This document shows, one piece after another, positions 1 through 64,000 of a stretch of 64,000 nucleotides of DNA. A program made the translations under genes and the position numbers. The notes under the pieces were generated by a model. That model was not told where the DNA came from and did no database searches. It saw only the letters and a program-made list of their open reading frames with translations. Each line of letters begins with the position of its first letter. Position 1 is the stretch's first letter. Source of the stretch: Phaeobacter sp. A36a-5a (GTDB taxonomy: Bacteria > Pseudomonadota > Alphaproteobacteria > Rhodobacterales > Rhodobacteraceae); the NCBI RefSeq assembly GCF_037911135.1, contig NZ_JBBLYU010000001.1, forward strand, positions 1,116,001 to 1,180,000, given 5' to 3'.

Positions 1-672
1 TCACGGGATGGGACCGCGCGTATTCTGGCCTCGCATGGCGTGCGTCTTGGCGGGACCGATTTCGACCGGCAGCTGAGCATTGATCACGTGATGCCGCTGT
101 TGGGGCGCGGCAGTGCCATTCGCAACAGTTTTGGCGGCGGCAGCCTGCCTGCACCCAACCGGCTGTTCAACGATCTGGCGACCTGGCAGATGATCCCTTT
201 CCTCTATGCTGCCGACAGTCGCCGCGCCGCGCAGGATCTGGCGCGCAATGCCGAAGAACCTGAAAAACTGGCACGGCTTGTCTCCGTGTTGGAAGATGAG
301 CTGGGGCACGATCTGGCCTTTGCCGTTGAGCGGGGCAAAATCGCAGTCAATCACCCAGATCGCCGCCGCGCGGTGATTGATCTGAAGGTTCTGGAACCGG
401 GGCTGTCGGTGCCCCTGGACACGCAGACGCTTGAGCAGAGCCTGGCGAGCGATATCGACGAGATCACCGCCTGTGCCCGCGAGACCCTTCGTCGGGCGGA
501 TCTGCGCGGTGATCAGGTCACGCGGGTGGTTCTGGTCGGGGGTTCGGCCCTGCTTGCGGCGGTGCAGACGCAGATGCAGCAGCTCTGTCCGCGCGCTGAG
601 CTATATTCAGAGAACGCGATGACAGCTGTCGCCGATGGTCTGGCGCTGGCTGCGGGCAGCGCGTTTGCCTGA
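1..672 (+). CDS. Hsp70-family chaperone, C-terminal part (5' end outside window)
   Basis: The reading frame is open from the first base, so the gene is cut at its 5' end; 223 codons remain. The visible part has the Hsp70 actin-like ATPase signature of a YegD-type protein: HGVRLGGTDFDRQL near the start (the GGxDFD phosphate-binding element of Hsp70) and VVLVGGSALLAAVQ near the end (the third Hsp70 signature, VxLVGGSxxxP-like). The protein stops right after the ATPase domain with no substrate-binding domain, as in YegD rather than DnaK. It would be cytoplasmic. The client and function are unknown. Seen: motifs and missing 5' end. Inferred: YegD-like assignment. Confidence 0.8.
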   Translation, partial: SRDGTARILASHGVRLGGTDFDRQLSIDHVMPLLGRGSAIRNSFGGGSLPAPNRLFNDLATWQMIPFLYAADSRRAAQDLARNAEEPEKLARLVSVLEDELGHDLAFAVERGKIAVNHPDRRRAVIDLKVLEPGLSVPLDTQTLEQSLASDIDEITACARETLRRADLRGDQVTRVVLVGGSALLAAVQTQMQQLCPRAELYSENAMTAVADGLALAAGSAFA

Positions 673-790
673 GGCCGCGAACTGACGTCGGACATAGGCT
701 TGCGCCGGGGTGATCTGATGGCTGGTCTCGACGCAGATTTCAGCTAGACTGAAGGTTCAGCCCATAAGCTTCGGATTCAGGTTTTTTAAG

Positions 791-1663
791 ATGTTCCAGT
801 TGTTTCGCCCCTTCACCTCAGATGCCACCACCACTCATCGTCGAGCGCCGCTGCTGCTCAGCCGTCGGCTGTCAGCCATCGCCGTCACCGCGATGCTGGC
901 CTCTGGCCTTCCCCTTGCCGCGATGGCGGCATCCTGCGGCAATACCTCTGCCGGGTTTGAGACCTGGAAACGCGATTTCGCCCAGGAGGCGCAACGCGCC
1001 GGCGTCCGCCAGGCCGGGCTGAACGCGCTGGCCAATACCAGCTACGCCAGCCGCACCATCGCCGCAGATCGCAACCAGAAGAGCTTTCGCTATTCTCTTG
1101 AGAAATTCATGCAGATCCGCGGCGCCAATACGATCATCGCCCAAGGCCGCAAGCGCAAGGCACGCAATGCGGAGTTCTTTGCCGCCTTGGAACGCAAGTT
1201 CGGGGTTCCGGCCGGGATCCTGATTGCGATTCACGGTATGGAAACTGCGTTTGGCAATTACATGGGTGACAGTCAGGTGGTCTCGGCCATCGTGACGCTG
1301 ACCTACGACTGCCGCCGCTCCGATTTCTTCAAACCCCATGCCATTGGTGCGCTGAAACTGGTGGATCAGGGCGCCATTACCGGCGCGACCAAAGGCGCCA
1401 AACACGGCGAACTGGGGCACACCCAGTTCCTGCCGGGGAATGCGCTCAACTACGGTGTGGACTGGGATGGCAACGGGCGGGTGGATTTCTACAACATGGG
1501 GGATGCGCTGGCCTCAACCGCCCATTTCCTGCGCAAGAAAGGCTGGAAACCCGGGCGTGGCTACCAACAGGGGGAGCCGAATTACCGCGTGCTGAAGGAA
1601 TGGAATGCGGCAACCGTCTACCAGCAGTCGCTGGCCATCATGGGGCGCAAGATCGACGGCTGA
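791..1663 (+). CDS. Lytic murein transglycosylase, MltB/SLT_2 family
   Basis: 290 residues. A long N-terminal region with a hydrophobic segment (about residues 28-46, ending AMAASC) looks like a signal peptide, so the protein acts in the periplasm on peptidoglycan. The body carries the SLT_2 core: VPAGILIAIHGMETAFGNYMGD (residues about 139-160), with the catalytic Glu in HGMETAFG, and the later GHTQFLPGNALNYGVDWDGNGRVD stretch typical of MltB-like enzymes (usual Q-F-x-P-S motif here QFLPGN). MltB enzymes cleave the MurNAc-GlcNAc bond to give 1,6-anhydro products. No C-terminal peptidoglycan-binding domain is present, making it a short family member. It stands alone between an Hsp70-like gene and a convergent regulator. 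Confidence 0.88.
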   Translation: MFQLFRPFTSDATTTHRRAPLLLSRRLSAIAVTAMLASGLPLAAMAASCGNTSAGFETWKRDFAQEAQRAGVRQAGLNALANTSYASRTIAADRNQKSFRYSLEKFMQIRGANTIIAQGRKRKARNAEFFAALERKFGVPAGILIAIHGMETAFGNYMGDSQVVSAIVTLTYDCRRSDFFKPHAIGALKLVDQGAITGATKGAKHGELGHTQFLPGNALNYGVDWDGNGRVDFYNMGDALASTAHFLRKKGWKPGRGYQQGEPNYRVLKEWNAATVYQQSLAIMGRKIDG

Positions 1664-1719
1664 GGACACCGCCTGCTCATCCGCAACGGGGGGCTGCTGC
1701 TGTCGGCGGCTGCTGCGGC

Positions 1720-2727
1720 TCAGTTCCACCCCTTGCGGAAAAAATGCGGGCTGGCGCCGAACTTGCGTTTGAACTGGCGCGAGAAATGCGTGGCGCTGTT
1801 GAAGCCAGACGCCAGCGCGATCTCGGTCACTGACATCGAGGTCTCGTTCATCAGCGCAAAGGCATGGCTGAGCCGCATGTCGAAATAGACATGCATCGGG
1901 CTCTGGTCGAGATAGCGCGCAAACAGCCGCTCCAGCTGACGGCGCGAGATATCCAGCCGATCACAGAGCTCGCCGATTGAGAGTGGCTCCTCAATTGATT
2001 CCTGCATCAGCTGAAGCGCGTTCAGCAGCCGTTGGTTGCGGCTGCCGATTGCGACCGCGTAATTGGACTTCTGCGGTGTGCTCTGCCCGCCGGTACGCAC
2101 ATGCAGGCACATGTCGGCAACAATGATCGCCAGCTGCTTGCCATGGCGTTCCTCGATCAGGTTCAGCATCATATCTGTGGCTGCATTGCCGCCGCCGCAT
2201 GTCATCAGAGTATCGCTGATTTCAAAGATCCGAGGCGATGGGAGCAGGTCCGGATATCTCTCGACAAAACCGGGCTGGTTCTCCCAGTGCAGGGTGAACC
2301 GATGCTCGCCCAGCAGCCCAGCCTGCGCCAGAGCAAAGGCCCCGGTGCAGATGCCGCCGATCGAGCGGCCAAAGCGGCGTTCGCGCCGCAGCCAGTTCAA
2401 CACCGTCTCACTGGCGGCATTCTGCGGTTCCACGCCCGAGCAGACAAAAGCCAGAGCATCCCCCGGGAGCGGACCCATTGGCAGGTCCGGCGTGATGGTC
2501 ATCCCGTTTGAACAGCGGATCGGTTCGCCATCCGGTGTCATCACATACCAGCGATAGAGCTGCGTATTGGTGACCTGATTGGCAATGCGCAACGGCTCGA
2601 CGGCGGCCGCGATGGGCAGCATCGTCGCCTTCGGCAGCAGCAGGAAATAGAAATCCTGCGGCTCACCGTCAAAGGGGATCGTCAGATTGGCCGACGCCCC
2701 TTTTTGCACAAAATAGTCATCGATCAT
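1720..2727 (-). CDS. GlxA family transcriptional regulator (DJ-1/PfpI-like domain plus AraC HTH)
   Basis: 335 residues from the ATG at 2727; a GTG six codons upstream (2745) is an alternative. The N-terminal half (about residues 25-190) is a DJ-1/PfpI-like amidotransferase fold used as a ligand-sensing domain, with GGICTGAFALAQAGLL around the nucleophile elbow. The C-terminal part has two AraC helix-turn-helix units: LSIGELCDRLDISRRQLERLF and MSVTEIALASGFNSATHFSRQFKRKFG. GlxA-type regulators in this group control carnitine, choline, glycine betaine or arginine related genes; nothing nearby identifies the ligand here. It is convergent with the transglycosylase gene. Confidence 0.87.
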   Translation of the reverse strand: MIDDYFVQKGASANLTIPFDGEPQDFYFLLLPKATMLPIAAAVEPLRIANQVTNTQLYRWYVMTPDGEPIRCSNGMTITPDLPMGPLPGDALAFVCSGVEPQNAASETVLNWLRRERRFGRSIGGICTGAFALAQAGLLGEHRFTLHWENQPGFVERYPDLLPSPRIFEISDTLMTCGGGNAATDMMLNLIEERHGKQLAIIVADMCLHVRTGGQSTPQKSNYAVAIGSRNQRLLNALQLMQESIEEPLSIGELCDRLDISRRQLERLFARYLDQSPMHVYFDMRLSHAFALMNETSMSVTEIALASGFNSATHFSRQFKRKFGASPHFFRKGWN

Positions 2728-3000
2728 TTCGGGAACCTGTAACACACCGGTTTCGGTTGGGTCTGTGATCTTTGCTAGTTAACCCCGATCTGCGGCCTGC
2801 ATCCCACCTTTTGCGACGGCGGGGCGATGGTTTTCGACGCGGACCTGACTGTTTGCGCCACCGAAGCCGCATTCGGGTGCAGGGCACAGGCCAGCGCAAA
2901 AACAATCGCCGCCCCTTGCAGCCCAAATGTGGCGGCACTAAGACTCGGGTAATACTCAGTCGGCTATGATGCCGATACAATTCAAAGCAGGCAGGTCAAT
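2728..3000. other. Intergenic region between the GlxA-type regulator and clpP
   Basis: About 270 bases of divergent intergenic DNA that must hold the promoters of both flanking genes. I see no convincing small gene and no clear palindromic operator. A purine-rich ribosome-binding stretch (AAAGCAGG) lies just before the clpP start at 3001. Confidence 0.5.
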
Positions 3001-3633
3001 ATGGTCGATCCAAGAGAAACATACATGAACACGCTGGTGCCGATGGTGGTGGAACAGACCAGCCGCGGTGAACGCGCCTATGATATCTTTTCGCGCCTGC
3101 TGAAGGAGCGGATCATTTTCCTTAACGGTCCGGTTCACGACGGCATGAGTTCCCTGATCGTGGCCCAGCTGCTGCACCTTGAGGCGGAGAACCCGTCGAA
3201 AGAGATCTCGATGTATATCAACAGCCCCGGCGGCGTTGTGACCTCGGGCCTGTCGATCTATGACACCATGCAATACATCAAGCCGAAGGTTTCGACACTG
3301 GTGATCGGCCAGGCGGCCTCCATGGGCTCGCTGCTGCTGACGGCGGGTGAGGCGGGGATGCGGTTCTCGCTGCCCAACAGCCGCGTCATGGTGCATCAGC
3401 CCTCCGGTGGCTTCCAAGGGCAGGCGACGGATATCATGATCCACGCCGAGGAAACCCTGAAGCTGAAGAAGCGCCTGAACGAAATCTACGTCAAGCACAC
3501 CGGCCAGGAATACGACAAGATCGTGAACGCGCTGGAGCGGGATAATTTCATGTCTCCCGAAGAGGCGAAGGAATTCGGATTGATCGACGAAATCGTCGAA
3601 AACCGCAGCAAGCTGGACGACGAGGACAGCTGA
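3001..3633 (+). CDS. clpP: ATP-dependent Clp protease proteolytic subunit
   Basis: 210 residues, the usual ClpP length. The serine-protease triad is visible: Ser108 in [11 protein letters not shown], His132 in VMVHQPSGG and an Asp at about 181 in [19 protein letters not shown] (residues 71-78) is the conserved oxyanion-side strand. ClpP forms tetradecameric cytoplasmic chambers that degrade proteins fed by ClpX or ClpA. clpX follows 140 bases downstream on the same strand, the standard arrangement. A hairpin lies between the two genes, which may lower or uncouple clpX transcription. Confidence 0.97.
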
Positions 3634-3653
3634 TCAGCGGTGTGAGCTGGCAG

Positions 3654-3680
3654 GTGTGCCCCGTCGTCATCGGGGCACAC
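3654..3680 (+). terminator. Stem-loop between clpP and clpX
   Basis: GTGTGCCCC and GGGGCACAC form a perfect 9-bp stem around a 9-base loop. It is followed only by TTTG, so it is a weak terminator at best; it may be an attenuator or a 3'-end stabilising structure for clpP mRNA. Confidence 0.5.
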
Positions 3681-3773
3681 TTTGCGATTGTGGCTGCTGT
3701 GCCTGTGGCATAAGCTGCCAATATTACGGGTGGCGCAGGAGGCGCATGCACGCCCTGGACGGAAAGGTAGACC

Positions 3774-5042
3774 ATGGCAACGAACTCAAGCGGCGACAGT
3801 AAGAACACGCTTTATTGCAGCTTCTGCGGCAAGAGCCAGCATGAGGTACGCAAGCTTATTGCGGGCCCAACCGTGTTCATCTGCGACGAATGCGTCGAAC
3901 TGTGCATGGACATCATCCGCGAAGAGACAAAGGCCTCCGGGCTGAAGTCCACCGACGGCGTTCCGACGCCGAAGGACATCTGCGAGGTCCTTGACGATTA
4001 TGTGATCGGTCAGGCAATGGCCAAGCGGGTGCTGTCTGTTGCGGTGCACAACCACTACAAGCGCCTGAATCACGCTCAGAAGGCGGGTTCGGACATCGAA
4101 TTGTCAAAATCCAACATTTTGCTGATCGGCCCAACCGGCTGCGGCAAGACGCTGCTGGCGCAGACGCTGGCGCGTATTCTGGATGTGCCCTTCACCATGG
4201 CGGATGCGACCACGCTGACCGAAGCCGGTTATGTGGGCGAGGATGTCGAGAATATCATTCTCAAGCTGTTGCAGGCGTCGGAATACAACGTCGAACGTGC
4301 GCAGCGCGGCATCGTCTACATCGACGAGGTCGACAAGATCACCCGCAAGTCGGAAAACCCTTCGATCACCCGCGACGTGTCGGGCGAGGGGGTGCAGCAG
4401 GCGCTGCTGAAGCTGATGGAAGGTACCGTGGCCAGCGTGCCGCCGCAGGGCGGGCGCAAGCATCCGCAGCAGGAATTCCTGCAGGTGGACACCACCAATA
4501 TCCTGTTCATCTGCGGTGGTGCCTTCGCCGGTCTCGACAAGATCATCAAACAGCGCGGCAAGGGCTCGGCCATGGGCTTTGGCGCGGATGTGCGTGATGA
4601 CAGCGATGCGGGTGTCGGTGAAACCTTCAAGAAGCTTGAACCTGAAGACCTGCTAAAATTCGGCCTGATCCCGGAATTCGTCGGCCGTCTGCCGGTTCTG
4701 GCAACACTGGAAGATCTGGATGAGGACGCGCTGATCACCATTCTGACCAAGCCGAAGAATGCTCTGGTCAAACAGTATCAGCGCCTGTTCGAGCTGGAAG
4801 ATACCGAGCTGGACTTTACCGAGGAAGCGCTGAGTGCGATAGCGAAGAAAGCGATCGAACGCAAAACCGGCGCCCGTGGTCTGCGCTCCATTCTGGAGGA
4901 TATCCTGCTCGACACCATGTTTGAGCTGCCGGGAATGGACAGCGTCGAGAAAGTGGTCGTGAACGAAGAGGCTGTGAACTCGGACGCACAACCGCTGATG
5001 ATCCACGCCGACGCCGAAAAAGAGTCGGCGACAGCTGGTTAA
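3774..5042 (+). CDS. clpX: ATP-dependent Clp protease ATP-binding subunit ClpX
   Basis: 422 residues. The N-terminal zinc-binding domain has its four cysteines in [11 protein letters not shown] and CDECVELC. The AAA+ module follows: Walker A GPTGCGKT, pore loop GYVGED, Walker [10 protein letters not shown] and the sensor/IGF-loop region ([30 protein letters not shown]). ClpX unfolds tagged substrates and threads them into ClpP. Start chosen at ATG 3774 after GGAAAGG. Downstream is an unrelated RidA gene about 100 bases away. Confidence 0.97.
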
Positions 5043-5148
5043 GCTTTGGAGCGATGCCAATGGCTGAGCTGAGATGATTGAAAGGCGGCGTGAGGGTAAC
5101 CTTGCGCCGCTTTTCCATGTGATTTTCGGTAAGAAAGAGACAGAGAAC

Positions 5149-5508
5149 ATGATCAAACGCATTTCCTCCGGAGGCGAATTTGAGGCCAAGATCGGCTATT
5201 GCCGCGCCGTGGTTGCGGGCGGCTTTGTGCATGTGGCAGGCACCGTGGGACAGGGGGACGACGTGGTCGCGCAGTGCCAGTCAGCGCTTAATATCATTGG
5301 GGCCGCGCTTGAGCAGGCGGGCAGCAGTTTTGCCGATGTGGTACGGGTGAACTACTACCTGCCCGATCGCGCTGAGTTCGAGCCCTGCTGGCCGCTGTTG
5401 GCGCAGACCTTTGGCGATAACCCGCCAGCTGCCACGATGATCGAATGCGGGCTGATTGATCCCAAGTTTCGGATCGAGATCGAGGTAACGGCCCTGGCGT
5501 CGGCCTAA
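5149..5508 (+). CDS. RidA family protein (YjgF/YER057c/UK114)
   Basis: 119 residues from ATG 5149, preceded by AAGAAAGAGA. The chorismate-mutase-like RidA fold is recognised from VAGGFVHVAGTVGQ, SSFADVVRVNYYLPDR and the C-terminal PAATMIECGLIDPKFRIEIEVTAL, where the family has the Arg that binds the substrate carboxylate (here PKFRIEIE). Canonical RidA hydrolyses reactive enamines/imines made by PLP enzymes; this divergent subgroup (RidA with a Cys at the P-x-x-T-M-I-E-C position) is less certain. A second family member lies at 26643. Confidence 0.85.
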   Translation: MIKRISSGGEFEAKIGYCRAVVAGGFVHVAGTVGQGDDVVAQCQSALNIIGAALEQAGSSFADVVRVNYYLPDRAEFEPCWPLLAQTFGDNPPAATMIECGLIDPKFRIEIEVTALASA

Positions 5509-5537
5509 GGGGAACTCTGGCCTGGGCCGACTGCGGG

Positions 5538-5825
5538 CTAGAACTCGAAACTACGCATAGGGGCGGTTTCCTTGCGGCGCCGCTCCATCAGCTTCTGCAA
5601 CTCGCTTTTCTCTGGGTCTGCATCCAGGCCCAGCATGGATTTCGCCGCGTCCAGCGTTTTCATTGTCATCTGCTGCCAATCTCCTTCATCCGGTTCGGTC
5701 AGGCGGATCGTCTTTGGCCCCTGCTGGGCACGGTCGCCGTGGATCATCAGGCTGGTCACCTGCATCAGGTCCAGCACAGTAACGGCGACAATAAGGGTTG
5801 CGACCAGAGAAAGGATGAAGCGCAC
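5538..5825 (-). CDS. Conserved hypothetical protein with N-terminal membrane segment
   Basis: 95 residues. Residues 4-26 (ILSLVATLIVAVTVLDLMQV) form a single membrane anchor or uncleaved signal; the rest is a charged tail with TIRLTEPDEGDWQQMTMKTLDAAKSMLG and ends RRRKETAPMRSFEF. I recognise no domain. The gene sits alone, convergent with the RidA gene. Length and composition are typical of small Rhodobacteraceae-specific envelope proteins; function unknown. Confidence 0.6.
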   Translation of the reverse strand: MRFILSLVATLIVAVTVLDLMQVTSLMIHGDRAQQGPKTIRLTEPDEGDWQQMTMKTLDAAKSMLGLDADPEKSELQKLMERRRKETAPMRSFEF

Positions 5826-5997
5826 GGGCGGCCTCGCTATCGGATGTTAAGAATTCACGCGCATCTTAGGCGGCAATTATGGCCCGATTGTGCAAATGCC
5901 CGAGAAGTTTTGCGACAATCCCCATGGGCGGGTGCAGCGTGTCTGGACCTTGGCGGTAAATTGCGCCATATCAGAAGCGAAATTTTCGGAGGAACCG

Positions 5998-6384
5998 ATG
6001 GGAATCCTGAACTCTCTCTTGCGGGCTGTGACCTGGTGGAACGGCTCGACCCTGAATACGCGTATCTTCACCGCCCGTAAGGGCACCAAGGTGGGTGAGG
6101 ACGATCAGGGCAACGTGTATTATCGCAATGCCGACGACAGCAAGCGCTGGGTGATGTTCAACGGCGAGGTTGAGGCCTCGCGCATCGGGGCAGATTGGCA
6201 TGGCTGGTTGCACCGCACGTTTGACGAAGTGCCGTCCGAAAAACCTCTGGCGCATAAACCCTGGGAAAAGCCGCATCAGGAAAACCTGACCGGCACCATG
6301 CTGGCCTATGCGCCGGCCGGGTCGATCCGCGCAGCCGGAGCTCCCAAGGAACGCAGCGACTATGAAGCATGGTCGCCGGAATAA
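5998..6384 (+). CDS. NADH:ubiquinone oxidoreductase subunit NDUFA12 family protein
   Basis: 128 residues from ATG 5998, preceded by TCGGAGGAACCG. The NDUFA12 (B17.2) pattern is clear: [51 protein letters not shown], followed by [19 protein letters not shown]. This is an accessory complex I subunit shared by alphaproteobacteria and mitochondria, thought to help assemble or stabilise the matrix arm. The nuo operon is not in the window; as usual in this group the gene travels with mlaD, a DUF2155 gene and aat. Confidence 0.92.
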
Positions 6385-6479
6385 GCATCGGTCACATCTG
6401 ATCGAGACAACAGCGTCGCCAGCGGCGCTGGCCGGTCGGCGCAGGTGTCGACCCATCCAAAGGCAGGGGCTGAAACAGC

Positions 6480-6932
6480 ATGTCGCATAACACTACCGAG
6501 GTTCTGGCAGGTGGGCTGGTTCTGGCCGCTGCCATCGGATTTGCCGTCTATGCCGGTCAGGCAGCCGGTCTGTCGCGCGCCGGCTCTGCTTATGAGCTGA
6601 ACGCCTCGTTCCGGTCTCTGGAAGGGGTGAGCGTCGGCACCGATGTCCGTCTTGCCGGTGTCAAGATCGGCACGGTCACCGGTGTTGAACTGAACCCGCA
6701 GACCTTTCGTGCCGATACCCGGTTCTCCGTCAAGGAAGGGATCGAGATCCCCGACGACAGCGCGGTGGTGATTTCTTCCGAAGGCCTGCTTGGCGGCAAC
6801 TTCGTTGAGGTGATGCCCGGTGGATCGCCCTTTGCCTTTGAGGCGGGGGACGCGGTGGAGGACACTCAGGGCGCGGTCAGCCTGATCTCGCTTCTGGTGA
6901 AATTTGTTGCAGGCAGCGGAGACGAAGGCTGA
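6480..6932 (+). CDS. mlaD: Phospholipid transport substrate-binding MCE protein MlaD
   Basis: 150 residues. One N-terminal membrane anchor (about residues 8-30, VLAGGLVLAAAIGFAVYAGQAAG) is followed by a single MCE domain: AGSAYELNASFRSLEGVSVGTDVRLAGVKIGTVTGVEL ... VVISSEGLLGGNFVEVMPGG. MlaD hexamers sit on the inner membrane and bind phospholipids for the MlaFEB ABC complex that maintains outer-membrane asymmetry. The remaining mla genes are not here. The stop overlaps the next start (TGATG at 6930-6934), so translation is coupled with the DUF2155 gene. Confidence 0.9.
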   Translation: MSHNTTEVLAGGLVLAAAIGFAVYAGQAAGLSRAGSAYELNASFRSLEGVSVGTDVRLAGVKIGTVTGVELNPQTFRADTRFSVKEGIEIPDDSAVVISSEGLLGGNFVEVMPGGSPFAFEAGDAVEDTQGAVSLISLLVKFVAGSGDEG

Positions 6933-7294
6933 TGCGTCTGATTGCGGCGCTTTTTGCACTTGCGATGGCCACAGGTGTCGCTTGGGCGCAGGGGGCTGCT
7001 GAAAATGGCACCTCCGCCGTTTTGCGCGGCCTCGACAAGGTCAATGGTCAGACGCAGGATCTGGAAATTCCGGTGGGCGGCAGCGCTGAGATATTTGGCG
7101 TGATCGTTAGCCTGCAGGAATGCCGCTTTCCTGCCGACAACCCAACCGGCGATGCCTATGCCTATGTGACGGTGCGCAATCCCAATGATGCCACGGTTTA
7201 TTTTGACGGCTGGATGATCGCGTCAAGCCCGGCTTTGAACGCGCTGGATCACAGCCGCTATGATATCTGGGTGATGCGCTGCACCAACGCCTGA
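6932..7294 (+). CDS. DUF2155 domain-containing secreted protein
   Basis: 120 residues. Signal peptide at residues 1-20 (LIAALFALAMATGVAWAQG). The mature part matches DUF2155: LRGLDKVNGQTQDLEIPVGG, FGVIVSLQECRFPADNPTGDAYAYVTV and a C-terminal FDGWMIASSPALNALDHSRYDIWVMRC. The pattern 'D K V N G x x x D' and the final D-V/I-W-V-x-x-C are family hallmarks. Function is unknown; in this family the proteins are periplasmic and are repeatedly found beside aat and NDUFA12. Its last 37 bases overlap the 3' end of aat on the other strand. Confidence 0.88.
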   Translation: MRLIAALFALAMATGVAWAQGAAENGTSAVLRGLDKVNGQTQDLEIPVGGSAEIFGVIVSLQECRFPADNPTGDAYAYVTVRNPNDATVYFDGWMIASSPALNALDHSRYDIWVMRCTNA

Positions 7295-7890
7295 GGCGTG
7301 GGCAGGGGGGCGGCGGTAAAATCCGCGTCAATATCCAGCGCCTCCCGCAATTGGCGGCGATAGCGCGCCCGGCTGATCTCGACCGCGCCGAGAGAGGCGA
7401 GATGCGGCGTCAGGAACTGCGTATCACAGAGGGTGAAACCCGTCTGTTGCAGCCGATCCATCAGATAGGCCAATGCGATCTTTGACGCGTCCCGGCGCCG
7501 GGAGAACATGCTCTCACCGAAGAACGCACCGCCCAGCACAACCCCATAGACGCCACCTGTCAGCTCACCTGCTTGATAAACCTCAAGCGAATGGGCGTTG
7601 CCCTGCTGGTGCAGGTCAATGTAGCGGGCGCGGATTTCTGGGTTGATCCATGTCTCGGCGCGATCGGCACAGCCGTCAAGCACTGCGGCAAAATCCCGGT
7701 TCACGGCAATTTCATGCCCCCCCTTTCGCAGGGTTTTGGCCAGCGAGCGCGACAGATGAAATCCACCGATCGGGAACACGCCGCGCCGCTTCGGATCTAC
7801 CCAGAAAACGTCGGGGTCGTCCCGGCTCTCGGCCATGGGAAAAACGCCGACGGAATAGGCGTGAAGCAGCAGTTCTGGCGTGAGGGTCAT
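7258..7890 (-). CDS. aat: Leucyl/phenylalanyl-tRNA-protein transferase
   Basis: 210 residues. Family signature VFPM near residue 18, WVDPKRRGVFPI, FHLSRSLAKTLRKGGHEIAVNRDFAAVLDGCA, then the core HSLEVYQAGELTGGVYGVVLGGAFFGESMFSRRRDASKIAL and TLCDTQFLTPHLASLGAVEISR. Aat adds Leu or Phe from charged tRNA to N-terminal Lys/Arg of proteins, making N-degrons for the ClpS/ClpAP pathway. It lies 37 bases into the convergent DUF2155 gene and upstream of nothing in its own direction; accC lies behind it on the same strand. Confidence 0.95.
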   Translation of the reverse strand: MTLTPELLLHAYSVGVFPMAESRDDPDVFWVDPKRRGVFPIGGFHLSRSLAKTLRKGGHEIAVNRDFAAVLDGCADRAETWINPEIRARYIDLHQQGNAHSLEVYQAGELTGGVYGVVLGGAFFGESMFSRRRDASKIALAYLMDRLQQTGFTLCDTQFLTPHLASLGAVEISRARYRRQLREALDIDADFTAAPLPTPQALVQRITQIS

Positions 7891-7982
7891 AAGGCTAGTC
7901 TAAAACGGGATCGTGTGTTCGGGGAAATGGAAAACGCGATGATACAAGGCAAAGGGCAGGGGTAAAAATCGGGCAGCGGGAA

Positions 7983-8010
7983 AGAAAAAAGGCGGCCCCG
8001 CAAGGCCGCC
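7983..8010 (-). terminator. Rho-independent terminator of accB-accC
   Basis: On the minus strand GGCGGCC and GGCCGCC pair around a 6-base loop and are followed by TTTTTTC. It lies immediately after the accC stop at 8019. Confidence 0.85.
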
Positions 8011-8018
8011 CCAAATGA

Positions 8019-9371
8019 TCAGGCGTTACCGAGATTGGTTTCCAGCCATTTTTCCAGCCAATGAATATTGTACTGCCCGGTGTGGATATCCTTCTCTTCG
8101 AGCAGCGCGTGGAACAGCGGAACGGTGGTGTCGACACCATCCACGATCAGCTCTCCCAGGGCACGGCTGAGACGCGCCAAGGCCTCTGGCCGGTCGCGGC
8201 CATGCACGATCAGCTTGCCAATCAGGCTGTCGTAGTAGGGCGGGATCGAATAGCCGTCGTAAAGCGCCGAATCCATCCGCACACCCAGCCCGCCGGGGGC
8301 GTGATACTGGGTGATCTTGCCCGGACAGGGCGAGAAGTTCGGCAGTTTCTCGGCGTTGATCCGCACCTCGATCGAGTGACCGTTGATCTCCAGATCGTCC
8401 TGTGTGAACGACATCGGCAGGCCTTCGGCGACCCGGATCTGCTCGCGCACCAGATCGACACCGAAAATGCTCTCGGTGACCGGATGTTCCACCTGCAGGC
8501 GGGTGTTCATCTCGATGAAGTAGAATTCACCGTTTTCATAGAGGAACTCGATGGTGCCAGCGCCAATGTAATTGATCTTTGCAACAGCATCCGCACAGGT
8601 CTTGCCGATCCGCGCGCGTTCCTCCGGGGTAATGCAGGGGCCGGGAGCCTCCTCGAAAACCTTCTGGTGGCGCCGCTGCAGCGAACAGTCGCGCTCGCCC
8701 AGATGCACGGCATTGCCCTTGCCGTCGCCAAAGACCTGGATCTCGATGTGGCGCGGTGTGGTCAGGTATTTCTCGATATAGACCTCATCGTTGCCAAAGG
8801 CGGCTTTGCCTTCGGCGCGGGCAGTCATGAAGGCCTGTTCCATGTCGGCGGCGGTCTTGGCCACCTTCATGCCACGTCCGCCACCGCCGGCGGTGGCCTT
8901 GATGATCACCGGATAGCCGATGTCCTCGCCAATTTTCTTGGCAGTTTCCAGATCCGGTACACCACCGTCGGAGCCGGGCACGCAGGGCACGCCCAGATCC
9001 TTCATGGTGTCCTTTGCGGTGATCTTGTCGCCCATGACGCGGATATGTTCCGCGGTGGGGCCGATAAAGGTCAGCCCGTGGTCTTCGACGATCTGAACGA
9101 AATTGGCATTCTCCGACAGGAAGCCATAGCCGGGATGGATCGCCTGAGCACCGGTGATCTCGCAGGCGGAGATGATGGCGGGGATCGACAGGTAGCTGTG
9201 GGTGCCGGACGGCGGTCCGATACAGACGGATTCGTCGGCCATGCGAACATGCATCGCATCCGCGTCAGCGGTGGAATGCACGGCAACCGACTTGATGCCC
9301 ATTTCCCGGCAGGCGCGGATCACGCGCAGCGCGATCTCACCTCGGTTGGCAATCAGGATCTTATCAAACAT
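8019..9371 (-). CDS. accC: Acetyl-CoA carboxylase biotin carboxylase subunit
   Basis: 450 residues. Biotin carboxylase order is complete: N-terminal [22 protein letters not shown]-grasp glycine loop [49 protein letters not shown], and [16 protein letters not shown] with the metal-binding Glu/Asn residues. It carboxylates biotin carried by AccB using ATP and bicarbonate, the first half-reaction of malonyl-CoA synthesis. accB lies 9 bases upstream on the same strand. Confidence 0.97.
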
Positions 9372-9380
9372 GTTGGACCC

Positions 9381-9875
9381 TTACTCGATGATGACCAGCG
9401 GCGTTCCGAATTCGACCGCTGCGCCGTCTTCGACGAGGATACGCTTGATGGTGCCGGCCTTCGGGGCCGGGATGTGGTTCATGGTCTTCATGGCTTCGAC
9501 GATCAAGAGGGTATCGCCCTCGGCCACCTGATCGCCAACTTTTACAAAGGTCGGCGCGCCCGGTTCGGGCTGGGTGTAGACGGTCCCGACCATCGGCGAG
9601 GGAACGGCGCCGGGGTGGCTGGCGGGATCCTCTGCGGCGGCGGGGGCTGCGGCAGGGGCGGCGGCCGCCGGGGCAGCTGCCGCGGCCACCGGGGCCGGTG
9701 CGGCATAAGCCTGTACAGGGGCCGCGGCCATGGTCTGGCGGGATACGCGCACGTTCAGGCTGTCGTCTTCGCCGTAGTCACGTTTGACCTGCAATTCGGT
9801 CAGATCATTGTCGCGCAGCAGTTCCGCCAGCGCTTTGATGAAGGATACGTCTGCTTCGTGGGTCTTATTTGTCAT
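9381..9875 (-). CDS. accB: Acetyl-CoA carboxylase biotin carboxyl carrier protein
   Basis: 164 residues. A helical N-terminal region is followed by a flexible Ala/Pro linker (about residues 50-85, nearly all Ala, Pro and Val) and the biotinyl domain. The biotinylated lysine is in EAMKTMNHI, with [27 protein letters not shown] ahead of it. It carries carboxybiotin between AccC and the AccAD transferase. First gene of the accB-accC unit. Confidence 0.96.
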
Positions 9876-10035
9876 TGTTGTCCTCAGCCGGTTCCGACAG
9901 GCCCGCAGATCCCTACGGGCATAAGAATTGAAGGCGCTTATAGGGTATGCTTTACCACAAGGAAAGCGCTGACAAGATAGCCGCTAACATGAGCGCCATT
10001 GGCAGGATTTGCAATCTTGTCGCGCAGATCAGAGC

Positions 10036-10572
10036 TCAGAGCGGCATTCCGGTCAGTTTTGCCACCAGTTCCGGCAGCTTGCGGGCGGAGAATTTGACCA
10101 GGAGATGGGCGCGATGGGTTTCTATCGTGCGATACGAAAGGTTCAGTTCCGCACCGATTTCCTTGGCCGACAGCCCGCGACAGGTAAGGATCGCCACATC
10201 CCGCTCGCGCGGGGTGAGGCTGACCACCGGTCGGTCGTCTGAAATATCGGCAAAGCTCCAGACACCGCTGCGAAAATGCTGCTCCGGTGTCAGCGACCGC
10301 CCGCGCACCCGGCACCAGAACAGATCGCCGTTGCGACGGCGCATGATCCGTTCGTCGTTATAGTGGCCGGATTGCGCATCCGCCTGTTGCAGCCGATCTC
10401 CAATCCGCTGGAAGTCTTCCTGACTGGGGTAAAGCTCGGCGATGGGCAGGCCGACATAACTGGCGCTGGCGCCGCCAAAGGTTTCGGCGAACTGCCGGTT
10501 GCAGCGCTGGATCACCCGTTTGTCAAGCAAAGCCAGCCCCACCGGGGCAAATTCAAAGGCGAGATCGGTCAT
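10036..10572 (-). CDS. PAS domain LuxR-type transcriptional regulator
   Basis: 178 residues. The N-terminal ~110 residues form a PAS fold (FAPVGLALLDKRVIQRCNRQFAETFGG ... YVGLPIAELYPSQEDFQRIGDRL ... IMRRRNGDLFWCRVRGRSL). The C-terminus is a LuxR/GerE helix-turn-helix: LTPRERDVAILTCRGLSAKEIGAELNLSYRTIETHRAHLLVKF. The architecture indicates a one-component sensor/regulator. It reads in the same direction as accB but is 160 bases upstream of it, so a functional link to accBC is not shown. Confidence 0.85.
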   Translation of the reverse strand: MTDLAFEFAPVGLALLDKRVIQRCNRQFAETFGGASASYVGLPIAELYPSQEDFQRIGDRLQQADAQSGHYNDERIMRRRNGDLFWCRVRGRSLTPEQHFRSGVWSFADISDDRPVVSLTPRERDVAILTCRGLSAKEIGAELNLSYRTIETHRAHLLVKFSARKLPELVAKLTGMPL

Positions 10573-10692
10573 GCGGGCAGATAACCGCTGTTATTGTGCA
10601 AAGCAAAGCGAATTCCGTCGGATAGGCGCCAGTGCCGATCTGTCTCGTGGTGGCAGGCCTTCATTGTCCGGGATTCCGCGCGGATGCGGCAC

Positions 10693-10725
10693 CAAAAAAA
10701 AGGGCTGATGCACTGGCATCAGCCC
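10693..10725 (-). terminator. Rho-independent terminator of the liv-type operon
   Basis: GGGCTGATGC and GCATCAGCCC make a perfect 10-bp stem with a 4-base loop; on the minus strand it is followed by eight T. It lies 50 bases beyond the livF stop. Confidence 0.92.
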
Positions 10726-10775
10726 CAAGGTGCCAAGGTCGGCCATTCGTACCGACCCGACGGGGAGTGTTTGGA

Positions 10776-11531
10776 TCAGATGGCCAGATATTCGGCGCGC
10801 AGTTCCTCGTTTTCCAGAACCTCGGCCGCTGAGCCATCAAAGACGATGCCGCCGGTGTCGAGGATCACCGCGCGGTCGGCCAGTTCCAGGGCGCGCACCG
10901 CGTTCTGTTCGACGATGACGGTGGTGATGCCCTGCTGTTTGATGTGGATGAGGGTCTTTTCGATCTCATCGACGATCACGGGGGCCAGACCTTCATAGGG
11001 TTCGTCGAGCAGCAGCACCTTGATGTCACGGGCCAGCGCGCGGGCGATGGCCAGCATCTGCTGCTCCCCACCGGAGAGGGTCACGCCCTCTTGCTTGCGC
11101 CGCTCGCCAAGACGCGGGAACAGTTCATATAGACGTTCGATCGACCAGCCGATGGGCGGGGCAATCTGGGCCAGCTGCAGGTTTTCCTCAACCGTCAGGC
11201 CGGGGATGATGCGGCGATCTTCCGGCACCAGACCCAGGCCCGCCGCCGAAGCCTCATGCGAGGACATCGTGTGCAGCGGCTGATGATCGAGCCAGATTTC
11301 ACCCTTGGTCACCATCGGTGAACCCGTGCGCGCGATGGAACGCAGGGTCGAAGTCTTGCCAGCGCCGTTGCGACCCAGAAGCGCCAGGATCTCACCTTCA
11401 TGCACATTGAAGGAAATGCCCTGAACGATGTAGCTCTCGCCGTAATAGGCGTGCATGTCCCAGACCGAGAGAAAGGCCGGGGCCGTGGTGGCGTGGTTGG
11501 CGTGTTTGGAAAAGTCGGGTTTGACGTTCAT
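10776..11531 (-). CDS. livF: Branched-chain amino acid-type ABC transporter ATP-binding protein (LivF-like)
   Basis: 251 residues. Walker A GRNGAGKTS, signature LSGGEQQMLAIARAL, Walker B KVLLLDEPYEGLAP and switch His region (here TVIVEQN). The EQN after Walker B-distal strand and the VPEDRRIIPGLTVEENL Q-loop variant are typical of LivF. It energises import together with the LivG-like ATPase encoded 11 bases upstream. Last gene of the five-gene transporter operon. Confidence 0.93.
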   Translation of the reverse strand: MNVKPDFSKHANHATTAPAFLSVWDMHAYYGESYIVQGISFNVHEGEILALLGRNGAGKTSTLRSIARTGSPMVTKGEIWLDHQPLHTMSSHEASAAGLGLVPEDRRIIPGLTVEENLQLAQIAPPIGWSIERLYELFPRLGERRKQEGVTLSGGEQQMLAIARALARDIKVLLLDEPYEGLAPVIVDEIEKTLIHIKQQGITTVIVEQNAVRALELADRAVILDTGGIVFDGSAAEVLENEELRAEYLAI

Positions 11532-11542
11532 CTGTGATCTCC

Positions 11543-12298
11543 TTACGCCGACTCGCCGAGGTAGGCTTCGCGCACCTTCGGGTTGCCTTTGATGTTTTGC
11601 GGATCATCCTCCACCAGTGGTTTACCCTGCGCCAGCACGGTGATCCGGTCCGCCAGCGAGAATACGACGTGCATGTCGTGTTCGATGATCGCGATGGTGA
11701 TGTCGCGCTCGGACTTGATCTGTTTCAGCAGATCAATGGTGTTGTTGGTATCGGCCCGCGCCATGCCCGCTGTGGGTTCGTCCAGCAACAGGAGGCGCGG
11801 TTCTTGTGACAGACACATGCCAATCTCAAGCCGTCGCTTATCCCCGCGTGACATGGAGGCCGCGTTCATGTGCCGTTTGTCGGCCATGTTCATCTCCTCC
11901 AGCATATGCTCTGCCTTTTCCAGAATGTCGCGCTGGCTGGAGACGGCGCTGATCGCATTCATCTCAAAGGCGCCGTCGCGTTTGGCAAAGCAGGGGATCA
12001 TCATGTTCTCCAGCACCGAGAGGTCGCCAAAGATCTCTGGCGTCTGGAAGACGCGGGAAATGCCCATCTGGTTGATCTCATAGGGCGCGCGGCCCAGAAC
12101 GGATTTGCCGTCAAACATCACCGACCCTGTATCCGGGATCAGTTTGCCCACCAGGCAGTTCAGAAGGGTCGATTTGCCTGCACCATTGGGGCCGATGATG
12201 GCATGGACCGTGTTTTCGCGCACGCTGAGGTTCACCTCTGACAGCGCCTGAAGGCCGCCGAACCGTTTGCCTACGTTTTTGACTTCAAGGATACCCAT
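11543..12298 (-). CDS. livG: Branched-chain amino acid-type ABC transporter ATP-binding protein (LivG-like)
   Basis: 251 residues. Walker A GPNGAGKST, Q-loop VFQTPEIF, signature region SRGDKRRLEIGMCL (divergent from LSGGQ, as commonly seen in LivG relatives of this HAAT subgroup) and Walker B RLLLLDEPTAGM, followed by IAIIEHDMHVVFSLADR. Pairs with the LivF-like ATPase. The divergent SRGD instead of SGG signature is worth noting but the other nucleotide-binding motifs are intact. Confidence 0.92.
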   Translation of the reverse strand: MGILEVKNVGKRFGGLQALSEVNLSVRENTVHAIIGPNGAGKSTLLNCLVGKLIPDTGSVMFDGKSVLGRAPYEINQMGISRVFQTPEIFGDLSVLENMMIPCFAKRDGAFEMNAISAVSSQRDILEKAEHMLEEMNMADKRHMNAASMSRGDKRRLEIGMCLSQEPRLLLLDEPTAGMARADTNNTIDLLKQIKSERDITIAIIEHDMHVVFSLADRITVLAQGKPLVEDDPQNIKGNPKVREAYLGESA

Positions 12299-12310
12299 TG
12301 GTCTTGCTCC

Positions 12311-13513
12311 TTATTCCGCAGGTTCAGTTTTGCCCGAGGGGCTGTCTTTTTCGTGTTTGCGCCCCTGGATCCAGCCGCGCAGCTTCTGTCCGCCTTCGAC
12401 CAGGCCACCGGGCAGGAAGATCACAACCAGCATGAACAGGATGCCCAGCGTCAGGTGCCAGCCCTTGCCGATGAAGGGGTGGACGATGAAGACCATCGCA
12501 TCCTCGATCCCGTCGGGCATGAAGCTGAACCAGCTGTGCAGGACGTTGTCGTTGATCTTGGAGAAGATGTTCTCGAAGTATTTGATGAACCCTGCGCCCA
12601 GAACTGGCCCGATCAGGGTGCCTGCTCCGCCGAGGATTGTCATCAGAACCACTTCACCAGAGGCGGTCCACTGCATCCGTTCGGCGCCTGCCAGCGGGTC
12701 CATTGAGGCCATCAGGCCGCCAGCGAGACCGGCATACATGCCCGAGATCACAAAGGCAGCCAGCGTGTAGGGTCGGGTGTTCAGGCCGGTGTAGTTCATC
12801 CGCTGCTGGTTCGATTTCACCGCCTTCAGCATCAGACCAAAGGGCGAGCGGAAGATACGGATCGACAGGTAGAATGCGGCCAGCAGGATCAGTGCGCAGA
12901 GGTAGTAGCCCGCGTTGAACTGGAAGGCCCACGGACCCACGACCATCTCGAAGGTCGAGCGCATCTCCAGGCCAAAGAGGCTGGTCACCGGGATCGAGCC
13001 ATCAGCGGTCGCCGACACGCCCAGAATGCGCGGGTCATCCAGCGTCAGCTGCAGGCCGGTCTCGCCATTGGTGATTGGGGTCAGCACCGAATAGGCCAGA
13101 TTGAAGGACATCTGCGCGAATGCCAGCGTCAGGATCGAGAAGTAGATGCCGGAGCGGCGCAGGCTGACATAGCCGATCACCAGTGCAAACAGACCCGCGA
13201 CGATCACCGACAGCGCGATGGCCGGAACCACGTTCATGCTGAGCAGCTTGAACATCCAGACCGCTGAATAGGATCCCACACCAAGGAAGGCGGCATGACC
13301 AAAGGACAGGTAGCCGGTGAGGCCAAAGAGAATGTTGAAGCCGATGGCAAAGATCCCGAAGATCACAAACCGCTGCATCAGGTCCGGGTAGCCCGCGTTG
13401 AACTGCGCCAGGGCGCTGCCAGTCGGGAAGGGGTTCAGGATGAACGGTGCAAACAGGGTCAGGATGGCAACGACCAGCAGCAGCGTCTTGTCTTTTTTGT
13501 TGAGTGCGAACAT
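12311..13513 (-). CDS. livM: Branched-chain amino acid-type ABC transporter permease (LivM-like)
   Basis: 400 residues, longer than typical E. coli-type LivM by a C-terminal extension and a periplasmic insert (about residues 150-190). Multiple hydrophobic segments; LivM hallmarks include [35 protein letters not shown], and [16 protein letters not shown]. The charged C-terminal tail (about 25 residues, many K/E/P) is cytoplasmic. Forms the inner-membrane channel with the LivH-like permease encoded just upstream (4-base gap). Confidence 0.92.
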
Positions 13514-13517
13514 GTGC

Positions 13518-14549
13518 TTAGTCCTCCATCACACCTTTGCGGCCCATCAGGCCTCGAGGGCGGGTGAGCAGAATGATGATTGCGACCACATAGATGATGA
13601 TCTGGTCGATACCGGGGATCAGGGATTTAATTTCATTCATCGAGGCGAAGCTTTCGAGCACGCCAAGAAGGAACCCTGCAAGCACGGCGCCGGGCAGCGA
13701 TCCCATACCTCCGACAACCACCACCACAAAGCTCAGCACCAGGAAATCCATACCCATGTGGTAGTTGGGGGAGTTGATCGGTGTGTACATAACGCCGGCC
13801 AGTCCCGCGACGGCGGCCGCGATGCCGAACATGATGGTGAAGCGGCGGTCGATATTGATCCCCAGCAGCCCGACGGTTTCGCGGTCGGCCATACCGGCGC
13901 GCACCACCATGCCGAATGTGGTAAACTGCAGGAAGGAGAAGATGCCGCCGATGATCACAAGGGCAAAGCCGAAATAGACCACGCGCCAGACCGGATAGAT
14001 GATGTCGAGGCCGATGATCGCACCCAGATTGATCACGCCGTTCAGCGCATCGGGCGCAGGCGTCTGGATCGGGTTGGCGCCGTAGAAATATTTCACCACC
14101 TCTTGCAACACGATGGCGAGGCCAAAGGTCACCAGAATCTGATCCGCATGGGGGCGCTTGTAGAAATGCTTGATCAGCCCGCGTTCCATCACATAGCCAA
14201 CCGTAATCATGATCGGGATGGCAAATAGGATCGCCAACGGCACGGCCCAGTCGACGATGGCACCGCCCACCTCGGGGCCGAACCAACTCTCCACATAGGG
14301 GGTTTTCACCTTGAGCGGATTGCCCAGAAAATCCTTCTGGGTTTCATCCACGGTTTCAAAGCTGAGGCTCAGGACGCGTTGCACGGTGACCGCACAGAAC
14401 GCGCCGATCATGAACAGCGCCCCATGGGCAAAGTTCACCACGCCGAGCGTGCCAAAGATGAGTGTCAGACCCAGCGCGATCAGCGCATAGGCCGAGCCCT
14501 TGTCGAGCCCGTTCAAGATTTGCAATAGGATTGCGTCCATTGTCCCCAC
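13518..14549 (-). CDS. livH: Branched-chain amino acid-type ABC transporter permease (LivH-like)
   Basis: 343 residues. About nine membrane segments. LivH features: [38 protein letters not shown] at the N-terminus and [26 protein letters not shown] near the C-terminus. An extra ~40-residue loop (around 50-90, containing [19 protein letters not shown]) separates the first membrane segments. Partner of the LivM-like permease. A binding-protein gene lies 146 bases upstream. Confidence 0.92.
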
Positions 14550-14652
14550 CTTCGGTTGGTCCGTCTGGAATTGGCATAAGTCGGCTGTTCAGCGCCGCTG
14601 GCGCTGGTCCTGTCGTCTAGACATGTCGGGCAGGGTCAAGCCGGGAGAGTGA

Positions 14653-14684
14653 CGGGACGGGCACCGTTGAGAGTGCCCGCCCCG
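14653..14684 (-). terminator. Stem-loop between binding-protein gene and livH
   Basis: GGGCAC and GTGCCC with flanking partly paired C/G runs form a strong hairpin in the gap between the substrate-binding protein and permease genes. There is no U-run, so it more likely protects the 3' end of the highly needed binding-protein message or partly attenuates read-through than terminates fully. Confidence 0.5.
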
Positions 14685-14694
14685 GTTATCGCGA

Positions 14695-16041
14695 TCAGGC
14701 GCCGCTGTTGCAGGTGCCAAGGGCACCGCCTGCAAACATCGGGTGATCCGGCGGGTAAGTCACCTGCGCTGCCGGGGTCACTTCGACCACTTCAAGCAGG
14801 TCGAACTCCGAGGTCGGGTTTTCCTTGCCGCGCACAACCAGAACGTCCTTGAAGCACTGGTGGTCTTCGGCGCGATAGAGCGTCTTGCCGTTGCCCAGAC
14901 CGTCGAATTCGAACCCTTCGAGGGCTTCGACAACCGCACAGGGGTTGAACGAACCCGCGCGTTCCACCGCATCTGCATATAGCAGGGTCTGACAGTAGAC
15001 GGTATGCGCGGCCTGGCTGGGCGGGAAGCCATACTTGGACCCGAAGGAACGTACGAATGCCTGCGAGCCTTCGTCCTGCAGCGACCAATGCCAGTTGGTG
15101 GAGCCGTGGATGCCCTTCACGTTCTCGCCCGCACCTTTCGCCATCAGACGCGAATAGAGCGGTACGACAATCTCGAAGTTCTTGCCGTTTACAACCTTTT
15201 CACGCAGGCCGAACTGAACCGCGTTGGTCAGCGAGTTCACCATGTTGCCGCCATAGTGGTTCAGCACCAGCACATCCGCGCCGGAGTTCAGAACCGGGGC
15301 GATGTAGGACGAGAAGTCGGTTGCAGCCAGCGGCGTGCGCACCTTGTTCACGGTGTTCCAGCCCAGGGCCTCGGTGGCGGCGGCGATGGATTCTTCCTGG
15401 GTCCAGCCCCAGGTGTAATCCGCCGTCAGGTGATAGGCGTTCCGGTCAGTGCCGTAGAGGTTCTTCAGCACCGGCGCCAGGGCAGCGCCGGACATGTAAC
15501 CGTTGAAGAAGTGACGGAAGCCGTTGGCTTTCTTGTCTTTACCAGTGGTGTCGTTGGAGTGGGTGAGACCCGCCATGAAGATCACGCCGGCCTCCTGGCA
15601 GAGACCCTGCACGGCAATCGCAACACCGGAGGACGAGCCACCGGTGATCATTACGGCACCGTCCTTTTCGATCATCGACTTGGCGGAGGCACGGGCGGCG
15701 TCAGATTTCGTCTGAGTGTCGCCGGTGACGTATTTGACTTCTTTGCCCAGGATACCGTTGCCCTGTAGCGACTTGGACGAGAAGGTGTTCATCATGCCGC
15801 CGTCGCCGCCGCCATTCAGATGTTCGACCGCCAGCTTGTAGGCGCGCAGCTCGTCCGCGCCTTCGTCGGCATAGGGGCCTGTTTGCGGAACGTTGAAGCC
15901 CAGCGTCACGCTGCTGCCGGTCGGTTCGTTGGTAAACGCCGCAGCAGACGATGCGGTAAAGATTGTCGGAAGCGCAACGCCGGCACCTGCCAGGGCGCCG
16001 GTCTTCAGGACTCCGCGACGTGATACGTCAGTCTTGGACAT
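14695..16041 (-). CDS. ABC transporter substrate-binding protein (Peripla_BP_6), Tat-exported
   Basis: 448 residues from ATG 16041, which has GGGAGG five bases ahead. The N-terminus SRRGVLKTGALAGAGVALP is a twin-arginine signal, so the protein is exported folded. The mature part is a type I periplasmic binding fold: VTLGFNVPQTGPYADEGADELRAYKLAVEHLNGGG, ITGGSSSGVAIAVQGLCQEAGVIFMAG, NSGADVLVLNHYGGNMVNSL. Encoded with livHMGF it completes a HAAT-type importer. The ligand is unknown; candidates are branched-chain amino acids, amides or short-chain carboxylates. The neighbouring divergent ScfR-type regulator gives a weak hint of acyl or carboxylate metabolism. Confidence 0.9.
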   Translation of the reverse strand: MSKTDVSRRGVLKTGALAGAGVALPTIFTASSAAAFTNEPTGSSVTLGFNVPQTGPYADEGADELRAYKLAVEHLNGGGDGGMMNTFSSKSLQGNGILGKEVKYVTGDTQTKSDAARASAKSMIEKDGAVMITGGSSSGVAIAVQGLCQEAGVIFMAGLTHSNDTTGKDKKANGFRHFFNGYMSGAALAPVLKNLYGTDRNAYHLTADYTWGWTQEESIAAATEALGWNTVNKVRTPLAATDFSSYIAPVLNSGADVLVLNHYGGNMVNSLTNAVQFGLREKVVNGKNFEIVVPLYSRLMAKGAGENVKGIHGSTNWHWSLQDEGSQAFVRSFGSKYGFPPSQAAHTVYCQTLLYADAVERAGSFNPCAVVEALEGFEFDGLGNGKTLYRAEDHQCFKDVLVVRGKENPTSEFDLLEVVEVTPAAQVTYPPDHPMFAGGALGTCNSGA

Positions 16042-16147
16042 GTAATCCTCCCATTTGTGTAATGACGACAACAGCTCCTCACTTCCGCTGGCGCCCGCAC
16101 GTTTTCGTGCAAAATCAGTATGGGCGCGGCTTGTAAAATTGCGCAAT

Positions 16148-16243
16148 AAAACCCTTGAAATGCAGGTTTATTCTGTAAAGAAATGAACAGGTGTTAAGGA
16201 TTTTTTGTAAAGAAACTTATGTTGCGTTGCAGAAAACCCTTGA
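16148..16243 (+). promoter_or_regulatory. Two pairs of direct repeats in the scfR / binding-protein divergent promoter region
   Basis: AAAACCCTTGA occurs at 16148-16158 and 16233-16243. Between them TGTAAAGAAA occurs at 16174-16183 and 16206-16215, exactly 32 bases apart (three helical turns). The region is AT-rich compared with its surroundings and separates two divergent genes. Repeated elements on one face of the helix suggest an operator, possibly for the ScfR-type regulator; the assignment is inference. Confidence 0.45.
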
Positions 16244-16273
16244 TCCACCGTGTTTTTGAGAGGGGGCATTGCC

Positions 16274-17587
16274 ATGGGCCGTGACACGCTGACAGGAAGC
16301 CGTATCCGGGAGAGGCGCTTGATGTTGGGACTGCGTCAGGCGGAGCTGGCCCGGCTGGTCGATATCTCGGCCTCCTATTTGAACCTGATTGAACACAATC
16401 GCCGCAGAATCGGCGGTAAGCTGCTGGTGGATCTTGCACGGGTGCTGGCGGTTGAACCCTCCATGCTGACCGAAGGGGCAGAGGTGGCGTTGCTGGCGAC
16501 CCTGCGGGAGGCGGCGGCTGATCTCACCCGACCTGTGGCCGAACTGGACCGGGTAGACGAATTTGCGGGCCGCTTTCCCGGCTGGGCCGAGGTTCTGGCC
16601 CAGGGCCGACTGCGGATTGCCAGCTTGGAACGGACGGTCCAGACGTTGTCGGACCGGCTGACACATGATCCTCAGCTGGCGGCTTCGCTACATGAGGTGC
16701 TGTCTACCGCTGCCGCCATCCGGTCGACTGCCTCGATCCTCGCCGAAACCGGCGAGCTGGAGGCCGAATGGCGGGATCGGTTCCACAAGAACCTCAACGA
16801 GGATTCCCGGCGTCTGGCCGAGAGCAGCCGCGCGCTGGTTAATTTTCTTGATGAGAGCAACACATCGGTCGAACGGCGGGGGATGCCCCAGGAAGAGGCG
16901 GAGCAGTTCTTTGCCGCTCATGAGCACCACTTCGTGGAACTGGAAGTTGCGGATGTGGCCGCCCGCCCCGGGCTGATCGAGGCGCTGCTGTCGCAGGCCG
17001 ATGAGCTGGTCAGCGCCGCCGGAACCGCCATTGCCCGCGCCGGGCTGCTGCAATATTGCGCCGATGCCGAGGCGATGCCGCTGACAGATTTGGCCGAGCG
17101 GCTTGCCCGCGATGGCGTGGCCCCCGTCGCCCTGGCGCGTGCGTTCGACTGTGACCTGCCGACGGTGCTGCGGCGGCTTGGGGCCTTGCCGCCTGAAGTT
17201 CTGGGGCAGGAGGCAGGGCTGGTGATCTGCGATGCCTCGGGGTCGATCCTGTTCCGCAAGCCTGTGACCGGGTTCGCCCTGCCGCGTTTTGGAGCCTCCT
17301 GTCCGCTCTGGCCGCTTTACACGGCGCTGTCGCGGCCGCAGGAACCCGTGCGCCGCGATGTGGTGCAACAGGGGCGCAATGCAGTCGGGTTTGATTGTCT
17401 GGCGGTTTCCTGGCCGCATCAGCGACCGGATTTCGACAGCGATCCGTTGTATCATGCTGTGATGCTGATCCTGCCCAAGCGTGACGTGGCCGAGACCGCT
17501 CAGCCGGTCGGCGCGAGCTGCCGGATCTGTTCGCGCCGCGACTGTGTGGCGCGGCGCGAGCCGTCGATCCTGAAGGAAGAGTTTTGA
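16274..17587 (+). CDS. ScfR-family transcriptional regulator (HTH plus short-chain fatty acyl domain)
   Basis: 437 residues from ATG 16274 (GAGAGGGGG eight bases before; a GTG at 16250 is less likely). N-terminal XRE-type helix-turn-helix: RLMLGLRQAELARLVDISASYLNLIEHNRRRIGGKLLVDLARVL. The rest matches the RamB/PrpR/PccR type of short-chain acyl regulator, ending in the cysteine cluster SCRICSRRDCVARREPSI. Members control glyoxylate, propionyl-CoA or acetate metabolism and respond to acyl-CoAs. Lies divergent from the liv-type operon and 100 bases ahead of the receiver/kinase genes, so it may regulate either side. Confidence 0.87.
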   Translation: MGRDTLTGSRIRERRLMLGLRQAELARLVDISASYLNLIEHNRRRIGGKLLVDLARVLAVEPSMLTEGAEVALLATLREAAADLTRPVAELDRVDEFAGRFPGWAEVLAQGRLRIASLERTVQTLSDRLTHDPQLAASLHEVLSTAAAIRSTASILAETGELEAEWRDRFHKNLNEDSRRLAESSRALVNFLDESNTSVERRGMPQEEAEQFFAAHEHHFVELEVADVAARPGLIEALLSQADELVSAAGTAIARAGLLQYCADAEAMPLTDLAERLARDGVAPVALARAFDCDLPTVLRRLGALPPEVLGQEAGLVICDASGSILFRKPVTGFALPRFGASCPLWPLYTALSRPQEPVRRDVVQQGRNAVGFDCLAVSWPHQRPDFDSDPLYHAVMLILPKRDVAETAQPVGASCRICSRRDCVARREPSILKEEF

Positions 17588-17686
17588 CAGCGGCGCAAGC
17601 GCAGCGCTACTGTTGCGCCAGGGACGGAGGCGCCTGGGGGCAATGACCCCGCGAAGGTTCGGGCGTAGGGGAGGACTATCCACACA

Positions 17687-18133
17687 ATGGGCAGGCATGT
17701 TGTTCTGGTCGAAGACGAGCCGAATATCACCGAAGCAATCCGGTTTCTGCTGACCCGCGACGGCTGGCAGGTGGACAGCCATGCCGATGGCAGTGATGCG
17801 GTAGAGGTGATCTGTGCAGCCAAGCCGGATCTGGTGATCCTGGATCTGATGTTGCCGGGCAAAAGCGGCCTGGAGATCATCCGCGAGCTGCGCGAGAGCG
17901 CGCGATTGCCGGGGTTGCCGGTGCTGATGCTGACCGCAAGGGGGCAGCTGCGCGACCGGGAGATGGCCGAACAGGCCGGAGTTACGCGGTTCATGACCAA
18001 ACCGTTTTCCAACAATGAGGTGCTGACCGCTGTGCGGGATCTGCACGCGCAGGCTGCCCAGAACCGGGCCAAACTGTCTGATGCGGCGGCTGCCGCCGCG
18101 GCCGATCTGGCCGAACAGGCCCGCCAGGGATGA
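17687..18133 (+). CDS. Receiver-only response regulator
   Basis: 148 residues. A single REC domain: acidic pocket VLVEDEP, phospho-acceptor Asp53 in LVILDLMLPG, Thr in LMLTARG and Lys in FMTKPFSN. After residue ~115 there is only a short Ala-rich helix (AQNRAKLSDAAAAAAADLAEQARQG), so no DNA-binding output. It must act by protein contact or as a phosphorelay step. Its stop overlaps the next start (ATGA at 18130), and the symporter-kinase follows one gene later, the obvious phosphodonor. In CrbS/CrbR systems the partner has a LuxR-type DNA-binding domain; here that is missing. Confidence 0.9.
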   Translation: MGRHVVLVEDEPNITEAIRFLLTRDGWQVDSHADGSDAVEVICAAKPDLVILDLMLPGKSGLEIIRELRESARLPGLPVLMLTARGQLRDREMAEQAGVTRFMTKPFSNNEVLTAVRDLHAQAAQNRAKLSDAAAAAAADLAEQARQG

Positions 18134-18465
18134 TCCGTGGCGACGGGGCCGAAGGCGAGGGTGAAACCGCGGCGCCGTTTGTCGAGCGCAAGACCTACCG
18201 CCGCCGTCGCCTGATGGATGTCGCACGATTCTTGCCAGTGCTCGGTGCGCTGCTGTTTGCGGTTCCGCTGATGTGGCCTGACCGTGATCCCTATCCAGCC
18301 CCCGACACGGTGTCGGGTATGCCCCTGTCGCGGGCGATGATTTATATCCTGGTGGTCTGGGCGGGGCTGATCCTGGCCAGCTTCGGCTTTGCACTGGCGG
18401 TGCGCCGCTGGGCGGAACATTGGACAGAGGGTGGCGAGCCGCGCCGGGGCGGGGACGCAGATTGA
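18130..18465 (+). CDS. Small two-segment membrane protein of the symporter-kinase operon
   Basis: 111 residues, start overlapping the receiver gene stop and stop overlapping the kinase start (TGATG at 18463-18467). Two membrane spans: about residues 32-49 (ARFLPVLGALLFAVPLMW) and 68-90 (MIYILVVWAGLILASFGFALAV), joined by a short loop DRDPYPAPDTVSGMPLS. N-terminus charged and Arg-rich. No domain is recognised. Double translational coupling implies it is made in step with the receiver and the kinase, possibly as an accessory subunit like the small partner proteins encoded before actP-type symporters. Confidence 0.72.
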   Translation: MIRGDGAEGEGETAAPFVERKTYRRRRLMDVARFLPVLGALLFAVPLMWPDRDPYPAPDTVSGMPLSRAMIYILVVWAGLILASFGFALAVRRWAEHWTEGGEPRRGGDAD

Positions 18466-21143
18466 TGGCGTCACTCAATGTTCTGGCGCTGGTCTGTCTG
18501 GGATATGTCGCCCTTCTGTTCATCGTGGCCTTTGCGGCGGACCGCCATGCCAGCCACGGTCGCGCCGCCCGCTGGATGCGATCTCCGCTGATCTATACGC
18601 TGTCGCTGTCGATCTACTGCACGGCCTGGACCTTCTATGGCGCCGTGGGCTACGCGGCACGTTCGGGACTGGAGTTTATCACCATATACCTCGGCCCGAC
18701 GCTGGTAATGGTCGGCTGGTGGTGGGGGCTGCGCAAGCTGGTACGGGTCGGCCGCAGCCAGCGGATCACCTCTATCGCTGACCTCTTGTCTGCGCGCTAT
18801 GGCAAGTCGAACCTTCTGGCGATTGGCGTCACGATTCTGGCGGTGATTGGTACGACACCCTATATTTCGCTGCAATTGCAGTCCATTACACTGTCTTTCT
18901 CGATCTTTGCCGAGGCTGATCCGCTGCGCAGCGTCAATGAAACGCAGACGGTATTCTGGGTGGCGGCGGGGCTTGCGGCCTTTGCCATTCTGTTTGGTAC
19001 GCGCAATCTCAACGCCAACGAACGCCATCATGGTGTTGTCACCGCCGTCGCGCTTGAGGCCGTGGTAAAACTGATCTCCCTGCTGGCGGTGGGCATTTTT
19101 GTGGTCTGGGGAGTGGCGGGTGGTGTGGGCGAGACGATGGCGCGGATTGACGCCTCCAGCATAGGTCAGTGGCAGGTCGATGGCGGTCGCTGGGCCACAA
19201 TTACATTCCTATCGGCCGCCGCCTTTGTCTGCTTGCCGCGTATGTTTCAGGTCATGGTGGTCGAGAATGAGGATGAACGCCACCTGCGGGTCGCGGCCTG
19301 GGCGTTTCCACTTTATCTGCTGTTGATCTCGATCTTCGTGGTGCCGATTGCGGCCATCGGGCTGGAGTTGCTGCCGGCCGGGTCTAACCCGGATCTGTTC
19401 GTGCTGACCCTGCCGCTGGCGCAGGGACAGCAAGGGTTGGCGATGCTGTCTTTCCTTGGCGGGTTTTCCTCGGCAACATCCATGGCCATTGTTGCTGCAA
19501 TGGCGCTGTCGACGATGGTGTCGAACCATATCGTGATGCCGATCTGGCTGCGCTGGCAGGAGGTGGGCGCCTCGGTCTCGGGGGATGTGCGGCATGTGGT
19601 GCTGCTGTCGCGACGTCTGTCCATCGCAGGCATCATGGCGCTGGGGTATTTCTATTACACGCTATCGGGCGGCGGTGCGGCGCTGGCCGCCATCGGTCTG
19701 ATCTCCTTTACCGGTATCTCCCAGATGCTGCCGAGCCTTGTCGGGGGCCTGTTCTGGCGCGGCGCCACGCGCAGCGGTGCGCTGGCCGGCCTGTCGGTCG
19801 GCTTTGCGATCTGGCTTTATACAATGCTGCTGCCGGAGCTTGGCGGTGGGCTGTTGCCCGCGCGGGTGCTGGCCGAGGGGCTGCTGGGCCTATCCTGGCT
19901 GCGGCCACATGCGCTCTTTGGGATCGAGGGCCTTGATCCGACGGTCCATGCGGTGCTCTGGTCGATGGCCTTGAACACGGCGGCGTTTCTTATCGGATCA
20001 TTGCTGACCTTTCCGAGCCCTTTGGAGCGGTTACAGGGCGCGCAGTTTGTTCATGTGTTCGATCATTCGTCGGGGCCGCGCGGCTGGACCGGCTCGGTTG
20101 CGCAAAGCGAGGATCTGATGATCATGTCGCAGCGTATTCTGGGCGCGGGCGAGGCTCAGCAGTTCTTTCAGAGCGAATTGGCGCGGCAGGGAGGGCGTGG
20201 TCCGTTGCCGGAGCCGACGCCTGCGTTTCTGGAGCGGCTGGAACGCGAACTCAGCGCCTCGATCGGGGCGGCGGCGGCCCACGCCATGGTGGGGCAGATT
20301 GTGGGGGGATCGTCGGTGTCGGTGCAGGATCTGCTGGCTGTGGCGGATGAGACCGCGCAGATCCTCGAGTATTCCAACCGGCTTGAGGCGCAATCTGAAG
20401 AGCTGTCAAGAACCGCGCGCAAGCTTCAGGAAACAAACGAAAAGCTGACCCAGCTATCGCAGCAGAAGGATGCGTTTCTTAGCCAGGTGAGCCATGAATT
20501 ACGCACGCCGATGACTTCTATTCGCGCCTTCTCCGAAATCCTGCGCGACACTGAGAACCTCGAACCCCGTGATCACAGCCGCTATGCTGGTATCATCCAT
20601 GACGAGGCGCAGCGGCTGACCCGTCTGCTGAACGATCTGCTGGATCTGAGCGTGTTGGAAAACGGTCAGGTCAGCCTCAACATCAGCGCCGGGCGGCTCG
20701 GCGATGTACTGGATCATGCGGAGGCAACCGCGCTGGCGGATGGTTCCGCGCGGTTGAAGGTTCAGCGTGATGCCGCGACGGATGAGATGCGGCTGTCATC
20801 GGATCTGGACCGGCTGGCACAGGTGTTTATCAATCTGATCGCCAATGCCGACAAATACTGCACCGCGGCAGAGCCGCAGCTGCGTATCATGGCTCGGCAG
20901 AGCGGTGACTGGTTGTTCATTGACTTCATCGACAATGGGCAGGGAATCCCGGCGGAGTTTCGGACCATGATTTTCGAGAAATTCTCGAGAGTTAGCCCAG
21001 AACGTGCAGGCGGCGCCGGTCTTGGTTTGGCGATCTGTCGCGAGATCATGCAGCGACTCGGCGGTGATGTGGCCTACCTATCGGATGAGGTCGGCGGCGC
21101 GTTTCAGGTTTCCTTACCTCTTCGTCGGGAAAACCCGGTTTAA
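18465..21143 (+). CDS. Sodium/solute symporter-histidine kinase fusion (CrbS-like)
   Basis: 892 residues from ATG 18465. Residues 1 to about 520 are an SSS-family transporter with about 13 membrane spans (TLSLSIYCTAWTFYGAVGYAARSG; SATSMAIVAAMALSTMVSNHIVMP). A linker and coiled coil (about 600-660, EAQSEELSRTARKLQETNEKLTQLSQQKDAFL) leads to HisKA with phospho-His about 677 in SQVSHELRTPMTSIRAFSEIL and an ATPase domain (NLIANADKY, DNGQGIPAE, GAGLGLAICREIM). CrbS-type proteins sense, and may transport, acetate or related nutrients and control acs. Cognate receiver is two genes upstream. No PAS or receiver domain is attached. Confidence 0.92.
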   Translation: MASLNVLALVCLGYVALLFIVAFAADRHASHGRAARWMRSPLIYTLSLSIYCTAWTFYGAVGYAARSGLEFITIYLGPTLVMVGWWWGLRKLVRVGRSQRITSIADLLSARYGKSNLLAIGVTILAVIGTTPYISLQLQSITLSFSIFAEADPLRSVNETQTVFWVAAGLAAFAILFGTRNLNANERHHGVVTAVALEAVVKLISLLAVGIFVVWGVAGGVGETMARIDASSIGQWQVDGGRWATITFLSAAAFVCLPRMFQVMVVENEDERHLRVAAWAFPLYLLLISIFVVPIAAIGLELLPAGSNPDLFVLTLPLAQGQQGLAMLSFLGGFSSATSMAIVAAMALSTMVSNHIVMPIWLRWQEVGASVSGDVRHVVLLSRRLSIAGIMALGYFYYTLSGGGAALAAIGLISFTGISQMLPSLVGGLFWRGATRSGALAGLSVGFAIWLYTMLLPELGGGLLPARVLAEGLLGLSWLRPHALFGIEGLDPTVHAVLWSMALNTAAFLIGSLLTFPSPLERLQGAQFVHVFDHSSGPRGWTGSVAQSEDLMIMSQRILGAGEAQQFFQSELARQGGRGPLPEPTPAFLERLERELSASIGAAAAHAMVGQIVGGSSVSVQDLLAVADETAQILEYSNRLEAQSEELSRTARKLQETNEKLTQLSQQKDAFLSQVSHELRTPMTSIRAFSEILRDTENLEPRDHSRYAGIIHDEAQRLTRLLNDLLDLSVLENGQVSLNISAGRLGDVLDHAEATALADGSARLKVQRDAATDEMRLSSDLDRLAQVFINLIANADKYCTAAEPQLRIMARQSGDWLFIDFIDNGQGIPAEFRTMIFEKFSRVSPERAGGAGLGLAICREIMQRLGGDVAYLSDEVGGAFQVSLPLRRENPV

Positions 21144-21224
21144 CTGTTTATCGTAAAGTTATTGGTAACCACTCTTGGGGTAGACCTATGGCAAAGCGGT
21201 GCGAGAGGGGCAGGTTTACAACCT

Positions 21225-22595
21225 ATGTCTGAAACGAAATCGGAATCGGCAGCGACTGGTGGCAGCGGCGTATTGGCCCGCAAATTGGCCGCCACCAAAG
21301 AAGGCAAAGGCGGGCTTACCAGCTCCCTGACCCTCAAGGCGTTGCGCCGCTCGATTGCGCGGGCGGCGGCGGATCTGTGTGATCTGCCGGTCGCTGTGCT
21401 GGCCGCGCGCCAGTCCAACCGTGTTCCGGAAGATCTGCCACCGCATCTGTCGGACAAGCATCTGCTGGTGGTATTGGATGGGCCGAACGGGCGTATCGGT
21501 GCTGCGACACTGGACGCGCCAACCGTGACCGCCCTCATTCAGCAGCAGACCATGGGGCAGGTTCTAGGCAAGGCGCCGAGCGAACGTAATTACACCCCGA
21601 CAGACGCGGCCATGGTTGCCGATTTTCTTGAGCGCACCTTTGCCAAGGTGGTCTCCATGCTGGCCCAGCAAAAGGATGAGGCGATCTTCTCCGGCTACCG
21701 TTTCGGCGCGCAGGTAGAGGATGTGCGCAGCCTCGTTCTGGGTCTTGAGGCTGAAGATTACCGGGTGATTGAGCTGACGCTGGATCTGGCCTGCGGTGCC
21801 ATGCAGGGCGGGCTGACATTGATCCTGCCGGAACCCACGCCGGAGGATCTGGGGCAGGCCGGGCAATCAGCCCATGCTACGGGACCGTCACTGGGCAGCA
21901 ACATGGGGTCAATGCGTGCAGAGCTGCGCGCGATCCTCTGCAAGATGAAGATCCCCGCAAATGAATTCTCCTCGCTCGAGGAGGGGGATCTTCTGCCGCT
22001 GGATCAGGCCTATCTCTATGAGACGGAAATGATCTCGATCAGCGGCCAAGCCGTTGCGCAGGGACGTCTGGGGCAGATGAATGGTGCCCGCGCCGTGCGG
22101 CTGACAGATCCCCGGACCAAACTTGTGAATGATAGTGCAGCCGATCAGGGCTCATTCTCAACTCATATGGGCGGCGATGCCGCTGCGCTCGACCATGAAC
22201 CTCCGACGCTGGATCTCTCCATCGCGGCCGACGGGTTGCAAGACCCGATGGGCGGCATGGGTGGGCTAGGTGATGGGCTTGGCGATATGGGCGGCGACCT
22301 TGGGGATTTCGGCGGTGATCTTGGAGCCGACTTTGGCGGCGATCTGGGGGGCGACCTTGGCGGCGATTTCGGCGGAATGCCAATGGGCGATGGCCTCGGT
22401 GATGGGCTTGGCGACGGTCTTGGTGATGCGATGTCTGGTGATCTGCCGGATCTTGGCGAATTGCCGGACCTTGGCGCGATGCCCATGGGGGACGGTCTGG
22501 GAGATGGGCTGGGAGATGGGCTGGGCGAGTTCAACGCCGACGCCGCCGCGATGGAAATCTCTGATCTGGCAGGGCTGAACAGCGGTACCGGCTGA
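21225..22595 (+). CDS. FliM/FliN (SpoA) domain protein with long Gly/Asp repeat tail
   Basis: 456 residues from ATG 21225. Residues 1-200 resemble the middle of FliM-like proteins without the CheY-binding N-terminal motif. A SpoA domain lies at about 233-300 (LRAILCKMKIPANEFSSLEEGDLLPLD ... GQAVAQGRLGQMNGARAVRL). From about residue 340 to 440 the chain is almost only G, D, L, M and F in units such as GDGLGD, GGDLG and GDFGG. SpoA proteins build the flagellar C-ring or type III sorting platform. No flagellar gene is nearby; instead it follows the symporter-kinase by 80 bases, on the same strand. It could couple the kinase/receiver pair to the motor, or be a stray paralogue. Confidence 0.8.
   Translation: MSETKSESAATGGSGVLARKLAATKEGKGGLTSSLTLKALRRSIARAAADLCDLPVAVLAARQSNRVPEDLPPHLSDKHLLVVLDGPNGRIGAATLDAPTVTALIQQQTMGQVLGKAPSERNYTPTDAAMVADFLERTFAKVVSMLAQQKDEAIFSGYRFGAQVEDVRSLVLGLEAEDYRVIELTLDLACGAMQGGLTLILPEPTPEDLGQAGQSAHATGPSLGSNMGSMRAELRAILCKMKIPANEFSSLEEGDLLPLDQAYLYETEMISISGQAVAQGRLGQMNGARAVRLTDPRTKLVNDSAADQGSFSTHMGGDAAALDHEPPTLDLSIAADGLQDPMGGMGGLGDGLGDMGGDLGDFGGDLGADFGGDLGGDLGGDFGGMPMGDGLGDGLGDGLGDAMSGDLPDLGELPDLGAMPMGDGLGDGLGDGLGEFNADAAAMEISDLAGLNSGTG
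22246..22530 (+). repeat. Imperfect short tandem repeats encoding the Gly/Asp tail
   Basis: About 285 bases built from variants of a 9- to 21-base unit such as GGCGATGGTCTGGG and GGCGGCGATCTTGG. The repeats are degenerate rather than exact, so they look old, but recombination or slippage could still change tail length. They are translated throughout without a break. Confidence 0.75.
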
Positions 22596-22709
22596 CCCCG
22601 ATAACGCAATCCCATCGCGCCTGATGCTGTCCTGCCAGTCTCCGCACGGTGCGCGGCAATGCGACCCTTTCGAAAGCTCAGTGGAACACCCGCTATCGAC
22701 AGAAACAAA

Positions 22710-22743
22710 AAAGACAGTGCACGATCGGCACTGTCTTTATTTT
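22710..22743 (+). terminator. Bidirectional rho-independent terminator
   Basis: AAAGACAGTGC and GCACTGTCTTT form an 11-bp perfect stem with a 7-base loop. ATTTTTC follows on the plus strand and a T-run (TTTTTT) on the minus strand, so it can end both the SpoA gene transcript and the convergent sulfur cluster transcript. Confidence 0.93.
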
Positions 22744-22796
22744 TCATATGTTTATATGGCGAAGCTTGTCTGGCGTTGCGGGCTTTGGCAACGACG

Positions 22797-23246
22797 TCAG
22801 CTGTCGCCTTCGGCAAGGGCGGATTGGGTTGCGACGGCGATCAGAGTCGGCCGGAGCTCGTCCAGCTGATAGCCCGCCTGCGCGGTTGCGGCGAGGATTT
22901 CATCCACCGGCATCACTGGCGCTTGCCCAAGGGCCCAGATGACCGAGCAGCGCGTGCCCGAGGCACAGTAGGCCAGAACCGGACCTTCGGAAGCCTCAAT
23001 AAAGGCCTGTTGCTGCGCAACATTCTCAGGCGTCATGGTCTGGTGGGTCAGGGGAAGCACCTCAAACCGAAGCCCCTGCGCCTCAGCGGCGGCGCGGATA
23101 GCCTCGGCCTGATGGCTTGGCGGTACCTCGGCATCGGGCCGATTGCAGATCACCGTGGTGAAACCGGCCTCGGCCAGCTGTGGCAGGTCCTCAACCGCAA
23201 TCTGCGGCGAGACGGAATAGCGGGGGGTCAATGTGCGTGCATCCAT
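22797..23246 (-). CDS. DUF442 / TIGR01244 family sulfurtransferase-phosphatase-like protein
   Basis: 149 residues. It matches the N-terminal half of BLH (beta-lactamase-like hydrolase) proteins: DLPQLAEAGFTTVICNRPDAEVPPSHQAEAIRAAAEAQGL and the active loop VLAYCASGTRCSVIWAL, a Cys-x4-Arg dual-specificity-phosphatase-like site believed to act as a sulfurtransferase. In Xylella and Agrobacterium this domain is fused to a persulfide dioxygenase; here the two are separate genes in one cluster. Last gene of the minus-strand set 25042 to 22797. Confidence 0.88.
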   Translation of the reverse strand: MDARTLTPRYSVSPQIAVEDLPQLAEAGFTTVICNRPDAEVPPSHQAEAIRAAAEAQGLRFEVLPLTHQTMTPENVAQQQAFIEASEGPVLAYCASGTRCSVIWALGQAPVMPVDEILAATAQAGYQLDELRPTLIAVATQSALAEGDS

Positions 23247-23257
23247 GGATCTGTCTT

Positions 23258-23689
23258 TTACGTGCTTGCTGCGGTTCGGTCCAGTCGCTGTACGACGGGC
23301 GGTGCCGCAATCATGCCGGTGCCCATCGAGACCAGGAAAATGACGCCTCCAAACCCACCATAGCTGAGCGAGGCCATTGCTGGTCCGGGGCAGAGACCGG
23401 CAAGCCCCCAGCCCATCCCGAAGAGGACCGAACCGATCACCAGGCGCCTGTCCAGTTCCTGGCGCGGCAGGCTGGGAAAGGAGCCACCGACCAGTGGGCG
23501 GCGTCCGTCTGTCAGTTGCCAGGCCACTGCCATTGGCAGGATCGCGCCGCCCATTACGAAGGCCAGCGTGGGGTCCCAGTTGCCAAAGATATCAAGCCAG
23601 CCCTGGACCTTTTGCGTGTCGGTCATCCCTGACAGAAACAGTCCCAGACCAAAAAGCCCGCCGGTGACGAAGGACAGCAGTACCCGCAT
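23258..23689 (-). CDS. YeeE/YedE family membrane protein (DUF6691 type)
   Basis: 143 residues with four membrane spans. Family signature FGLGLFLSGMTDTQKVQGWLDIFGNWDPTLAFVMGGAILP and WGLAGLCPGPAMASLSYGG; the conserved Cys in GLCPGPA is the putative sulfur-relay residue in thiosulfate/sulfur-handling YeeE proteins. The start overlaps the end of the preceding YeeE/YedE gene at 23689. The two half-size proteins probably form one transporter for thiosulfate or a related sulfur species. Confidence 0.88.
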   Translation of the reverse strand: MRVLLSFVTGGLFGLGLFLSGMTDTQKVQGWLDIFGNWDPTLAFVMGGAILPMAVAWQLTDGRRPLVGGSFPSLPRQELDRRLVIGSVLFGMGWGLAGLCPGPAMASLSYGGFGGVIFLVSMGTGMIAAPPVVQRLDRTAAST

Positions 23690-24117
23690 CAGATCAGCCC
23701 CCAGAGATGACGAAACAGGGCCAATGTCACGGCGCCTGCAAGAATGTAGATGAGAGTTGCCACCAGCCCGCGCAGTGACAGCCGCGATATGCCGCAGACG
23801 CCATGGCCGGATGTGCAGCCATTGGCGATACGGGTGCCAAGACCAACCAGCAGGCCCGCTGCGATGATCACCACGGTGTTGCTGGTCAGATGGGTGTCAG
23901 GGGAGTCGGCCACGGTCAGCCAGATCACCAGCGGCACCAGAATGACACCGGCGATGAACGCGATGCGCTCGCCCGACGTATTGCGCCCACTGCCGTCGAT
24001 CAGCCCTCCAAGGATGCCGCTGGCGCCCATGATACGGCCGTTGCCAAGCAGATAAACTGCCCCGCCTGAGCCGATCAGCGCACCGCCAATCAGTCCCCAG
24101 ATCCAATCTGCATTCAT
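23689..24117 (-). CDS. YeeE/YedE family membrane protein
   Basis: 142 residues with four or five membrane spans. Signature motifs IGGALIGSGGAVYLLGNGRIMGASGILGGL and GTRIANGCTSGHGVCGISRLSLRGLVATL; NGCTSGHGVCG holds the conserved cysteines proposed to carry sulfur. It is paired with the following overlapping YeeE/YedE gene, as is common when the family is split. Upstream is the MBL gene of the same cluster (60-base gap). Confidence 0.9.
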   Translation of the reverse strand: MNADWIWGLIGGALIGSGGAVYLLGNGRIMGASGILGGLIDGSGRNTSGERIAFIAGVILVPLVIWLTVADSPDTHLTSNTVVIIAAGLLVGLGTRIANGCTSGHGVCGISRLSLRGLVATLIYILAGAVTLALFRHLWGLI

Positions 24118-24178
24118 CGTGATATCCCTTGTTTATGGCCGCTTGTGCCCAGTTCGGCGCAGTGTGTGTCAGGCCCGA

Positions 24179-25042
24179 TCAAAGCTTGTCGATCGGCACC
24201 TTGAGGTAGACATGGCCGTCGTCCTCCGGTTCTGGCATCCGGCCGGCCCGCATATTGACCTGCAGTGATGGCAGGATCAGCCGGGGCATGGCCAGAGTGG
24301 CGTCGCGGGCATCCCGCATGGCCACGAATTCCTCGATGGGACGGCCCTGACCGATATGGATGTTGAGCGCCTTCTGCTCTCCAACGGTGGTTTCCCAGGC
24401 ATAGTCGTCGCGGCCGGGCGCCTTGTAATCGTGACCGACAAAGATTCGGGTCTTATCGGGCAGGGCGAGAATTTTCTGGATGGATTGAAACAGATCCTCA
24501 GAGGATCCACCCGGAAAATCGCAGCGGGCGGTGCCGAAGTCCGGCATGAACAGCGTATCACCGACAAAGGCTGCGTCGCCAATCACATAGGTGAGGCAGG
24601 CCGGGGTATGGCCCGGTGTGTGCAGCACGTCGCCGCGCATCTGGCCGATGTGAAAACTATCGCCATGTTTGAACAATGCGTCGAATTGGCTGCCGTCGCG
24701 CTGAAACTCGGTGCCTTCGTTGAACACCTTGCCGAAAGTGTCCTGTACCAGCGTGATATTGGCACCAATGCCTATCTTCCCGCCCAGCTGTTCCTGAAGA
24801 TAGGGCGCTGCCGACAGGTGGTCGGCATGAACGTGGCTTTCGAGGATCCATTCCACCCGCAGCCCTTCGGCCTTGACCCAGGCAATCATCTCATCAGCGG
24901 ACCGGGTATCGGTGCGCCCTGCGGCATGATCAAAATCCAGTACGGAATCGATCAGCGCGCAGGCGCTGCCGTCCGGCTCCCGCACCACATAGGATACGGT
25001 ATTTGTCTGTTCATCAAAAAAGGCTTTGACGATCGGCTTCAT
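24179..25042 (-). CDS. MBL-fold hydrolase, persulfide dioxygenase (BLH/ETHE1) type
   Basis: 287 residues. Metal ligands are in the HxHxDH motif (SHVHADHLSAA) and in HTPGHTPACLTYVIGD, with GTARCDFPGGSSEDLFQSI and IFVGHDYKAPGRDDYAWETTV as persulfide dioxygenase family features. Enzymes of this type oxidise glutathione persulfide to sulfite and glutathione with O2 in sulfide detoxification. First gene of the cluster with two YeeE/YedE proteins and the DUF442 protein. No ArsR-type BigR/SqrR gene is seen in the window, although an AT-rich dyad lies in the promoter. Confidence 0.9.
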   Translation of the reverse strand: MKPIVKAFFDEQTNTVSYVVREPDGSACALIDSVLDFDHAAGRTDTRSADEMIAWVKAEGLRVEWILESHVHADHLSAAPYLQEQLGGKIGIGANITLVQDTFGKVFNEGTEFQRDGSQFDALFKHGDSFHIGQMRGDVLHTPGHTPACLTYVIGDAAFVGDTLFMPDFGTARCDFPGGSSEDLFQSIQKILALPDKTRIFVGHDYKAPGRDDYAWETTVGEQKALNIHIGQGRPIEEFVAMRDARDATLAMPRLILPSLQVNMRAGRMPEPEDDGHVYLKVPIDKL

Positions 25043-25389
25043 GGGGACCCTCCTGCTGTGGCACTTACATATATTAAATAATGAATATGTTCAAGTGGGC
25101 ATTCACCCGGGGCTGCGAAAAATCGACCGTAAATCAGGGCGCGGGGTCGGTGCCCTGGTTTGTACCTGCTCATTTTCTCGTTATGGTTGATCTCGCTCAA
25201 AGTCATGCTGCGGATACTATGCTACTGTGGCGATTGTGGTGAGGTGAACCGCGATGACTTGTGCAGAACACAAGGGGTGTCGGGAGCGGGCAGAAGGGCG
25301 TTGTTGAGCCCCCCCCCCGGTCCCGGTTCATACCCCCGTGTTGCGGCGCGGGTGATGCCCGCCGCGCAGGCTCTAGGGAGGAGTGTGGG
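25043..25389. other. Gene-free region between the persulfide cluster and a small hypothetical gene
   Basis: About 350 bases. The left part holds the promoter and AT-rich dyad of the persulfide cluster. The right part has a run of ten C (25309-25318) and a GC-rich stretch leading to GGGAGGA before the small gene at 25390. I find no convincing coding region. Confidence 0.5.
25067..25090. promoter_or_regulatory. AT-rich inverted repeat, candidate BigR/SqrR-type operator
   Basis: ACATAT and ATATGT are inverted around a 12-base AT-rich spacer, 25 to 48 bases upstream of the persulfide dioxygenase start. BLH operons in other alphaproteobacteria and Xylella are repressed by ArsR-type persulfide sensors at AT-rich dyads in this position. 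The half-sites here do not exactly match the reported TTC-N8-GAA style consensus, so the assignment is tentative. Confidence 0.4.
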
Positions 25390-25620
25390 ATGACCAACGA
25401 CAATAGCAGGATCGACAGTCTGATACAGCGGGCCGAAGGGCTCGAACGCAAGATATTGGCCGCACATCGCCAGGATCGGCTTGCGCTGCATCCTGATTTT
25501 AACCGGACATTGGCACGTCTGCGTGTGGCGGGTGGGCGTGTGCCGACCCGCATGGTGCGACTGGAGCAGATCCTTAGCGAGGAATCCGCCGAGGATATGT
25601 TCGACAATATGCCGGTTTGA
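25390..25620 (+). CDS. Conserved small hypothetical protein
   Basis: 76 residues, start ATG 25390 preceded by GGGAGGAGTG. Mostly helical and charged: RIDSLIQRAEGLERKILAAHRQDRLALHPDFNRTLARLRVAGGRVPTRMVRLEQILSEESAEDMFDNMPV. No membrane segment or known domain. A good ribosome-binding site and ordered composition support it as a real gene. Function unknown. Confidence 0.6.
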   Translation: MTNDNSRIDSLIQRAEGLERKILAAHRQDRLALHPDFNRTLARLRVAGGRVPTRMVRLEQILSEESAEDMFDNMPV

Positions 25621-25736
25621 AAGATGGCGCTGTGTCCGGCGGTCAGCCGCTGGCCTGTCATGGTCACGGTCGGCCTGCCCGGGGGGGCAGTGCGTCACCG
25701 ACACGGTGGAAAAACGGCGCCACCGCAAGTCGGGGC

Positions 25737-25955
25737 TTAGCCCAGGCTGAGCCCCAGCATGACCAGCATCAGGCCGATAACCGACAGGAATAGCGCGCCC
25801 AGATTATAGGGCAGGACCTTTTGGATGACGGCCCGCAGGGCGTCGTCGTCCAGCTTCTGACGTTTGGCCTGCATCACGCGCAGCACGCTCCACATCAGCC
25901 CCAAAAGACCGGCCACAGATACAGCCGCACCAGCCCAAACCAGAATCTCGTACAT
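25737..25955 (-). CDS. Small two-span membrane protein
   Basis: 72 residues. Two hydrophobic segments (residues about 4-26, ILVWAGAAVSVAGLLGLMWSVLRV, and 49-70, YNLGALFLSVIGLMLVMLGLSLG) flank a charged helix QAKRQKLDDDALRAVIQKVLP. This architecture is a recurrent roseobacter hypothetical protein of unknown role. It stands alone, convergent with the preceding small gene and divergent from gapR. Confidence 0.65.
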   Translation of the reverse strand: MYEILVWAGAAVSVAGLLGLMWSVLRVMQAKRQKLDDDALRAVIQKVLPYNLGALFLSVIGLMLVMLGLSLG

Positions 25956-26188
25956 CGCACTCTCCGATGGCGGCGCGCCAATGCGCCGGTCGTTTTCAGG
26001 GGCAGCGCCTATCGGATTGCTGCGCCCGGGGCAACCCGCGCGGGCCTGGTGGGTTATGGTATGTGGCAGATTTTGCCTATTGGGGCGGGCGCTGCGCGGG
26101 ATTGTCCTATCACTGCTTGCGGACTGAGGTGCGCACTTGTATCTGGAGGGCTGATCCGAATGTCTACCCTTTGCCGACGGAGCCCACG

Positions 26189-26452
26189 ATGGATATGACC
26201 GAAGACGAAAAAAGCGACAGCTACCGTGTGACCGCTGGTGAATTGCGCCAGTTTATCGAACGGTTCGAGCGTCTGGATGCCGAGAAAAAAGATCTCGCAG
26301 AGCAGCAGAAAGAGATCATGGCCGAAGCCAAAGCGCGCGGCTATGACACTAAGGTGATCCGCAAGGTGATCGCCCTGCGCAAGCGGGACAAGGACGATAT
26401 CGCCGAGGAAGAAGCGGTTCTTGAAATGTATAAAGAAGCGCTTGGCATGTAA
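26189..26452 (+). CDS. gapR: GapR family nucleoid-associated protein (DUF2312)
   Basis: 87 residues from ATG 26189; a second ATG at 26195 is possible. The DUF2312 core is unmistakable: YRVTAGELRQFIERFERLDAEKKDLAEQQKEIMAEAKARGYDTKVIRKVIALRKRDKDDIAEEEAVLEMYKEALG. In Caulobacter GapR forms coiled-coil dimers/tetramers that clamp overtwisted, AT-rich DNA ahead of replication and transcription and stimulates topoisomerases. Length and charge pattern are normal. Monocistronic, with its own terminator. Confidence 0.95.
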   Translation: MDMTEDEKSDSYRVTAGELRQFIERFERLDAEKKDLAEQQKEIMAEAKARGYDTKVIRKVIALRKRDKDDIAEEEAVLEMYKEALGM

Positions 26453-26494
26453 CGGCGGCCTCAGACCGCGCGTGACTGCAAGGTGACGACATCG

Positions 26495-26520
26495 GCCCTC
26501 CGCCAATGCGGGGGGCTTTG
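26495..26520 (+). terminator. Terminator downstream of gapR
   Basis: GCCCTCCGC pairs with GCGGGGGGC (one G-T wobble) around a 4-base loop, followed by TTTGTTGTTT. Confidence 0.8.
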
Positions 26521-26642
26521 TTGTTTCTGGGCCTTTGATCCCGGTTATGCTTTAGGTCTGTAAATTTTAAGCTTGAAGTATTATCTTAGGTGACCGATAT
26601 TGGTGGATAATTGTCCCCCGTCCGCCGATGCAGGAGTCCCCA

Positions 26643-27038
26643 ATGCCCACAATCAACGTGCACCCCGATGGCTGGAAACCTGCAAAAGGCTATGCGAATG
26701 GCATGATCGGCGAGGGGCGGATGTTGTTTGTCGGTGGCCAGATTGGCTGGACTGCGGATCAGGTGTTTGAAACCGATGACTTCATCGGCCAGATGAGCCA
26801 GGCGCTTCAGAATATCCTGACCGTGGTGCAGCAGGCAGGCGGGCAGGCCAGCGATATCACCCGGCTGACCTGGTATGTCACCGACAAGGCGGAGTATCTG
26901 GCCCATCAGGCGGAGGTTGGTGCCGCCTATCGTGCGGTGATGGGTTATCATTTTCCAGCCATGACAATGGTCGTTGTTGCAGACCTGGTGGAAGACCGTG
27001 CCAAGATCGAGATCGAAGCGACGGCCATGCTTGCCTGA
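26643..27038 (+). CDS. RidA family protein
   Basis: 131 residues from ATG 26643 after AGGAG. Pattern of the YjgF/RidA fold: GMIGEGRMLFVGGQIGWTADQVFETDDFIGQMSQALQNILTVVQQAGGQASDITRLTWYVTDKAEYL and the C-terminal PAMTMVVVADLVEDRAKIEIEATAML. The canonical substrate-carboxylate Arg is present as EDRAKIEIE shifted by two. It belongs to the longer RidA subgroup with an N-terminal W-x-P segment (HPDGWKPAKGYANG), often found with aromatic or amine catabolic genes. No operon partner here. Confidence 0.88.
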   Translation: MPTINVHPDGWKPAKGYANGMIGEGRMLFVGGQIGWTADQVFETDDFIGQMSQALQNILTVVQQAGGQASDITRLTWYVTDKAEYLAHQAEVGAAYRAVMGYHFPAMTMVVVADLVEDRAKIEIEATAMLA

Positions 27039-27353
27039 GGTGGCTGGGGCTTAGCCGCGCGCTGAATCTCTCTATGCGAATGGTCCTGTCGGCAGCGCTG
27101 CGGGCGCTGTTTTAGATCAGTTGTCCTGACCTTTTTTGACACCGATACTGCCCCGAGCGCGCGGGTGGATTGAGGGATGTCGCGCCTGCCCATATTCTGG
27201 GCGGCGCGGTTTTCGTTTTTGTTTTTAACACCTTGAGTAGAGGATCGGCAGGGCAGGCTAAGAAAAACGTCATTTCAAAAATTTTACCAGTTGATAAAAA
27301 ATCAAACTGTGGCACTCTGGTTTGCATAATAAACAAATCCAGGGAGACACCCA
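27039..27353. other. Intergenic region upstream of preT
   Basis: About 315 bases. The right half is AT-rich and holds a degenerate RutR box and the ribosome-binding site CAGGGAG of preT. In the left half I see GC-rich inverted sequence but no coding region or clear hairpin. Confidence 0.5.
27283..27298. promoter_or_regulatory. Degenerate RutR box upstream of preT
   Basis: TTTACCAGTTGATAAA matches 13 of 16 positions of the RutR consensus TTGACCAnnTGGTCAA (centre GT as in the perfect box at 30927). It lies 55-70 bases before the preT start, in an AT-rich promoter-like stretch. Regulation of preTA by the RutR encoded 3 kb away is inferred. Confidence 0.6.
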
Positions 27354-28688
27354 ATGGCGACCAGCCATCAGGCATCCGGCGTTCAGGCAGGGCGTTTGTC
27401 CGCCTCAGAAATTGCCGACAACTTTGGAGATCTGCATCCGCAATATGAGGCGCATGAGGCGGCGGTGGCAGCGGATCGCTGCTATTTCTGCTATGATGCG
27501 CCCTGTATTACGGCTTGCCCAACCTCCATCGACATTCCGCAGTTTATCCGCGAGATCCAGACCGGCCACCCGGAAACGGCGGCGAAGACTATTCTCGAAC
27601 AGAACATCCTTGGCGGGATGTGCGCGCGGGTCTGCCCGACCGAAACCCTCTGCGAGCAAGCCTGCGTTCGTGAAGCGGCCGAAGGCAAGCCGGTCGAGAT
27701 TGGCCGTCTGCAACGCTATGCAACCGACACGCTGATGGAAAAGGGCGTGCACCCTTTCAGCCGCGCCGAAACAACCGGCAAGAAAGTGGCCGTGGTTGGT
27801 GCCGGTCCGGCGGGTCTCTCTGCGGCGCACCGTCTTGCGATGTTGGGCCATGACGTTGTCGTTTATGACGCCAGGTCCAAGGCGGGCGGCCTGAATGAAT
27901 TCGGGATCGCCGCGTATAAATCCACCAATGATTTTGCGGCGAAAGAAGTCGATTGGCTTCTGCAGATCGGTGGAATTGCCATGGAATACGGCAAGAAGCT
28001 TGGTGGCGATCTGAGCCTCGATGCCCTGAAGGCCGAATATGACGCAGTGTTTCTGTCCATCGGCCTCGCCGGTGTGAACGCCCTGCGGGCGGCGGGCGAG
28101 GACAAGGACGGTGTGCGTGATGCAGTCGATTTCATCGCCGAGCTGCGTCAGGCCGATGATCTGGCAAACCTGCCGGTCGGTCGCAATGTCGTGGTGATCG
28201 GCGGCGGCATGACTGCGGTTGACGCGGCTGTGCAGTCGAAGCTTCTTGGTTCCGAGAATGTCACCATCGCCTACCGCCGCGGCCGTGACGCCATGGGGGC
28301 GAGCCGGTTCGAGCAGGACCTTGCGGCCACCAAGGGTGTAAAGCTGATGTTCAACGTTCAGCCGGTGGCTGTGCACGGGAATGGCGCCTGTGCGGAAATC
28401 GAGCTGGAGTATACCAACAGCGAAGGCGGTCAGCTGACCGGCACCGGCGAGACGGTGCGGATCGCAGCCGACCAGATCTACAAGGCGATCGGGCAGACGC
28501 TTGAGGGCCAGCCGGACGCGCTGGCGCTTGATGGGCGCAAGATCAAGGTGGACGCGCAGGGCCGGACATCGGTCGCGGGGGTCTGGGCCGGGGGTGATTG
28601 TGCCTCTGGCGGCGAGGATCTGACAGTGACGGCCGTCGCCGAAGGTCGCGATGCGGCCATGGATATTCACGCCAGCCTGATGGGCTAA
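27354..28688 (+). CDS. preT: NAD-dependent dihydropyrimidine dehydrogenase subunit PreT
   Basis: 444 residues. N-terminal iron-sulfur cysteines in CYFCYDAPCITACP and GGMCARVCPTETLCEQAC, as in glutamate synthase small subunit and mammalian DPD. FAD-binding VVGAGPAGLSAAHRLAMLGHDVVVYDA and NAD-binding VVIGGGMTAVDAAVQSKLLGSENVTIAYRR follow. The C-terminal GVWAGGDCASGGEDLTVTAVAEGRDAA closes the FAD site. PreT passes electrons from NADH to PreA, which reduces uracil and thymine. preA starts 53 bases downstream. Expression probably induced through RutR. Confidence 0.94.
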   Translation: MATSHQASGVQAGRLSASEIADNFGDLHPQYEAHEAAVAADRCYFCYDAPCITACPTSIDIPQFIREIQTGHPETAAKTILEQNILGGMCARVCPTETLCEQACVREAAEGKPVEIGRLQRYATDTLMEKGVHPFSRAETTGKKVAVVGAGPAGLSAAHRLAMLGHDVVVYDARSKAGGLNEFGIAAYKSTNDFAAKEVDWLLQIGGIAMEYGKKLGGDLSLDALKAEYDAVFLSIGLAGVNALRAAGEDKDGVRDAVDFIAELRQADDLANLPVGRNVVVIGGGMTAVDAAVQSKLLGSENVTIAYRRGRDAMGASRFEQDLAATKGVKLMFNVQPVAVHGNGACAEIELEYTNSEGGQLTGTGETVRIAADQIYKAIGQTLEGQPDALALDGRKIKVDAQGRTSVAGVWAGGDCASGGEDLTVTAVAEGRDAAMDIHASLMG

Positions 28689-28741
28689 GCCAGCAGCAGG
28701 GCCGGACCCGGCCCTGTGTTGCCAGTTTAAGGAACAGACAA

Positions 28742-30046
28742 ATGGCTGATCTGACAGCAGATTTTCTGGGGATCAAATCTCCGAACCCGTTCTGGCTCGC
28801 CTCTGCGCCGCCGACGGATAAAGAATACAATGTCCGCCGCGCCTTTGAGGCTGGCTGGGGTGGGGTGGTCTGGAAGACCCTCGGCTCCGAAGGCCCGCCG
28901 GTGGTCAATGTGAACGGTCCGCGCTATGGCGCGATCTGGGGGGCGGACCGCCGCCTTCTGGGGCTCAACAATATCGAGCTGATCACCGACCGCCCTCTTG
29001 AGGTGAATCTGGAAGAAATCACCCGCGTGAAAAAGGACTATCCAGATCGCGCCATCATCGTTTCGTTGATGGTGCCCTGCGAGGAGCAAGCCTGGAAGGA
29101 TATCCTGCCGCGTGTCGAAGCTACCGGTGCTGACGGGATCGAGCTGAACTTTGGCTGCCCGCATGGGATGGCCGAACGTGGTATGGGCTCTGCCGTGGGG
29201 CAGGTGCCGGAATACATCCAGATGGTCACGGAGTGGTGTAAGAAATACTACTCCAAGCCGGTGATTGTGAAGCTGACGCCGAATATTACCGACATTCGCC
29301 ACCCAGCGCGGGCAGCCAAAGCGGGCGGTGCCGACGCGGTCAGCCTGATCAATACGATCAATTCGATCGTATCGGTGGATCTTGATGCCATGGCGCCTGA
29401 GCCAACCATCGGCGACAAGGGCACACATGGCGGCTATTGCGGCCCGGCAGTGAAGCCGATTGCGCTGAATATGGTGGCCGAAATCGCCCGATGCCCGCAG
29501 ACTCATGGCCTGCCGATCTCGGCCATTGGCGGCGTCACCACCTGGCGCGATGCGGCTGAGTTCATGACCATGGGTGCAGGCAACGTGCAGGTCTGCACCG
29601 CTGCCATGACCTATGGTTTCAACGTGGTGAAGGAGATGATCTCGGGCCTGAACCAGTGGATGGATGACAAAGGCTACAACCGTCTGGATGATTTTGTTGG
29701 TAAAGCCGTGCCCAATGTCACCGACTGGCAGTATCTGGATCTGAACTACGTCGCCAAGGCCAAGATCAATCAGGATGATTGCATCAAATGTGGTCGCTGC
29801 TTTGCCGCCTGCGAAGACACCTCGCATCAGGCCATCGCGATGAGCGAGGACCGCGTCTTTACCGTCAAGGATGACGAATGCGTCGCCTGTAATCTTTGCG
29901 TGAATGTCTGCCCGGTCGAAGGCTGCATCACCATGGAGGAGGTGCCCGCCGGTCAGATCGACGAACGCACGGGCAAAGTGGTGTCCGATGAATATGCAAA
30001 TTGGACCACCCATCCCAACAACCCGTCGGTGACGGCGGCCGAATAG
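28742..30046 (+). CDS. preA: NAD-dependent dihydropyrimidine dehydrogenase subunit PreA
   Basis: 434 residues from ATG 28742, after AAGGAACAGAC. The N-terminal dihydroorotate-dehydrogenase-like barrel binds FMN and the pyrimidine: LASAPPTDKEYNVRRAFEAGWGGVVWKTLG, ELNFGCPHGMAERGMG, PVIVKLTPN, ISAIGGVTTWRDAAEFM. The C-terminal ferredoxin domain has two [4Fe-4S] motifs, CIKCGRCFAACED and CVACNLCVNVCPVEGC. It catalyses uracil/thymine to 5,6-dihydro forms with PreT. This is the first step of the reductive pathway whose next enzymes are encoded at 31029 and 32476. Confidence 0.95.
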   Translation: MADLTADFLGIKSPNPFWLASAPPTDKEYNVRRAFEAGWGGVVWKTLGSEGPPVVNVNGPRYGAIWGADRRLLGLNNIELITDRPLEVNLEEITRVKKDYPDRAIIVSLMVPCEEQAWKDILPRVEATGADGIELNFGCPHGMAERGMGSAVGQVPEYIQMVTEWCKKYYSKPVIVKLTPNITDIRHPARAAKAGGADAVSLINTINSIVSVDLDAMAPEPTIGDKGTHGGYCGPAVKPIALNMVAEIARCPQTHGLPISAIGGVTTWRDAAEFMTMGAGNVQVCTAAMTYGFNVVKEMISGLNQWMDDKGYNRLDDFVGKAVPNVTDWQYLDLNYVAKAKINQDDCIKCGRCFAACEDTSHQAIAMSEDRVFTVKDDECVACNLCVNVCPVEGCITMEEVPAGQIDERTGKVVSDEYANWTTHPNNPSVTAAE

Positions 30047-30088
30047 GGGGGCTGGCGGCCTAACACGCTGCCCGACTGACATAATTGG

Positions 30089-30118
30089 AAACGGCGCGTC
30101 CTGATCGGCGCGCCGTTT
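30089..30118 (+). terminator. Stem-loop downstream of preA
   Basis: AAACGGCGCG and CGCGCCGTTT are perfect inverted repeats around a 10-base loop. It lies between the convergent preA and rutR genes and can act on both strands (TTTG/TTT after each arm). Confidence 0.75.
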
Positions 30119-30161
30119 GCTATTGATCGCATCACACTGTTGAACGGGGGTTTGGCTAGGA

Positions 30162-30788
30162 TCAGGACCTGCAGGAACCGGGAGGTGTCAGCATCCGGCG
30201 GAACATCCGGTCGAGATGCTCTGGTGCCGCATCAAACGGATCCTCATCCCCCATCAATGTGCGGACCTGCACATCGAAATCCGCATAATGCTGGGTCAGC
30301 GACCAGATCGAAAACAGAAGATGCTTCGGATGGGTCGGGTTCAGCTTGCCGTTTGTCATCCAGCCTTCGATCAGATCCGCTTTTTCTTCCAGCAGCGGTT
30401 TTAGATCCTTGGACAGGGTTTCCAGCATTCGTGGGGCGCCCTGGACAATTTCATTTGCAAACAAGCGGCTTTCGCGCGGGTAATCCCGACTCATCTGCAA
30501 CTTGCGCTGTACATAGGACAGCAGTTCCTCCAGCGGGTCACCCTCGGCGTCGATGGCGCGCAGCGGATCCAGCCAGGTGTCAAGCAGCCCCGACAGCAGT
30601 TCCGTGAAAATCGCCTCCTTCGAGGGGAAATAGTAGAGAAGATTGGGCTTGCTTAACCCGGCGGCACGGGCAATCTGGTCGACAGTGGCGCCGCGGAATC
30701 CGCTGTTGGAGAATACTTCCAATGCGGCCTCCAGAATGGTGGCGCGATTCTTTTTCTGAATGCGGGTGGGGTTGCGATCCTTGGGCAT
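30162..30788 (-). CDS. rutR: TetR-family pyrimidine catabolism regulator RutR
   Basis: 208 residues from ATG 30788; the frame stays open to a TTG at 30890 but lacks a better start. N-terminal TetR helix-turn-helix RIQKKNRATILEAALEVFSNSGFRGATVDQIARAAGLSKPNLLYYFPSKEAIFTELL, then a YcdC-type ligand domain (WLDPLRAIDAEGDPLEELLSYVQRKLQMSRDYPRESRLFANEIVQGAPRML, matching RutR closely). E. coli RutR binds uracil and thymine and leaves its operator when they are bound. Divergent from the amidohydrolase gene with a perfect RutR box between them. Confidence 0.93.
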   Translation of the reverse strand: MPKDRNPTRIQKKNRATILEAALEVFSNSGFRGATVDQIARAAGLSKPNLLYYFPSKEAIFTELLSGLLDTWLDPLRAIDAEGDPLEELLSYVQRKLQMSRDYPRESRLFANEIVQGAPRMLETLSKDLKPLLEEKADLIEGWMTNGKLNPTHPKHLLFSIWSLTQHYADFDVQVRTLMGDEDPFDAAPEHLDRMFRRMLTPPGSCRS

Positions 30789-30926
30789 GGGGCTGTTTGG
30801 GCTCTCGCTGGTGGCCGCAACACCGCTGCGCGCCTGAATTTCGCTCAACCGGCTCTGCGCGCCGGAGTTTTCTTGTCTTGTTAGACGCAATTTCTTGACT
30901 GAATGTCCACCCGTGATAGCCTGAGT

Positions 30927-30942
30927 TTGACCAGTTGGTCAA
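30927..30942. promoter_or_regulatory. Perfect RutR operator
   Basis: TTGACCAGTTGGTCAA is an exact match to the RutR consensus TTGACCAnnTGGTCAA, with 7-bp perfect arms. It lies between the divergent rutR (start 30788) and amidohydrolase (start 31029) genes, 87 bases before the latter. Uracil or thymine is expected to relieve repression of the catabolic operon. Confidence 0.92.
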
Positions 30943-31028
30943 ATCATGACCAGCGTTTCAAAGCCACCGACAAGGCGCAAAGCCGCGGGACCCTGCAAAA
31001 AAGCAGGGCAACAGGGAAGGAAGCTGAG

Positions 31029-32279
31029 ATGACGTCGCTTGGACAGAATCTGAAGATCAATGGTGACAGGCTGTGGGACAGTCTGATGGAGATGGCAAAA
31101 ATCGGACCCGGCGTCGCGGGCGGCAACAACCGCCAGACGCTCACCGATGAAGATGCCGAGGGGCGCGCACTGTTTCAGACATGGTGCGAAGCGGCAGGTT
31201 GCACTATGGGGCTGGACACGATGGGCAATATGTTCGCCCGTCGCGAAGGAACCGACCCCGATGCGCTGCCGGTCTATATGGGATCACATCTGGATACGCA
31301 GCCCACTGGCGGTAAATATGACGGCGTCCTTGGGGTGCTGGGCGGGCTGGAAGTCATCCGCACACTCAATGATCTAGGCATCAAGACCAAACATCCGATC
31401 GTGGTTACCAATTGGACCAATGAGGAAGGCACGAGGTTCGCTCCGGCGATGCTGGCCTCCGGTGTTTTTGCAGGCAAGCATACGCAGGACTGGGCCTATG
31501 CGCGGGAAGATTCCGAGGGAAAGACCTTTGGTGACGAGCTGAAACGTATTGGCTGGGTGGGCGATGAAGAGGTTGGCGCGCGCAAGATGCACGCGATGTT
31601 CGAATTGCACATCGAACAGGGGCCGATCCTTGAGGCGGAAAACAAGGATATCGGCGTGGTGACCCATGGCCAGGGCCTGTGGTGGCTGCAATGTACGGTC
31701 ACGGGCAAGGACGCCCATACCGGATCGACCCCGATGAACATGCGTGTCAATGCAGGCCTTGGCATGGCGCGCATGACGGAGGCGGCGCATCAGATTGCCA
31801 TGGCGCACCAGCCCCATGCGGTCGGGGCAGTCGGACATTGTGACGTCTACCCGAACTCGCGCAATGTGATCCCCGGAAAGGTGGTCTTCACCGTCGATTT
31901 CCGGTCGCCCGATCTTGAAAAGCTGACGTCGATGCGGTCGAAATACGAGGTAAAGGCGAAGGAGATCGCCGACGAGCTGGGCCTTGGGCTGGAGATTGAA
32001 CCGGTCGGTCATTTTGATCCTGTCACCTTTGATGAGGGCTGCGTCAGCGCGGTGCGCTCGGCGGCCGAGCGGCTCGGTTATAGCCATATGGATATCGTGT
32101 CAGGTGCAGGACATGATGCCTGTTGGATCAATGATCTGGCGCCGACGGCGATGATCATGTGCCCCTGTGTGGACGGTCTGAGCCACAATGAAGCCGAGGA
32201 TATTTCCAAGGACTGGGCGGCCGCCGGAACCGATGTCATGCTACATGCGGTGCTGGAAACTGCAGAGATCGTCTCGTGA
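31029..32279 (+). CDS. Zn-dependent N-carbamoyl-beta-alanine (beta-ureidopropionase type) amidohydrolase
   Basis: 416 residues from ATG 31029 (GGAAGG ahead). M20 amidase family, HyuC/PydC type: metal ligands in MGSHLDTQPTGGKYDGVLGVLGGLEVI, TNWTNEEGTRFAPAMLASGVFAG and FELHIEQGPILE, and SGAGHDACWINDLAPTAMIMCPCVDGLSHNE at the C-terminus. Between dihydropyrimidinase and preTA in a RutR-controlled cluster, the likely reaction is N-carbamoyl-beta-alanine to beta-alanine, CO2 and ammonia, step three of reductive pyrimidine breakdown. Substrate preference within the N-carbamoyl amino acid group is inferred from context. Confidence 0.92.
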   Translation: MTSLGQNLKINGDRLWDSLMEMAKIGPGVAGGNNRQTLTDEDAEGRALFQTWCEAAGCTMGLDTMGNMFARREGTDPDALPVYMGSHLDTQPTGGKYDGVLGVLGGLEVIRTLNDLGIKTKHPIVVTNWTNEEGTRFAPAMLASGVFAGKHTQDWAYAREDSEGKTFGDELKRIGWVGDEEVGARKMHAMFELHIEQGPILEAENKDIGVVTHGQGLWWLQCTVTGKDAHTGSTPMNMRVNAGLGMARMTEAAHQIAMAHQPHAVGAVGHCDVYPNSRNVIPGKVVFTVDFRSPDLEKLTSMRSKYEVKAKEIADELGLGLEIEPVGHFDPVTFDEGCVSAVRSAAERLGYSHMDIVSGAGHDACWINDLAPTAMIMCPCVDGLSHNEAEDISKDWAAAGTDVMLHAVLETAEIVS

Positions 32280-32339
32280 GATGCGCCCCGGAAAGGTTTG
32301 GGGTGTGGGTTGCGGCAGTCTGCGGCGTGCAGTGAAGGG

Positions 32340-32400
32340 GGCGCTGCCCCCGCGGCCCGCCGGGCCGCTCCCCCGGGATATTTCCGGCCAGAAGAACAAC
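32340..32400 (+). repeat. Intergenic repeat, copy 1
   Basis: A ~60-base GC-rich palindrome-containing block ending CCCGGGATATTTCCGGCCAG, followed by AAGAACAA. It is nearly repeated at 35871-35929 in the same operon. Elements with this CCCGGGATATTT core are common between genes of roseobacter genomes. It lies in the 196-base gap before the dihydropyrimidinase gene. Confidence 0.75.
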
Positions 32401-32475
32401 CAGAGGAACAGGGCACCTGTTCTGAAAGAACACGCGGAGGCGTAGAAACACGCCCCAATCCAGGGAGTTGTTACC

Positions 32476-33930
32476 ATGAGTAGAGTCATCAAGAACGGCA
32501 CCGTCGTGACGGCCGATCTGACCTATAAAGCGGATGTGCTGATCGAGAACGGGGTAATCACCGAGATTGGCCCGAACCTGAAAGGCGACGAGGAGCTGGA
32601 CGCCTCCGGCTGTTATGTGATGCCGGGGGGGATTGACCCGCATACGCATCTCGAAATGCCCTTCATGGGGACCTATTCCTCGGATGATTTTGAAAGCGGT
32701 ACCCGGGCCGGGCTGGCGGGGGGCACCACCATGGTGGTGGATTTTGCGCTGCCGAATCCAGGCGAGAGCCTGCTGGACGCGCTGAAACGCTGGGACAATA
32801 AATCGACCCGCGCCAACTGCGACTACTCTTTCCACATGGCGGTGACCTGGTGGGGCGAGCAGGTTTTTGACGACATCAAGACCGTGATCCAGGAGCGCGG
32901 CATCAACACGTTCAAGCACTTCATGGCCTATAAGGGCGCGCTGATGGTGAATGATGACGAGCTCTATGCCTCCTTCCAGCGGCTGGCTGAGCTTGGCGGC
33001 ATAGCTATGGTGCATGCTGAAAACGGCGATGTGGTGGCGGAGCTGTCGGCCAAGCTGTTGGCAGAAGGCAACACCGGCCCAGAGGCGCACGCCTATTCCC
33101 GCCCGCCGCAGGTAGAGGGCGAGGCCACCAACCGCGCCATCATGATTGCCGACATGGCTGGCGTGCCGCTCTATGTGGTCCATACCTCCTGCGAGGACAG
33201 CCACGAGGCCATTCGCCGGGCCCGCATGCAGGGCAAGCGCGTCTGGGGCGAGCCGCTGATCCAGCATCTGACGCTCGATGAGAGCGAGTATTTCAATACG
33301 GACTGGGACCACGCCGCGCGCCGGGTGATGTCGCCGCCGTTCCGCAACAAGCAGCATCAGGACTCGCTCTGGAACGGCTTGCAGTCTGGCTCCTTGTCGG
33401 TGGTGGCGACGGACCACTGTGCCTTTACCACCGAGCAGAAACGCTATGGCGTTGGCGATTTCACCAAGATTCCCAATGGTACCGGCGGGTTGGAAGACCG
33501 GATGCCGATGCTATGGACCCACGGCGTCGAAACCGGCCGACTGACCCCGAATGAATTTGTGGCCGTCACCTCGACCAATATTGCCAAGATCCTGAATTGC
33601 TATCCGAAAAAGGGCGCGGTTCTGGTCGGCGCCGATGCCGACCTGGTGGTCTGGGATCCGGAGAAGCGCAAGACGATTTCCGCGGCCAGCCAGCAGTCGG
33701 CGATCGACTATAACGTGTTCGAGGGACATGAGGTGAAGGGATTGCCGCGCTTTACCCTGACCCGTGGCCATGTGGCAGTGCATGACGGCGAGATCCGCTG
33801 TCAGGAGGGCCATGGCAAGTTCGTCGCCCGCGAGGCCAATGCCACTGTGAACAAGGCGCTGTCGACCTGGAAGGAGCTGACGGCGCCGCGCCCGGTGGAG
33901 CGGTCGGGAATTCCGGCAACAGGTGTGTAA
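32476..33930 (+). CDS. hydA: Dihydropyrimidinase
   Basis: 484 residues. Amidohydrolase-superfamily barrel with binuclear Zn ligands: first His pair in GGIDPHTHLEMPFMG, carboxylated lysine in HFMAYKGALMVNDDELY, then AMVHAENGD, YVVHTSCEDS and SVVATDHCAFTTEQK with the catalytic Asp region. GTGGLEDRMPMLWTHGV completes the substrate loop. It opens 5,6-dihydrouracil or dihydrothymine to N-carbamoyl-beta-amino acids, and can act on hydantoins. It follows the amidohydrolase gene and precedes an ABC importer. Confidence 0.96.
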   Translation: MSRVIKNGTVVTADLTYKADVLIENGVITEIGPNLKGDEELDASGCYVMPGGIDPHTHLEMPFMGTYSSDDFESGTRAGLAGGTTMVVDFALPNPGESLLDALKRWDNKSTRANCDYSFHMAVTWWGEQVFDDIKTVIQERGINTFKHFMAYKGALMVNDDELYASFQRLAELGGIAMVHAENGDVVAELSAKLLAEGNTGPEAHAYSRPPQVEGEATNRAIMIADMAGVPLYVVHTSCEDSHEAIRRARMQGKRVWGEPLIQHLTLDESEYFNTDWDHAARRVMSPPFRNKQHQDSLWNGLQSGSLSVVATDHCAFTTEQKRYGVGDFTKIPNGTGGLEDRMPMLWTHGVETGRLTPNEFVAVTSTNIAKILNCYPKKGAVLVGADADLVVWDPEKRKTISAASQQSAIDYNVFEGHEVKGLPRFTLTRGHVAVHDGEIRCQEGHGKFVAREANATVNKALSTWKELTAPRPVERSGIPATGV

Positions 33931-33990
33931 TCCAGGGACGGGCTGCCAGCTATGGCGGCCCGTTTTCCTGTGTGTAATCAAGGCGAAGAA

Positions 33991-34830
33991 ATGAACATGG
34001 AAACGACCACCCAGGCGCTCAACTCCCAGGCCGCCGCTTCCGACATCAACCCGCTTGGCCCTGTCATAGAGGCGAAGGCGCTCGATCTGACGTTTCAGAC
34101 CAATGACGGGCCGGTGCACGCGCTGAAGAATGTCAGCCTGGAGATCAATCGCGGCGACTTTGTCTCTTTTATCGGGCCGTCCGGCTGCGGCAAGACAACT
34201 TTCCTGCGCTGCATCGCGGCGCTGGAACAGCCCACCGGTGGCAGTCTCAGCGTCAATGGCATGACCCCCGATGAAGCGCGGCGCAAGCGGGCCTATGGCT
34301 ATGTGTTCCAGGCGGCCGGGCTCTATCCGTGGCGAACCATCGCCAAGAACATCAAGCTGCCGCTGGAGATCATGGGCTACTCAAGGGCGGAGCAGGACAA
34401 GCGGGTCGAACGGGTTCTGGACCTCGTGGAACTCACCGGGTTTGGCGGCAAATACCCCTGGCAGCTGTCGGGCGGTATGCAGCAGCGGGCCTCGATCGCG
34501 CGGGCGCTCGCCTTTGATGCGGATATCCTCCTGATGGATGAACCCTTTGGGGCGCTGGACGAGATTGTGCGCGACCACCTGAATGAGCAGCTCTTGAAGC
34601 TTTGGGCGCGCACCAACAAGACCATCGGCTTTGTCACCCACTCGATCCCGGAGGCGGTCTATCTGTCGACCAAGATTGTGGTCATGTCGCCGCGACCCGG
34701 ACGGATCCATGACGTGATTGACAGCCCGCTGCCAAAGGACCGACCGCTGGATATTCGCGACAGCCCGGAGTTCATCGAGATTGCGCATCGTGTTCGTGAC
34801 GGTCTGCGAGCGGGGCATGCCGATGACTGA
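33991..34830 (+). CDS. NMT1/THI5-type ABC transporter ATP-binding protein (probable pyrimidine importer)
   Basis: 279 residues from ATG 33991. Walker A GPSGCGKTT, Q-loop VFQAAGLYPWRTIAKNI, signature LSGGMQQRASIARAL, Walker B ILLMDEPFGALDE and switch His in IGFVTHSIPEAVYLS. The long polar N-terminus (about 25 residues) and C-terminus with PGRIHDVIDSPLPKDR fit the SsuB/ThiZ-like nitrate-sulfonate-taurine class. Context with pyrimidine catabolic genes and the THI5-like binding protein points to uracil, thymine or hydantoin uptake. Confidence 0.9.
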   Translation: MNMETTTQALNSQAAASDINPLGPVIEAKALDLTFQTNDGPVHALKNVSLEINRGDFVSFIGPSGCGKTTFLRCIAALEQPTGGSLSVNGMTPDEARRKRAYGYVFQAAGLYPWRTIAKNIKLPLEIMGYSRAEQDKRVERVLDLVELTGFGGKYPWQLSGGMQQRASIARALAFDADILLMDEPFGALDEIVRDHLNEQLLKLWARTNKTIGFVTHSIPEAVYLSTKIVVMSPRPGRIHDVIDSPLPKDRPLDIRDSPEFIEIAHRVRDGLRAGHADD

Positions 34831-34873
34831 TGTGGTCTGTTTGCGGGGCAGGGCACCGGAAGATTCCAATTTT

Positions 34874-34905
34874 CCGGGACATTTTCGTGGAAGAAACAGG
34901 GGGTC
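34874..34905 (+). repeat. Diverged copy of the intergenic repeat
   Basis: CCGGGACATTTTCGTGGAAG resembles the CCGGGATATTTTCGGCCAG core of the repeats at 32340 and 35871. It lies in the gap before the first permease gene. Relationship is plausible but the flanks are not conserved. Confidence 0.4.
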
Positions 34906-34935
34906 GCGGAGCGCTGGGTCCGGAGGGGCAGGATC

Positions 34936-35853
34936 ATGAAAACCGCACTTGCTATATTAAGTGTTCTCGCTGCGATAACCGCGATCTGGTACGCGGCCTG
35001 TGTGCCGATGAACATCAAGGGAGTTCTGGACGCTGCTGAACGCGCGGGTGCCGAGGTGACACCGGCCACCGCGCGTGAGCGGCGAGATATGGCGGCGTTT
35101 GGGCTGGTTTTTGGCAACCCCGCTGTGGTGACACAGGTCTGGTCGCAGGACCGGCCCCGACTGCCGGCTCCTCATCAGGTGGCGGTGGAGCTTTGGGAGA
35201 CCACGGTTGAGAAGAGGATCACCTCAAAGCGCAGTCTGATTTATCACGGTCAGGTGACGCTGTCGGCGACGCTTCTCGGCTTTGTGATCGGCACCGGGTT
35301 GGGCATTCTTCTGGCGGTTGGAATCGTACACAGCCGGGTGATGGATATGTCGGTGATGCCATGGGCCATCGTCAGCCAAACCATCCCGATTATTGCACTG
35401 GCACCGATGATCATCGTGGTTCTTTATTCCATCGGGGTACAGGGAATCCTGCCAAAGGCGGTGATCTCGGCCTATCTGAGTTTTTTCCCGGTTGTTGTGG
35501 GGATGGTGAAAGGCTTGCGTAGCCCGGACCAGATGCAGCTTGACCTGCTGAAGACCTACAATGCGAGTGTCGGGCAGGGGTTCTGGAAGCTGCGGTTGCC
35601 TGCCTCGATTCCCTATCTTTTTGCCTCCCTCAAGATCGGCATTGCCGCATCGCTGGTCGGGGCCATCGTCGGGGAGTTGCCAACGGGCGCCGTTGCGGGC
35701 CTAGGCGCGCGGCTTCTGGCGGGGAGCTACTATGGGCAGACCGTACAGATCTGGTCGGCGCTCTTTGCGGCTGCGATCTTGGCCGCCGCGTTGGTTGCAT
35801 TCTTGGGACTGATCGAAAGGCTGGTGCTGAAACGGATGGGGGTGACCGTATGA
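34936..35853 (+). CDS. ABC transporter permease (probable pyrimidine importer), subunit 1
   Basis: 305 residues. An N-terminal membrane segment and a ~60-residue charged loop precede the BPD_transp_1 domain with about five further spans (TLSATLLGFVIGTGLGILLAVG; IIALAPMIIVVLYSIGVQGILPKAVISAYLSFFPVVVGMVKGLRS). The EAA-like loop reads LDLLKTYNASVGQGFWKLRLPASIPYLFASLKIGIAASLVGAIVGE, typical of SsuC/TauC-type permeases. The long extracytoplasmic insert after the first span is unusual for the family. Second permease of the pair is encoded 85 bases downstream. Confidence 0.88.
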   Translation: MKTALAILSVLAAITAIWYAACVPMNIKGVLDAAERAGAEVTPATARERRDMAAFGLVFGNPAVVTQVWSQDRPRLPAPHQVAVELWETTVEKRITSKRSLIYHGQVTLSATLLGFVIGTGLGILLAVGIVHSRVMDMSVMPWAIVSQTIPIIALAPMIIVVLYSIGVQGILPKAVISAYLSFFPVVVGMVKGLRSPDQMQLDLLKTYNASVGQGFWKLRLPASIPYLFASLKIGIAASLVGAIVGELPTGAVAGLGARLLAGSYYGQTVQIWSALFAAAILAAALVAFLGLIERLVLKRMGVTV

Positions 35854-35870
35854 TTGATGTTTGGGCCAAG

Positions 35871-35929
35871 GGCTCTGCCCTCGCCGCTGCGCGGCTCACC
35901 CGGGATATTTTCGGCCAGAAGAACAAGGG
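35871..35929 (+). repeat. Intergenic repeat, copy 2
   Basis: About 60 bases matching copy 1 at 32340-32400, with the core CCCGGGATATTTTCGGCCAG followed by AAGAACAA. It fills almost the whole gap between the two permease genes and ends 10 bases before the second permease start, so it may supply or modify that gene's translation start region (AAGGGG). Confidence 0.75.
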
Positions 35930-35938
35930 GATCAGATC

Positions 35939-36784
35939 ATGACGATGGTTGCGATTGCGCTGCTGGTCTGGTGTGGAGGCTGGTGGCTGAACAGCCGTCT
36001 GGCCAATGGTCCACGCGCCCATACCCGTGGTGTGAAGCTGCTTGTCCCGGCAATTTTTGGCGTGACGCTTCTTGTCGTTTGGGAGCTTCTGGTGCGGGGG
36101 CTTGCGGTTTCGCTGGTGATCCTGCCTGCGCCTTCGGTCATTGCGGAGCGGTTTGCGACCAGCCTGCCCATTCTCTGGCAGGATTTTCAGCAGACCATTC
36201 TCAAAGGGGCGCTGTCTGGGTATATCATCGGCTGCGTTGCGGCGCTTTTGATGGCCATTGCGGTGGACCGCAGTGACTTCCTCCGGCGGGGATTGCTCCC
36301 GGTTGGCAATTTTGTGGCCGCGCTGCCGATTGTCGGCACCGCACCGATTCTGGTGATGTGGTTCGGCTTTGACTGGCAGTCAAAAGCGGCCGTTGTGGTG
36401 GTGATGGTGTTTTTCCCGGTTCTGGTGAACACCGTGGCCGGGCTGCGGGAAACCTCGGCCATGCAACGCGATCTCATGCAGACTTATGCGGCGAGCTACT
36501 GGCAGGGGTTCTTCAAACTGCGCCTGCCTGCGGCGCTGCCCTTCATCTTCAATGGTCTGAAGATTTCAACCACGCTGGCCCTGGTGGGGGCCATTGTGGC
36601 GGAGTTCTTTGGTTCACCGACGGTGGGGATGGGATTCCGGATCTCGACCTCGGTCGGACAGCTGGCGCTGGACATGGTCTGGGCTGAAATCCTGGTGGCT
36701 GCATTGGCGGGGTCGGCATTCTACGGCATGATGGCTTTGGTTGAGAAAACGCTTACTTTCTGGCACCCGTCGCAACGGGGATAG
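35939..36784 (+). CDS. ABC transporter permease (probable pyrimidine importer), subunit 2
   Basis: 281 residues from ATG 35939. Six membrane segments with the BPD_transp_1 fold: LLVPAIFGVTLLVVWELLVRGLAV, ILKGALSGYIIGCVAALLMAIAV, FVAALPIVGTAPILVMWFGF, and the coupling loop MQRDLMQTYAASYWQGFFKLRLPAALPFIFNGLKISTTLALVGAIVAEFF. Pairs with the other permease; the two are distinct in length and in their EAA loops, so a heterodimer is likely. Confidence 0.9.
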   Translation: MTMVAIALLVWCGGWWLNSRLANGPRAHTRGVKLLVPAIFGVTLLVVWELLVRGLAVSLVILPAPSVIAERFATSLPILWQDFQQTILKGALSGYIIGCVAALLMAIAVDRSDFLRRGLLPVGNFVAALPIVGTAPILVMWFGFDWQSKAAVVVVMVFFPVLVNTVAGLRETSAMQRDLMQTYAASYWQGFFKLRLPAALPFIFNGLKISTTLALVGAIVAEFFGSPTVGMGFRISTSVGQLALDMVWAEILVAALAGSAFYGMMALVEKTLTFWHPSQRG

Positions 36785-36901
36785 GCGGGGGCGGGCCGTC
36801 GTTGCCCGGCCCCGTAAAAACTGGAAAAAACCTTTGGAGACACAGGGGAATTCGCGCAGAATTCGCAAAGAACAACAGACATAACAACAGGGAGAAGACA
36901 G

Positions 36902-37888
36902 ATGAAAACACTGCTGACCGCCGCCGCATTGGCGCTGGGAACGGCATCGGTTGCGCAGGCTGCCGATGAGGTGAAGCTGCAACTGAAATGGGTCACACAG
37001 GCCCAGTTCGCGGGCTATTATGTCGCGCTGGATCAGGGGTTCTACGAGGCCGAGAATCTCGATGTGACCATTCTGCCCGGCGGTCCCGATATTGCGCCGA
37101 CGCAGGTGATTGCAGGCGGCGGTGCGGATGTCACGGTCGAGTGGATGCCGGCCGCGCTTGCGGCGCGTGAAAAGGGCTTGCCACTGGTCAATATCGCGCA
37201 ACCCTACAAAAGCTCGGGCATGATGCTGACCTGTTGGAAGGACACTGGCATCGCAGCGCCTGAAGATCTGGCAAATCGTACGCTGGGCGTCTGGTTCTTT
37301 GGCAATGAATTCCCCTTCATGAGCTGGATGAGCCAGCTCGGGATTTCCACCGAGGGCAAGGGTGAGAAGGGCGTCGAGGTTCTGAAACAGGGCTTCAATG
37401 TCGATCCGCTGCTGCAGCGTCAGGCCGACTGCATTTCGACCATGACCTACAATGAGTATTGGCAGGTGATTGATGCCGGCGTGTCGCCGGATGAGTTGAT
37501 TACCTTCAAATATGAGGATCAGGGCGTGGCAACGCTTGAGGATGGTCTTTACGTTCTCGAAGACAAGCTTTCTGATCCGGCCTTTGTCGACAAGATGCAG
37601 CGTTTTGTCCGGGCCTCTATGAAGGGCTGGAAATGGGCTGAGGAGAACCCGGACGCCGCAGCAGAAATCGTCCTGGACAATGATGCCTCGGGCGCGCAGA
37701 CCGAAGAGCATCAGAAGCGGATGATGTCGGAAGTCGCCAAGCTGACAGCTGGCAGCAACGGCACATTGAGCGAGGCTGATTACCAGCGCACGGTGAAGAC
37801 GCTGCTGGATGGCGGCTCAAGCCCGGTGATCACCAAGGAGCCGGAAGGCGCCTGGACCCATGTCATCACCGATGCCGCGCTGAACTGA
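36902..37888 (+). CDS. NMT1/THI5-like substrate-binding protein (probable pyrimidine importer)
   Basis: 328 residues. Signal peptide residues 1-20 (LLTAAALALGTASVAQAA). The mature part has the THI5-like pattern VKLQLKWVTQAQFAGYYVALDQGFYEAENLDVTILPGGPDIAPTQVIAGGGADVTVEWMPAALAAREKG, where the aromatic W-x-x-Q-A-x-F-A-G-Y-Y motif lines a pyrimidine pocket in thiamine-precursor binding proteins. In a RutR-linked cluster the ligand is probably uracil, thymine or a hydantoin. Last gene of the operon. Confidence 0.9.
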   Translation: MKTLLTAAALALGTASVAQAADEVKLQLKWVTQAQFAGYYVALDQGFYEAENLDVTILPGGPDIAPTQVIAGGGADVTVEWMPAALAAREKGLPLVNIAQPYKSSGMMLTCWKDTGIAAPEDLANRTLGVWFFGNEFPFMSWMSQLGISTEGKGEKGVEVLKQGFNVDPLLQRQADCISTMTYNEYWQVIDAGVSPDELITFKYEDQGVATLEDGLYVLEDKLSDPAFVDKMQRFVRASMKGWKWAEENPDAAAEIVLDNDASGAQTEEHQKRMMSEVAKLTAGSNGTLSEADYQRTVKTLLDGGSSPVITKEPEGAWTHVITDAALN

Positions 37889-37907
37889 GCTTTAGTGCAG
37901 TGATCTG

Positions 37908-37942
37908 GCCCCTGTCCGCTGTTCTGCGGGCGGGGGCTTTTC
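37908..37942 (+). terminator. Terminator of the pyrimidine import operon
   Basis: GCCCC-TGT-CCGC pairs with GCGG-GCG-GGGGC around a short loop and is followed by TTTTCT, 20 bases after the binding-protein stop. Confidence 0.82.
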
Positions 37943-38025
37943 TATTGTATTGCGCACAGGCGCGCTATGGGGCGCTGTGATCCTCGCCTGTCTCGGCAGG
38001 CCAGCGGTGGGGGCGGAAGCATCTT

Positions 38026-38244
38026 ATGAGAGACAGTTTGAGGGCAAAGATCATCGCCGTCTGCAACGACAAGATCGCGAAAAAGGGGGATGGCGTTGGC
38101 CTTTCCTTCTATGCGTTTTTTGCCAATCGGAATGACGATCCCGAGGCGCTGATGGAGGCGGCAGAATGGTGGATCAAGCATCATCAGCTGGACCATTTTG
38201 AAAAGGCAGTAAAGATTCGTCAGATGGTGGAGACAGGTCTGTGA
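38026..38244 (+). CDS. DUF6500-like small cytoplasmic protein
   Basis: 72 residues beginning MRDSLRAKIIAVCNDKIAKKGDGVGLSFYAFFANRNDDPEALMEAAEWWIKHHQLDHFEKAVKIRQMV. The pattern resembles a small marine-bacterial family that I recall as DUF6500. No membrane segment, no catalytic motif seen. Function unknown. It is monocistronic between the pyrimidine operon terminator and a [4Fe-4S] protein gene. Confidence 0.65.
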   Translation: MRDSLRAKIIAVCNDKIAKKGDGVGLSFYAFFANRNDDPEALMEAAEWWIKHHQLDHFEKAVKIRQMVETGL

Positions 38245-38532
38245 CCCTGCCGTAGTGTTGCGCCGCACCCGGTCGGGCGGCTGGTTCTGCACCAGTAGCG
38301 CCCGGTCTGTGGGCAGGTGGCCCATTTCCCTGTTCCTTCAGCAGCTGTTGACGCCGACAGAAACGGCGTGACCGCCGATCGGATAGGCCGGATCTTTCAG
38401 AATAAATGACAGTTAAAAGTTGAGTCTTATTTTCGATTACACGTTACAGGTCGAAATTCCATGTTAGCCTCATCTCATCAAACGATGGGGATTTTCGGCT
38501 GTGGTTTGGTTCTCAATCTGAAGGGAGAGGCC

Positions 38533-39786
38533 ATGACTGTCTGGGAAAACGTGCAACTCTGCCTACGCTCTCAACCCAATGTGCGCGAAATGGCTGATCT
38601 GCGGACTGCGGTCCGGGTCTCGCATCCCGGTGCCTCCTATCGACGGTATAACCCCGAAAGCCAGGTGCGCTGGCCGCTGGCAGATCTCTGTGAGGCGGCG
38701 GTGCGGCGGCGTCAGCAGCATTCGCGGTTGGGAGCGTCGGCGCCGCGCTCCGATCAGGTGCTGGTGATGTATGATGCCCGCGCAGTGGAGCAGCTATCCT
38801 GGTTGAAGAACCATCCCCCGGTAGCGGGTATGGATGTCACAGCTGCGGCCACCAGCGGTCTGGAACGCGCTGGTCACGCGGATCTGTTACACGCGATTTC
38901 CGACGGGTTTGACTGGGTGCTGCTGGAATCCGCAATTGAAGAGAACGCGCGTCTGGCGCAACTGCGGGAGATGGAGCTGGCCGCTTGTCTGGGGCTTGAG
39001 GGGCGGGTGGTCCTGTTCCATTCGGCGGCGCATCTGGAGCAGCTGCTGGCGGAAGGTATTGCGCAGCTGCCGGTGATGGAGCACCGGTGTGTCGACACCG
39101 AGAGCAACGCCAAGCCGCGCCGTCGGCGCGAGGCGCTGCAGCTCTTTGCCAGTGTGACCCTGTCGCAAGACACTGATGTCATCGCGTTGCCGCAGGACGC
39201 CCCTTATGGCGGGATCGAGCTGACTGGGGATTGCACCCTCTGTCAGGCCTGCACCTGGATGTGCCCCACCAATGCGCTGATCGGAGCGGAGAACGGAGGC
39301 GGGCTGGACTTCATAGAGGCGGACTGCATGCAATGCGGGCTATGCGTATCGGTGTGCCGCCAGAATGCGATCAGATTGGTGCCACGGCTGGAGCTGAAGC
39401 GGGACCGGCTGCCGGTATCGCTGACCCAGCCGGATTTCTTCTGGTCGGATGGGCTGTCCGGAGGGGCCGAAACCGCAACGGGGGAGACGGCGCCGCAGAC
39501 GGCCAGTTGCGGTTCCGGGCCGACCATCGATACGCCGGGCGCTGCTCGGGCGACTGACGCAGCGGCATCGGGCAAGACCGAGATCGATGATGATCATGAC
39601 GATCCCGATGATTGGATGGGCGGTGGCGGCGCTGACTGGTCCGGGCATACTGTCCGGGAGAGGACAGACCGGGGGGCTGGTACGGGTTCGTCGCTGCTGC
39701 GGCTTAATGATCTGGGCGCGCATTGGCCTGACTGGGCGCGTTTGACGGGACTTATGGCAAAACGGCGCGAAGATCCGCTGTCCTAG
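38533..39786 (+). CDS. [4Fe-4S] binding protein, short divergent form with acidic tail
   Basis: 417 residues from ATG 38533 (AAGGGAGAGG ahead). Two ferredoxin motifs at about residues 240-300: CTLCQACTWMCP and CMQCGLCVSVCRQNAIRLVPRLEL, preceded by IALPQDAPYGGIELTGDC. This block is the C-terminal core of the ~650-residue roseobacter [4Fe-4S] proteins (APYG...CTLC...CP...CxxCGLC...C) but the usual N-terminal cysteine-rich half is absent; a different N-terminus (about 230 residues) replaces it. The C-terminal ~110 residues are low-complexity and acidic (KTEIDDDHDDPDDWMGGGG). Electron-transfer role is inferred, partner unknown. Confidence 0.72.
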   Translation: MTVWENVQLCLRSQPNVREMADLRTAVRVSHPGASYRRYNPESQVRWPLADLCEAAVRRRQQHSRLGASAPRSDQVLVMYDARAVEQLSWLKNHPPVAGMDVTAAATSGLERAGHADLLHAISDGFDWVLLESAIEENARLAQLREMELAACLGLEGRVVLFHSAAHLEQLLAEGIAQLPVMEHRCVDTESNAKPRRRREALQLFASVTLSQDTDVIALPQDAPYGGIELTGDCTLCQACTWMCPTNALIGAENGGGLDFIEADCMQCGLCVSVCRQNAIRLVPRLELKRDRLPVSLTQPDFFWSDGLSGGAETATGETAPQTASCGSGPTIDTPGAARATDAAASGKTEIDDDHDDPDDWMGGGGADWSGHTVRERTDRGAGTGSSLLRLNDLGAHWPDWARLTGLMAKRREDPLS

Positions 39787-39834
39787 GACCTTGGCGTGGC
39801 TGTGCAGAGGGGCGACAGATCCGGAGATCCGAAG

Positions 39835-40335
39835 TTAGCTCTGCTCCATAAACCCGCCGTATTGGCCGCGTTTGAAGATCAGACCCTTTCCTGGGCGGCT
39901 GGTAGTACGCAGCACCGCGCCGACAAGAATACTATGATCGCCGCCGTCGTGGCAGGCATGGGTGCGGCAATCAAATCGGGCAATGACATCAGGCAGAACG
40001 GGTATTCCCTCGTCATTGTCTCGCGCTGGAATACAGGAAAAATCTTCGCCGTTGCGGGCAAAATGCATCGCCATGTCCAATTGATCCTCGGCCATGACAT
40101 GAATCGAAAAATGGGTGGCAGCAACAAATGGATCGTGGCGTTTGGACGCGCGGGCGGGACACCAGAGCAGCAGTGGCGGATCCATCGAGACCGAGGTGAA
40201 GCTGTTGGCTGTGATTGCCAGCGGCCCACGGTCCGTGCGTGTGGTCACCACGGTCACGCCAGTGCCGAAACACCCGAGGGCGTCTCGGTAGGCCCGCAGG
40301 CTGTCGGGACCGGGGATAAAGCTGGTTTCGGACAT
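39835..40335 (-). CDS. Flavin reductase family protein (RutF/HpaC-like)
   Basis: 166 residues from ATG 40335; further upstream frame is not supported. Family pattern: LRAYRDALGCFGTGVTVVTTRTDRGPLAITANSFTSVSMDPPLLLWCPARASKR, then FSIHVMAEDQLDMAMHFARNGEDFS and the end-region CRTHACHDGGDHSILVGAVL, with the GDHxIxxG motif. Such proteins supply reduced FMN/FAD to a two-component monooxygenase or act as standalone oxidoreductases. No monooxygenase is adjacent. A related paralogue is encoded at 58322 with a monooxygenase partner. Confidence 0.87.
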   Translation of the reverse strand: MSETSFIPGPDSLRAYRDALGCFGTGVTVVTTRTDRGPLAITANSFTSVSMDPPLLLWCPARASKRHDPFVAATHFSIHVMAEDQLDMAMHFARNGEDFSCIPARDNDEGIPVLPDVIARFDCRTHACHDGGDHSILVGAVLRTTSRPGKGLIFKRGQYGGFMEQS

Positions 40336-40526
40336 CTCGCGCGCCTTTGGTTCAGTTCTGTGCTGGGTGCCATGGGAACAAGCCCATGTCCACCAGCTCC
40401 AATGTGGCACGCATCCCCTCAAAAGCCAGAGAGGATTGAAAACAGGCCCACATTTCTGCGGACCTGTCTGGTAATTAATGTTTTTCGACAACACGCTTTG
40501 ATTGAACGTCGTCGTGCTGACCTTCG

Positions 40527-41222
40527 TCAAGCGGTTGCAGCACGTACAACTTTGCTCAGCGAGTTCGCGATCTGGTTGATCTCGCCCATTGCATCGATTC
40601 GGTTCAACACATCTTTGTCGTCGTAATAGCTGATGAGCGGCGCGGTCTGAGCATGATAGGCGGCCAGACGGCTGCCCACGGTTTCGGCATTGTCGTCCGC
40701 CCGACGCGTCATCTCGGTGCCACCACAGGCGTCACAGGTGCCCTCGACGCCTGGCTGTTTATACTGGTCGTGATAACCTTCGCCACAGCCTGCGCAGGTA
40801 TACCGTCCGGCAACCCGCGCCACCATTGCGGCATCGTCCACCTCCAGGCTGACAGCGGCGTTGATCCGCTGACCGGTTTCCGCCAGCAACTTGTCCAGTG
40901 CCTCCGCTTGGACCGTCGTGCGGGGGAAGCCATCCAGGATGACGCCCTTTGCACAATCCGGTTCCGCCAGCCGGTCACGCAGGATGTTGATCACGATCTC
41001 GTCGCTGACCAGCTCGCCTGCCTCCATTACGGCTTTTGCCGCGAGGCCCGCCGGAGTGCCCGCAGCGACGGCAGCCCGCAGCAGATCGCCGGTGGATAGC
41101 TGGACAAGGCCAAAGCTCTGTTCCAGTTTACGCGCCTGGGTGCCTTTGCCGGCGCCGGGCGGTCCAAGCAGGATCAGAACCGCAGGGCGGGTGAGAACGT
41201 CAGTCTCCATGTCAGCAATCAT
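40527..41222 (-). CDS. adk: Adenylate kinase
   Basis: 231 residues from ATG 41222, which overlaps the acs stop (ATGA); ATG 41210 is an alternative. P-loop [15 protein letters not shown] site [20 protein letters not shown] and a zinc-type LID with four Cys ([26 protein letters not shown]). It interconverts AMP + ATP and 2 ADP. Translational coupling to acs is meaningful: Acs makes AMP and pyrophosphate, and Adk is the enzyme that recovers the AMP. A second adk with ribosomal protein genes is expected elsewhere in such genomes, so this may be an acetate-dedicated copy (inference). Confidence 0.95.
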
Positions 41223-43180
41223 CCTTTGTCGGCCCGGTTTGCAATGAGGTCGTCGACCACGGAAGGGTCGGCGAGGGTCGAAGTGTCACCAAGCGAGCCG
41301 AAATCGTTCTCGGCGATCTTGCGCAGGATACGCCGCATGATCTTGCCTGACCGTGTCTTTGGCAGACCCGGCGCCCATTGGATCACATCCGGGCTGGCAA
41401 TCGGCCCGATCTCGGTCCGCACCCAGGTGCGCAGCTCCTTCATCAACTCATCCGAGGGCTCGCGGTCGTTCATCAGGGTGACATAGCAATAGATGCCCTG
41501 GCCCTTGATCTCATGCGGGTAGCCAACCACGGCGGCCTCGGCCACGGCGGCGTGGGCCACCAGCGCGCTTTCGACCTCAGCGGTGCCCATGCGGTGGCCG
41601 GAGACATTGATCACGTCATCGACGCGACCGGTGATCCAGTAATCGCCGTCGGCATCGCGGCGGCAGCCGTCGCCGGTGAAGTAGTAGCCCTTGTAGTCGG
41701 AGAAATAGGTTTTCTCGAACCGCTCATGATCACCCCAGACGGTGCGCATCTGGCCGGGCCAGCTGTCCTTGATGCAGAGCACGCCCTCGACGCCATTGCC
41801 ATCGATTTCCTCGCCGGACTGCGGGTCCAGAACAACGGGGGCCACACCAAAGAAGGGTTTCATCGCAGCACCCGGTTTGGTCGCATGGGCGCCGGGCAGG
41901 GGGGTCATCAGATGGCCACCGGTTTCAGTCTGCCACCAAGTGTCGACAATGGGGCATTTCCCCTTGCCGACCACATCATTGTACCAGGTCCAGGCTTCCG
42001 GATTGATCGGCTCGCCGACGGTGCCGAGGGTGCGCAGCGAGGAAAGATCGCATTTCTGGACCCATTCATTGCCCTGACCCATCAGGGCGCGCAGGGCGGT
42101 GGGTGCGGTGTAGAACTGCGTCACCTTGTGCTTGTCGCAGACCTGCCAGAAGCGCGAGGCATCCGGGTAGGTCGGCACGCCCTCAAACATCAGCGTGGTG
42201 GCGCCATTGGCCAACGGGCCATAGACGATATAGCTATGGCCGGTGACCCAGCCCACGTCCGCGGTGCACCAGTAGATGTCGCCGTCGTGGTAATCGAAGG
42301 TGATTTCGTGGGTCATCGCGGCATAGGTCAGATAGCCGCCGGTGGTATGCACCACGCCCTTGGGCTGGCCGGTTGAGCCGGATGTGTAGAGGATGAACAG
42401 CGGATCCTCGGCATTCATCTCGGCCGGTTTGCAGTAATCATCCGCTTCCAGCGCCATTTCGTTGTAGTCGTAGTCGCGCCCGTCGACCCAGGTGGTCTGA
42501 CCGCCGGTGCGCTTCACCACGAGACATTTCACCGTGTCTTTTGTGTGCAAGAGGGCTGCGTCGGCGTTTGATTTCAGCGGGGTCTTGCGGCCGCCGCGCG
42601 GCGCCTCGTCGGCGGTGATGATCACCTTGGCGTCGCAGCCGTTGATCCGGGCCGCCAGCGCATCGGGGGAGAAGCCTGCAAAGACGATGGAATGAATGGC
42701 GCCAATGCGGGCGCAGGCCAGCATGGCATAGGCCGCTTCGGGGATCATTGGCAGGTAGATCACCACCCGATCACCCTTGCGCACGCCCATGGTCTCCAGG
42801 ATGTTTGCCATCCGGCAGGTACGGGTATGCAGCTGTTTGTAAGAGATATGCTGTGCAGGCTCTTCCGGATCATCCGGTTCCCAGATGATCGCGGTCTGAT
42901 CGCCTCGGGTGTCCAGGTGGCGATCAATACAGTTGGCGGAGACGTTCAACGTACCGTCCGCGTACCAGTTGATCGAGACATTGCCGAGTGTGAAATCCAC
43001 ATCCTTCACCTGGCTGAAGGGCTTGATCCAGTCGATCCGCTTGCCCTGTTCGCCCCAGAACCCCTCGGGATCCCGCATCGAAGCGGCGTACATCTCGTCG
43101 TATTGTGCAGCGTTGACATGGGCGCGTGCAACCGTCTCCTCCGACGGCGCATAGGCTTTGCTGTCGCTCTCCTGGGTCAT
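41219..43180 (-). CDS. acs: Acetyl-CoA synthetase (AMP-forming)
   Basis: 653 residues, usual length. Adenylation motifs: [63 protein letters not shown], and the C-terminal [11 protein letters not shown] whose Lys613 is the acetylation-control site. Acetate-specific pocket residues lie around [16 protein letters not shown]. Converts acetate, ATP and CoA to acetyl-CoA, AMP and PPi. It overlaps adk at its 3' end and is divergent, across a 600-base gap, from a TRAP transporter. Propionate activity is possible. Confidence 0.97.
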
Positions 43181-43782
43181 CTTGTGTCCCTCCCTCCAGT
43201 CTGTTCTCGGAATGGCACACCACAGCGCACAGCGAGATGTGTCAAACCTTTTCCGTCCTCCACAGCGATAATACCCAAGCTTGAAAATAAGGAAATAAGT
43301 GTCCGAGGAATAAGGATTTACCTGTAAATCTATTTCCGAGGTCGGTCTGAGGTAGTAAACTTATTCTGGCGTTGGCACATCAATCTTTTGTTTATCATGA
43401 TGTTAGGTGTAAATATTGACCGGAGCGCCCGTGCTGGCAAATCAGCGGCCTGCGCGATGCTGGCGCTATCATCGGGCGCCGACTGGCACCATCGCCTGCG
43501 GCAAACTGTGCCAGGGTACGACGCCCTCGGGTGCCTGTCGGTCCATGGGGCCGGGCGCGTCAGCGGACCGCTGCCAGGTTGTCAGGCAGGTTTTGTGCCC
43601 ATGGCGCACCAGCGCCTTGTGGGGTTGGCAGCGCCCTGGCTTAGCGCTAGCGTGGTGCCAGATGCTCGCAACTCTGCGGACCTGAGGGCTGTGATCGCAG
43701 GATCACAGCAAGCCCGGCACCCGGCGACGCCAAGGTGCAGGGGGGGCGCAAGAGGGACAAGGGCACAAACTGGGAGGTACTC
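43181..43782. other. Gene-free regulatory region between acs and the TRAP transporter
   Basis: About 600 bases separating two divergent transcription units, unusually long for this window. The acs-proximal 200 bases are AT-rich (TTGAAAATAAGGAAATAAG and similar) with a 16-bp palindrome. The TRAP-proximal part is GC-rich with scattered short inverted repeats and ends in GGGAGG before ATG 43783. A possible reading frame at 43388-43786 has no family resemblance and I do not call it. Confidence 0.6.
43315..43330. promoter_or_regulatory. Perfect palindrome in the acs/TRAP promoter region
   Basis: GATTTACCTGTAAATC has 7-bp perfect arms around CT, and is flanked on both sides by the direct repeat TCCGAGG (43302 and 43336 regions). 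It sits about 135 bases before the acs start. It is a good candidate operator; the protein that binds it is not known. Confidence 0.55.
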
Positions 43783-44799
43783 ATGAAGACCAATTTGACC
43801 GCCGCAACTGCGGCGCTTGTCGGCCTGTCCATTGCAGGCAGCGCTGCGGCCACCGAATGGAACGTTTCTGTCTGGGGCAAACGCCGCGCCTTTACCGAAC
43901 ATGTCGAAAAGCTGGCTGAGCTGGTGTCCGAGAAAACCGGCGGCGAATTCACCATGAACATCAGCTATGGTGGCTTGTCGAAGAACAAGGAAAACCTTGA
44001 CGGGATTTCCATCGGTGCCTTCGAGATGGCGCAGTTCTGCGCGGGCTACCACCGCGACAAGAACCCGTCGATCACCGTGCTGGAACTGCCGTTCCTTGGC
44101 GTGAATACGCTGGAAGAGGAAGTCGCTGTCAGCCATGCGGTCTATGCACATCCGGCCGTACAAAAGGATCTGGCGCGCTGGAATGCCAAGCTGCTGATGA
44201 CTTCACCCATGCCGCAGTACAATATCGTCGGCACCGGCGAGGCGCGCGATGAGCTGGGTGAGTTCAAGGATATGCGGGTGCGCGCTACCGGCGGTATCGG
44301 TCAGGCATTTTCTGCCGTGGGCGCGGTGCCGACATCCGTGACTGCAACAGAAGCCTATAACGCGATGGAATCCGGCGTTGTCGATACCGTTGCCTTTGCC
44401 CAGCACGCGCATCTCAGCTTTGGCACCATCAACAAGGCCGACTGGTGGACCGAAAACCTCAACCCCGGCACCGTGAACTGCCCGGTGGTCGTGAACACCG
44501 ATGCCTATGACGCGCTGAGCGATGCCGAGCGTGAAGCCCTGGACAGCTCGGTTGATGAGGCAATTGCCCATTACCTTGCGAACTATGGCGTGCTGCTTGA
44601 GAAATGGGACAGTGTTCTGGCCGAAAAAGGCGTCGAGAAGGTCACCATCTCCGAAGATCAGCTGGCTGAATTCCGCAAGGTTGCCGCCGATCCGATCCGC
44701 GAGCAGTGGATCGCCGACATGAGCGCGCAGGGACTGCCTGCGCAGGAGCTTTATGACCTGGTGCAGAAAACCCTGAGCGACCTGCGTTCGGGAAGCTGA
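43783..44799 (+). CDS. TRAP transporter substrate-binding protein (DctP family)
   Basis: 338 residues from ATG 43783 with GGGAGGTACTC before it. Signal peptide about residues 1-23 (ATAALVGLSIAGSAAAT). Mature part has the TRAP P-subunit fold: KRRAFTEHVEKLAELVSEKTGGEFTMNISYGG, LELPFLGVNTLEEEVAVSHAVY, and VRATGGIGQAFSAVGAVPTSVTATEAYNAMESGVVDTV, where Arg of VRATGG is the conserved carboxylate-binding residue. Ligand unknown; position divergent from acs suggests a small carboxylate. Confidence 0.9.
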   Translation: MKTNLTAATAALVGLSIAGSAAATEWNVSVWGKRRAFTEHVEKLAELVSEKTGGEFTMNISYGGLSKNKENLDGISIGAFEMAQFCAGYHRDKNPSITVLELPFLGVNTLEEEVAVSHAVYAHPAVQKDLARWNAKLLMTSPMPQYNIVGTGEARDELGEFKDMRVRATGGIGQAFSAVGAVPTSVTATEAYNAMESGVVDTVAFAQHAHLSFGTINKADWWTENLNPGTVNCPVVVNTDAYDALSDAEREALDSSVDEAIAHYLANYGVLLEKWDSVLAEKGVEKVTISEDQLAEFRKVAADPIREQWIADMSAQGLPAQELYDLVQKTLSDLRSGS

Positions 44800-44816
44800 T
44801 TTTCATCCAAATGATG

Positions 44817-44850
44817 AAAGGGCCGGGCAAAGCTGCGCCGGCCCTTTCTT
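44817..44850 (+). terminator. Hairpin between TRAP binding-protein and membrane-subunit genes
   Basis: AAAGGGCCGG and CCGGCCCTTT form a 10-bp stem followed by CTT. Placed after the binding-protein gene, it likely makes a partial terminator that raises binding-protein to permease ratio. Confidence 0.8.
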
Positions 44851-44885
44851 ACGTGATTGCAAAGTAGTTATGACGGGGGCAGACG

Positions 44886-45536
44886 ATGGCAGGCAGTGCG
44901 GCGGTGCTGGTAGATGACAGCCTGATCAGCAGTTTGGACAGGCGTCTGCTGCGGCTGGAACGCGGATTGGCCCTGGTCAGTGGTCTTGCGGTGTTTTCGC
45001 TGATGGTACTTGCGGTGGTCTCGGTTGGCGGGCGCAATGGTTTCAACGCGCCGCTACCTGGCTATGTGGACTGGATCGAACAGGTGATGCCGCTGATCGC
45101 CTTTATGGGCATTTCCTTTGTTCAGCGCGACGGCAGCCATATTCGCATGGATCTGGTGATCTCGTCGCTGCGGGGGCGTGCACTCTGGCTGTTTGAGCTG
45201 TTCTCGGTGTTATTGATCCTGGCCCTGATGTTGGCGCTGCTCTGGGGCAGCTGGTCGCATTTCCAGCGCTCCTTCGATTTTGCCGCCCCCCTGTGGAGCC
45301 GCGACAGCTCCATCGATATCGGTCTGCCGATCTGGCCGGCCAAGCTGCTGGCGCCGGTCGCATTTGGCGTGCTGTGCCTGCGCCTGTTGCTGCAGGTCTG
45401 GGGCTATGGCCGCGCGCTGGTTCTGGGGCTGGACAGCCCGGCTGCGGTTCCGCTGGTGCAGAGCGCCGCAGAGCAGGCAGCGGCCGAGGCTGAACATCTG
45501 GGCGGGGTGTCGACCACCGCCAGTGACCGCGACTAA
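44886..45536 (+). CDS. TRAP transporter small permease (DctQ family)
   Basis: 216 residues, four membrane spans (about residues 32-52, 60-80, 98-120, 150-172). DctQ features: NGFNAPLPGYVDWIEQVMPLIAFMGISFVQRDGSHIRMDLVISSL. The longer-than-usual N- and C-terminal cytoplasmic tails are charged. It pairs with the large permease that starts 11 bases downstream. Confidence 0.9.
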   Translation: MAGSAAVLVDDSLISSLDRRLLRLERGLALVSGLAVFSLMVLAVVSVGGRNGFNAPLPGYVDWIEQVMPLIAFMGISFVQRDGSHIRMDLVISSLRGRALWLFELFSVLLILALMLALLWGSWSHFQRSFDFAAPLWSRDSSIDIGLPIWPAKLLAPVAFGVLCLRLLLQVWGYGRALVLGLDSPAAVPLVQSAAEQAAAEAEHLGGVSTTASDRD

Positions 45537-45547
45537 AGGGGCAGACT

Positions 45548-46948
45548 ATGGAACCTATCGAAATTGGCCTCTGGGTCAGCGGCTTTCTTCTGGTAACTGT
45601 GTTCTTGGGGATGCGGGTGGCCTTTGCCGCCGGTCTCGCTGGGCTGGTCGGCCTTGTCTGGATCTTCTGGGCCAAGTTTGGCTATGATCCGGCGCGGTTC
45701 ACGAAGGCGCTGACCATCGCGGTGAAGACCGCAGGGCAGGTGCCCCATTCCAAGGTCTCAAGCCAGGCGCTGAGCCTCATTCCGACCTTCATCCTGATCG
45801 GCTATCTCGCTTATTACGCAGGCCTCACCAAAGCGCTGTTTGAGGCCGCAAAACGCTGGTTGGCCTGGGTGCCGGGCGGGCTGGCGGTGTCGACCGTATT
45901 TGCCACGGCGGGCTTTGCCGCCGTCTCTGGCGCCTCTGTTGCGACATCCGCTGTCTTTGCCCGGATCGCGATCCCCGAGATGCTGGCAATCGGTTACGAC
46001 AAACGCTTTGCCGCAGGTGTGGTGGCGGCCGGCGGCACGCTGGCCTCGCTGATCCCGCCCTCTGCGATCCTTGTTATCTACGCGATCATCGTCGAACAGG
46101 ACGTGGGCAAGCTCCTGCTGGCAGGCTTTATCCCCGGTGCCTTCTCGGCACTGATTTACGGTTTGCTGATCATCGGCATGGCGATGACGATCAAGGGCTT
46201 TGGCCCTGCTGTCACCGGCTTTACCTGGCGCGAGCGCTTTGTCTCGCTGCCGCCTGCGCTGCCGATCCTGTTTGTGGTCGCGACGATCATTTTGTTTGTC
46301 TACAACCCCTTTGGGGGCGATGCTTGGGGGACCCCGACAGAGGGTGGCGCAATCGGGGCCTTTGTGGTGTTTCTGATGGCGCTGTATCGCGGGATGCGAT
46401 GGGCGGAGTTCAAGGACGCGCTGCTGGAAACCGCAAAACTGTCGGTGATGATCTTTACCATCATTTGGGGCGTCCTGATCTACGTCCGCTTTCTTGGCTT
46501 TGCCGAACTGCCGGCGGCGTTTTCCGACTGGATCACCTCGCTCACCCTGTCGCCGATGCTGATCCTGATCTGCATCCTGCTGGCCTATGCGGTGCTCGGC
46601 ATGTTCATGGATGCCATCGGTATGCTGCTTCTCACGCTTCCGGTGGTTTATCCGGCGGTGATGGCGCTCAACGGTGGTGAATACGTTTCAGCGGCGGAAA
46701 GCACATTTGGCATGTCCGGGCCGATGTGTGCGATCTGGTTTGGTATTCTGGTGGTGAAAATGGCCGAGTTCTGCCTGATCACACCCCCGATCGGTCTCAA
46801 CTGCTTTGTCGTTGCGGGTGTGCGGGACGATCTGACGGTGCAGGATGTGTTCAAGGGCGTGACGCCGTTCTTCATTGCCGATGGTATTACCATCGCTTTG
46901 CTGGTTGCTTTCCCCTCTATCGTCCTCTGGCTGCCTAGCCTCGCCTAA
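45548..46948 (+). CDS. TRAP transporter large permease (DctM family)
   Basis: 466 residues with about 12 membrane spans. DctM motifs: LIPTFILIGYLAYYAGLTKALFEAAKRW, TAGFAAVSGASVATSAVFARIAIPEML, VVAAGGTLASLIPPSAILVIYAIIVEQDVGKLLLAGFIPG, and a C-terminal GMFMDAIGMLLLTLPVVYP. It is the Na+-coupled translocating subunit. Last gene of the three-gene TRAP unit; a strong hairpin follows at 46979. Confidence 0.93.
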   Translation: MEPIEIGLWVSGFLLVTVFLGMRVAFAAGLAGLVGLVWIFWAKFGYDPARFTKALTIAVKTAGQVPHSKVSSQALSLIPTFILIGYLAYYAGLTKALFEAAKRWLAWVPGGLAVSTVFATAGFAAVSGASVATSAVFARIAIPEMLAIGYDKRFAAGVVAAGGTLASLIPPSAILVIYAIIVEQDVGKLLLAGFIPGAFSALIYGLLIIGMAMTIKGFGPAVTGFTWRERFVSLPPALPILFVVATIILFVYNPFGGDAWGTPTEGGAIGAFVVFLMALYRGMRWAEFKDALLETAKLSVMIFTIIWGVLIYVRFLGFAELPAAFSDWITSLTLSPMLILICILLAYAVLGMFMDAIGMLLLTLPVVYPAVMALNGGEYVSAAESTFGMSGPMCAIWFGILVVKMAEFCLITPPIGLNCFVVAGVRDDLTVQDVFKGVTPFFIADGITIALLVAFPSIVLWLPSLA

Positions 46949-46978
46949 GGTTCTGCCAGATATAAGGAATACAGCTTC

Positions 46979-47007
46979 GGGCCACGACAGATCCTCTGCC
47001 GTGGCCC
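46979..47007 (+). terminator. Hairpin downstream of the TRAP operon
   Basis: GGGCCACG and CGTGGCCC form an 8-bp stem, with CAG/CTG extending it inside. It is followed by AAAAAA rather than U on the plus strand, so it would work as a terminator for minus-strand transcription and as a 3' stabiliser for the TRAP message. Confidence 0.6.
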
Positions 47008-47018
47008 AAAAAATCCCA

Positions 47019-47058
47019 AGCTTACAGAATTGTAAGCTCCGCGCAGAGACCCTGTAAG
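47019..47058. promoter_or_regulatory. Cluster of TGTAAG half-sites upstream of the PepSY-like gene
   Basis: AGCTTACAGAATTGTAAGCT (47019-47038) is a 20-bp palindrome with 8-bp perfect arms. A third TGTAAG lies at 47053-47058, 22 bases (two helical turns) after the second. The set is about 75-115 bases before the PepSY-like gene start. Phased repeats of this sort are common binding sites for OmpR-type response regulators, and such a regulator is encoded at 48300. The link is inference. Confidence 0.5.
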
Positions 47059-47134
47059 ACTGGACCTGCATATTCGTCTCATCAGCCAGACGCGGCGTCC
47101 ACCGCCCTGGCGCAATAGATGAGAGGAATGGAAG

Positions 47135-47617
47135 ATGATCACCAAGACAACGACACGTATCGTGATGACCGCAACCTTGATTGCAGGTGGCTTTGCCGCA
47201 CAGAGTCTGCGCGCGCAGCAGGCGCCAGAGGTGGCCCCGGTCGAGGTGGCAGAGGCCGAGCTGACCTATGCGGATATGCTCGCCGTGCCTGTCACCTTTG
47301 ATCAGGTCATGCGCACAGCATTGGAAAACGCCGAAGGCCGACTGGTGGAAATCAGCCTTGATGACCTTCACGACACGCCTGTGTTTGTTGCGGTTGTCGC
47401 CAGTCCGACCAGCCTGACAGAGATCGTGGTGTCAGCCACCGATGGCTCGATCCTGAACACCGCGACCCAAACCGCGGCCTCACCCGAAATGATGCAGCAG
47501 CTGTTGGACGATGAGTTCGAGGACGGGCTGGACTTCGCAAGCCTGATTGATGAACTCGAAGATGATGAGTGCGATTGCGACGATGACGACGATGAGGATG
47601 ACGATCACAAAGGCTGA
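47135..47617 (+). CDS. Secreted PepSY-like protein with acidic tail
   Basis: 160 residues. Signal peptide about 1-30 (MTATLIAGGFAAQSLRAQQ). The middle (VTFDQVMRTALENAEGRLVEISLDDLHDTPVFVAVVASPTSLTEIVVSATDGSIL) has the PepSY-type fold: an F-x-x-A helix, then E-x-x-L/V strand pattern and a V-D-A/ATDG turn. The last ~35 residues are strongly acidic (EDDECDCDDDDDEDDDHKG), with two Cys. It is likely periplasmic. PepSY proteins of this kind are frequently controlled by an adjacent two-component system, here encoded at 48300-50436; cation binding by the tail is possible but unproven. Confidence 0.75.
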   Translation: MITKTTTRIVMTATLIAGGFAAQSLRAQQAPEVAPVEVAEAELTYADMLAVPVTFDQVMRTALENAEGRLVEISLDDLHDTPVFVAVVASPTSLTEIVVSATDGSILNTATQTAASPEMMQQLLDDEFEDGLDFASLIDELEDDECDCDDDDDEDDDHKG

Positions 47618-47641
47618 TTACCTCGTCCGGATCTGATGACG

Positions 47642-47663
47642 GGCCGGAGCGTGGGCTCCGGCC
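47642..47663 (+). terminator. Stem-loop downstream of the PepSY-like gene
   Basis: GGCCGGAGC and GCTCCGGCC pair around a 4-base loop, followed by TTATCG. Moderate terminator after the PepSY-like gene. Confidence 0.7.
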
Positions 47664-47736
47664 TTATCGAAGTATTCCCTAGACTATCCTTGCCGCCGCG
47701 AGAAAGACAGATCAGGCGGCTGGCCGGAGACCATTC

Positions 47737-48105
47737 ATGAAAAAGCTATATCTTGGCTGCCTCGCGGCAGTCGCCCTTGGAGCCTGTGGCGACAGCTATG
47801 AAGAACCGCTCCTGTTAGATGGGCCGCAGCAAGTCGGGTTTCACTCCGATTTGGGCGCCTGCCGTTCGTTGGCCGAACAACACGTAGACAAAACGTTGAA
47901 ATCCAGCACTGTTCAAGGTGCGGTGATCGGTGGCATCATCGGAGCGGTAGACAGTGAGGATGGAGACCGCGCCGATGACGCATGGATCGGAGCTGCACTC
48001 GGCGGTGGTATCGGGGCGCTTGACGGGCAGAATGAACGCGACAAACAGCGCCGCACCATTCTTATCCGCTGCATGCAGGGGCGCGGGCATCGTGTGTTGG
48101 CGTGA
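47737..48105 (+). CDS. Glycine-zipper lipoprotein
   Basis: 122 residues. Lipoprotein signal with lipobox LGAC (Cys17) after MKKLYLGCLAAVA. The mature part carries a short glycine zipper, VQGAVIGGIIGAVDSEDGDRADDAWIGAALGGGIGALDGQ, the kind of membrane-inserting or oligomerising element seen in small outer-membrane lipoproteins. Charged C-terminus with a second Cys (IRCMQGRGHRV). Function unknown; lies between the PepSY-like gene and the two-component genes. Confidence 0.8.
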   Translation: MKKLYLGCLAAVALGACGDSYEEPLLLDGPQQVGFHSDLGACRSLAEQHVDKTLKSSTVQGAVIGGIIGAVDSEDGDRADDAWIGAALGGGIGALDGQNERDKQRRTILIRCMQGRGHRVLA

Positions 48106-48299
48106 AACCCTGCCCAGACCCCGTCGCCGACTTGCCGGTCGACAGATACGGCCGATCGTCCGGTGCGCCGGGTTCAACCTTGGGGAGCTTAATTGTGATC
48201 CGTTGAACTCCGGTCATCCGAAACGAGCTTGCACCCAATTGCAGCGCCAGGGGGCCGGCTTGGTCACTTGGGCGCGATGCTGAAACCGGCGGAGTCCTG

Positions 48300-48977
48300 A
48301 TGCGAATTCTCCTGCTCGAAGATGATCCTGAAATTGGCACCTGGACGGTCAAGGGCCTCATGGCAGCGGGCCATGTGGTCGACTGGATCGAGAATGGTCG
48401 CGAGGCGCTGCTGGCTGCAACAACCCGCGATTATGATGTCCTGATCTTTGACAGGATGACGCCGGATCTTGACGGGCTTTCGGCGCTGAAAACCCTGCGC
48501 TCTGCACGGATTGCCACCCCCTTGATCCTGCTCACCGCGCTCGGCGCGGTTGAGGACCGTGTCGAGGGGCTGGAAGCCGGTGCTGACGACTATCTCAGCA
48601 AACCCTTCGCCATGTCTGAGCTGCTGGCCCGTATCACCGCCCTGGGCCGTCGCGGACGGGCTGAGGCCGCAGAAATGACGACCCGGCTCTTTCATCGCGG
48701 GCTTGAGCTGGATCTCTTGAGCCAGACCTGTACCTGCAATGGCCAGACCGTCTTGCTGAACCCCAAGGAGTTTCGCCTGCTGGAGGTTCTGATGCGTTCC
48801 AAGGGGCGAATCCAGACCCGCGCCATGCTGCTTGAACGGGTCTGGGACATTAATTTCGATCCCGCCACCAGCGTTGTCGAAACCCATATGAGCCGCTTGC
48901 GGAACAAGATTGAAAAACCCTTCGGAACGGAGTTCATCAAAACCGTGCGCGGGTCCGGGTATATGTTCCTTGATTAG
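48300..48977 (+). CDS. OmpR/PhoB-family response regulator
   Basis: 225 residues. Receiver domain with acidic pocket LLLEDDPE, phospho-Asp51 in VLIFDRMTPDLDG, Thr in LLTALG and Lys in YLSKPF. Winged-helix output: LNPKEFRLLEVLMRSKGRIQTRAMLLERVWDINFDPATSVVETHMSRLRNKI and C-terminal VRGSGYMF. Its 3' end overlaps or abuts the kinase gene (kinase start by TTG 48970 or ATG 49003). Likely targets include the PepSY-like gene upstream. Confidence 0.95.
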   Translation: MRILLLEDDPEIGTWTVKGLMAAGHVVDWIENGREALLAATTRDYDVLIFDRMTPDLDGLSALKTLRSARIATPLILLTALGAVEDRVEGLEAGADDYLSKPFAMSELLARITALGRRGRAEAAEMTTRLFHRGLELDLLSQTCTCNGQTVLLNPKEFRLLEVLMRSKGRIQTRAMLLERVWDINFDPATSVVETHMSRLRNKIEKPFGTEFIKTVRGSGYMFLD

Positions 48978-49002
48978 ATCCTTCATAAAGAGCCTGTTGC
49001 GG

Positions 49003-50436
49003 ATGAGCGCCCTGCGTCAGGCGATTGCCCTGTCGCTGGCGTTTCTGGTTCTGCTGACCATTGGCGGGCTGCTGCTTGACGATGTCATCACCGAAGAATT
49101 CCGCGCCGAGACGGAAGCGGCGCTGCGGGAGGAATATCAGCGCATCAGCGATCGGCTGACACGCACCGGTCGCTTCCCCGATCAGATCGTGACTGCCGAA
49201 GTGTTTTCCGACAGCGGTGTCGGCTATGCCGTTCTGCGCGCAGATGGCAAGGTTCTCGGCCCCGTGCTGCGGGGAGCTTTTGACCGGCCGGGGTTTGATA
49301 TTCTGGAGGGCGAACAGCTGTTTCAACCTGAGGCACTGGAAACTCTGGACCGGATCTTTGAGCTGATCGAGGATGAAGCCGAAGAGGACGATATATCCTC
49401 TGACCAGCCGGGGCAGAACCCTGGTACCGCTCGCCAGCTGGGCTTCGATGTGGAGTTTGACAGCGACGCCGATCTCGGCTGGCGCATCTATAGCGGTGCG
49501 GTGCTGGATGGTCGCCTTCTGGTCTATGCGCCCGGTGTCAGTGCCTTTGGCGCGGATCTTACCGGCGTCATCCTTATCTTCGTCATCATCCTGTCGCTGC
49601 CTGCGCTGGTCATCGGATTGATCTTCGGGATCCGGGCACAGCGACGTCTGAACCGGATCGGCGCGGGATTTGACCGTATTGCCGATGGCAATCTTGATCT
49701 TCGGCTGGCGCCCCGGGTGATCCGCGATGATATTGATGAACTGGCTGCGCGGATTGACGGTGCCACCGAACGTTTGCAGGCCTCGATGCGGCAGATGTCT
49801 GATTTTTCCGCCAATATTGCGCATGATCTGCGCACGCCACTGACACGTCTGCGGCTGCATCTCGATCAGGCCGAAGATGCCGAGGATCAGGCCGCCCATA
49901 GAGAGGCCGCGATTGCGCAGATGGATGATATCATTGCCATCTTTGGCGCCATCCAGCGGATTGCGCGGATGCAGAGCCAGCGGCGGCGGGACGGTTTTGC
50001 ACCCGTCGAACTGGCGGCAGTCGTGGAGCAGGTGCACGAAATATACGAGGCGGTGGCTCAGGACGCCGGGCAAGAGCTGTCCTGCCGCGTCAGCGATGCC
50101 GATACTATCAATGCGGACCGCAGCCTGATCATGCAGCTTCTGGCAAATCTGATCGAGAACGCAATCCGCCACGCCGGCGAGGGGGCCAGCATTGCAATCG
50201 ACTTGAGCGGTCGCAGGCTGTCAGTCACTGACACTGGCCCGGGAATCCCCGAGGCTGAACGCAGCCGCGTGCTGGATCCGCTCTACCGGCTCGATCGCAG
50301 CCGCAACACCGCCGGGGCAGGGCTTGGGCTGGCCATGGTAAAAGCGATTGCAGACCTGCACGAAGCGGAGCTGGCGTTGATGTCGGGACCAGATCAGCGC
50401 GGACTGCGGGTCGAGGTGAGATTTCCCGAAGGCTGA
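49003..50436 (+). CDS. Sensor histidine kinase paired with the OmpR-type regulator
   Basis: 477 residues from ATG 49003; a TTG at 48970 would overlap the regulator gene. Two membrane spans (about residues 5-25 and 190-212, GVILIFVIILSLPALVIGLIFGI) flank a periplasmic sensor of ~165 residues with an acidic segment (ELIEDEAEEDDIS). HAMP follows, then HisKA with His about 274 in FSANIAHDLRTPLTRLRLHLDQ, and the ATPase domain (NLIENAIRHAGEG, DTGPGIPEAE, GAGLGLAMVKAI). The ligand may be a cation given the acidic sensor and PepSY neighbour (inference). Confidence 0.93.
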   Translation: MSALRQAIALSLAFLVLLTIGGLLLDDVITEEFRAETEAALREEYQRISDRLTRTGRFPDQIVTAEVFSDSGVGYAVLRADGKVLGPVLRGAFDRPGFDILEGEQLFQPEALETLDRIFELIEDEAEEDDISSDQPGQNPGTARQLGFDVEFDSDADLGWRIYSGAVLDGRLLVYAPGVSAFGADLTGVILIFVIILSLPALVIGLIFGIRAQRRLNRIGAGFDRIADGNLDLRLAPRVIRDDIDELAARIDGATERLQASMRQMSDFSANIAHDLRTPLTRLRLHLDQAEDAEDQAAHREAAIAQMDDIIAIFGAIQRIARMQSQRRRDGFAPVELAAVVEQVHEIYEAVAQDAGQELSCRVSDADTINADRSLIMQLLANLIENAIRHAGEGASIAIDLSGRRLSVTDTGPGIPEAERSRVLDPLYRLDRSRNTAGAGLGLAMVKAIADLHEAELALMSGPDQRGLRVEVRFPEG

Positions 50437-50589
50437 CGTCGCCCGCCTGCCGTCGAGGATGCCATTTTGTACCGCTGCGCCAAAAAGCCGCGAAGCTGCG
50501 GAAATAGGGCTACCCATTGCGCGCGCGCCTTAGCTACTAAGTGCTGTGCCGCGTGTTGGCGCTGTTTCAGATCAAAAAAGACAAGCACC

Positions 50590-51795
50590 ATGAAGTTGAC
50601 CGGCCCCTTTCTGTTCATTCTTGCGACATTGATGATTGATGCGATTGGCATTGGCATCGTGTTTCCGATCATGCCCGATCTGATGCTGAGAGTGGGGGCC
50701 GAAAGTACCGCCGAAGGCGCGTTGTGGAGCGGCATCATGATGTCGGCCTATGCCGCCGCCATGTTTCTGTTCGGCCCGATTGTCGGCAGCCTCTCCGACG
50801 CCTATGGGCGTCGGCCGATCCTGATCCTCGCGCTTGTCACCCTGACGATCGACTATGTCATCATGGCGCTGGCCCAGACCTATTGGATGCTGCTGGTTGG
50901 TCGGGTCATCGCCGGGATGGCGGGGGCGACTTATATCACTGCGACCGCCTATATATCGGATATCGCCAAACCGGCAGAGCGTGGCGCTGCCTTTGGGATG
51001 ATCGGTGCCGCCTTTGGTATCGGCTTTGTGCTGGGGCCTGCAATCGGCGGCATGGCGTCGGGGCTGCACATCAGCGCGCCCTTCTGGATCGCTGCGGGCC
51101 TTTCGGCGGTCAACGTGCTGTTCGGGCTGATCATTCTGCCGGAATCCCTGAAGCCGGAGAACCGTCGCCCGTTTGGCCGCCGTGATATCAACCCCTTCGC
51201 GACCCTCCTCCGCGCCTTTGCCATCCCCGGTCTGGCGATCCCCTTGATCTGTATCTTTGTCTTTGAGTTTGCCAATCTGGTCTACCCGACACTCTGGTCC
51301 TTCTGGGGCCGCGAGGTGTTTGGCTGGGACGGGTTCACCATCGGGCTGACCCTTTCAGCCTATGGTGTTCTGATCGCCGTGGTACAGGCGGGCATCCTGC
51401 CGCAGCTCACCAAACGCCTGGGGGATTTCAGAACACTGATCATCGCGATGGTGGCGGCGGTGATTTCCATGATCGGGTTTGGCGTTGCCAGTGCCATCTG
51501 GGTCGTCATTGTGTTTCTGCCGATCGCCGCCCTGTCAGATATGGCTCCGCCGCTGATCACCGCATTTGCCGCCAACCGGGTTGGCGAGGATCAGCAGGGT
51601 GTGGTTCAGGGCGTCATCGCTTCGCTGTCGTCGGTTGCTGCTGTCGCGGCTCCGCTGGTGCTTACCGGGGTGTTTGAACGGTTCGTCGGCGAGACCGGCT
51701 GGTATTTGCCCGGTGCCCCGTTTCTGGTCGCCGCTGTGCTTGTGGTGGCGATGGTGCCGCTGGTACTGCGTCTCAGGGCTCATGACACCGGCTGA
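50590..51795 (+). CDS. MFS transporter, TetA-like (TCR) family
   Basis: 401 residues from ATG 50590, 12 membrane spans. Starts ATLMIDAIGIGIVFPIMPDL; the MFS motif A is GSLSDAYGRRPILI and motif C-like glycine-rich region GMIGAAFGIGFVLGPAIGGMAS, as in DHA1 drug:H+ antiporters. It resembles TetA-type exporters, but ordinary roseobacter genomes carry such genes, so a tetracycline function should not be assumed. Single gene with no regulator next to it. Confidence 0.88.
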   Translation: MKLTGPFLFILATLMIDAIGIGIVFPIMPDLMLRVGAESTAEGALWSGIMMSAYAAAMFLFGPIVGSLSDAYGRRPILILALVTLTIDYVIMALAQTYWMLLVGRVIAGMAGATYITATAYISDIAKPAERGAAFGMIGAAFGIGFVLGPAIGGMASGLHISAPFWIAAGLSAVNVLFGLIILPESLKPENRRPFGRRDINPFATLLRAFAIPGLAIPLICIFVFEFANLVYPTLWSFWGREVFGWDGFTIGLTLSAYGVLIAVVQAGILPQLTKRLGDFRTLIIAMVAAVISMIGFGVASAIWVVIVFLPIAALSDMAPPLITAFAANRVGEDQQGVVQGVIASLSSVAAVAAPLVLTGVFERFVGETGWYLPGAPFLVAAVLVVAMVPLVLRLRAHDTG

Positions 51796-51805
51796 CGGCC
51801 TTCAC

Positions 51806-51843
51806 AAAAGAAAAGGGCCTGGAGATGTAATCTCCAAGCCCTT
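51806..51843 (-). terminator. Rho-independent terminator of tRNA-Asn
   Basis: On the minus strand AAGGGC-TT-GGAGAT pairs with ATCTCC-AG-GCCCTT around a 3-base loop, followed by TTCTTTTG. It lies just downstream of the tRNA 3' end. Confidence 0.9.
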
Positions 51844-51851
51844 GAAATCTT

Positions 51852-51926
51852 TGGCTCCGGCGGTAGGGATCGAACCTACGACCAATTGATTAACAGTCAA
51901 CTGCTCTACCGCTGAGCTACGCCGGA
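51852..51926 (-). tRNA. tRNA-Asn (anticodon GTT)
   Basis: On the minus strand the sequence begins TCCGGCGTAGCTCAGCGGTA, has anticodon stem GTTGA with loop CTGTTAA (anticodon GTT), the T-loop GGTTCGATCC and acceptor end CGCCGGAGCCA. The acceptor stem TCCGGCG/CGCCGGA pairs perfectly, and CCA is encoded in the DNA (51852-51854). All domain lengths are standard for tRNA-Asn. Confidence 0.98.
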
Positions 51927-52012
51927 ACGGTTTGTGCCGTATAGCGGTCGGATCTGATGAGGTCCAGAGTCGTTTTGCGATTTTTTGAAAAAATCTGCGG
52001 TGATCCGGTTGT

Positions 52013-52927
52013 CTATGGGAGCTGAGCGAACAGCGCGCCGAATGACAGAGGATCTGCGCATGTGACGCGGGATTGCCCTGCAAGATCAACGAGGTGGGCA
52101 AAAACATTGCGCTCGGCGGCGATGCGCAGCGCGGCCGGGGTTTCGGTGTAGATGCGCGCGGTCAGCTCTGCCACGGTGGCCGGTCCTTTCGCAAGCTCCG
52201 CCATGATCGCAGCCTCACGCCCTTTGCGGTGGGTGATCAGCCAGGCGAGCCGGGCCGCAGGGTCGCAAACCGGTGCGCCGTGCCCGGGGTAGAAGACGCG
52301 CCAGTTGCGCGCGGCCAATCGCTGGCAGGAAGCCATGAAATCTGTCAGATCGCCATCGGGAGGCGACACCAGCGAACTGGCCCAGCCCATCACGTGATCG
52401 GCGGTAAAACAGGCGTCTTTCCAGGCAAAAGTAATATGATTGCCAAGATGTCCGGGCGTGTGGATCACTTCCAGCTGCCAGTCCTGGCCGGCCACGATAT
52501 CACCGTCGCGCAGCCTGATGTCTGGCGTGAAATCCACATCGATGCCCTCACCGCCACCGGCGAGGCCGGCCGCGGCCAGCTCCGTCATCACAGCGCTTCG
52601 CCCTGTTGCTGCATCGCCGAAGGCGTAGACCGGCGCGCCGGTGGCTTTGGCAAGCGGCCGGGCGAGGGGGGAATGGTCCAGATGGCTGTGGCTGACCAGA
52701 ATGTGGCTGATGCGCTGATCCGGTTCCACGGCGTCCAGGATCGCCCGCAGATGGGCGTCACTCATTGGGCCGGGGTCGATGATGGCAATATCGCTGTGGC
52801 CCAGCAGATAGGTATTGGTGCCGCGATATGTCATCGCAGAGGGGTTCGGTGCGAGGATACGGCGCAGACCCGGTTCGACATTCTCCGCGATGCCTGCGGG
52901 GGGATTGAAATCGTCGGGTGCCTGCAT
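52013..52927 (-). CDS. MBL-fold metallo-hydrolase (glyoxalase II/LACTB2-like)
   Basis: 304 residues from ATG 52927. Zn ligands in HILVSHSHLDHSPLARPL (HxHxDH), in VIHTPGHLGNHI and in FTADHVMGWASSLVSPPDGDLTDFM with FYPGHGAPVCDPAARL. The C-terminal ~70 residues (HRKGREAAIMAELAKGPATVAELTARIYTETPAALRIAAERNVFAHLVDL) match the winged-helix tail of LACTB2/beta-lactamase-like type 2 proteins. Probably a hydrolase of unknown substrate or a nuclease relative. Divergent from the sensor kinase gene at 53012. Confidence 0.87.
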   Translation of the reverse strand: MQAPDDFNPPAGIAENVEPGLRRILAPNPSAMTYRGTNTYLLGHSDIAIIDPGPMSDAHLRAILDAVEPDQRISHILVSHSHLDHSPLARPLAKATGAPVYAFGDAATGRSAVMTELAAAGLAGGGEGIDVDFTPDIRLRDGDIVAGQDWQLEVIHTPGHLGNHITFAWKDACFTADHVMGWASSLVSPPDGDLTDFMASCQRLAARNWRVFYPGHGAPVCDPAARLAWLITHRKGREAAIMAELAKGPATVAELTARIYTETPAALRIAAERNVFAHLVDLAGQSRVTCADPLSFGALFAQLP

Positions 52928-53011
52928 CTGCTCTGATCCTTGGTGATAAACGGGGCGCGGAAGATGCGCGTTTTGCTTTTCAGCGGCGGGGTCGCGCGGT
53001 AGGTGTAGCGC

Positions 53012-54331
53012 ATGTTCTTTCAATGGCTCAAACACTATATGCCGCGCAGCCTTTACGGGCGGGCGGCGCTTATCCTGCTGGTGCCGATCGTAACGCTGCA
53101 ACTGGTGATTTCGGTTGTGTTCATCAAGCGTGACCTCGAGGATCTGACGGTCCAGATGACGCTCACAATGCTGCGCGAGCTGCGCCTGCTGGAGCAGGTG
53201 ATGGCACCGGCTGGCAGTCGCGAGGAGGCCCTGCAACTGGCCGATCCGCTGCTGCGACCGCTCCAGATGCAGCTGCGCTTTCTCGAGCCGGAGGAGCCGG
53301 TACCGCTGGATCAGATGGGGCTACTGGAGTTTTCGGGCCGGGTGGTGCGGGACACCTTGCAGGCGACGGCGCCACGGTTCATCTCTGCCCAGTTCCCCAA
53401 CACGCGCCGGGTGCAGCTGGTGCTGGATAGCGAACACGGGCCACTGGCGCTGGTGTTTGACAGGCGGCGACTGACGGCAGCGGCGCCGCATCAGCTGATT
53501 GTCACCATGATCGTCTTTGGTTTCCTGATGACGGTCATCGCATTCGTCTACATGCGTAACCAGCTGCGCCCGATCAAGCAGCTCGCGGAAGCGGCACAGG
53601 CCTTTGGGCGGGGACGAACGGAGCCTTATTCGCCGCGCGGGGCCAATGAGGTGCGCGCCGCCGGCAGCGCCTTTCTGGACATGCGAGCGCGGATCGAACG
53701 TCAGATGGAGCAGCGCACGCTGATGCTCTCCGGTGTCAGCCACGATCTGCGCACGCCGCTGACGCGCATGAAACTGGGCCTGTCAATGCTGGATGACGAG
53801 GAGGCCGAGCCGCTGCGTCAGGATGTCGACGAGATGCAGGCGCTCCTGGATGCCTTTCTCGACTTCTCGCGCGGTGTCTCCACCAGCGAGCCGGAAGAAG
53901 TGGATCCGCATGTGATGATCACGCTGCTGGTCGATGGCTGGCGGCGGCAGGGCAAGGATGTGATGCTCGGCGAGATGAGCGGCGAAGGCAAGGTGATGCT
54001 GCGCGGCGCAGCGATGCGTCGGGCCGTGCAGAATCTGATCTCAAACGCAGTGCGTTATGGCACCCGCGCACGGGTGTCCGTTGCCATGACCGAGAAATTC
54101 CTGCGCATAAGGGTCGAGGATGACGGTCCTGGCATTGCAGAGGCGGACCGGACCGAGGCGACCCGGCCCTTTACCCGGCTTGATCCTGCCCGCAATCAGG
54201 ATCTTGGCAGCGGGGTTGGTCTGGGGCTGGCGATTGTCACCGATATTGCGCGCGCGCATGGTGGGACGCTCCGGCTGGGCATCAGCGCCGAGCTGGGTGG
54301 GCTACAGGCCGATATCGTGATCGGCTTGTAA
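53012..54331 (+). CDS. EnvZ-like sensor histidine kinase without adjacent regulator
   Basis: 439 residues. Two membrane spans (about 18-37, LILLVPIVTLQLVISVVFI, and 155-176, LIVTMIVFGFLMTVIAFVYM) around a periplasmic segment of ~115 residues. HAMP, then HisKA with His about 244 in LSGVSHDLRTPLTRMKLGLSML and the ATPase domain (NLISNAVRYG, DDGPGIAEADR, GVGLGLAIVTDI). The EnvZ-like layout (R-x-x-L at 183 region, QLRPIKQLAEAAQAFGRG) suggests an OmpR-type partner encoded elsewhere. Nearest regulator genes are not adjacent. Confidence 0.92.
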   Translation: MFFQWLKHYMPRSLYGRAALILLVPIVTLQLVISVVFIKRDLEDLTVQMTLTMLRELRLLEQVMAPAGSREEALQLADPLLRPLQMQLRFLEPEEPVPLDQMGLLEFSGRVVRDTLQATAPRFISAQFPNTRRVQLVLDSEHGPLALVFDRRRLTAAAPHQLIVTMIVFGFLMTVIAFVYMRNQLRPIKQLAEAAQAFGRGRTEPYSPRGANEVRAAGSAFLDMRARIERQMEQRTLMLSGVSHDLRTPLTRMKLGLSMLDDEEAEPLRQDVDEMQALLDAFLDFSRGVSTSEPEEVDPHVMITLLVDGWRRQGKDVMLGEMSGEGKVMLRGAAMRRAVQNLISNAVRYGTRARVSVAMTEKFLRIRVEDDGPGIAEADRTEATRPFTRLDPARNQDLGSGVGLGLAIVTDIARAHGGTLRLGISAELGGLQADIVIGL

Positions 54332-54353
54332 TATCCCCGTCACCGGGGCGCGC

Positions 54354-55460
54354 TCAGATCAGCTCTGAGATCTCTACGCTGCGCCGCTCGGCAATGGAGA
54401 TCTGCGCCGCCATCCCCATGAGCACTGCCATCCGCCCATCATGAAGGGTCACCTCAGGTGTTGCGCGTTCGCCGCGGACCAGTTCGAGGAACTTCTGGTG
54501 CTGATAAAAGGTGGATCCGTTGTGATCACCCGCCTCAAGAAGTTCGGGATCAACAGGAATCTCTTGTGTTACAGGGCCTCTGGGGGAGCGTGGCGAGGTC
54601 ACCAGCTTCGGCAGCGGCGGCGCGCCCAGATGGGTGGGCCAGAACCGCCCCGGTCCGGGCACAAAGGCTTCGATCTTGCCTGTGGGGCCGACGGCGGCGA
54701 CCTCTTCCTGATATTCAGCGCCTTCGGCAAACATGCACAGGTCCAGCATGGCGCGCGCGCCGCAGCGGAAGTCGACGATCACGTAGCCATTGTCGAGGAT
54801 GTCAGGCACACCATCGCTGTAGCGTTCATCGAGATGGTTCACATCCTGACCGCCGCTGGCCATAACCCGTAGCGGTTCAGAACCGAGCGTCAGCCGCATC
54901 AGATCGAAGAAGTGACAGCATTTCTCAACAAAGGTGCCTCCGGATTTGGCGTCAAACCGGTTCCAGTCATCGACTTTTGCGAGAAATGGAAACCGATGCT
55001 CGCGGATGCTCAGCATCTTGATGCCGCCGGTCGCTGTCTGGGCCTGCTTCAGGAAAGCCGCAATGGGGGGCATATAGCGATATTCCATCGCCACCCAAAC
55101 GGGGGCCGGATAATCTGCTGCAAAACCGTCCAGTCGTGCCAGATCGGCAAGACTGGTGAACAGCGGTTTTTCGACCAGCACCGGTAACGGGCGCAGGCGG
55201 GACAGGGTCTCCAGCTGCTCCAGATGGCGGAAATTGGGACTGGCGATCAACAGGCAGTCAAGCTCAGCTACAGCCAGCAGGGCCTCGATACTGTCCACGA
55301 ACGCTGCATCAGGGGCGAGTGTGGCGGCAGTCTCGCGCATGGCCGCATTGGGTTCATAGATCGCACCGACCCGCGTGTTGTCCAGCAGGGCGATATTGCG
55401 CAGATGTTCCTGGCCCATCATGCCGCAGCCGATGATTCCATAGGTGGTGGGGTGTGACAT
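54354..55460 (-). CDS. Gfo/Idh/MocA family oxidoreductase
   Basis: 368 residues. N-terminal Rossmann fold GIIGCGMMGQEHLRNIALLDNTRVGAIYEPN, then LLIASPNFRH, VLVEKPLFTS with the conserved E-K-P lysine, and the C-terminal substrate domain with GGTFVEKCCHFFDLMRLTLGSEPLRVMASGG (catalytic His/Asp region). Such enzymes oxidise or reduce sugar, inositol or amino-sugar rings with NAD(P). The ribosome-binding site overlaps the stop of the GntR gene upstream (GTAGGAGG), so the two are one operon. Divergent neighbours include an aldo/keto reductase, pointing to sugar-like substrates. Confidence 0.92.
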   Translation of the reverse strand: MSHPTTYGIIGCGMMGQEHLRNIALLDNTRVGAIYEPNAAMRETAATLAPDAAFVDSIEALLAVAELDCLLIASPNFRHLEQLETLSRLRPLPVLVEKPLFTSLADLARLDGFAADYPAPVWVAMEYRYMPPIAAFLKQAQTATGGIKMLSIREHRFPFLAKVDDWNRFDAKSGGTFVEKCCHFFDLMRLTLGSEPLRVMASGGQDVNHLDERYSDGVPDILDNGYVIVDFRCGARAMLDLCMFAEGAEYQEEVAAVGPTGKIEAFVPGPGRFWPTHLGAPPLPKLVTSPRSPRGPVTQEIPVDPELLEAGDHNGSTFYQHQKFLELVRGERATPEVTLHDGRMAVLMGMAAQISIAERRSVEISELI

Positions 55461-55468
55461 GTTTCCTC

Positions 55469-56197
55469 CTACGTCAGGCGCTGCACATAAAGCGCCCTGT
55501 CCGGGTCAAACCAAGTGCGTGAGAACTCCACGGCGGCCTCATCCTGTGCCCAGCTTAGCCGTTCGATATACCCAACCGTCGCGCCCGGGGGCTTGCCAAA
55601 CCGTGTCGGCGCCCAGTCGGGCACCCGACCAAGCGATACCCGATCCTCGGCTCGGCTGATCCAGAAGCCCAGATGCAGCCGATAATATCTATAGAGGGAA
55701 TCGGACAGCTGTCCGGCATCGACCTGTCCCGCGCCACCATCCAGCCAGATCTCTTCAACGGCAATCACCACATCATCGAGATACCGCAACCGCCTGATCC
55801 GGGTGCCACTGCCTGACCTGCCAAATTCGGGCAGTGTTTCGGGCTTGGCGAGCGCGGTCACCGACAGAACATCTGCCGTGGGCAAGCCACCACCGCCGGG
55901 CAGCTCCAGCCGAAACATCGAATAGACGCTTTGCACTGACTGGGTGGTGCGGATGTAGTTTCCCGATCCCTGAATCCGTTCGAGCATCCCCTGTTTTTCT
56001 AGCTCCGACAGGGATTTGCGCAGGGTTCTTACGGTGGTTCCATACTGCTGCGCCAGCTGACGCTCGGGCGGCAGTCGCTCCCCGTCGGCCAACCTCCCGG
56101 CCGCGATCTCACGGGTCAGGGACTCGCTGATCTGAAGGTAAAGCGGCAGCGCGCTGGCAGTGGAGCGGGCGGTGGGCATGGGGCCAATCGTCACCAT
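55469..56197 (-). CDS. GntR-family regulator (HutC/UTRA type)
   Basis: 242 residues from ATG 56197 (56179 and 56248 are other possible starts). Winged helix: LPLYLQISESLTREIAAGRLADGERLPPERQLAQQYGTTVRTLRKSLSELEKQGMLERIQGSGNYI. The C-terminal UTRA ligand domain follows (RIRRLRYLDDVVIAVEEIWLDGGAGQVDAGQLSDSLYRYY ... TVGYIERLSWAQDEAAVEFSRTWFDPDRALYVQRL). UTRA regulators bind small sugars or carboxylates and repress catabolic genes. Divergent from the monooxygenase operon, so probably its repressor. Confidence 0.92.
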   Translation of the reverse strand: MVTIGPMPTARSTASALPLYLQISESLTREIAAGRLADGERLPPERQLAQQYGTTVRTLRKSLSELEKQGMLERIQGSGNYIRTTQSVQSVYSMFRLELPGGGGLPTADVLSVTALAKPETLPEFGRSGSGTRIRRLRYLDDVVIAVEEIWLDGGAGQVDAGQLSDSLYRYYRLHLGFWISRAEDRVSLGRVPDWAPTRFGKPPGATVGYIERLSWAQDEAAVEFSRTWFDPDRALYVQRLT

Positions 56198-56218
56198 GTG
56201 AGAAAAATTGATACACCA

Positions 56219-56232
56219 TTGATCTACATCAA
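56219..56232. promoter_or_regulatory. Consensus FNR/FnrL box
   Basis: TTGATCTACATCAA matches the FNR-type consensus TTGAT-N4-ATCAA exactly. Its centre is about 55 bases before the monooxygenase start at 56281, which would fit activation at -41.5 from a start point near 56267, or repression of the divergent GntR gene. Binding by FnrL or another Crp/Fnr protein is inferred from the sequence only. Confidence 0.65.
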
Positions 56233-56280
56233 GGCGCAGGCTATGCAAGAGTTAAGTTGCCAACTGCGAGGGAGAGACCG

Positions 56281-57435
56281 ATGAGCGTTGTTCCGGTAAC
56301 ATCCGCGGATCTTGATGCGGTCGAAGTGTCCTGGTTTGCGGCACTCTGCTCGGACGATTACCAGTTTCTTGGTGTACCGGATGGTGACCTGCGGTCGTCC
56401 TGGGCGCATTGCTCCGACATCGTGAAAGAGGCAGAGGCGCAGGGGTTTCGCAATATCCTTTGCCCGTCGTCCTATCAGGTGGGTCAGGATACGCTCAGCT
56501 TTGTGGCGGGCTGTGCGCCGATCACTGACAGGATCAACATGCTGGCAGCGGTGCGCTGCGGCGAGATGCAGCCGATCATGCTGGCGCGTACCCTGGCCAC
56601 CTTGGATCACATGCTGAAGGGGCGGCTGACGGTCAATATTATCTCCTCCGATTTTCCGGGGGAGACCGCCGACAGCGGCTTTCGCTATCAGCGCTCGCGC
56701 GAAGTGGTCGAGATCCTGAAACAGGCCTGGACCCGGGATGAGATCAACCACAAGGGCGAGGTTTACCAATTCGAAGGGCTGACCACCGATCCGGCGAGAC
56801 CCTATCAGACTGGCGGGCCGCTGCTGTATTTCGGTGGCTATTCCCCGGCGGCGCTGGAGCTCTGCGGTGAACATTGCGATGTCTACCTGATGTGGCCGGA
56901 AAAGATGGAAGATCTGGCCGGTCGGATGCAGGCGGTCCATAGCGTCGCGGAAACTTATGGGCGTACGCTTGATTATGGTCTGCGGGTGCATGTGATTGTC
57001 CGCGACACCGAGGCAGAAGCCTATGAATACGCCGATCACCTTGTATCGAAACTGGATGATGCGCAGGGCAAGGCCATTCGGGAGCGGGCGCTGGATGCCA
57101 CCTCGCTGGGCGTGGCGCATCAGGCCAAGAACCGCGATATTGCTGATGAATTTGGGTTTATCGAACCGAACCTCTGGACAGGGATAGGGCGGGCACGCTC
57201 TGGTTGCGGGGCGGCGCTGGTCGGATCCACCGATCAGGTCATGTCAAAGCTGGAAGCCTACCAGAAGATGGGCATCCGCGCCTTTGTGCTGTCGGGCTAC
57301 CCGCATCTGGAGGAAGCGCGGCATTTCGGGGCGCGGGTGATGCCACATCTAAAAACCTGCTCACTGCCGCATGAATATGGCCGGGTGCCGCAATCGACCC
57401 CGGCGACACCCCTAGGGAACGGAGAACGTCGTTGA
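56281..57435 (+). CDS. SsuD/SmoC-like FMNH2-dependent monooxygenase (LLM class)
   Basis: 384 residues from ATG 56281, after GAGGGAGAGACCG. TIM-barrel flavin monooxygenase close to alkanesulfonate monooxygenase: AAVRCGEMQPIMLARTLATLDHMLKGRLTVNIISSDFPGE, PLLYFGGYSPAALELCGEHCDVYLMW, GLRVHVIVRDTEAEA, EPNLWTGIGRARSGCGAALVG and FVLSGYPHLEEARHFG. The Arg and His of LRVHVIVR, the Arg of GRARSG and the Tyr of SGYPHLEE correspond to SsuD catalytic/sulfonate-binding positions. SsuD and the sulfoquinovose monooxygenase SmoC cleave C-S bonds to aldehyde plus sulfite. Coupled with an aldo/keto reductase and flavin reductase; exact substrate unproven. Confidence 0.88.
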   Translation: MSVVPVTSADLDAVEVSWFAALCSDDYQFLGVPDGDLRSSWAHCSDIVKEAEAQGFRNILCPSSYQVGQDTLSFVAGCAPITDRINMLAAVRCGEMQPIMLARTLATLDHMLKGRLTVNIISSDFPGETADSGFRYQRSREVVEILKQAWTRDEINHKGEVYQFEGLTTDPARPYQTGGPLLYFGGYSPAALELCGEHCDVYLMWPEKMEDLAGRMQAVHSVAETYGRTLDYGLRVHVIVRDTEAEAYEYADHLVSKLDDAQGKAIRERALDATSLGVAHQAKNRDIADEFGFIEPNLWTGIGRARSGCGAALVGSTDQVMSKLEAYQKMGIRAFVLSGYPHLEEARHFGARVMPHLKTCSLPHEYGRVPQSTPATPLGNGERR

Positions 57436-58325
57436 TGGAACGGATCAAGATCGCAGTCGGGCTGGAGTTCAGCCGTCTGGTCTATGGCATGTGGCGTCTT
57501 GGCGATGACAGCGATACCTCGACCGCCCATGTCGAGGCCAAGATCGAGGCCTGTCTGGCGCAGGGGATCACCACCTTTGATCAGGCCGATATCTATGGCG
57601 GCTATACAGCCGAAGGGATCCTGGGGCGGGCGCTGAAGGCGAATCCAGCCCTGCGTGAGCAGATGGAGATCGTCACCAAATGCGATATCGTGGCTCCGGT
57701 CGGGCGCTATGCGGACGCGGCGGTCAAACATTACGATACCTCCGCCGCCCATATCACCCGTTCGGTTGAGACGTCGCTGATGGAGATGGGCATCGACCAT
57801 ATCGACCTCTTGCTGATCCATCGGCCGGATCCGCTGATGGATCATGTCGAGACAGGGGCCGCGCTGGACGCGCTGGTCGCCGCAGGCAAATTGCGCGCCG
57901 TCGGCGTGTCGAACTTCCGTCCCTGGGATTGGGAGCTGCTGCAATCGGCGATGAAGACGCCGCTGGCCACCAATCAGATCGAACTCTCTTTGTCCGAGAT
58001 CAGCCCTTTCACCAACGGCGATCTGGCCTTTCATCAGCGGCAGGGGCATCCGCTGATGGCGTGGTCACCGCTTGGCGGTGGGGGGCTGATGACCGGGAGC
58101 GGCCAATTGGCCGATCGGCTGGATGTGATTGCTGCCGCGCAAGGCGTTGACCGCGCCGCCGTCGCCATAGCCTTCCTGCTGCGGCACCCGGCTCAGATCC
58201 TGCCGGTGCTGGGCACCAATAATCTGGAGCGGATCAAACAGGCCTCTGACGCGCTGAAGGTCGAGCTGGACCGCCCGACCTGGTTCACCCTGTACGAGGC
58301 GGCATTGGGCCGGGAGGTCGCATGA
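57435..58325 (+). CDS. Aldo/keto reductase (SmoB/YdhF-like)
   Basis: 296 residues from ATG 57435, overlapping the monooxygenase stop (TGATG). AKR tetrad is visible: Asp and Tyr in FDQADIYGGYTAEGILGRAL, Lys in IVTKCDI and His in DLLLIHRPDP; NADPH-binding C-terminus AIAFLLRHPAQILPVLGTNNLERI. The YdhF-type subfamily reduces small aldehydes. Next to the SsuD-like enzyme the expected substrate is the aldehyde released by C-S cleavage, as 6-oxo-glucose is for SmoB in the sulfoquinovose monooxygenase pathway (analogy). The stop overlaps the next start (ATGA at 58322). Confidence 0.9.
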   Translation: MERIKIAVGLEFSRLVYGMWRLGDDSDTSTAHVEAKIEACLAQGITTFDQADIYGGYTAEGILGRALKANPALREQMEIVTKCDIVAPVGRYADAAVKHYDTSAAHITRSVETSLMEMGIDHIDLLLIHRPDPLMDHVETGAALDALVAAGKLRAVGVSNFRPWDWELLQSAMKTPLATNQIELSLSEISPFTNGDLAFHQRQGHPLMAWSPLGGGGLMTGSGQLADRLDVIAAAQGVDRAAVAIAFLLRHPAQILPVLGTNNLERIKQASDALKVELDRPTWFTLYEAALGREVA

Positions 58326-58846
58326 TGTCGGCACATGCAGGGCAGGGCAAACACAGCTTTGTTCCGGCACCGGACAACACGCGGCTGCTGCGCGACGCCT
58401 TTGGCCGGTTCGCAACTGGGGTCACCATCGTGACCGCAGCCTCCGATCAGGGGGTTGTGGCGATCACCGCCAACAGTTTTTCCTCGGTCTCGCTGACTCC
58501 GCCGCTGGTGCTGTGGTCGCCAGACCGCAACTCGCGGCGCTTTCCCTATTTCGAGACAGCCCGCCACTACGCCATCCACGTTCTGGCGGCGGATCAGGAT
58601 GATCTGTGTTGGCAGGTCGCAAAAGATGCTTTTGGGCTGAACCATTTGCAGCTGGAGCGCAACGAAAACGGGGTGCCGCTCTTGGAAAACTGTCTGGCGC
58701 GGTTTGAATGCACCCGTTCAGCCATCCATGACGGGGGAGACCACGCCATCGTTCTGGGTCACGTTGACCGCGCCACCATGCGCGAAGAAGGGGACGCATT
58801 GACATTCTACAAGGGCCAGATGGGTCAGATCGCCGTGTCACGCTAG
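58322..58846 (+). CDS. Flavin reductase (SmoA/RutF-like), partner of the monooxygenase
   Basis: 174 residues, ATG 58322 overlapping the aldo/keto reductase stop. Family pattern LLRDAFGRFATGVTIVTAASDQGVVAITANSFSSVSLTPPLVLWSPDRNSRRF, YAIHVLAADQDDLCWQVAKDAFG, and CTRSAIHDGGDHAIVLGHV with the GDHxI-G motif. It supplies FMNH2 to the SsuD-like enzyme. The three overlapping genes form a tight enzyme module ending 62 bases before the TRAP genes. Confidence 0.92.
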   Translation: MMSAHAGQGKHSFVPAPDNTRLLRDAFGRFATGVTIVTAASDQGVVAITANSFSSVSLTPPLVLWSPDRNSRRFPYFETARHYAIHVLAADQDDLCWQVAKDAFGLNHLQLERNENGVPLLENCLARFECTRSAIHDGGDHAIVLGHVDRATMREEGDALTFYKGQMGQIAVSR

Positions 58847-58907
58847 CGACCGGCTGCCTGCACCAAGGGAGGTTGGTGCGGGCACATTGGGGGAGGAGAG
58901 AGACGCG

Positions 58908-59498
58908 ATGATGGCAGTTCTGTCGGTCCTGAACATACTGCGCCCGCTCAACACCGGCCTGCTTGCGCTCGGCCGATGGGTGGGCGTTTTTGCCATTGGC
59001 CTGATGGTTCTGGCGATCCTGATTCAGGTCTTCTTTCGCTACGTGCTGGGCAGTGCCTTGCCCTGGCCGGATGAGGCCGCGCGGTTCTGCATGTTGTGGA
59101 TGACCGGCCTGATGGCGCCGACCGCACTGCGCAACGGTGGTTTTGTGGCCATTGATGTTATCGACTCTCTGCTGCGTGGGCGGCTGTTCCACCTGCTGCA
59201 GCTGCTGCTATTGGCGATTGGCCTGACAGTGCTGATCGTTGGTATTCAGATCGGATATAGGGAGGTCACCGGTCTTGGCGGGCGGTTTGCCACTGCCTCG
59301 CTCTATGTTCCGACCTCTCTCGGGTTTGACAGCTGGCACCGGGTGCCCCGAAGCTGGATGATGCTGTCGCTTGTGGTGGGCCTGGGCCTGCTGATCCTGG
59401 TCAATATCGAGCTGATCCTGGAACGCATCGTGCGACTGTTCGGTCAGGGTGATCGCCTGCCGGACCGTCCAGGCATGACCATCGGAGGGGCCGAGTGA
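58908..59498 (+). CDS. TRAP transporter small permease (DctQ family)
   Basis: 196 residues from ATG 58908 (GGGGGAGGAGAG before it). Four membrane spans (about 24-46, 61-80, 97-118, 158-179). DctQ motif FFRYVLGSALPWPDEAARFCMLWMTGLMAPTALRNGGFVAIDVI. Its stop overlaps the large permease start (GTGATG at 59495-59500). Part of the uptake system that follows the desulfonation-like enzymes. Confidence 0.93.
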   Translation: MMAVLSVLNILRPLNTGLLALGRWVGVFAIGLMVLAILIQVFFRYVLGSALPWPDEAARFCMLWMTGLMAPTALRNGGFVAIDVIDSLLRGRLFHLLQLLLLAIGLTVLIVGIQIGYREVTGLGGRFATASLYVPTSLGFDSWHRVPRSWMMLSLVVGLGLLILVNIELILERIVRLFGQGDRLPDRPGMTIGGAE

Positions 59499-60973
59499 TG
59501 CTGATCTGGTTCCTACCGCTGTTCCTGTTTCTTCTGCTGATCGGTCTGCCGGTCTTTTTCTGTCTTCTGGCAGCCCCGGGTGCCCTACTGTGGCTGAATG
59601 GCCAAGAACGCGATCTCACCCTGTTGTATCGCAATCTCTATAACGGGATGGACAGCTTTCCGCTGATGGCGATCCCGTTTTTCATGCTGGCTGGCGAGTT
59701 GATGAATCGCGGTGGTATCACCGTTCGGCTGGTCGAATTCTCGCAGGCGCTGATGGGTCATCTGCGCGGCGGTCTGGCGCAGGTGAACATCCTGTCGTCG
59801 ATCTTGTTTGCCGGCCTCTCGGGCTCTGCCGTGGCCGATACCTCTGCCCTTGGGTCCATGTTGATCCCGGCGATGGAGCGCGAAGGCTACAGTCGCAAAT
59901 TCGCCGCGGCCGTCACTGCCGCCAGTTCGGTGATCGGGCCAATCATTCCGCCATCCGGCATTATGATCATCTATGCTTATGTCATGGGCGAAAGCGTTGC
60001 CGCGCTGTTCCTCGCAGGCATCGTTCCGGGTGTTCTGGTCGGCGTCGGCCTGATGATCATGGTCCGCGCCATGGCCGACCGGTATGAGCTGCCGGCCGCA
60101 CGGCGGGTGGTGTTCGACAGCGTTGAGATCGGCGCGATGGAGCGCTGGTTCTCCTTTGGGCTGGTGCGGCTCAACCTTGGCCTGTTGCTGGCACAGTTTG
60201 TCCCGCTGGGCGAGGGGGCCGGAGCGCAGATCAAATGGCTGGTGTTCCTTGGCGCGGTTCTGTTTGCCCATGGGCTGATGCTGGGGCTGCGCCGGATGGT
60301 CAGCCCGGCGTTTCGCACCATTTGCAAACGAGCGGTGGTGCCGTTGCAGACGCCTGTCCTGATCCTTGGTGGCATTCTTGCCGGCGTATTCACCCCGACC
60401 GAGGCAGCTGCCGTGGCGGTGGCCTATGCGCTGCTGATCAGCTTTCTGGTGCTGGGGTCGATGCGGCTGGCGGACCTGCCGCAGGTGTTCACGAGGGCGG
60501 GGATCACCTCCGCCGTGGTGCTGCTGCTGGTGGGCGCCGCGATGTCGTTCAAGACCGTCGTCAGCCTCAGTCACGCGCCGGAACAGCTGGCGGATTTCAT
60601 CCTCACCCTCTCGGAAAATCCGCTGATCCTGCTGTTCCTGATCAATCTCTTGCTGTTTGTCGTGGGCATGTTCCTGGATGCGGGCCCTGCGATCATCATC
60701 CTTGGCCCGATCCTCGGACCGGTGTTCACCGATCTTGGCGTCGACTCGGTCCATTTTGCCATCATCATGTGTGTGAACCTGACGGTTGGTCTGGCGACAC
60801 CGCCGATGGGGCTGGTGCTGTTTGTGGCAGCCGCCGTTTCGCAAGAGCGGGTCACAACAATTGCCCGGGCGATCCTGCCCTTTCTTGCGATTGAAATTGC
60901 GGTGATCTTTCTGATCACCTTTGTGCCGGCCATTTCGCTGACCATTCCGCGGTTGACCGGATTTCTGAACTAA
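59498..60973 (+). CDS. TRAP transporter large permease (DctM family)
   Basis: 491 residues from ATG 59498. About 12 to 13 membrane spans. DctM motifs: FFMLAGELMNRGGITVRLVEFSQALMGHLRGGLAQVNILSSILFAGLSGSAVADTSALGSMLIPAMEREGYSRKFAAAVTAASSVIGPIIPPSGIMIIYAYVMGES and VVGMFLDAGPAIIILGPIL. A ~60-residue insertion near the middle (about 215-275) is longer than usual. Na+-driven transport subunit. Confidence 0.94.
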   Translation: MLIWFLPLFLFLLLIGLPVFFCLLAAPGALLWLNGQERDLTLLYRNLYNGMDSFPLMAIPFFMLAGELMNRGGITVRLVEFSQALMGHLRGGLAQVNILSSILFAGLSGSAVADTSALGSMLIPAMEREGYSRKFAAAVTAASSVIGPIIPPSGIMIIYAYVMGESVAALFLAGIVPGVLVGVGLMIMVRAMADRYELPAARRVVFDSVEIGAMERWFSFGLVRLNLGLLLAQFVPLGEGAGAQIKWLVFLGAVLFAHGLMLGLRRMVSPAFRTICKRAVVPLQTPVLILGGILAGVFTPTEAAAVAVAYALLISFLVLGSMRLADLPQVFTRAGITSAVVLLLVGAAMSFKTVVSLSHAPEQLADFILTLSENPLILLFLINLLLFVVGMFLDAGPAIIILGPILGPVFTDLGVDSVHFAIIMCVNLTVGLATPPMGLVLFVAAAVSQERVTTIARAILPFLAIEIAVIFLITFVPAISLTIPRLTGFLN

Positions 60974-61019
60974 GGACTACCCGATACCCAGAATAAAAGA
61001 GCAACAGGAGGAGACACGA

Positions 61020-62078
61020 ATGCTCAGCAAAATGGTGAAGACACTGGCCCTGTCGGCCCTGATGGCAGGCACCGCGCTGTCGGCCTACGCCGCAGACTAC
61101 AAGATCCGCGCGACCGCCAATTCCAACGAGAATGACGAGGATTACGACGGTCTGGTCGTGTTCAAGAACTACGTCGAAGCGGCCTCCAATGGCGCAATCG
61201 AGGTTGAATTGTTCATCGGCACCCAGCTTTGCTCCAACGGGGCAGAATGCCTGCAAGGCGTCGCGGATGGTTCAATCGACATCTATATTTCCACCTCCGG
61301 TGGCGCGTCGGGGTTGTTCCCTTACGTCCAGGTGCTGGATCTGCCCTATCTGATGGCGGATGACCGGATTGCCGAACATGTGCTGTCGGGCGATTTCACC
61401 CGCACTATGCGCCGGATGGCACTGGAGGATTCCGGCGATGCGATCCGCCTGATGACCATTGGCAACACCGGCGGCTGGCGCAACTTCGCCAATACCAAAC
61501 GCCGGGTCGCGGAACCTGCCGACATGGAAGGTCTGAAAATCCGAACGGTCGTCGCCGACCTGCCGCAGGAGCTGGTAAAGGCGCTCGGGGCCTCTCCGAC
61601 ACCGATTCCCTGGCCGGAGCTGTTTACCTCGTTCCAGACCGGCGTGGTCGAAGGCTCCAAGAACGGCATCACCGATATTATGGGCATGAAATTCCCCGAC
61701 GCTGGCCTGCAATATGTGACGCTGGACGGACACGCCTATATGGGGGCGCTGTGGTGGATGTCGAACCAAACCTTCACCAGTATGCCGGAAGACATGCGGC
61801 AGGTCGTGGTCGATGGCTTCTACGCGCTGCAACAGGCCACATTTGCCTCGCCGAAGCGCAAGTCGATCCAGGCCTATGAGGATTTTGTTGCCGGTGGCGG
61901 CGATCTCTATGTTCCGACGCCCGAACAGAAGGCGGCGTTCAAATCCGCAGCCGAGCCGGTCTATGACTGGTTCAAATCCAACGTGACGCGCGGCGATGAG
62001 ATCTTTACCGCGCTGACCGATGCAGTCGCCAAGGCCGAAGCCGACGTCAACGCGGCACGTGCCGCCGATCTGAACTGA
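61020..62078 (+). CDS. TRAP transporter substrate-binding protein (DctP family)
   Basis: 352 residues from ATG 61020 with AGGAGGAGAC ahead. Signal peptide about 1-24 (LALSALMAGTALSAYA). P-subunit pattern: GLVVFKNYVEAASNGAIEVELFIGTQLCSNGAECLQGVADGSIDIYISTSGGASG, VLDLPYLMADDRIAEHVLSG, and LKIRTVVADLPQELVKALGASPTPIPWPELFTSFQTGVVEGSKNGITDI with the carboxylate/anion-binding Arg in KIRTV. The ligand is predicted to be the substrate of the adjacent monooxygenase. Confidence 0.92.
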   Translation: MLSKMVKTLALSALMAGTALSAYAADYKIRATANSNENDEDYDGLVVFKNYVEAASNGAIEVELFIGTQLCSNGAECLQGVADGSIDIYISTSGGASGLFPYVQVLDLPYLMADDRIAEHVLSGDFTRTMRRMALEDSGDAIRLMTIGNTGGWRNFANTKRRVAEPADMEGLKIRTVVADLPQELVKALGASPTPIPWPELFTSFQTGVVEGSKNGITDIMGMKFPDAGLQYVTLDGHAYMGALWWMSNQTFTSMPEDMRQVVVDGFYALQQATFASPKRKSIQAYEDFVAGGGDLYVPTPEQKAAFKSAAEPVYDWFKSNVTRGDEIFTALTDAVAKAEADVNAARAADLN

Positions 62079-62137
62079 TCAGTAGGCTGCAACACCAACC
62101 GGCGGTGCGGGATCTAGCCGCGCCGCTGCCCCGTTGG

Positions 62138-62644
62138 CTAGCGAAACGGATACATCCAGACCTTATAGTCCGCGACCAGAACATGCGCTTTCTCGATCTC
62201 CGCAGGGGTCATTTTCTTGACCACCTCTTCAAGGCTGATCGCCGCATCGGGATCACCGCCAATGGCCGACAGCGTGTACCACATATAGGCGCGTACCAAG
62301 TCGGGGGCGGGCAGCCCACGGCCGATTTCATAGTACCAACCGATACCCGATTGCGCGCCGGGGTGTCCCTTCATGGCGCTGCGCAGATACCATTCAAAGG
62401 CCCGCTGGTCGTCACGGTCAACACCCAGCCCCATGGCATACATCACCCCGATCAGCTCTTCAGCGTCTGCGTTGCCGGAGCGCGCTGCTGGCCAGAGCGC
62501 CTCGCGCGCAGCCGCAAATTCGCCGGCCTCCATCAGGTCGCGCGCCTGCTCGATTTCGGCCCGCGCGGGCAGCGGGACCAGCAGCGTCAGGCTGCTCGTG
62601 GACAGCGCCATCGCGGCCAGAACCGGTTTCCATCTCTTGCGCAT
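62138..62644 (-). CDS. SEL1-like repeat secreted protein
   Basis: 168 residues from ATG 62644, with AGGAGAG seven bases ahead. Signal peptide about 1-29 (LAAMALSTSSLTLLVPLPARA). Then helical SEL1/TPR-like repeats: ARDLMEAGEFAAAREALWPAARSGNADAEELIGVMYAMGLGVDRDDQRAFEWYLRSAMKGHPGAQSGIGWYYEIGRGLPAPDLVRAYMWYTLSAIGGD. Such proteins scaffold others in the periplasm. The start codon directly abuts the start region of the divergent cytochrome peroxidase gene. Partner unknown. Confidence 0.85.
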   Translation of the reverse strand: MRKRWKPVLAAMALSTSSLTLLVPLPARAEIEQARDLMEAGEFAAAREALWPAARSGNADAEELIGVMYAMGLGVDRDDQRAFEWYLRSAMKGHPGAQSGIGWYYEIGRGLPAPDLVRAYMWYTLSAIGGDPDAAISLEEVVKKMTPAEIEKAHVLVADYKVWMYPFR

Positions 62645-63976
62645 GTGCTCTCCTGTGTTGTGCTGGCGTTTGGCCTTTTTGCGGGGTCGGCGGCTGCGAC
62701 TGATCCACGGTTTCCGCCGCCGCTGGGGGTAAGCGATTTTCTACCCGTAGACCCCGCAAAGGCCGAGTTGGGTCGGCTGCTATTTTACGACAAGATCCTG
62801 TCCGGGAACAGAAATATCAGCTGCGGAACCTGCCATCATCCGCGCCATGGCACCTCTGACGGGCTATCCTTAGGCCTTGGAGAAGGCGGCGAGGGGCTGG
62901 GCCGGGCGCGGGTTTCCACCAGGGGCAGCAACCGGGTGCAAAAACGCATCCCCCGCAATGCGCCCGCGCTCTGGAACCTCGGGGCAAAATCCATCCGGGT
63001 TCTGATGCACGACGGGCGGATCAGCGCGGATCCGGTCTATGGCAATGGCTTCAACACCCCAGCAGAGGAATGGCTGCCTGACGGGCTGCAATCCCTGCTG
63101 GCGGCGCAGGCGCTGTTTCCGATGACGTCCAGCGTGGAAATGGCCGGGAATGTCGGCGAGAATGAAATCATCGGTGCCAGCCGCGACCGGATTGATCTGG
63201 CCTGGCCGATCATTGCCAAACGCGTCCGCGGCCTGCCGACATATGCGGCGGGGTTTGTCGCCGCCTTTGATCACATCATGGCGCCTGAGGATGTGCAGAT
63301 CACCGATATCGCGGAGGCTCTGGCCCAGTTCATGGTGCAGGATTTCACCTCGTTCGACAGCCCGTTTGATGCCTATCTGGCCGGGGATGCGACGGCGCTG
63401 ACCGCGCAGCAAAAAGCCGGTGCCGATCTGTTTTTTGGCAGCGCCGGATGCAGCGGCTGCCATGCTGGGCCGCTGTTTTCGGATCAGAACTTCTACGCCC
63501 TTGGTTTGCCGGCCTTTGGCCCCGGTCGCGCGCGCCGCTTTGACCCCTACGCCCGGGATGTCGGTCGAATGGGAGAAAGCGACGATCTGTCAGATGCCTA
63601 CCGCTTTCGCACGCCGATGCTGCGCAATGTGGAACTGACCGCGCCTTATGGCCATAATGGCGCTTTTCCGACGCTTGACCGGATGATCCGGCATCACCTC
63701 GATCCAGTCGCAAGCCGTTCGGCGTGGACGCCTGACGATCTGCAATTGCCAGATGTGCCCTGGCTGGCCGCCACGGATTTTGTGGTACAGCAGGACCGGT
63801 TCGAGATGGCGCGACAGGCGCGCGCGCGGGATATCTATCTACCCCGGGACCTCAGCGATCAGGACATCGCAGCGCTGATCGCTTTCCTCACAGCACTCAC
63901 CGGGGCAGAGGCCCGCGCCGAAACGTCATCAGTACCCGCATCCGTTCCAAGCGGCCTGCCCGTTGATGGGACCTAA
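62645..63976 (+). CDS. Di-haem cytochrome c peroxidase (CCP/MauG family)
   Basis: About 443 residues if translation starts at GTG 62645; GTG 62657 is also possible and neither has a strong ribosome-binding site. Signal peptide about 1-18 (VVLAFGLFAGSAAA). Two c-type haem sites: CGTCHH near residue 59 and CSGCHAG near 275. Between them QAQALFPMTSSVEMAG and RTPMLRNVELTAPYGHNGAFPTLDRMI carry the usual axial-ligand region. CCP/MauG enzymes reduce peroxide or make protein-derived cofactors in the periplasm. Divergent from and abutting the SEL1-like gene. Function here unknown. Confidence 0.85.
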   Translation: MLSCVVLAFGLFAGSAAATDPRFPPPLGVSDFLPVDPAKAELGRLLFYDKILSGNRNISCGTCHHPRHGTSDGLSLGLGEGGEGLGRARVSTRGSNRVQKRIPRNAPALWNLGAKSIRVLMHDGRISADPVYGNGFNTPAEEWLPDGLQSLLAAQALFPMTSSVEMAGNVGENEIIGASRDRIDLAWPIIAKRVRGLPTYAAGFVAAFDHIMAPEDVQITDIAEALAQFMVQDFTSFDSPFDAYLAGDATALTAQQKAGADLFFGSAGCSGCHAGPLFSDQNFYALGLPAFGPGRARRFDPYARDVGRMGESDDLSDAYRFRTPMLRNVELTAPYGHNGAFPTLDRMIRHHLDPVASRSAWTPDDLQLPDVPWLAATDFVVQQDRFEMARQARARDIYLPRDLSDQDIAALIAFLTALTGAEARAETSSVPASVPSGLPVDGT

Positions 63977-64000
63977 TCGCTGACCGGTCCAGCATTCCGC

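Follow-up and report, generated by a model that had tools for sequence, protein, structure and literature searches.

The membranes of plants and algae hold a sugar that contains sulfur, sulfoquinovose (SQ). Its yearly production is about 10 billion tons, and bacteria of the Roseobacter clade are thought to contribute to its turnover in the sea (PMC10755693). In the sulfoquinovose monooxygenase pathway (sulfo-SMO, also sulfo-ASMO) of Agrobacterium tumefaciens and Novosphingobium aromaticivorans, as described in PMC9594981, a monooxygenase of the SsuD family and an aldo/keto reductase convert SQ into glucose and sulfite, many clusters include a flavin reductase, and A. tumefaciens takes up sulfoquinovosyl glycerol (SQGro) via an ABC transporter. 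PMC13372026 recognizes sulfo-SMO by SmoB and SmoC being encoded together and does not treat an ABC importer as a defining feature. A GH188 sulfoquinovosidase is near-universal in the sulfo-SMO clusters of the marine Roseobacter clade (Kaur 2023, PMC10755693); the data statement of that paper assigns structures 8QC2-8QC8 to SqgA, and its main text contains none of the words TRAP, transporter, tripartite, MauG and Sel1.

The window, a 64,000-nucleotide stretch of DNA from Phaeobacter sp. A36a-5a, contains what is very probably a sulfo-SMO operon for taking up and desulfonating sulfoquinovosides (Table 1). This reading draws on the families of the proteins and their conserved residues, on gene neighbourhoods and co-occurrence, and on a conserved motif. 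The locus is a member of the published Roseobacter-clade group with GH188 (PMC10755693). It shares its SsuD-family monooxygenase, aldo/keto reductase and flavin reductase with the A. tumefaciens and N. aromaticivorans pathway, whereas the ABC importer of A. tumefaciens is replaced by a TRAP importer, and a GH188 SQase is present. Every gene named by the earlier note is an intact open frame where it had been placed and agrees with Pfam, including the overlapping starts and stops of smoC, smoB and smoA (56281-58846) and the complete TRAP importer behind them (58887-62078). The limits proposed for the module (56281-62078) were too narrow, since it takes in 54354-56197 and perhaps 62138-63976.

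Table 1. Features of the sulfoquinovoside locus (positions in the window)
Feature	Position	Strand	Basis
sqgA, GH188 NAD+-dependent sulfoquinovosidase, predicted (annotated family Gfo/Idh/MocA)	54354-55460	-	structure-sequence scores, residues
GntR/UTRA regulator of smo genes (predicted)	55469-56197	-	PF00392 + PF07702; start ATG 56197
operator-like site AATTGATACACCATTGATCTACATCAA between gntR and smoC	56206-56232	+	motif counts
smoC, FMNH2-dependent sulfoquinovose monooxygenase (LLM family), predicted	56281-57435	+	sequence scores, Pfam
smoB, aldo/keto reductase, 6-dehydroglucose to glucose, predicted	57432 (or ATG 57435)-58325	+	sequence scores, Pfam
smoA, NAD(P)H flavin reductase, predicted	58322-58846	+	PF01613
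dctQ, TRAP small permease	58887-59498	+	PF04290
dctM, TRAP large permease	59495-60973	+	TIGR00786, 402 bits, cut-off 268 exceeded
dctP, TRAP solute-binding protein, predicted sulfoquinovose/sulfoquinovosyl-glycerol binder	61020-62078	+	PF03480; arginines R154, R175
secreted Sel1-repeat protein gene, putative module member	62138-62644	-	Pfam Sel1 match in L085 homologue; co-occurrence with MauG
MauG/CcpA-like di-haem cytochrome c peroxidase-family gene, putative module member	62645-63976	+	PF03150

The divergent pair of a UTRA-type GntR gene and a Gfo/Idh/MocA gene was correctly described, yet "oxidoreductase" alone undersells the latter. Its product, SqgA, scored 542 bits against 8zn9, 366 against 8qc3 and 362 against 8qc2, versus 66 for the next structure. 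The residue set of PMC10755693, a sulfonate triad of Arg, Leu and Lys together with catalytic or sugar-contacting Lys, Tyr, Glu, His and His, is kept at all eight mapped positions (K98, Y127, R156, L160, K162, E179, H183 and H313) in 94/94 alignment rows; this count leaves out Glu163 of that paper, which mapped to a non-Glu column where the chain has V and the window R. Annotation as an inositol dehydrogenase was rejected at 90 bits against a cut-off of 355. Judged from its sequence, SqgA is a GH188 sulfoquinovosidase, predicted to depend on NAD+. The SQase to be sought near related clusters, taken here as a mark of sulfo-SMO, is thus already in the window. Its adjacency points to sulfoquinovose and sulfoquinovose glycosides as the substrate, a narrower choice than the sulfosugar or other organosulfonate put forward before.

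The cluster is not a chance grouping, for its genes keep company across the 80 best named loci from a SmoC scan: SmoC, SmoB and the GntR/UTRA gene occur in all 80, GH188 and SmoA in 79 each, and this TRAP in 63. At order level, 91 of the 195 genomes searched carry SmoC, with SqgA within 12 kb of it in 90/91 and the TRAP protein in 63/91. Fisher's p values for such counts disregard kinship and are given no weight here. This DctP is missing from 17 of the 80 loci. Two of the 17 still have DctQ and a portion of DctM, and six carry the full set of three ABC genes that were queried, one of these six having supplied the ABC queries. The pathway had been expected to come normally with an ABC importer, whereas among the sampled relatives of the window TRAP is the commoner one. 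The proposed TRAP-linked sulfo-SMO variant is supported by this frequency, the GH188 neighbour and the SmoC and SmoB scores given below.

The importer also occurs outside sulfo-SMO. This DctP was found without SmoC in 12 genomes, all with GH188 close by and an SQ-isomerase-type EMP cassette (isomerase 12/12, kinase 12, aldolase 11, mutarotase 11, aldehyde dehydrogenase 11). In one further genome a DctP relative is accompanied by GH188, GntR, a SmoB-like gene and a dioxygenase of the TauD family, and in another a DctP of 48% identity is paired with enzymes of the ED type and a gene resembling GH188, so that relatives of the window's TRAP adjoin GH188 in three other apparent sulfoquinovose pathways. 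In the genomes examined, sulfo-SDO and sulfo-EMP/ED clusters share GH188 and the same kind of importer with the window, but their other SQ-processing enzymes, except the SmoB-like reductase of the dioxygenase type, are absent from the window's cluster. The number of EMP/SMO swaps on the DctP tree (three changes on the best tree) was dropped as proof because a single clade is not rejected (AU p 0.238); the EMP label changes once on the SqgA tree and twice on the MauG tree.

Between gntR and smoC, the operator-like site AATTGATACACCATTGATCTACATCAA has an expected count of 0 in the window and occurs once in its own genome at up to 3 mismatches. With up to 2 substitutions, the 16-base core of the motif lies upstream of smoC in 80/80 loci, while 20 shuffled loci gave one match and stray matches appeared in L068 and L087 (2 substitutions allowed). 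Two genomes, G077 and G084, have their TRAP and smo genes apart; across each whole genome, TTGATRCACYATTG occurs in exact form only ahead of smoC and ahead of the detached dctQ. Both genomes belong to one genus, and their operon may have been split just once.

Behind dctP, the Sel1 and MauG-like genes lie head-to-head. The latter likely starts at GTG, with the mature part from about 62699. The MauG-like protein shares PF03150 and two c-type haem motifs (CXXCH in 72/72 rows) with the MauG/MbnH/cytochrome c peroxidase family; it differs in a His-His pair, conserved in 70-71 of 72 rows, where other family members have Met or Tyr, and in scoring under the threshold of each of its three nearest models (TIGR03981, 238 of 340 bits; MbnH, 135 of 363; the MauG equivalog TIGR03791, 113 of 444). 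MauG and MbnH oxidise or modify their partner proteins. The pair was found in 52/63 TRAP-type SmoC loci, 12/12 EMP-type TRAP loci and 0/17 SmoC loci without this TRAP. A need for MauG in SmoC chemistry only was ruled out, because MauG also follows the TRAP in the 12 genomes without SmoC.

There is close to an even chance that the two genes play no part in using sulfoquinovose and have stayed next to the operon through common descent alone. An independent-pairs test of TRAP against MauG found two supported pairs, too few to reach significance, and the Sel1/MauG pair is absent from 11/63 TRAP loci (10/52 if loci that end less than 9.5 kb beyond the smoC start are set aside). Four genomes have MauG far from their TRAP, and no smo-type motif was found in L098-L100, the three retrieved loci in which a Sel1-MauG pair is detached, or in L097, which has MauG alone. 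Lower-scoring MauG-like genes also occur near smoC, one of them (52% identical, 448 bits) 2.9 kb away in G158, which lacks this TRAP, and another 9.2 kb away in G002, which also has this TRAP and a nearer MauG; 11 of the 88 listed lower-scoring copies lie within 25 kb of smoC. The MauG link is therefore not purely to TRAP. Against common descent stand the distribution of the pair over the EMP-type and TRAP-less loci, the 61/62 genomes of this MauG subfamily that also carry this DctP, the 57/62 copies within 12 kb of dctP at order level, and the next commonest neighbour gene, seen in only 18/81 loci. As a tentative proposal, somewhat less likely than not, a portable sulfoquinovoside front end of TRAP and GH188 may have been joined in Proteobacteria to at least four back ends (monooxygenase, dioxygenase, EMP-type and ED-type), with a new periplasmic Sel1/MauG-like accessory in the window's order, whose enzyme would perhaps oxidise or modify the Sel1 partner as MauG and MbnH do.

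For the importer, R154 and R175 of DctP align with R127 and R147 of SiaP and are invariant in 82/82 rows, R175 matching the ligand-anchoring arginine R147. DctP is predicted to bind sulfoquinovose or SQGro. It is improbable that the TRAP of this sulfo-SMO operon has another cargo, for instance a carboxylate or a C2/C3 sulfonate; the ligand is not given by sequence alone, the best structural matches of DctP are generic TRAP proteins, and it scores 95 bits against the solved isethionate TRAP protein 8t9t, but the same DctP subfamily stands beside GH188 in EMP-type loci, close relatives do so in the dioxygenase- and ED-type loci, and the detached TRAP genes are preceded by the smo-type motif.

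For SmoC, SmoB and SqgA alike, a handful of solved structures outscore all other members of the family by a wide margin. Aligned over its full length, SmoC scored 715 bits with 7olf and 689 bits with 7oh2, and SmoB scored 433 bits with 7bbz/7bby, with 216 for the next best; we take these to be SmoC and SmoB structures, although the PDB depositor names do not say so. SmoA was assigned by family and position only, without a SmoA-specific model; its best equivalog, FerA, gave 195 bits, under the cut-off of 260, and 4xhy gave 135 bits. The adjacency of smoB and smoC agrees with the sulfo-SMO definition, and the SmoC/SmoB/SmoA-type enzymes of the earlier note are borne out. It is highly unlikely that the monooxygenase is of the general SsuD type, scavenging sulfur from alkanesulfonates in an operon unrelated to sulfosugars, and this reading was ruled out, for although SmoC belongs to the SsuD family and its best NCBIfam match is TIGR03565, that score is 250 bits against a cut-off of 518, the SsuD structures reach only 192-196 bits, and SmoB and GH188 accompany SmoC in 80 and 79 of the 80 loci.

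In the proposed sulfo-SMO pathway, DctP would capture SQGro or SQ in the periplasm, perhaps gripping the sulfonate with its two arginines, and DctQM would carry the ligand into the cell; the cytosolic SqgA would release SQ with NAD+. SmoA would then provide reduced flavin for SmoC to cleave the C-S bond with O2, yielding sulfite and 6-dehydroglucose, which SmoB would reduce to glucose, and the UTRA-GntR protein may control the operon via the candidate site. One candidate for oxidising the sulfite is the Sox system, whose genes lie immediately ahead of the window; its SoxC, some 59 kb upstream of smoC, reached 590 bits against a cut-off of 420. A sulfate-exporter-like gene is present in 18/80 SmoC loci and 0/12 EMP loci; in the genome of the window itself, the roughly 12 kb downstream contain none. 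In Ruegeria sp. TM1040, whose locus is laid out like that of the window, such a gene adjoins MauG.

The core of this system, the pairing of GH188 and sulfo-SMO in Roseobacter-clade bacteria, has been published before; the TRAP-SmoC association, the TRAP-GH188 association in other pathways, the operator-like motif and the Sel1/MauG pair are added here. A literature search, mostly at listing level, found no report of a TRAP system for a sulfosugar, and TRAP uptake of sulfoquinovosides may already be in print. If the assignments are true, the locus would provide a TRAP system for a sulfosugar, and the Sel1/MauG pair would be a new component. A known importer would serve as a marker gene independent of the downstream enzymes, with which metagenomes could be searched for sulfoquinovoside uptake.

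The locus is a well-supported TRAP-linked form of an already known pathway. Every gene described in the earlier note, namely those of the three enzymes, of the full TRAP transporter and of the regulator and oxidoreductase divergent from them, was found intact and in place on this 4.05 Mb, 12-contig assembly, and the Pfam families of all cluster genes agreed with those it had named. Comparison of the monooxygenase with both SmoC and SsuD gave full-length matches of 715 and 689 bits to PDB 7olf and 7oh2 versus 192-196 bits to the SsuD structures; identity with SsuD was rejected, the equivalog cut-off being missed (250 versus 518). The aldo/keto reductase matched 7bbz/7bby with 433 bits (runner-up 216). 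The deposited names are generic, and we take 7olf and 7oh2 to be SmoC and 7bbz/7bby to be SmoB. The proposed sulfoquinovose monooxygenase (sulfo-SMO) module was upheld, the SmoC- and SmoB-type best structure matches lying far above the next ones, and the flavin reductase is assigned as SmoA purely by family and position. Judged from sequence, the enzymes of this cluster are predicted members of the sulfo-SMO pathway.

The divergent position of the Gfo/Idh/MocA gene stood, but its reading as a mere oxidoreductase did not, a sulfoquinovosidase having been overlooked: the product matched 8zn9, 8qc3 and 8qc2 with 542, 366 and 362 bits (runner-up 66). The data statement of PMC10755693 gives 8QC2, 8QC3, 8QC5, 8QC6 and 8QC8 as SqgA of family GH188. 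The sulfoquinovosidase looked for nearby is present inside the cluster itself, divergent from the smo genes. Carried over by pairwise alignment (180/355 identical), Lys107, Tyr136, Arg166, Leu170, Lys172, Glu189, His193 and His321 of ArSqgA were all kept in the window protein and invariant in 94 of 94 rows of the SqgA alignment; Glu163 of PMC10755693, with no Glu at its aligned SqgA position, was excluded from the residue count. Since sulfo-SMO clusters of the Roseobacter clade with GH188 are already published, according to the same paper, the core of the locus is known. Its glycosidase belongs to a known family, yet is unnamed in public records.

A SmoC scan yielded 527 confirmed relatives, and because the best-scoring 80 were retained, these loci are the nearest relatives. 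GntR and SmoB genes occurred in all of these best 80, GH188 and SmoA in 79 each, and the TRAP genes of the window's subfamily in 63. At order level, SmoC was present in 91 of 195 genomes, each at least 90% complete, with GH188 within 12 kb in 90 of the 91 and the TRAP protein in 63. TRAP is thus commoner than other importers for this cluster type among the sampled genomes, contrary to the earlier expectation that an ABC system is the normal importer. Of the 17 loci among the best 80 lacking this DctP, six carried the full set of three searched ABC genes (one being the origin of the queries, another matching at 45-57%) and two kept DctQ and partial DctM; contig ends truncate some SmoC loci. A window-like layout was also found in Ruegeria sp. 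TM1040 and on a Rhizobium plasmid, the latter lacking Sel1 and MauG genes. An EnvZ-like sensor kinase gene adjoins the cluster and is probably unrelated to it, considering that a close homologue occurred in just one of the best 80 of 527 loci (L005).

No paper joining sulfoquinovose, a TRAP transporter and a monooxygenase was found in a survey lying apart from Liu 2023 and Ma 2025, which concern Roseobacter sulfoquinovose use. The main text of PMC10755693 has no word starting with 'trap', nor do the main-text portions available of PMC12890257, PMC9594981, PMC13372026 and PMC13219744; in the available parts of the sulfoquinovose papers checked, 'trap' meant an ion trap, a trap column or the verb. 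It is quite possible that TRAP genes of Roseobacter sulfoquinovose clusters have been reported before.

This DctP occurred in 77 of the 195 order genomes, 12 of them without SmoC. GH188 was nearby in all 12, which also shared a PfkB kinase and a sulfoquinovose-isomerase-like gene; aldolase, mutarotase and aldehyde dehydrogenase genes were present in 11 genomes each (two dehydrogenases being partial matches). The EMP label of these loci reflects homology, as the isomerase matched the SftI model with 252 bits, below the cut-off of 700. These sulfo-EMP-type clusters (L085-L096) combine TRAP, GH188, Sel1 and MauG genes without SmoC, three in a genus also containing SMO-type genomes. Among 397 genomes of the phylum, a close DctP was found in 17, 14 from the window's family. 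Outside it, L143 (DctP 66% identical to the window's) encodes GH188, GntR, a SmoB-like reductase, DctQMP and a dioxygenase of the TauD family that matched 9yut with 535 bits; L145 (DctP 49% identical) encodes EMP-type isomerase, kinase, aldolase and GH188; and L144 (DctP 47% identical) encodes a dehydratase, HpcH/HpaI aldolase, aldehyde dehydrogenase, SDR, TauE and a GH188-like protein 34% identical to the window's. The eight GH188 residues were conserved in all three. By family and neighbourhood, L143 would be dioxygenase-type and L144 ED-type.

Phaeobacter italicus provided the closest row to the window's DctP in the DctP tree, on which ground the genome is assigned to the Roseobacter clade and its order to Rhodobacterales. 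Arg154 and Arg175, invariant in 82 of 82 rows, align with Arg127 and Arg147 of SiaP; such a TRAP-protein arginine governs carboxylate binding, according to the abstract of PMC4646407, and the DctP arginine may hold the sulfonate in the window's protein.

The search for sulfite oxidation genes succeeded directly before the window, where SoxC (sulfite dehydrogenase) scored 590 bits against a cut-off of 420 and a SoxB frame truncated where the locus stops scored 534 against 550. For sulfite export the outcome was divided: a sulfate-exporter-like gene occurred in 18 of the best 80 of 527 SmoC loci, and none stood beside the window's cluster. Its absence from all 12 EMP-type loci fits sulfite production in the SmoC type.

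Coordinates of features in the window and in sampled loci (L), genomes (G) and contigs (C)
Feature	Sequence	Coordinates	Strand
EnvZ-like sensor kinase gene	window	53012-54331	
Sel1-repeat gene, secreted product	window	62138-62644	-
MauG-like di-haem gene	window	62645 (likely GTG start) to 63976	
Region of the MauG-like gene near smoC	G158, C39	228426-232555	
Region of the MauG-like paralogue and its neighbour in the window's genome	L102, C5	5516-7919	
soxB and soxC of the Sox system	L110, C1	about 1112-1115 kb	
Sulfate-exporter-like gene after cluster	L146	17079-18104	
Sulfate-exporter-like gene after cluster	L149	13926-14885	
Sulfate-exporter-like gene after cluster	L011	18005-19030	

Unexpectedly, downstream of the TRAP genes the Sel1-repeat gene abuts the MauG-like gene head to head. 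Both occurred together in 52 of the 63 TRAP-type and 0 of the 17 TRAP-lacking SmoC loci among the best 80 of 527, and in 12 of 12 EMP-type loci. Within the 67 of these 80 loci extending at least 9.5 kb beyond the smoC start, MauG accompanied TRAP in 42 of 52 and was missing from all 15 that lack TRAP. The MauG subfamily (at least 525 bits; following score 448) was found in 62 order-level genomes, 61 of which also had this DctP, 57 within 12 kb, and in 13 of 397 phylum-level genomes, all from the window's family. Two haem motifs were conserved in 72 of 72 rows, of which 70-71 also had a His-His pair. Against a functional link count a number of independent changes too small for testing, four genomes with this MauG distant from TRAP (the smo-type motif being absent from the three such loci fetched) and the 11 of 63 TRAP-type loci (best 80 of 527) lacking the pair.

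G158, a genome without this TRAP, has a MauG-like gene (52% identical, 448 bits) 2.9 kb downstream of the smoC start, and G002 a lower-scoring one 9.2 kb from smoC; 11 lower-scoring copies lay within 25 kb of smoC among the 88 matches listed. From such copies, MauG-like genes may cluster round the smo genes themselves, not just TRAP. A paralogue in the window's own genome (51% identical) follows an aldose 1-epimerase gene near genes for an FG-GAP/UnbV protein, a ROK regulator and an ABC ATPase. These neighbours hint that the wider family serves in sugar uptake, and MauG-like genes may be paired with sugar importers. MauG and MbnH are enzymes that modify a partner protein, and action of the MauG-like enzyme on the Sel1 protein is a speculation. 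Sel1 and MauG are possibly a new accessory pair.

A TTGATRCACYATTGAT-like site (at most two substitutions) lay 5' of smoC in all of the best 80 of 527 loci, at a distance of up to 160 bases in 74 of them and of about 160-205 bases in six, compared with one match in 20 shuffled loci; L068 and L087 had one stray match apiece. The 25-base pattern (up to three mismatches) occurred once in the window's genome. The smo-type motif was absent 5' of TRAP in the EMP-type loci, seven of 12 having a DeoR-type regulator instead. In genomes G077 and G084, TRAP and smoC lie on separate contigs, and exact copies of the 14-base core occurred genome-wide only 5' of smoC and 5' of dctQ (318 and 190 bases before the dctQ match start). 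Both genomes being from the same genus, motif and split may represent one event. The shared motif before smoC and the detached dctQ would tie TRAP to sulfoquinovose via regulation. Together with the SmoC-less order genomes and the three loci outside the window's family, it makes three lines of evidence that link this TRAP to sulfoquinovose and not just to SmoC.
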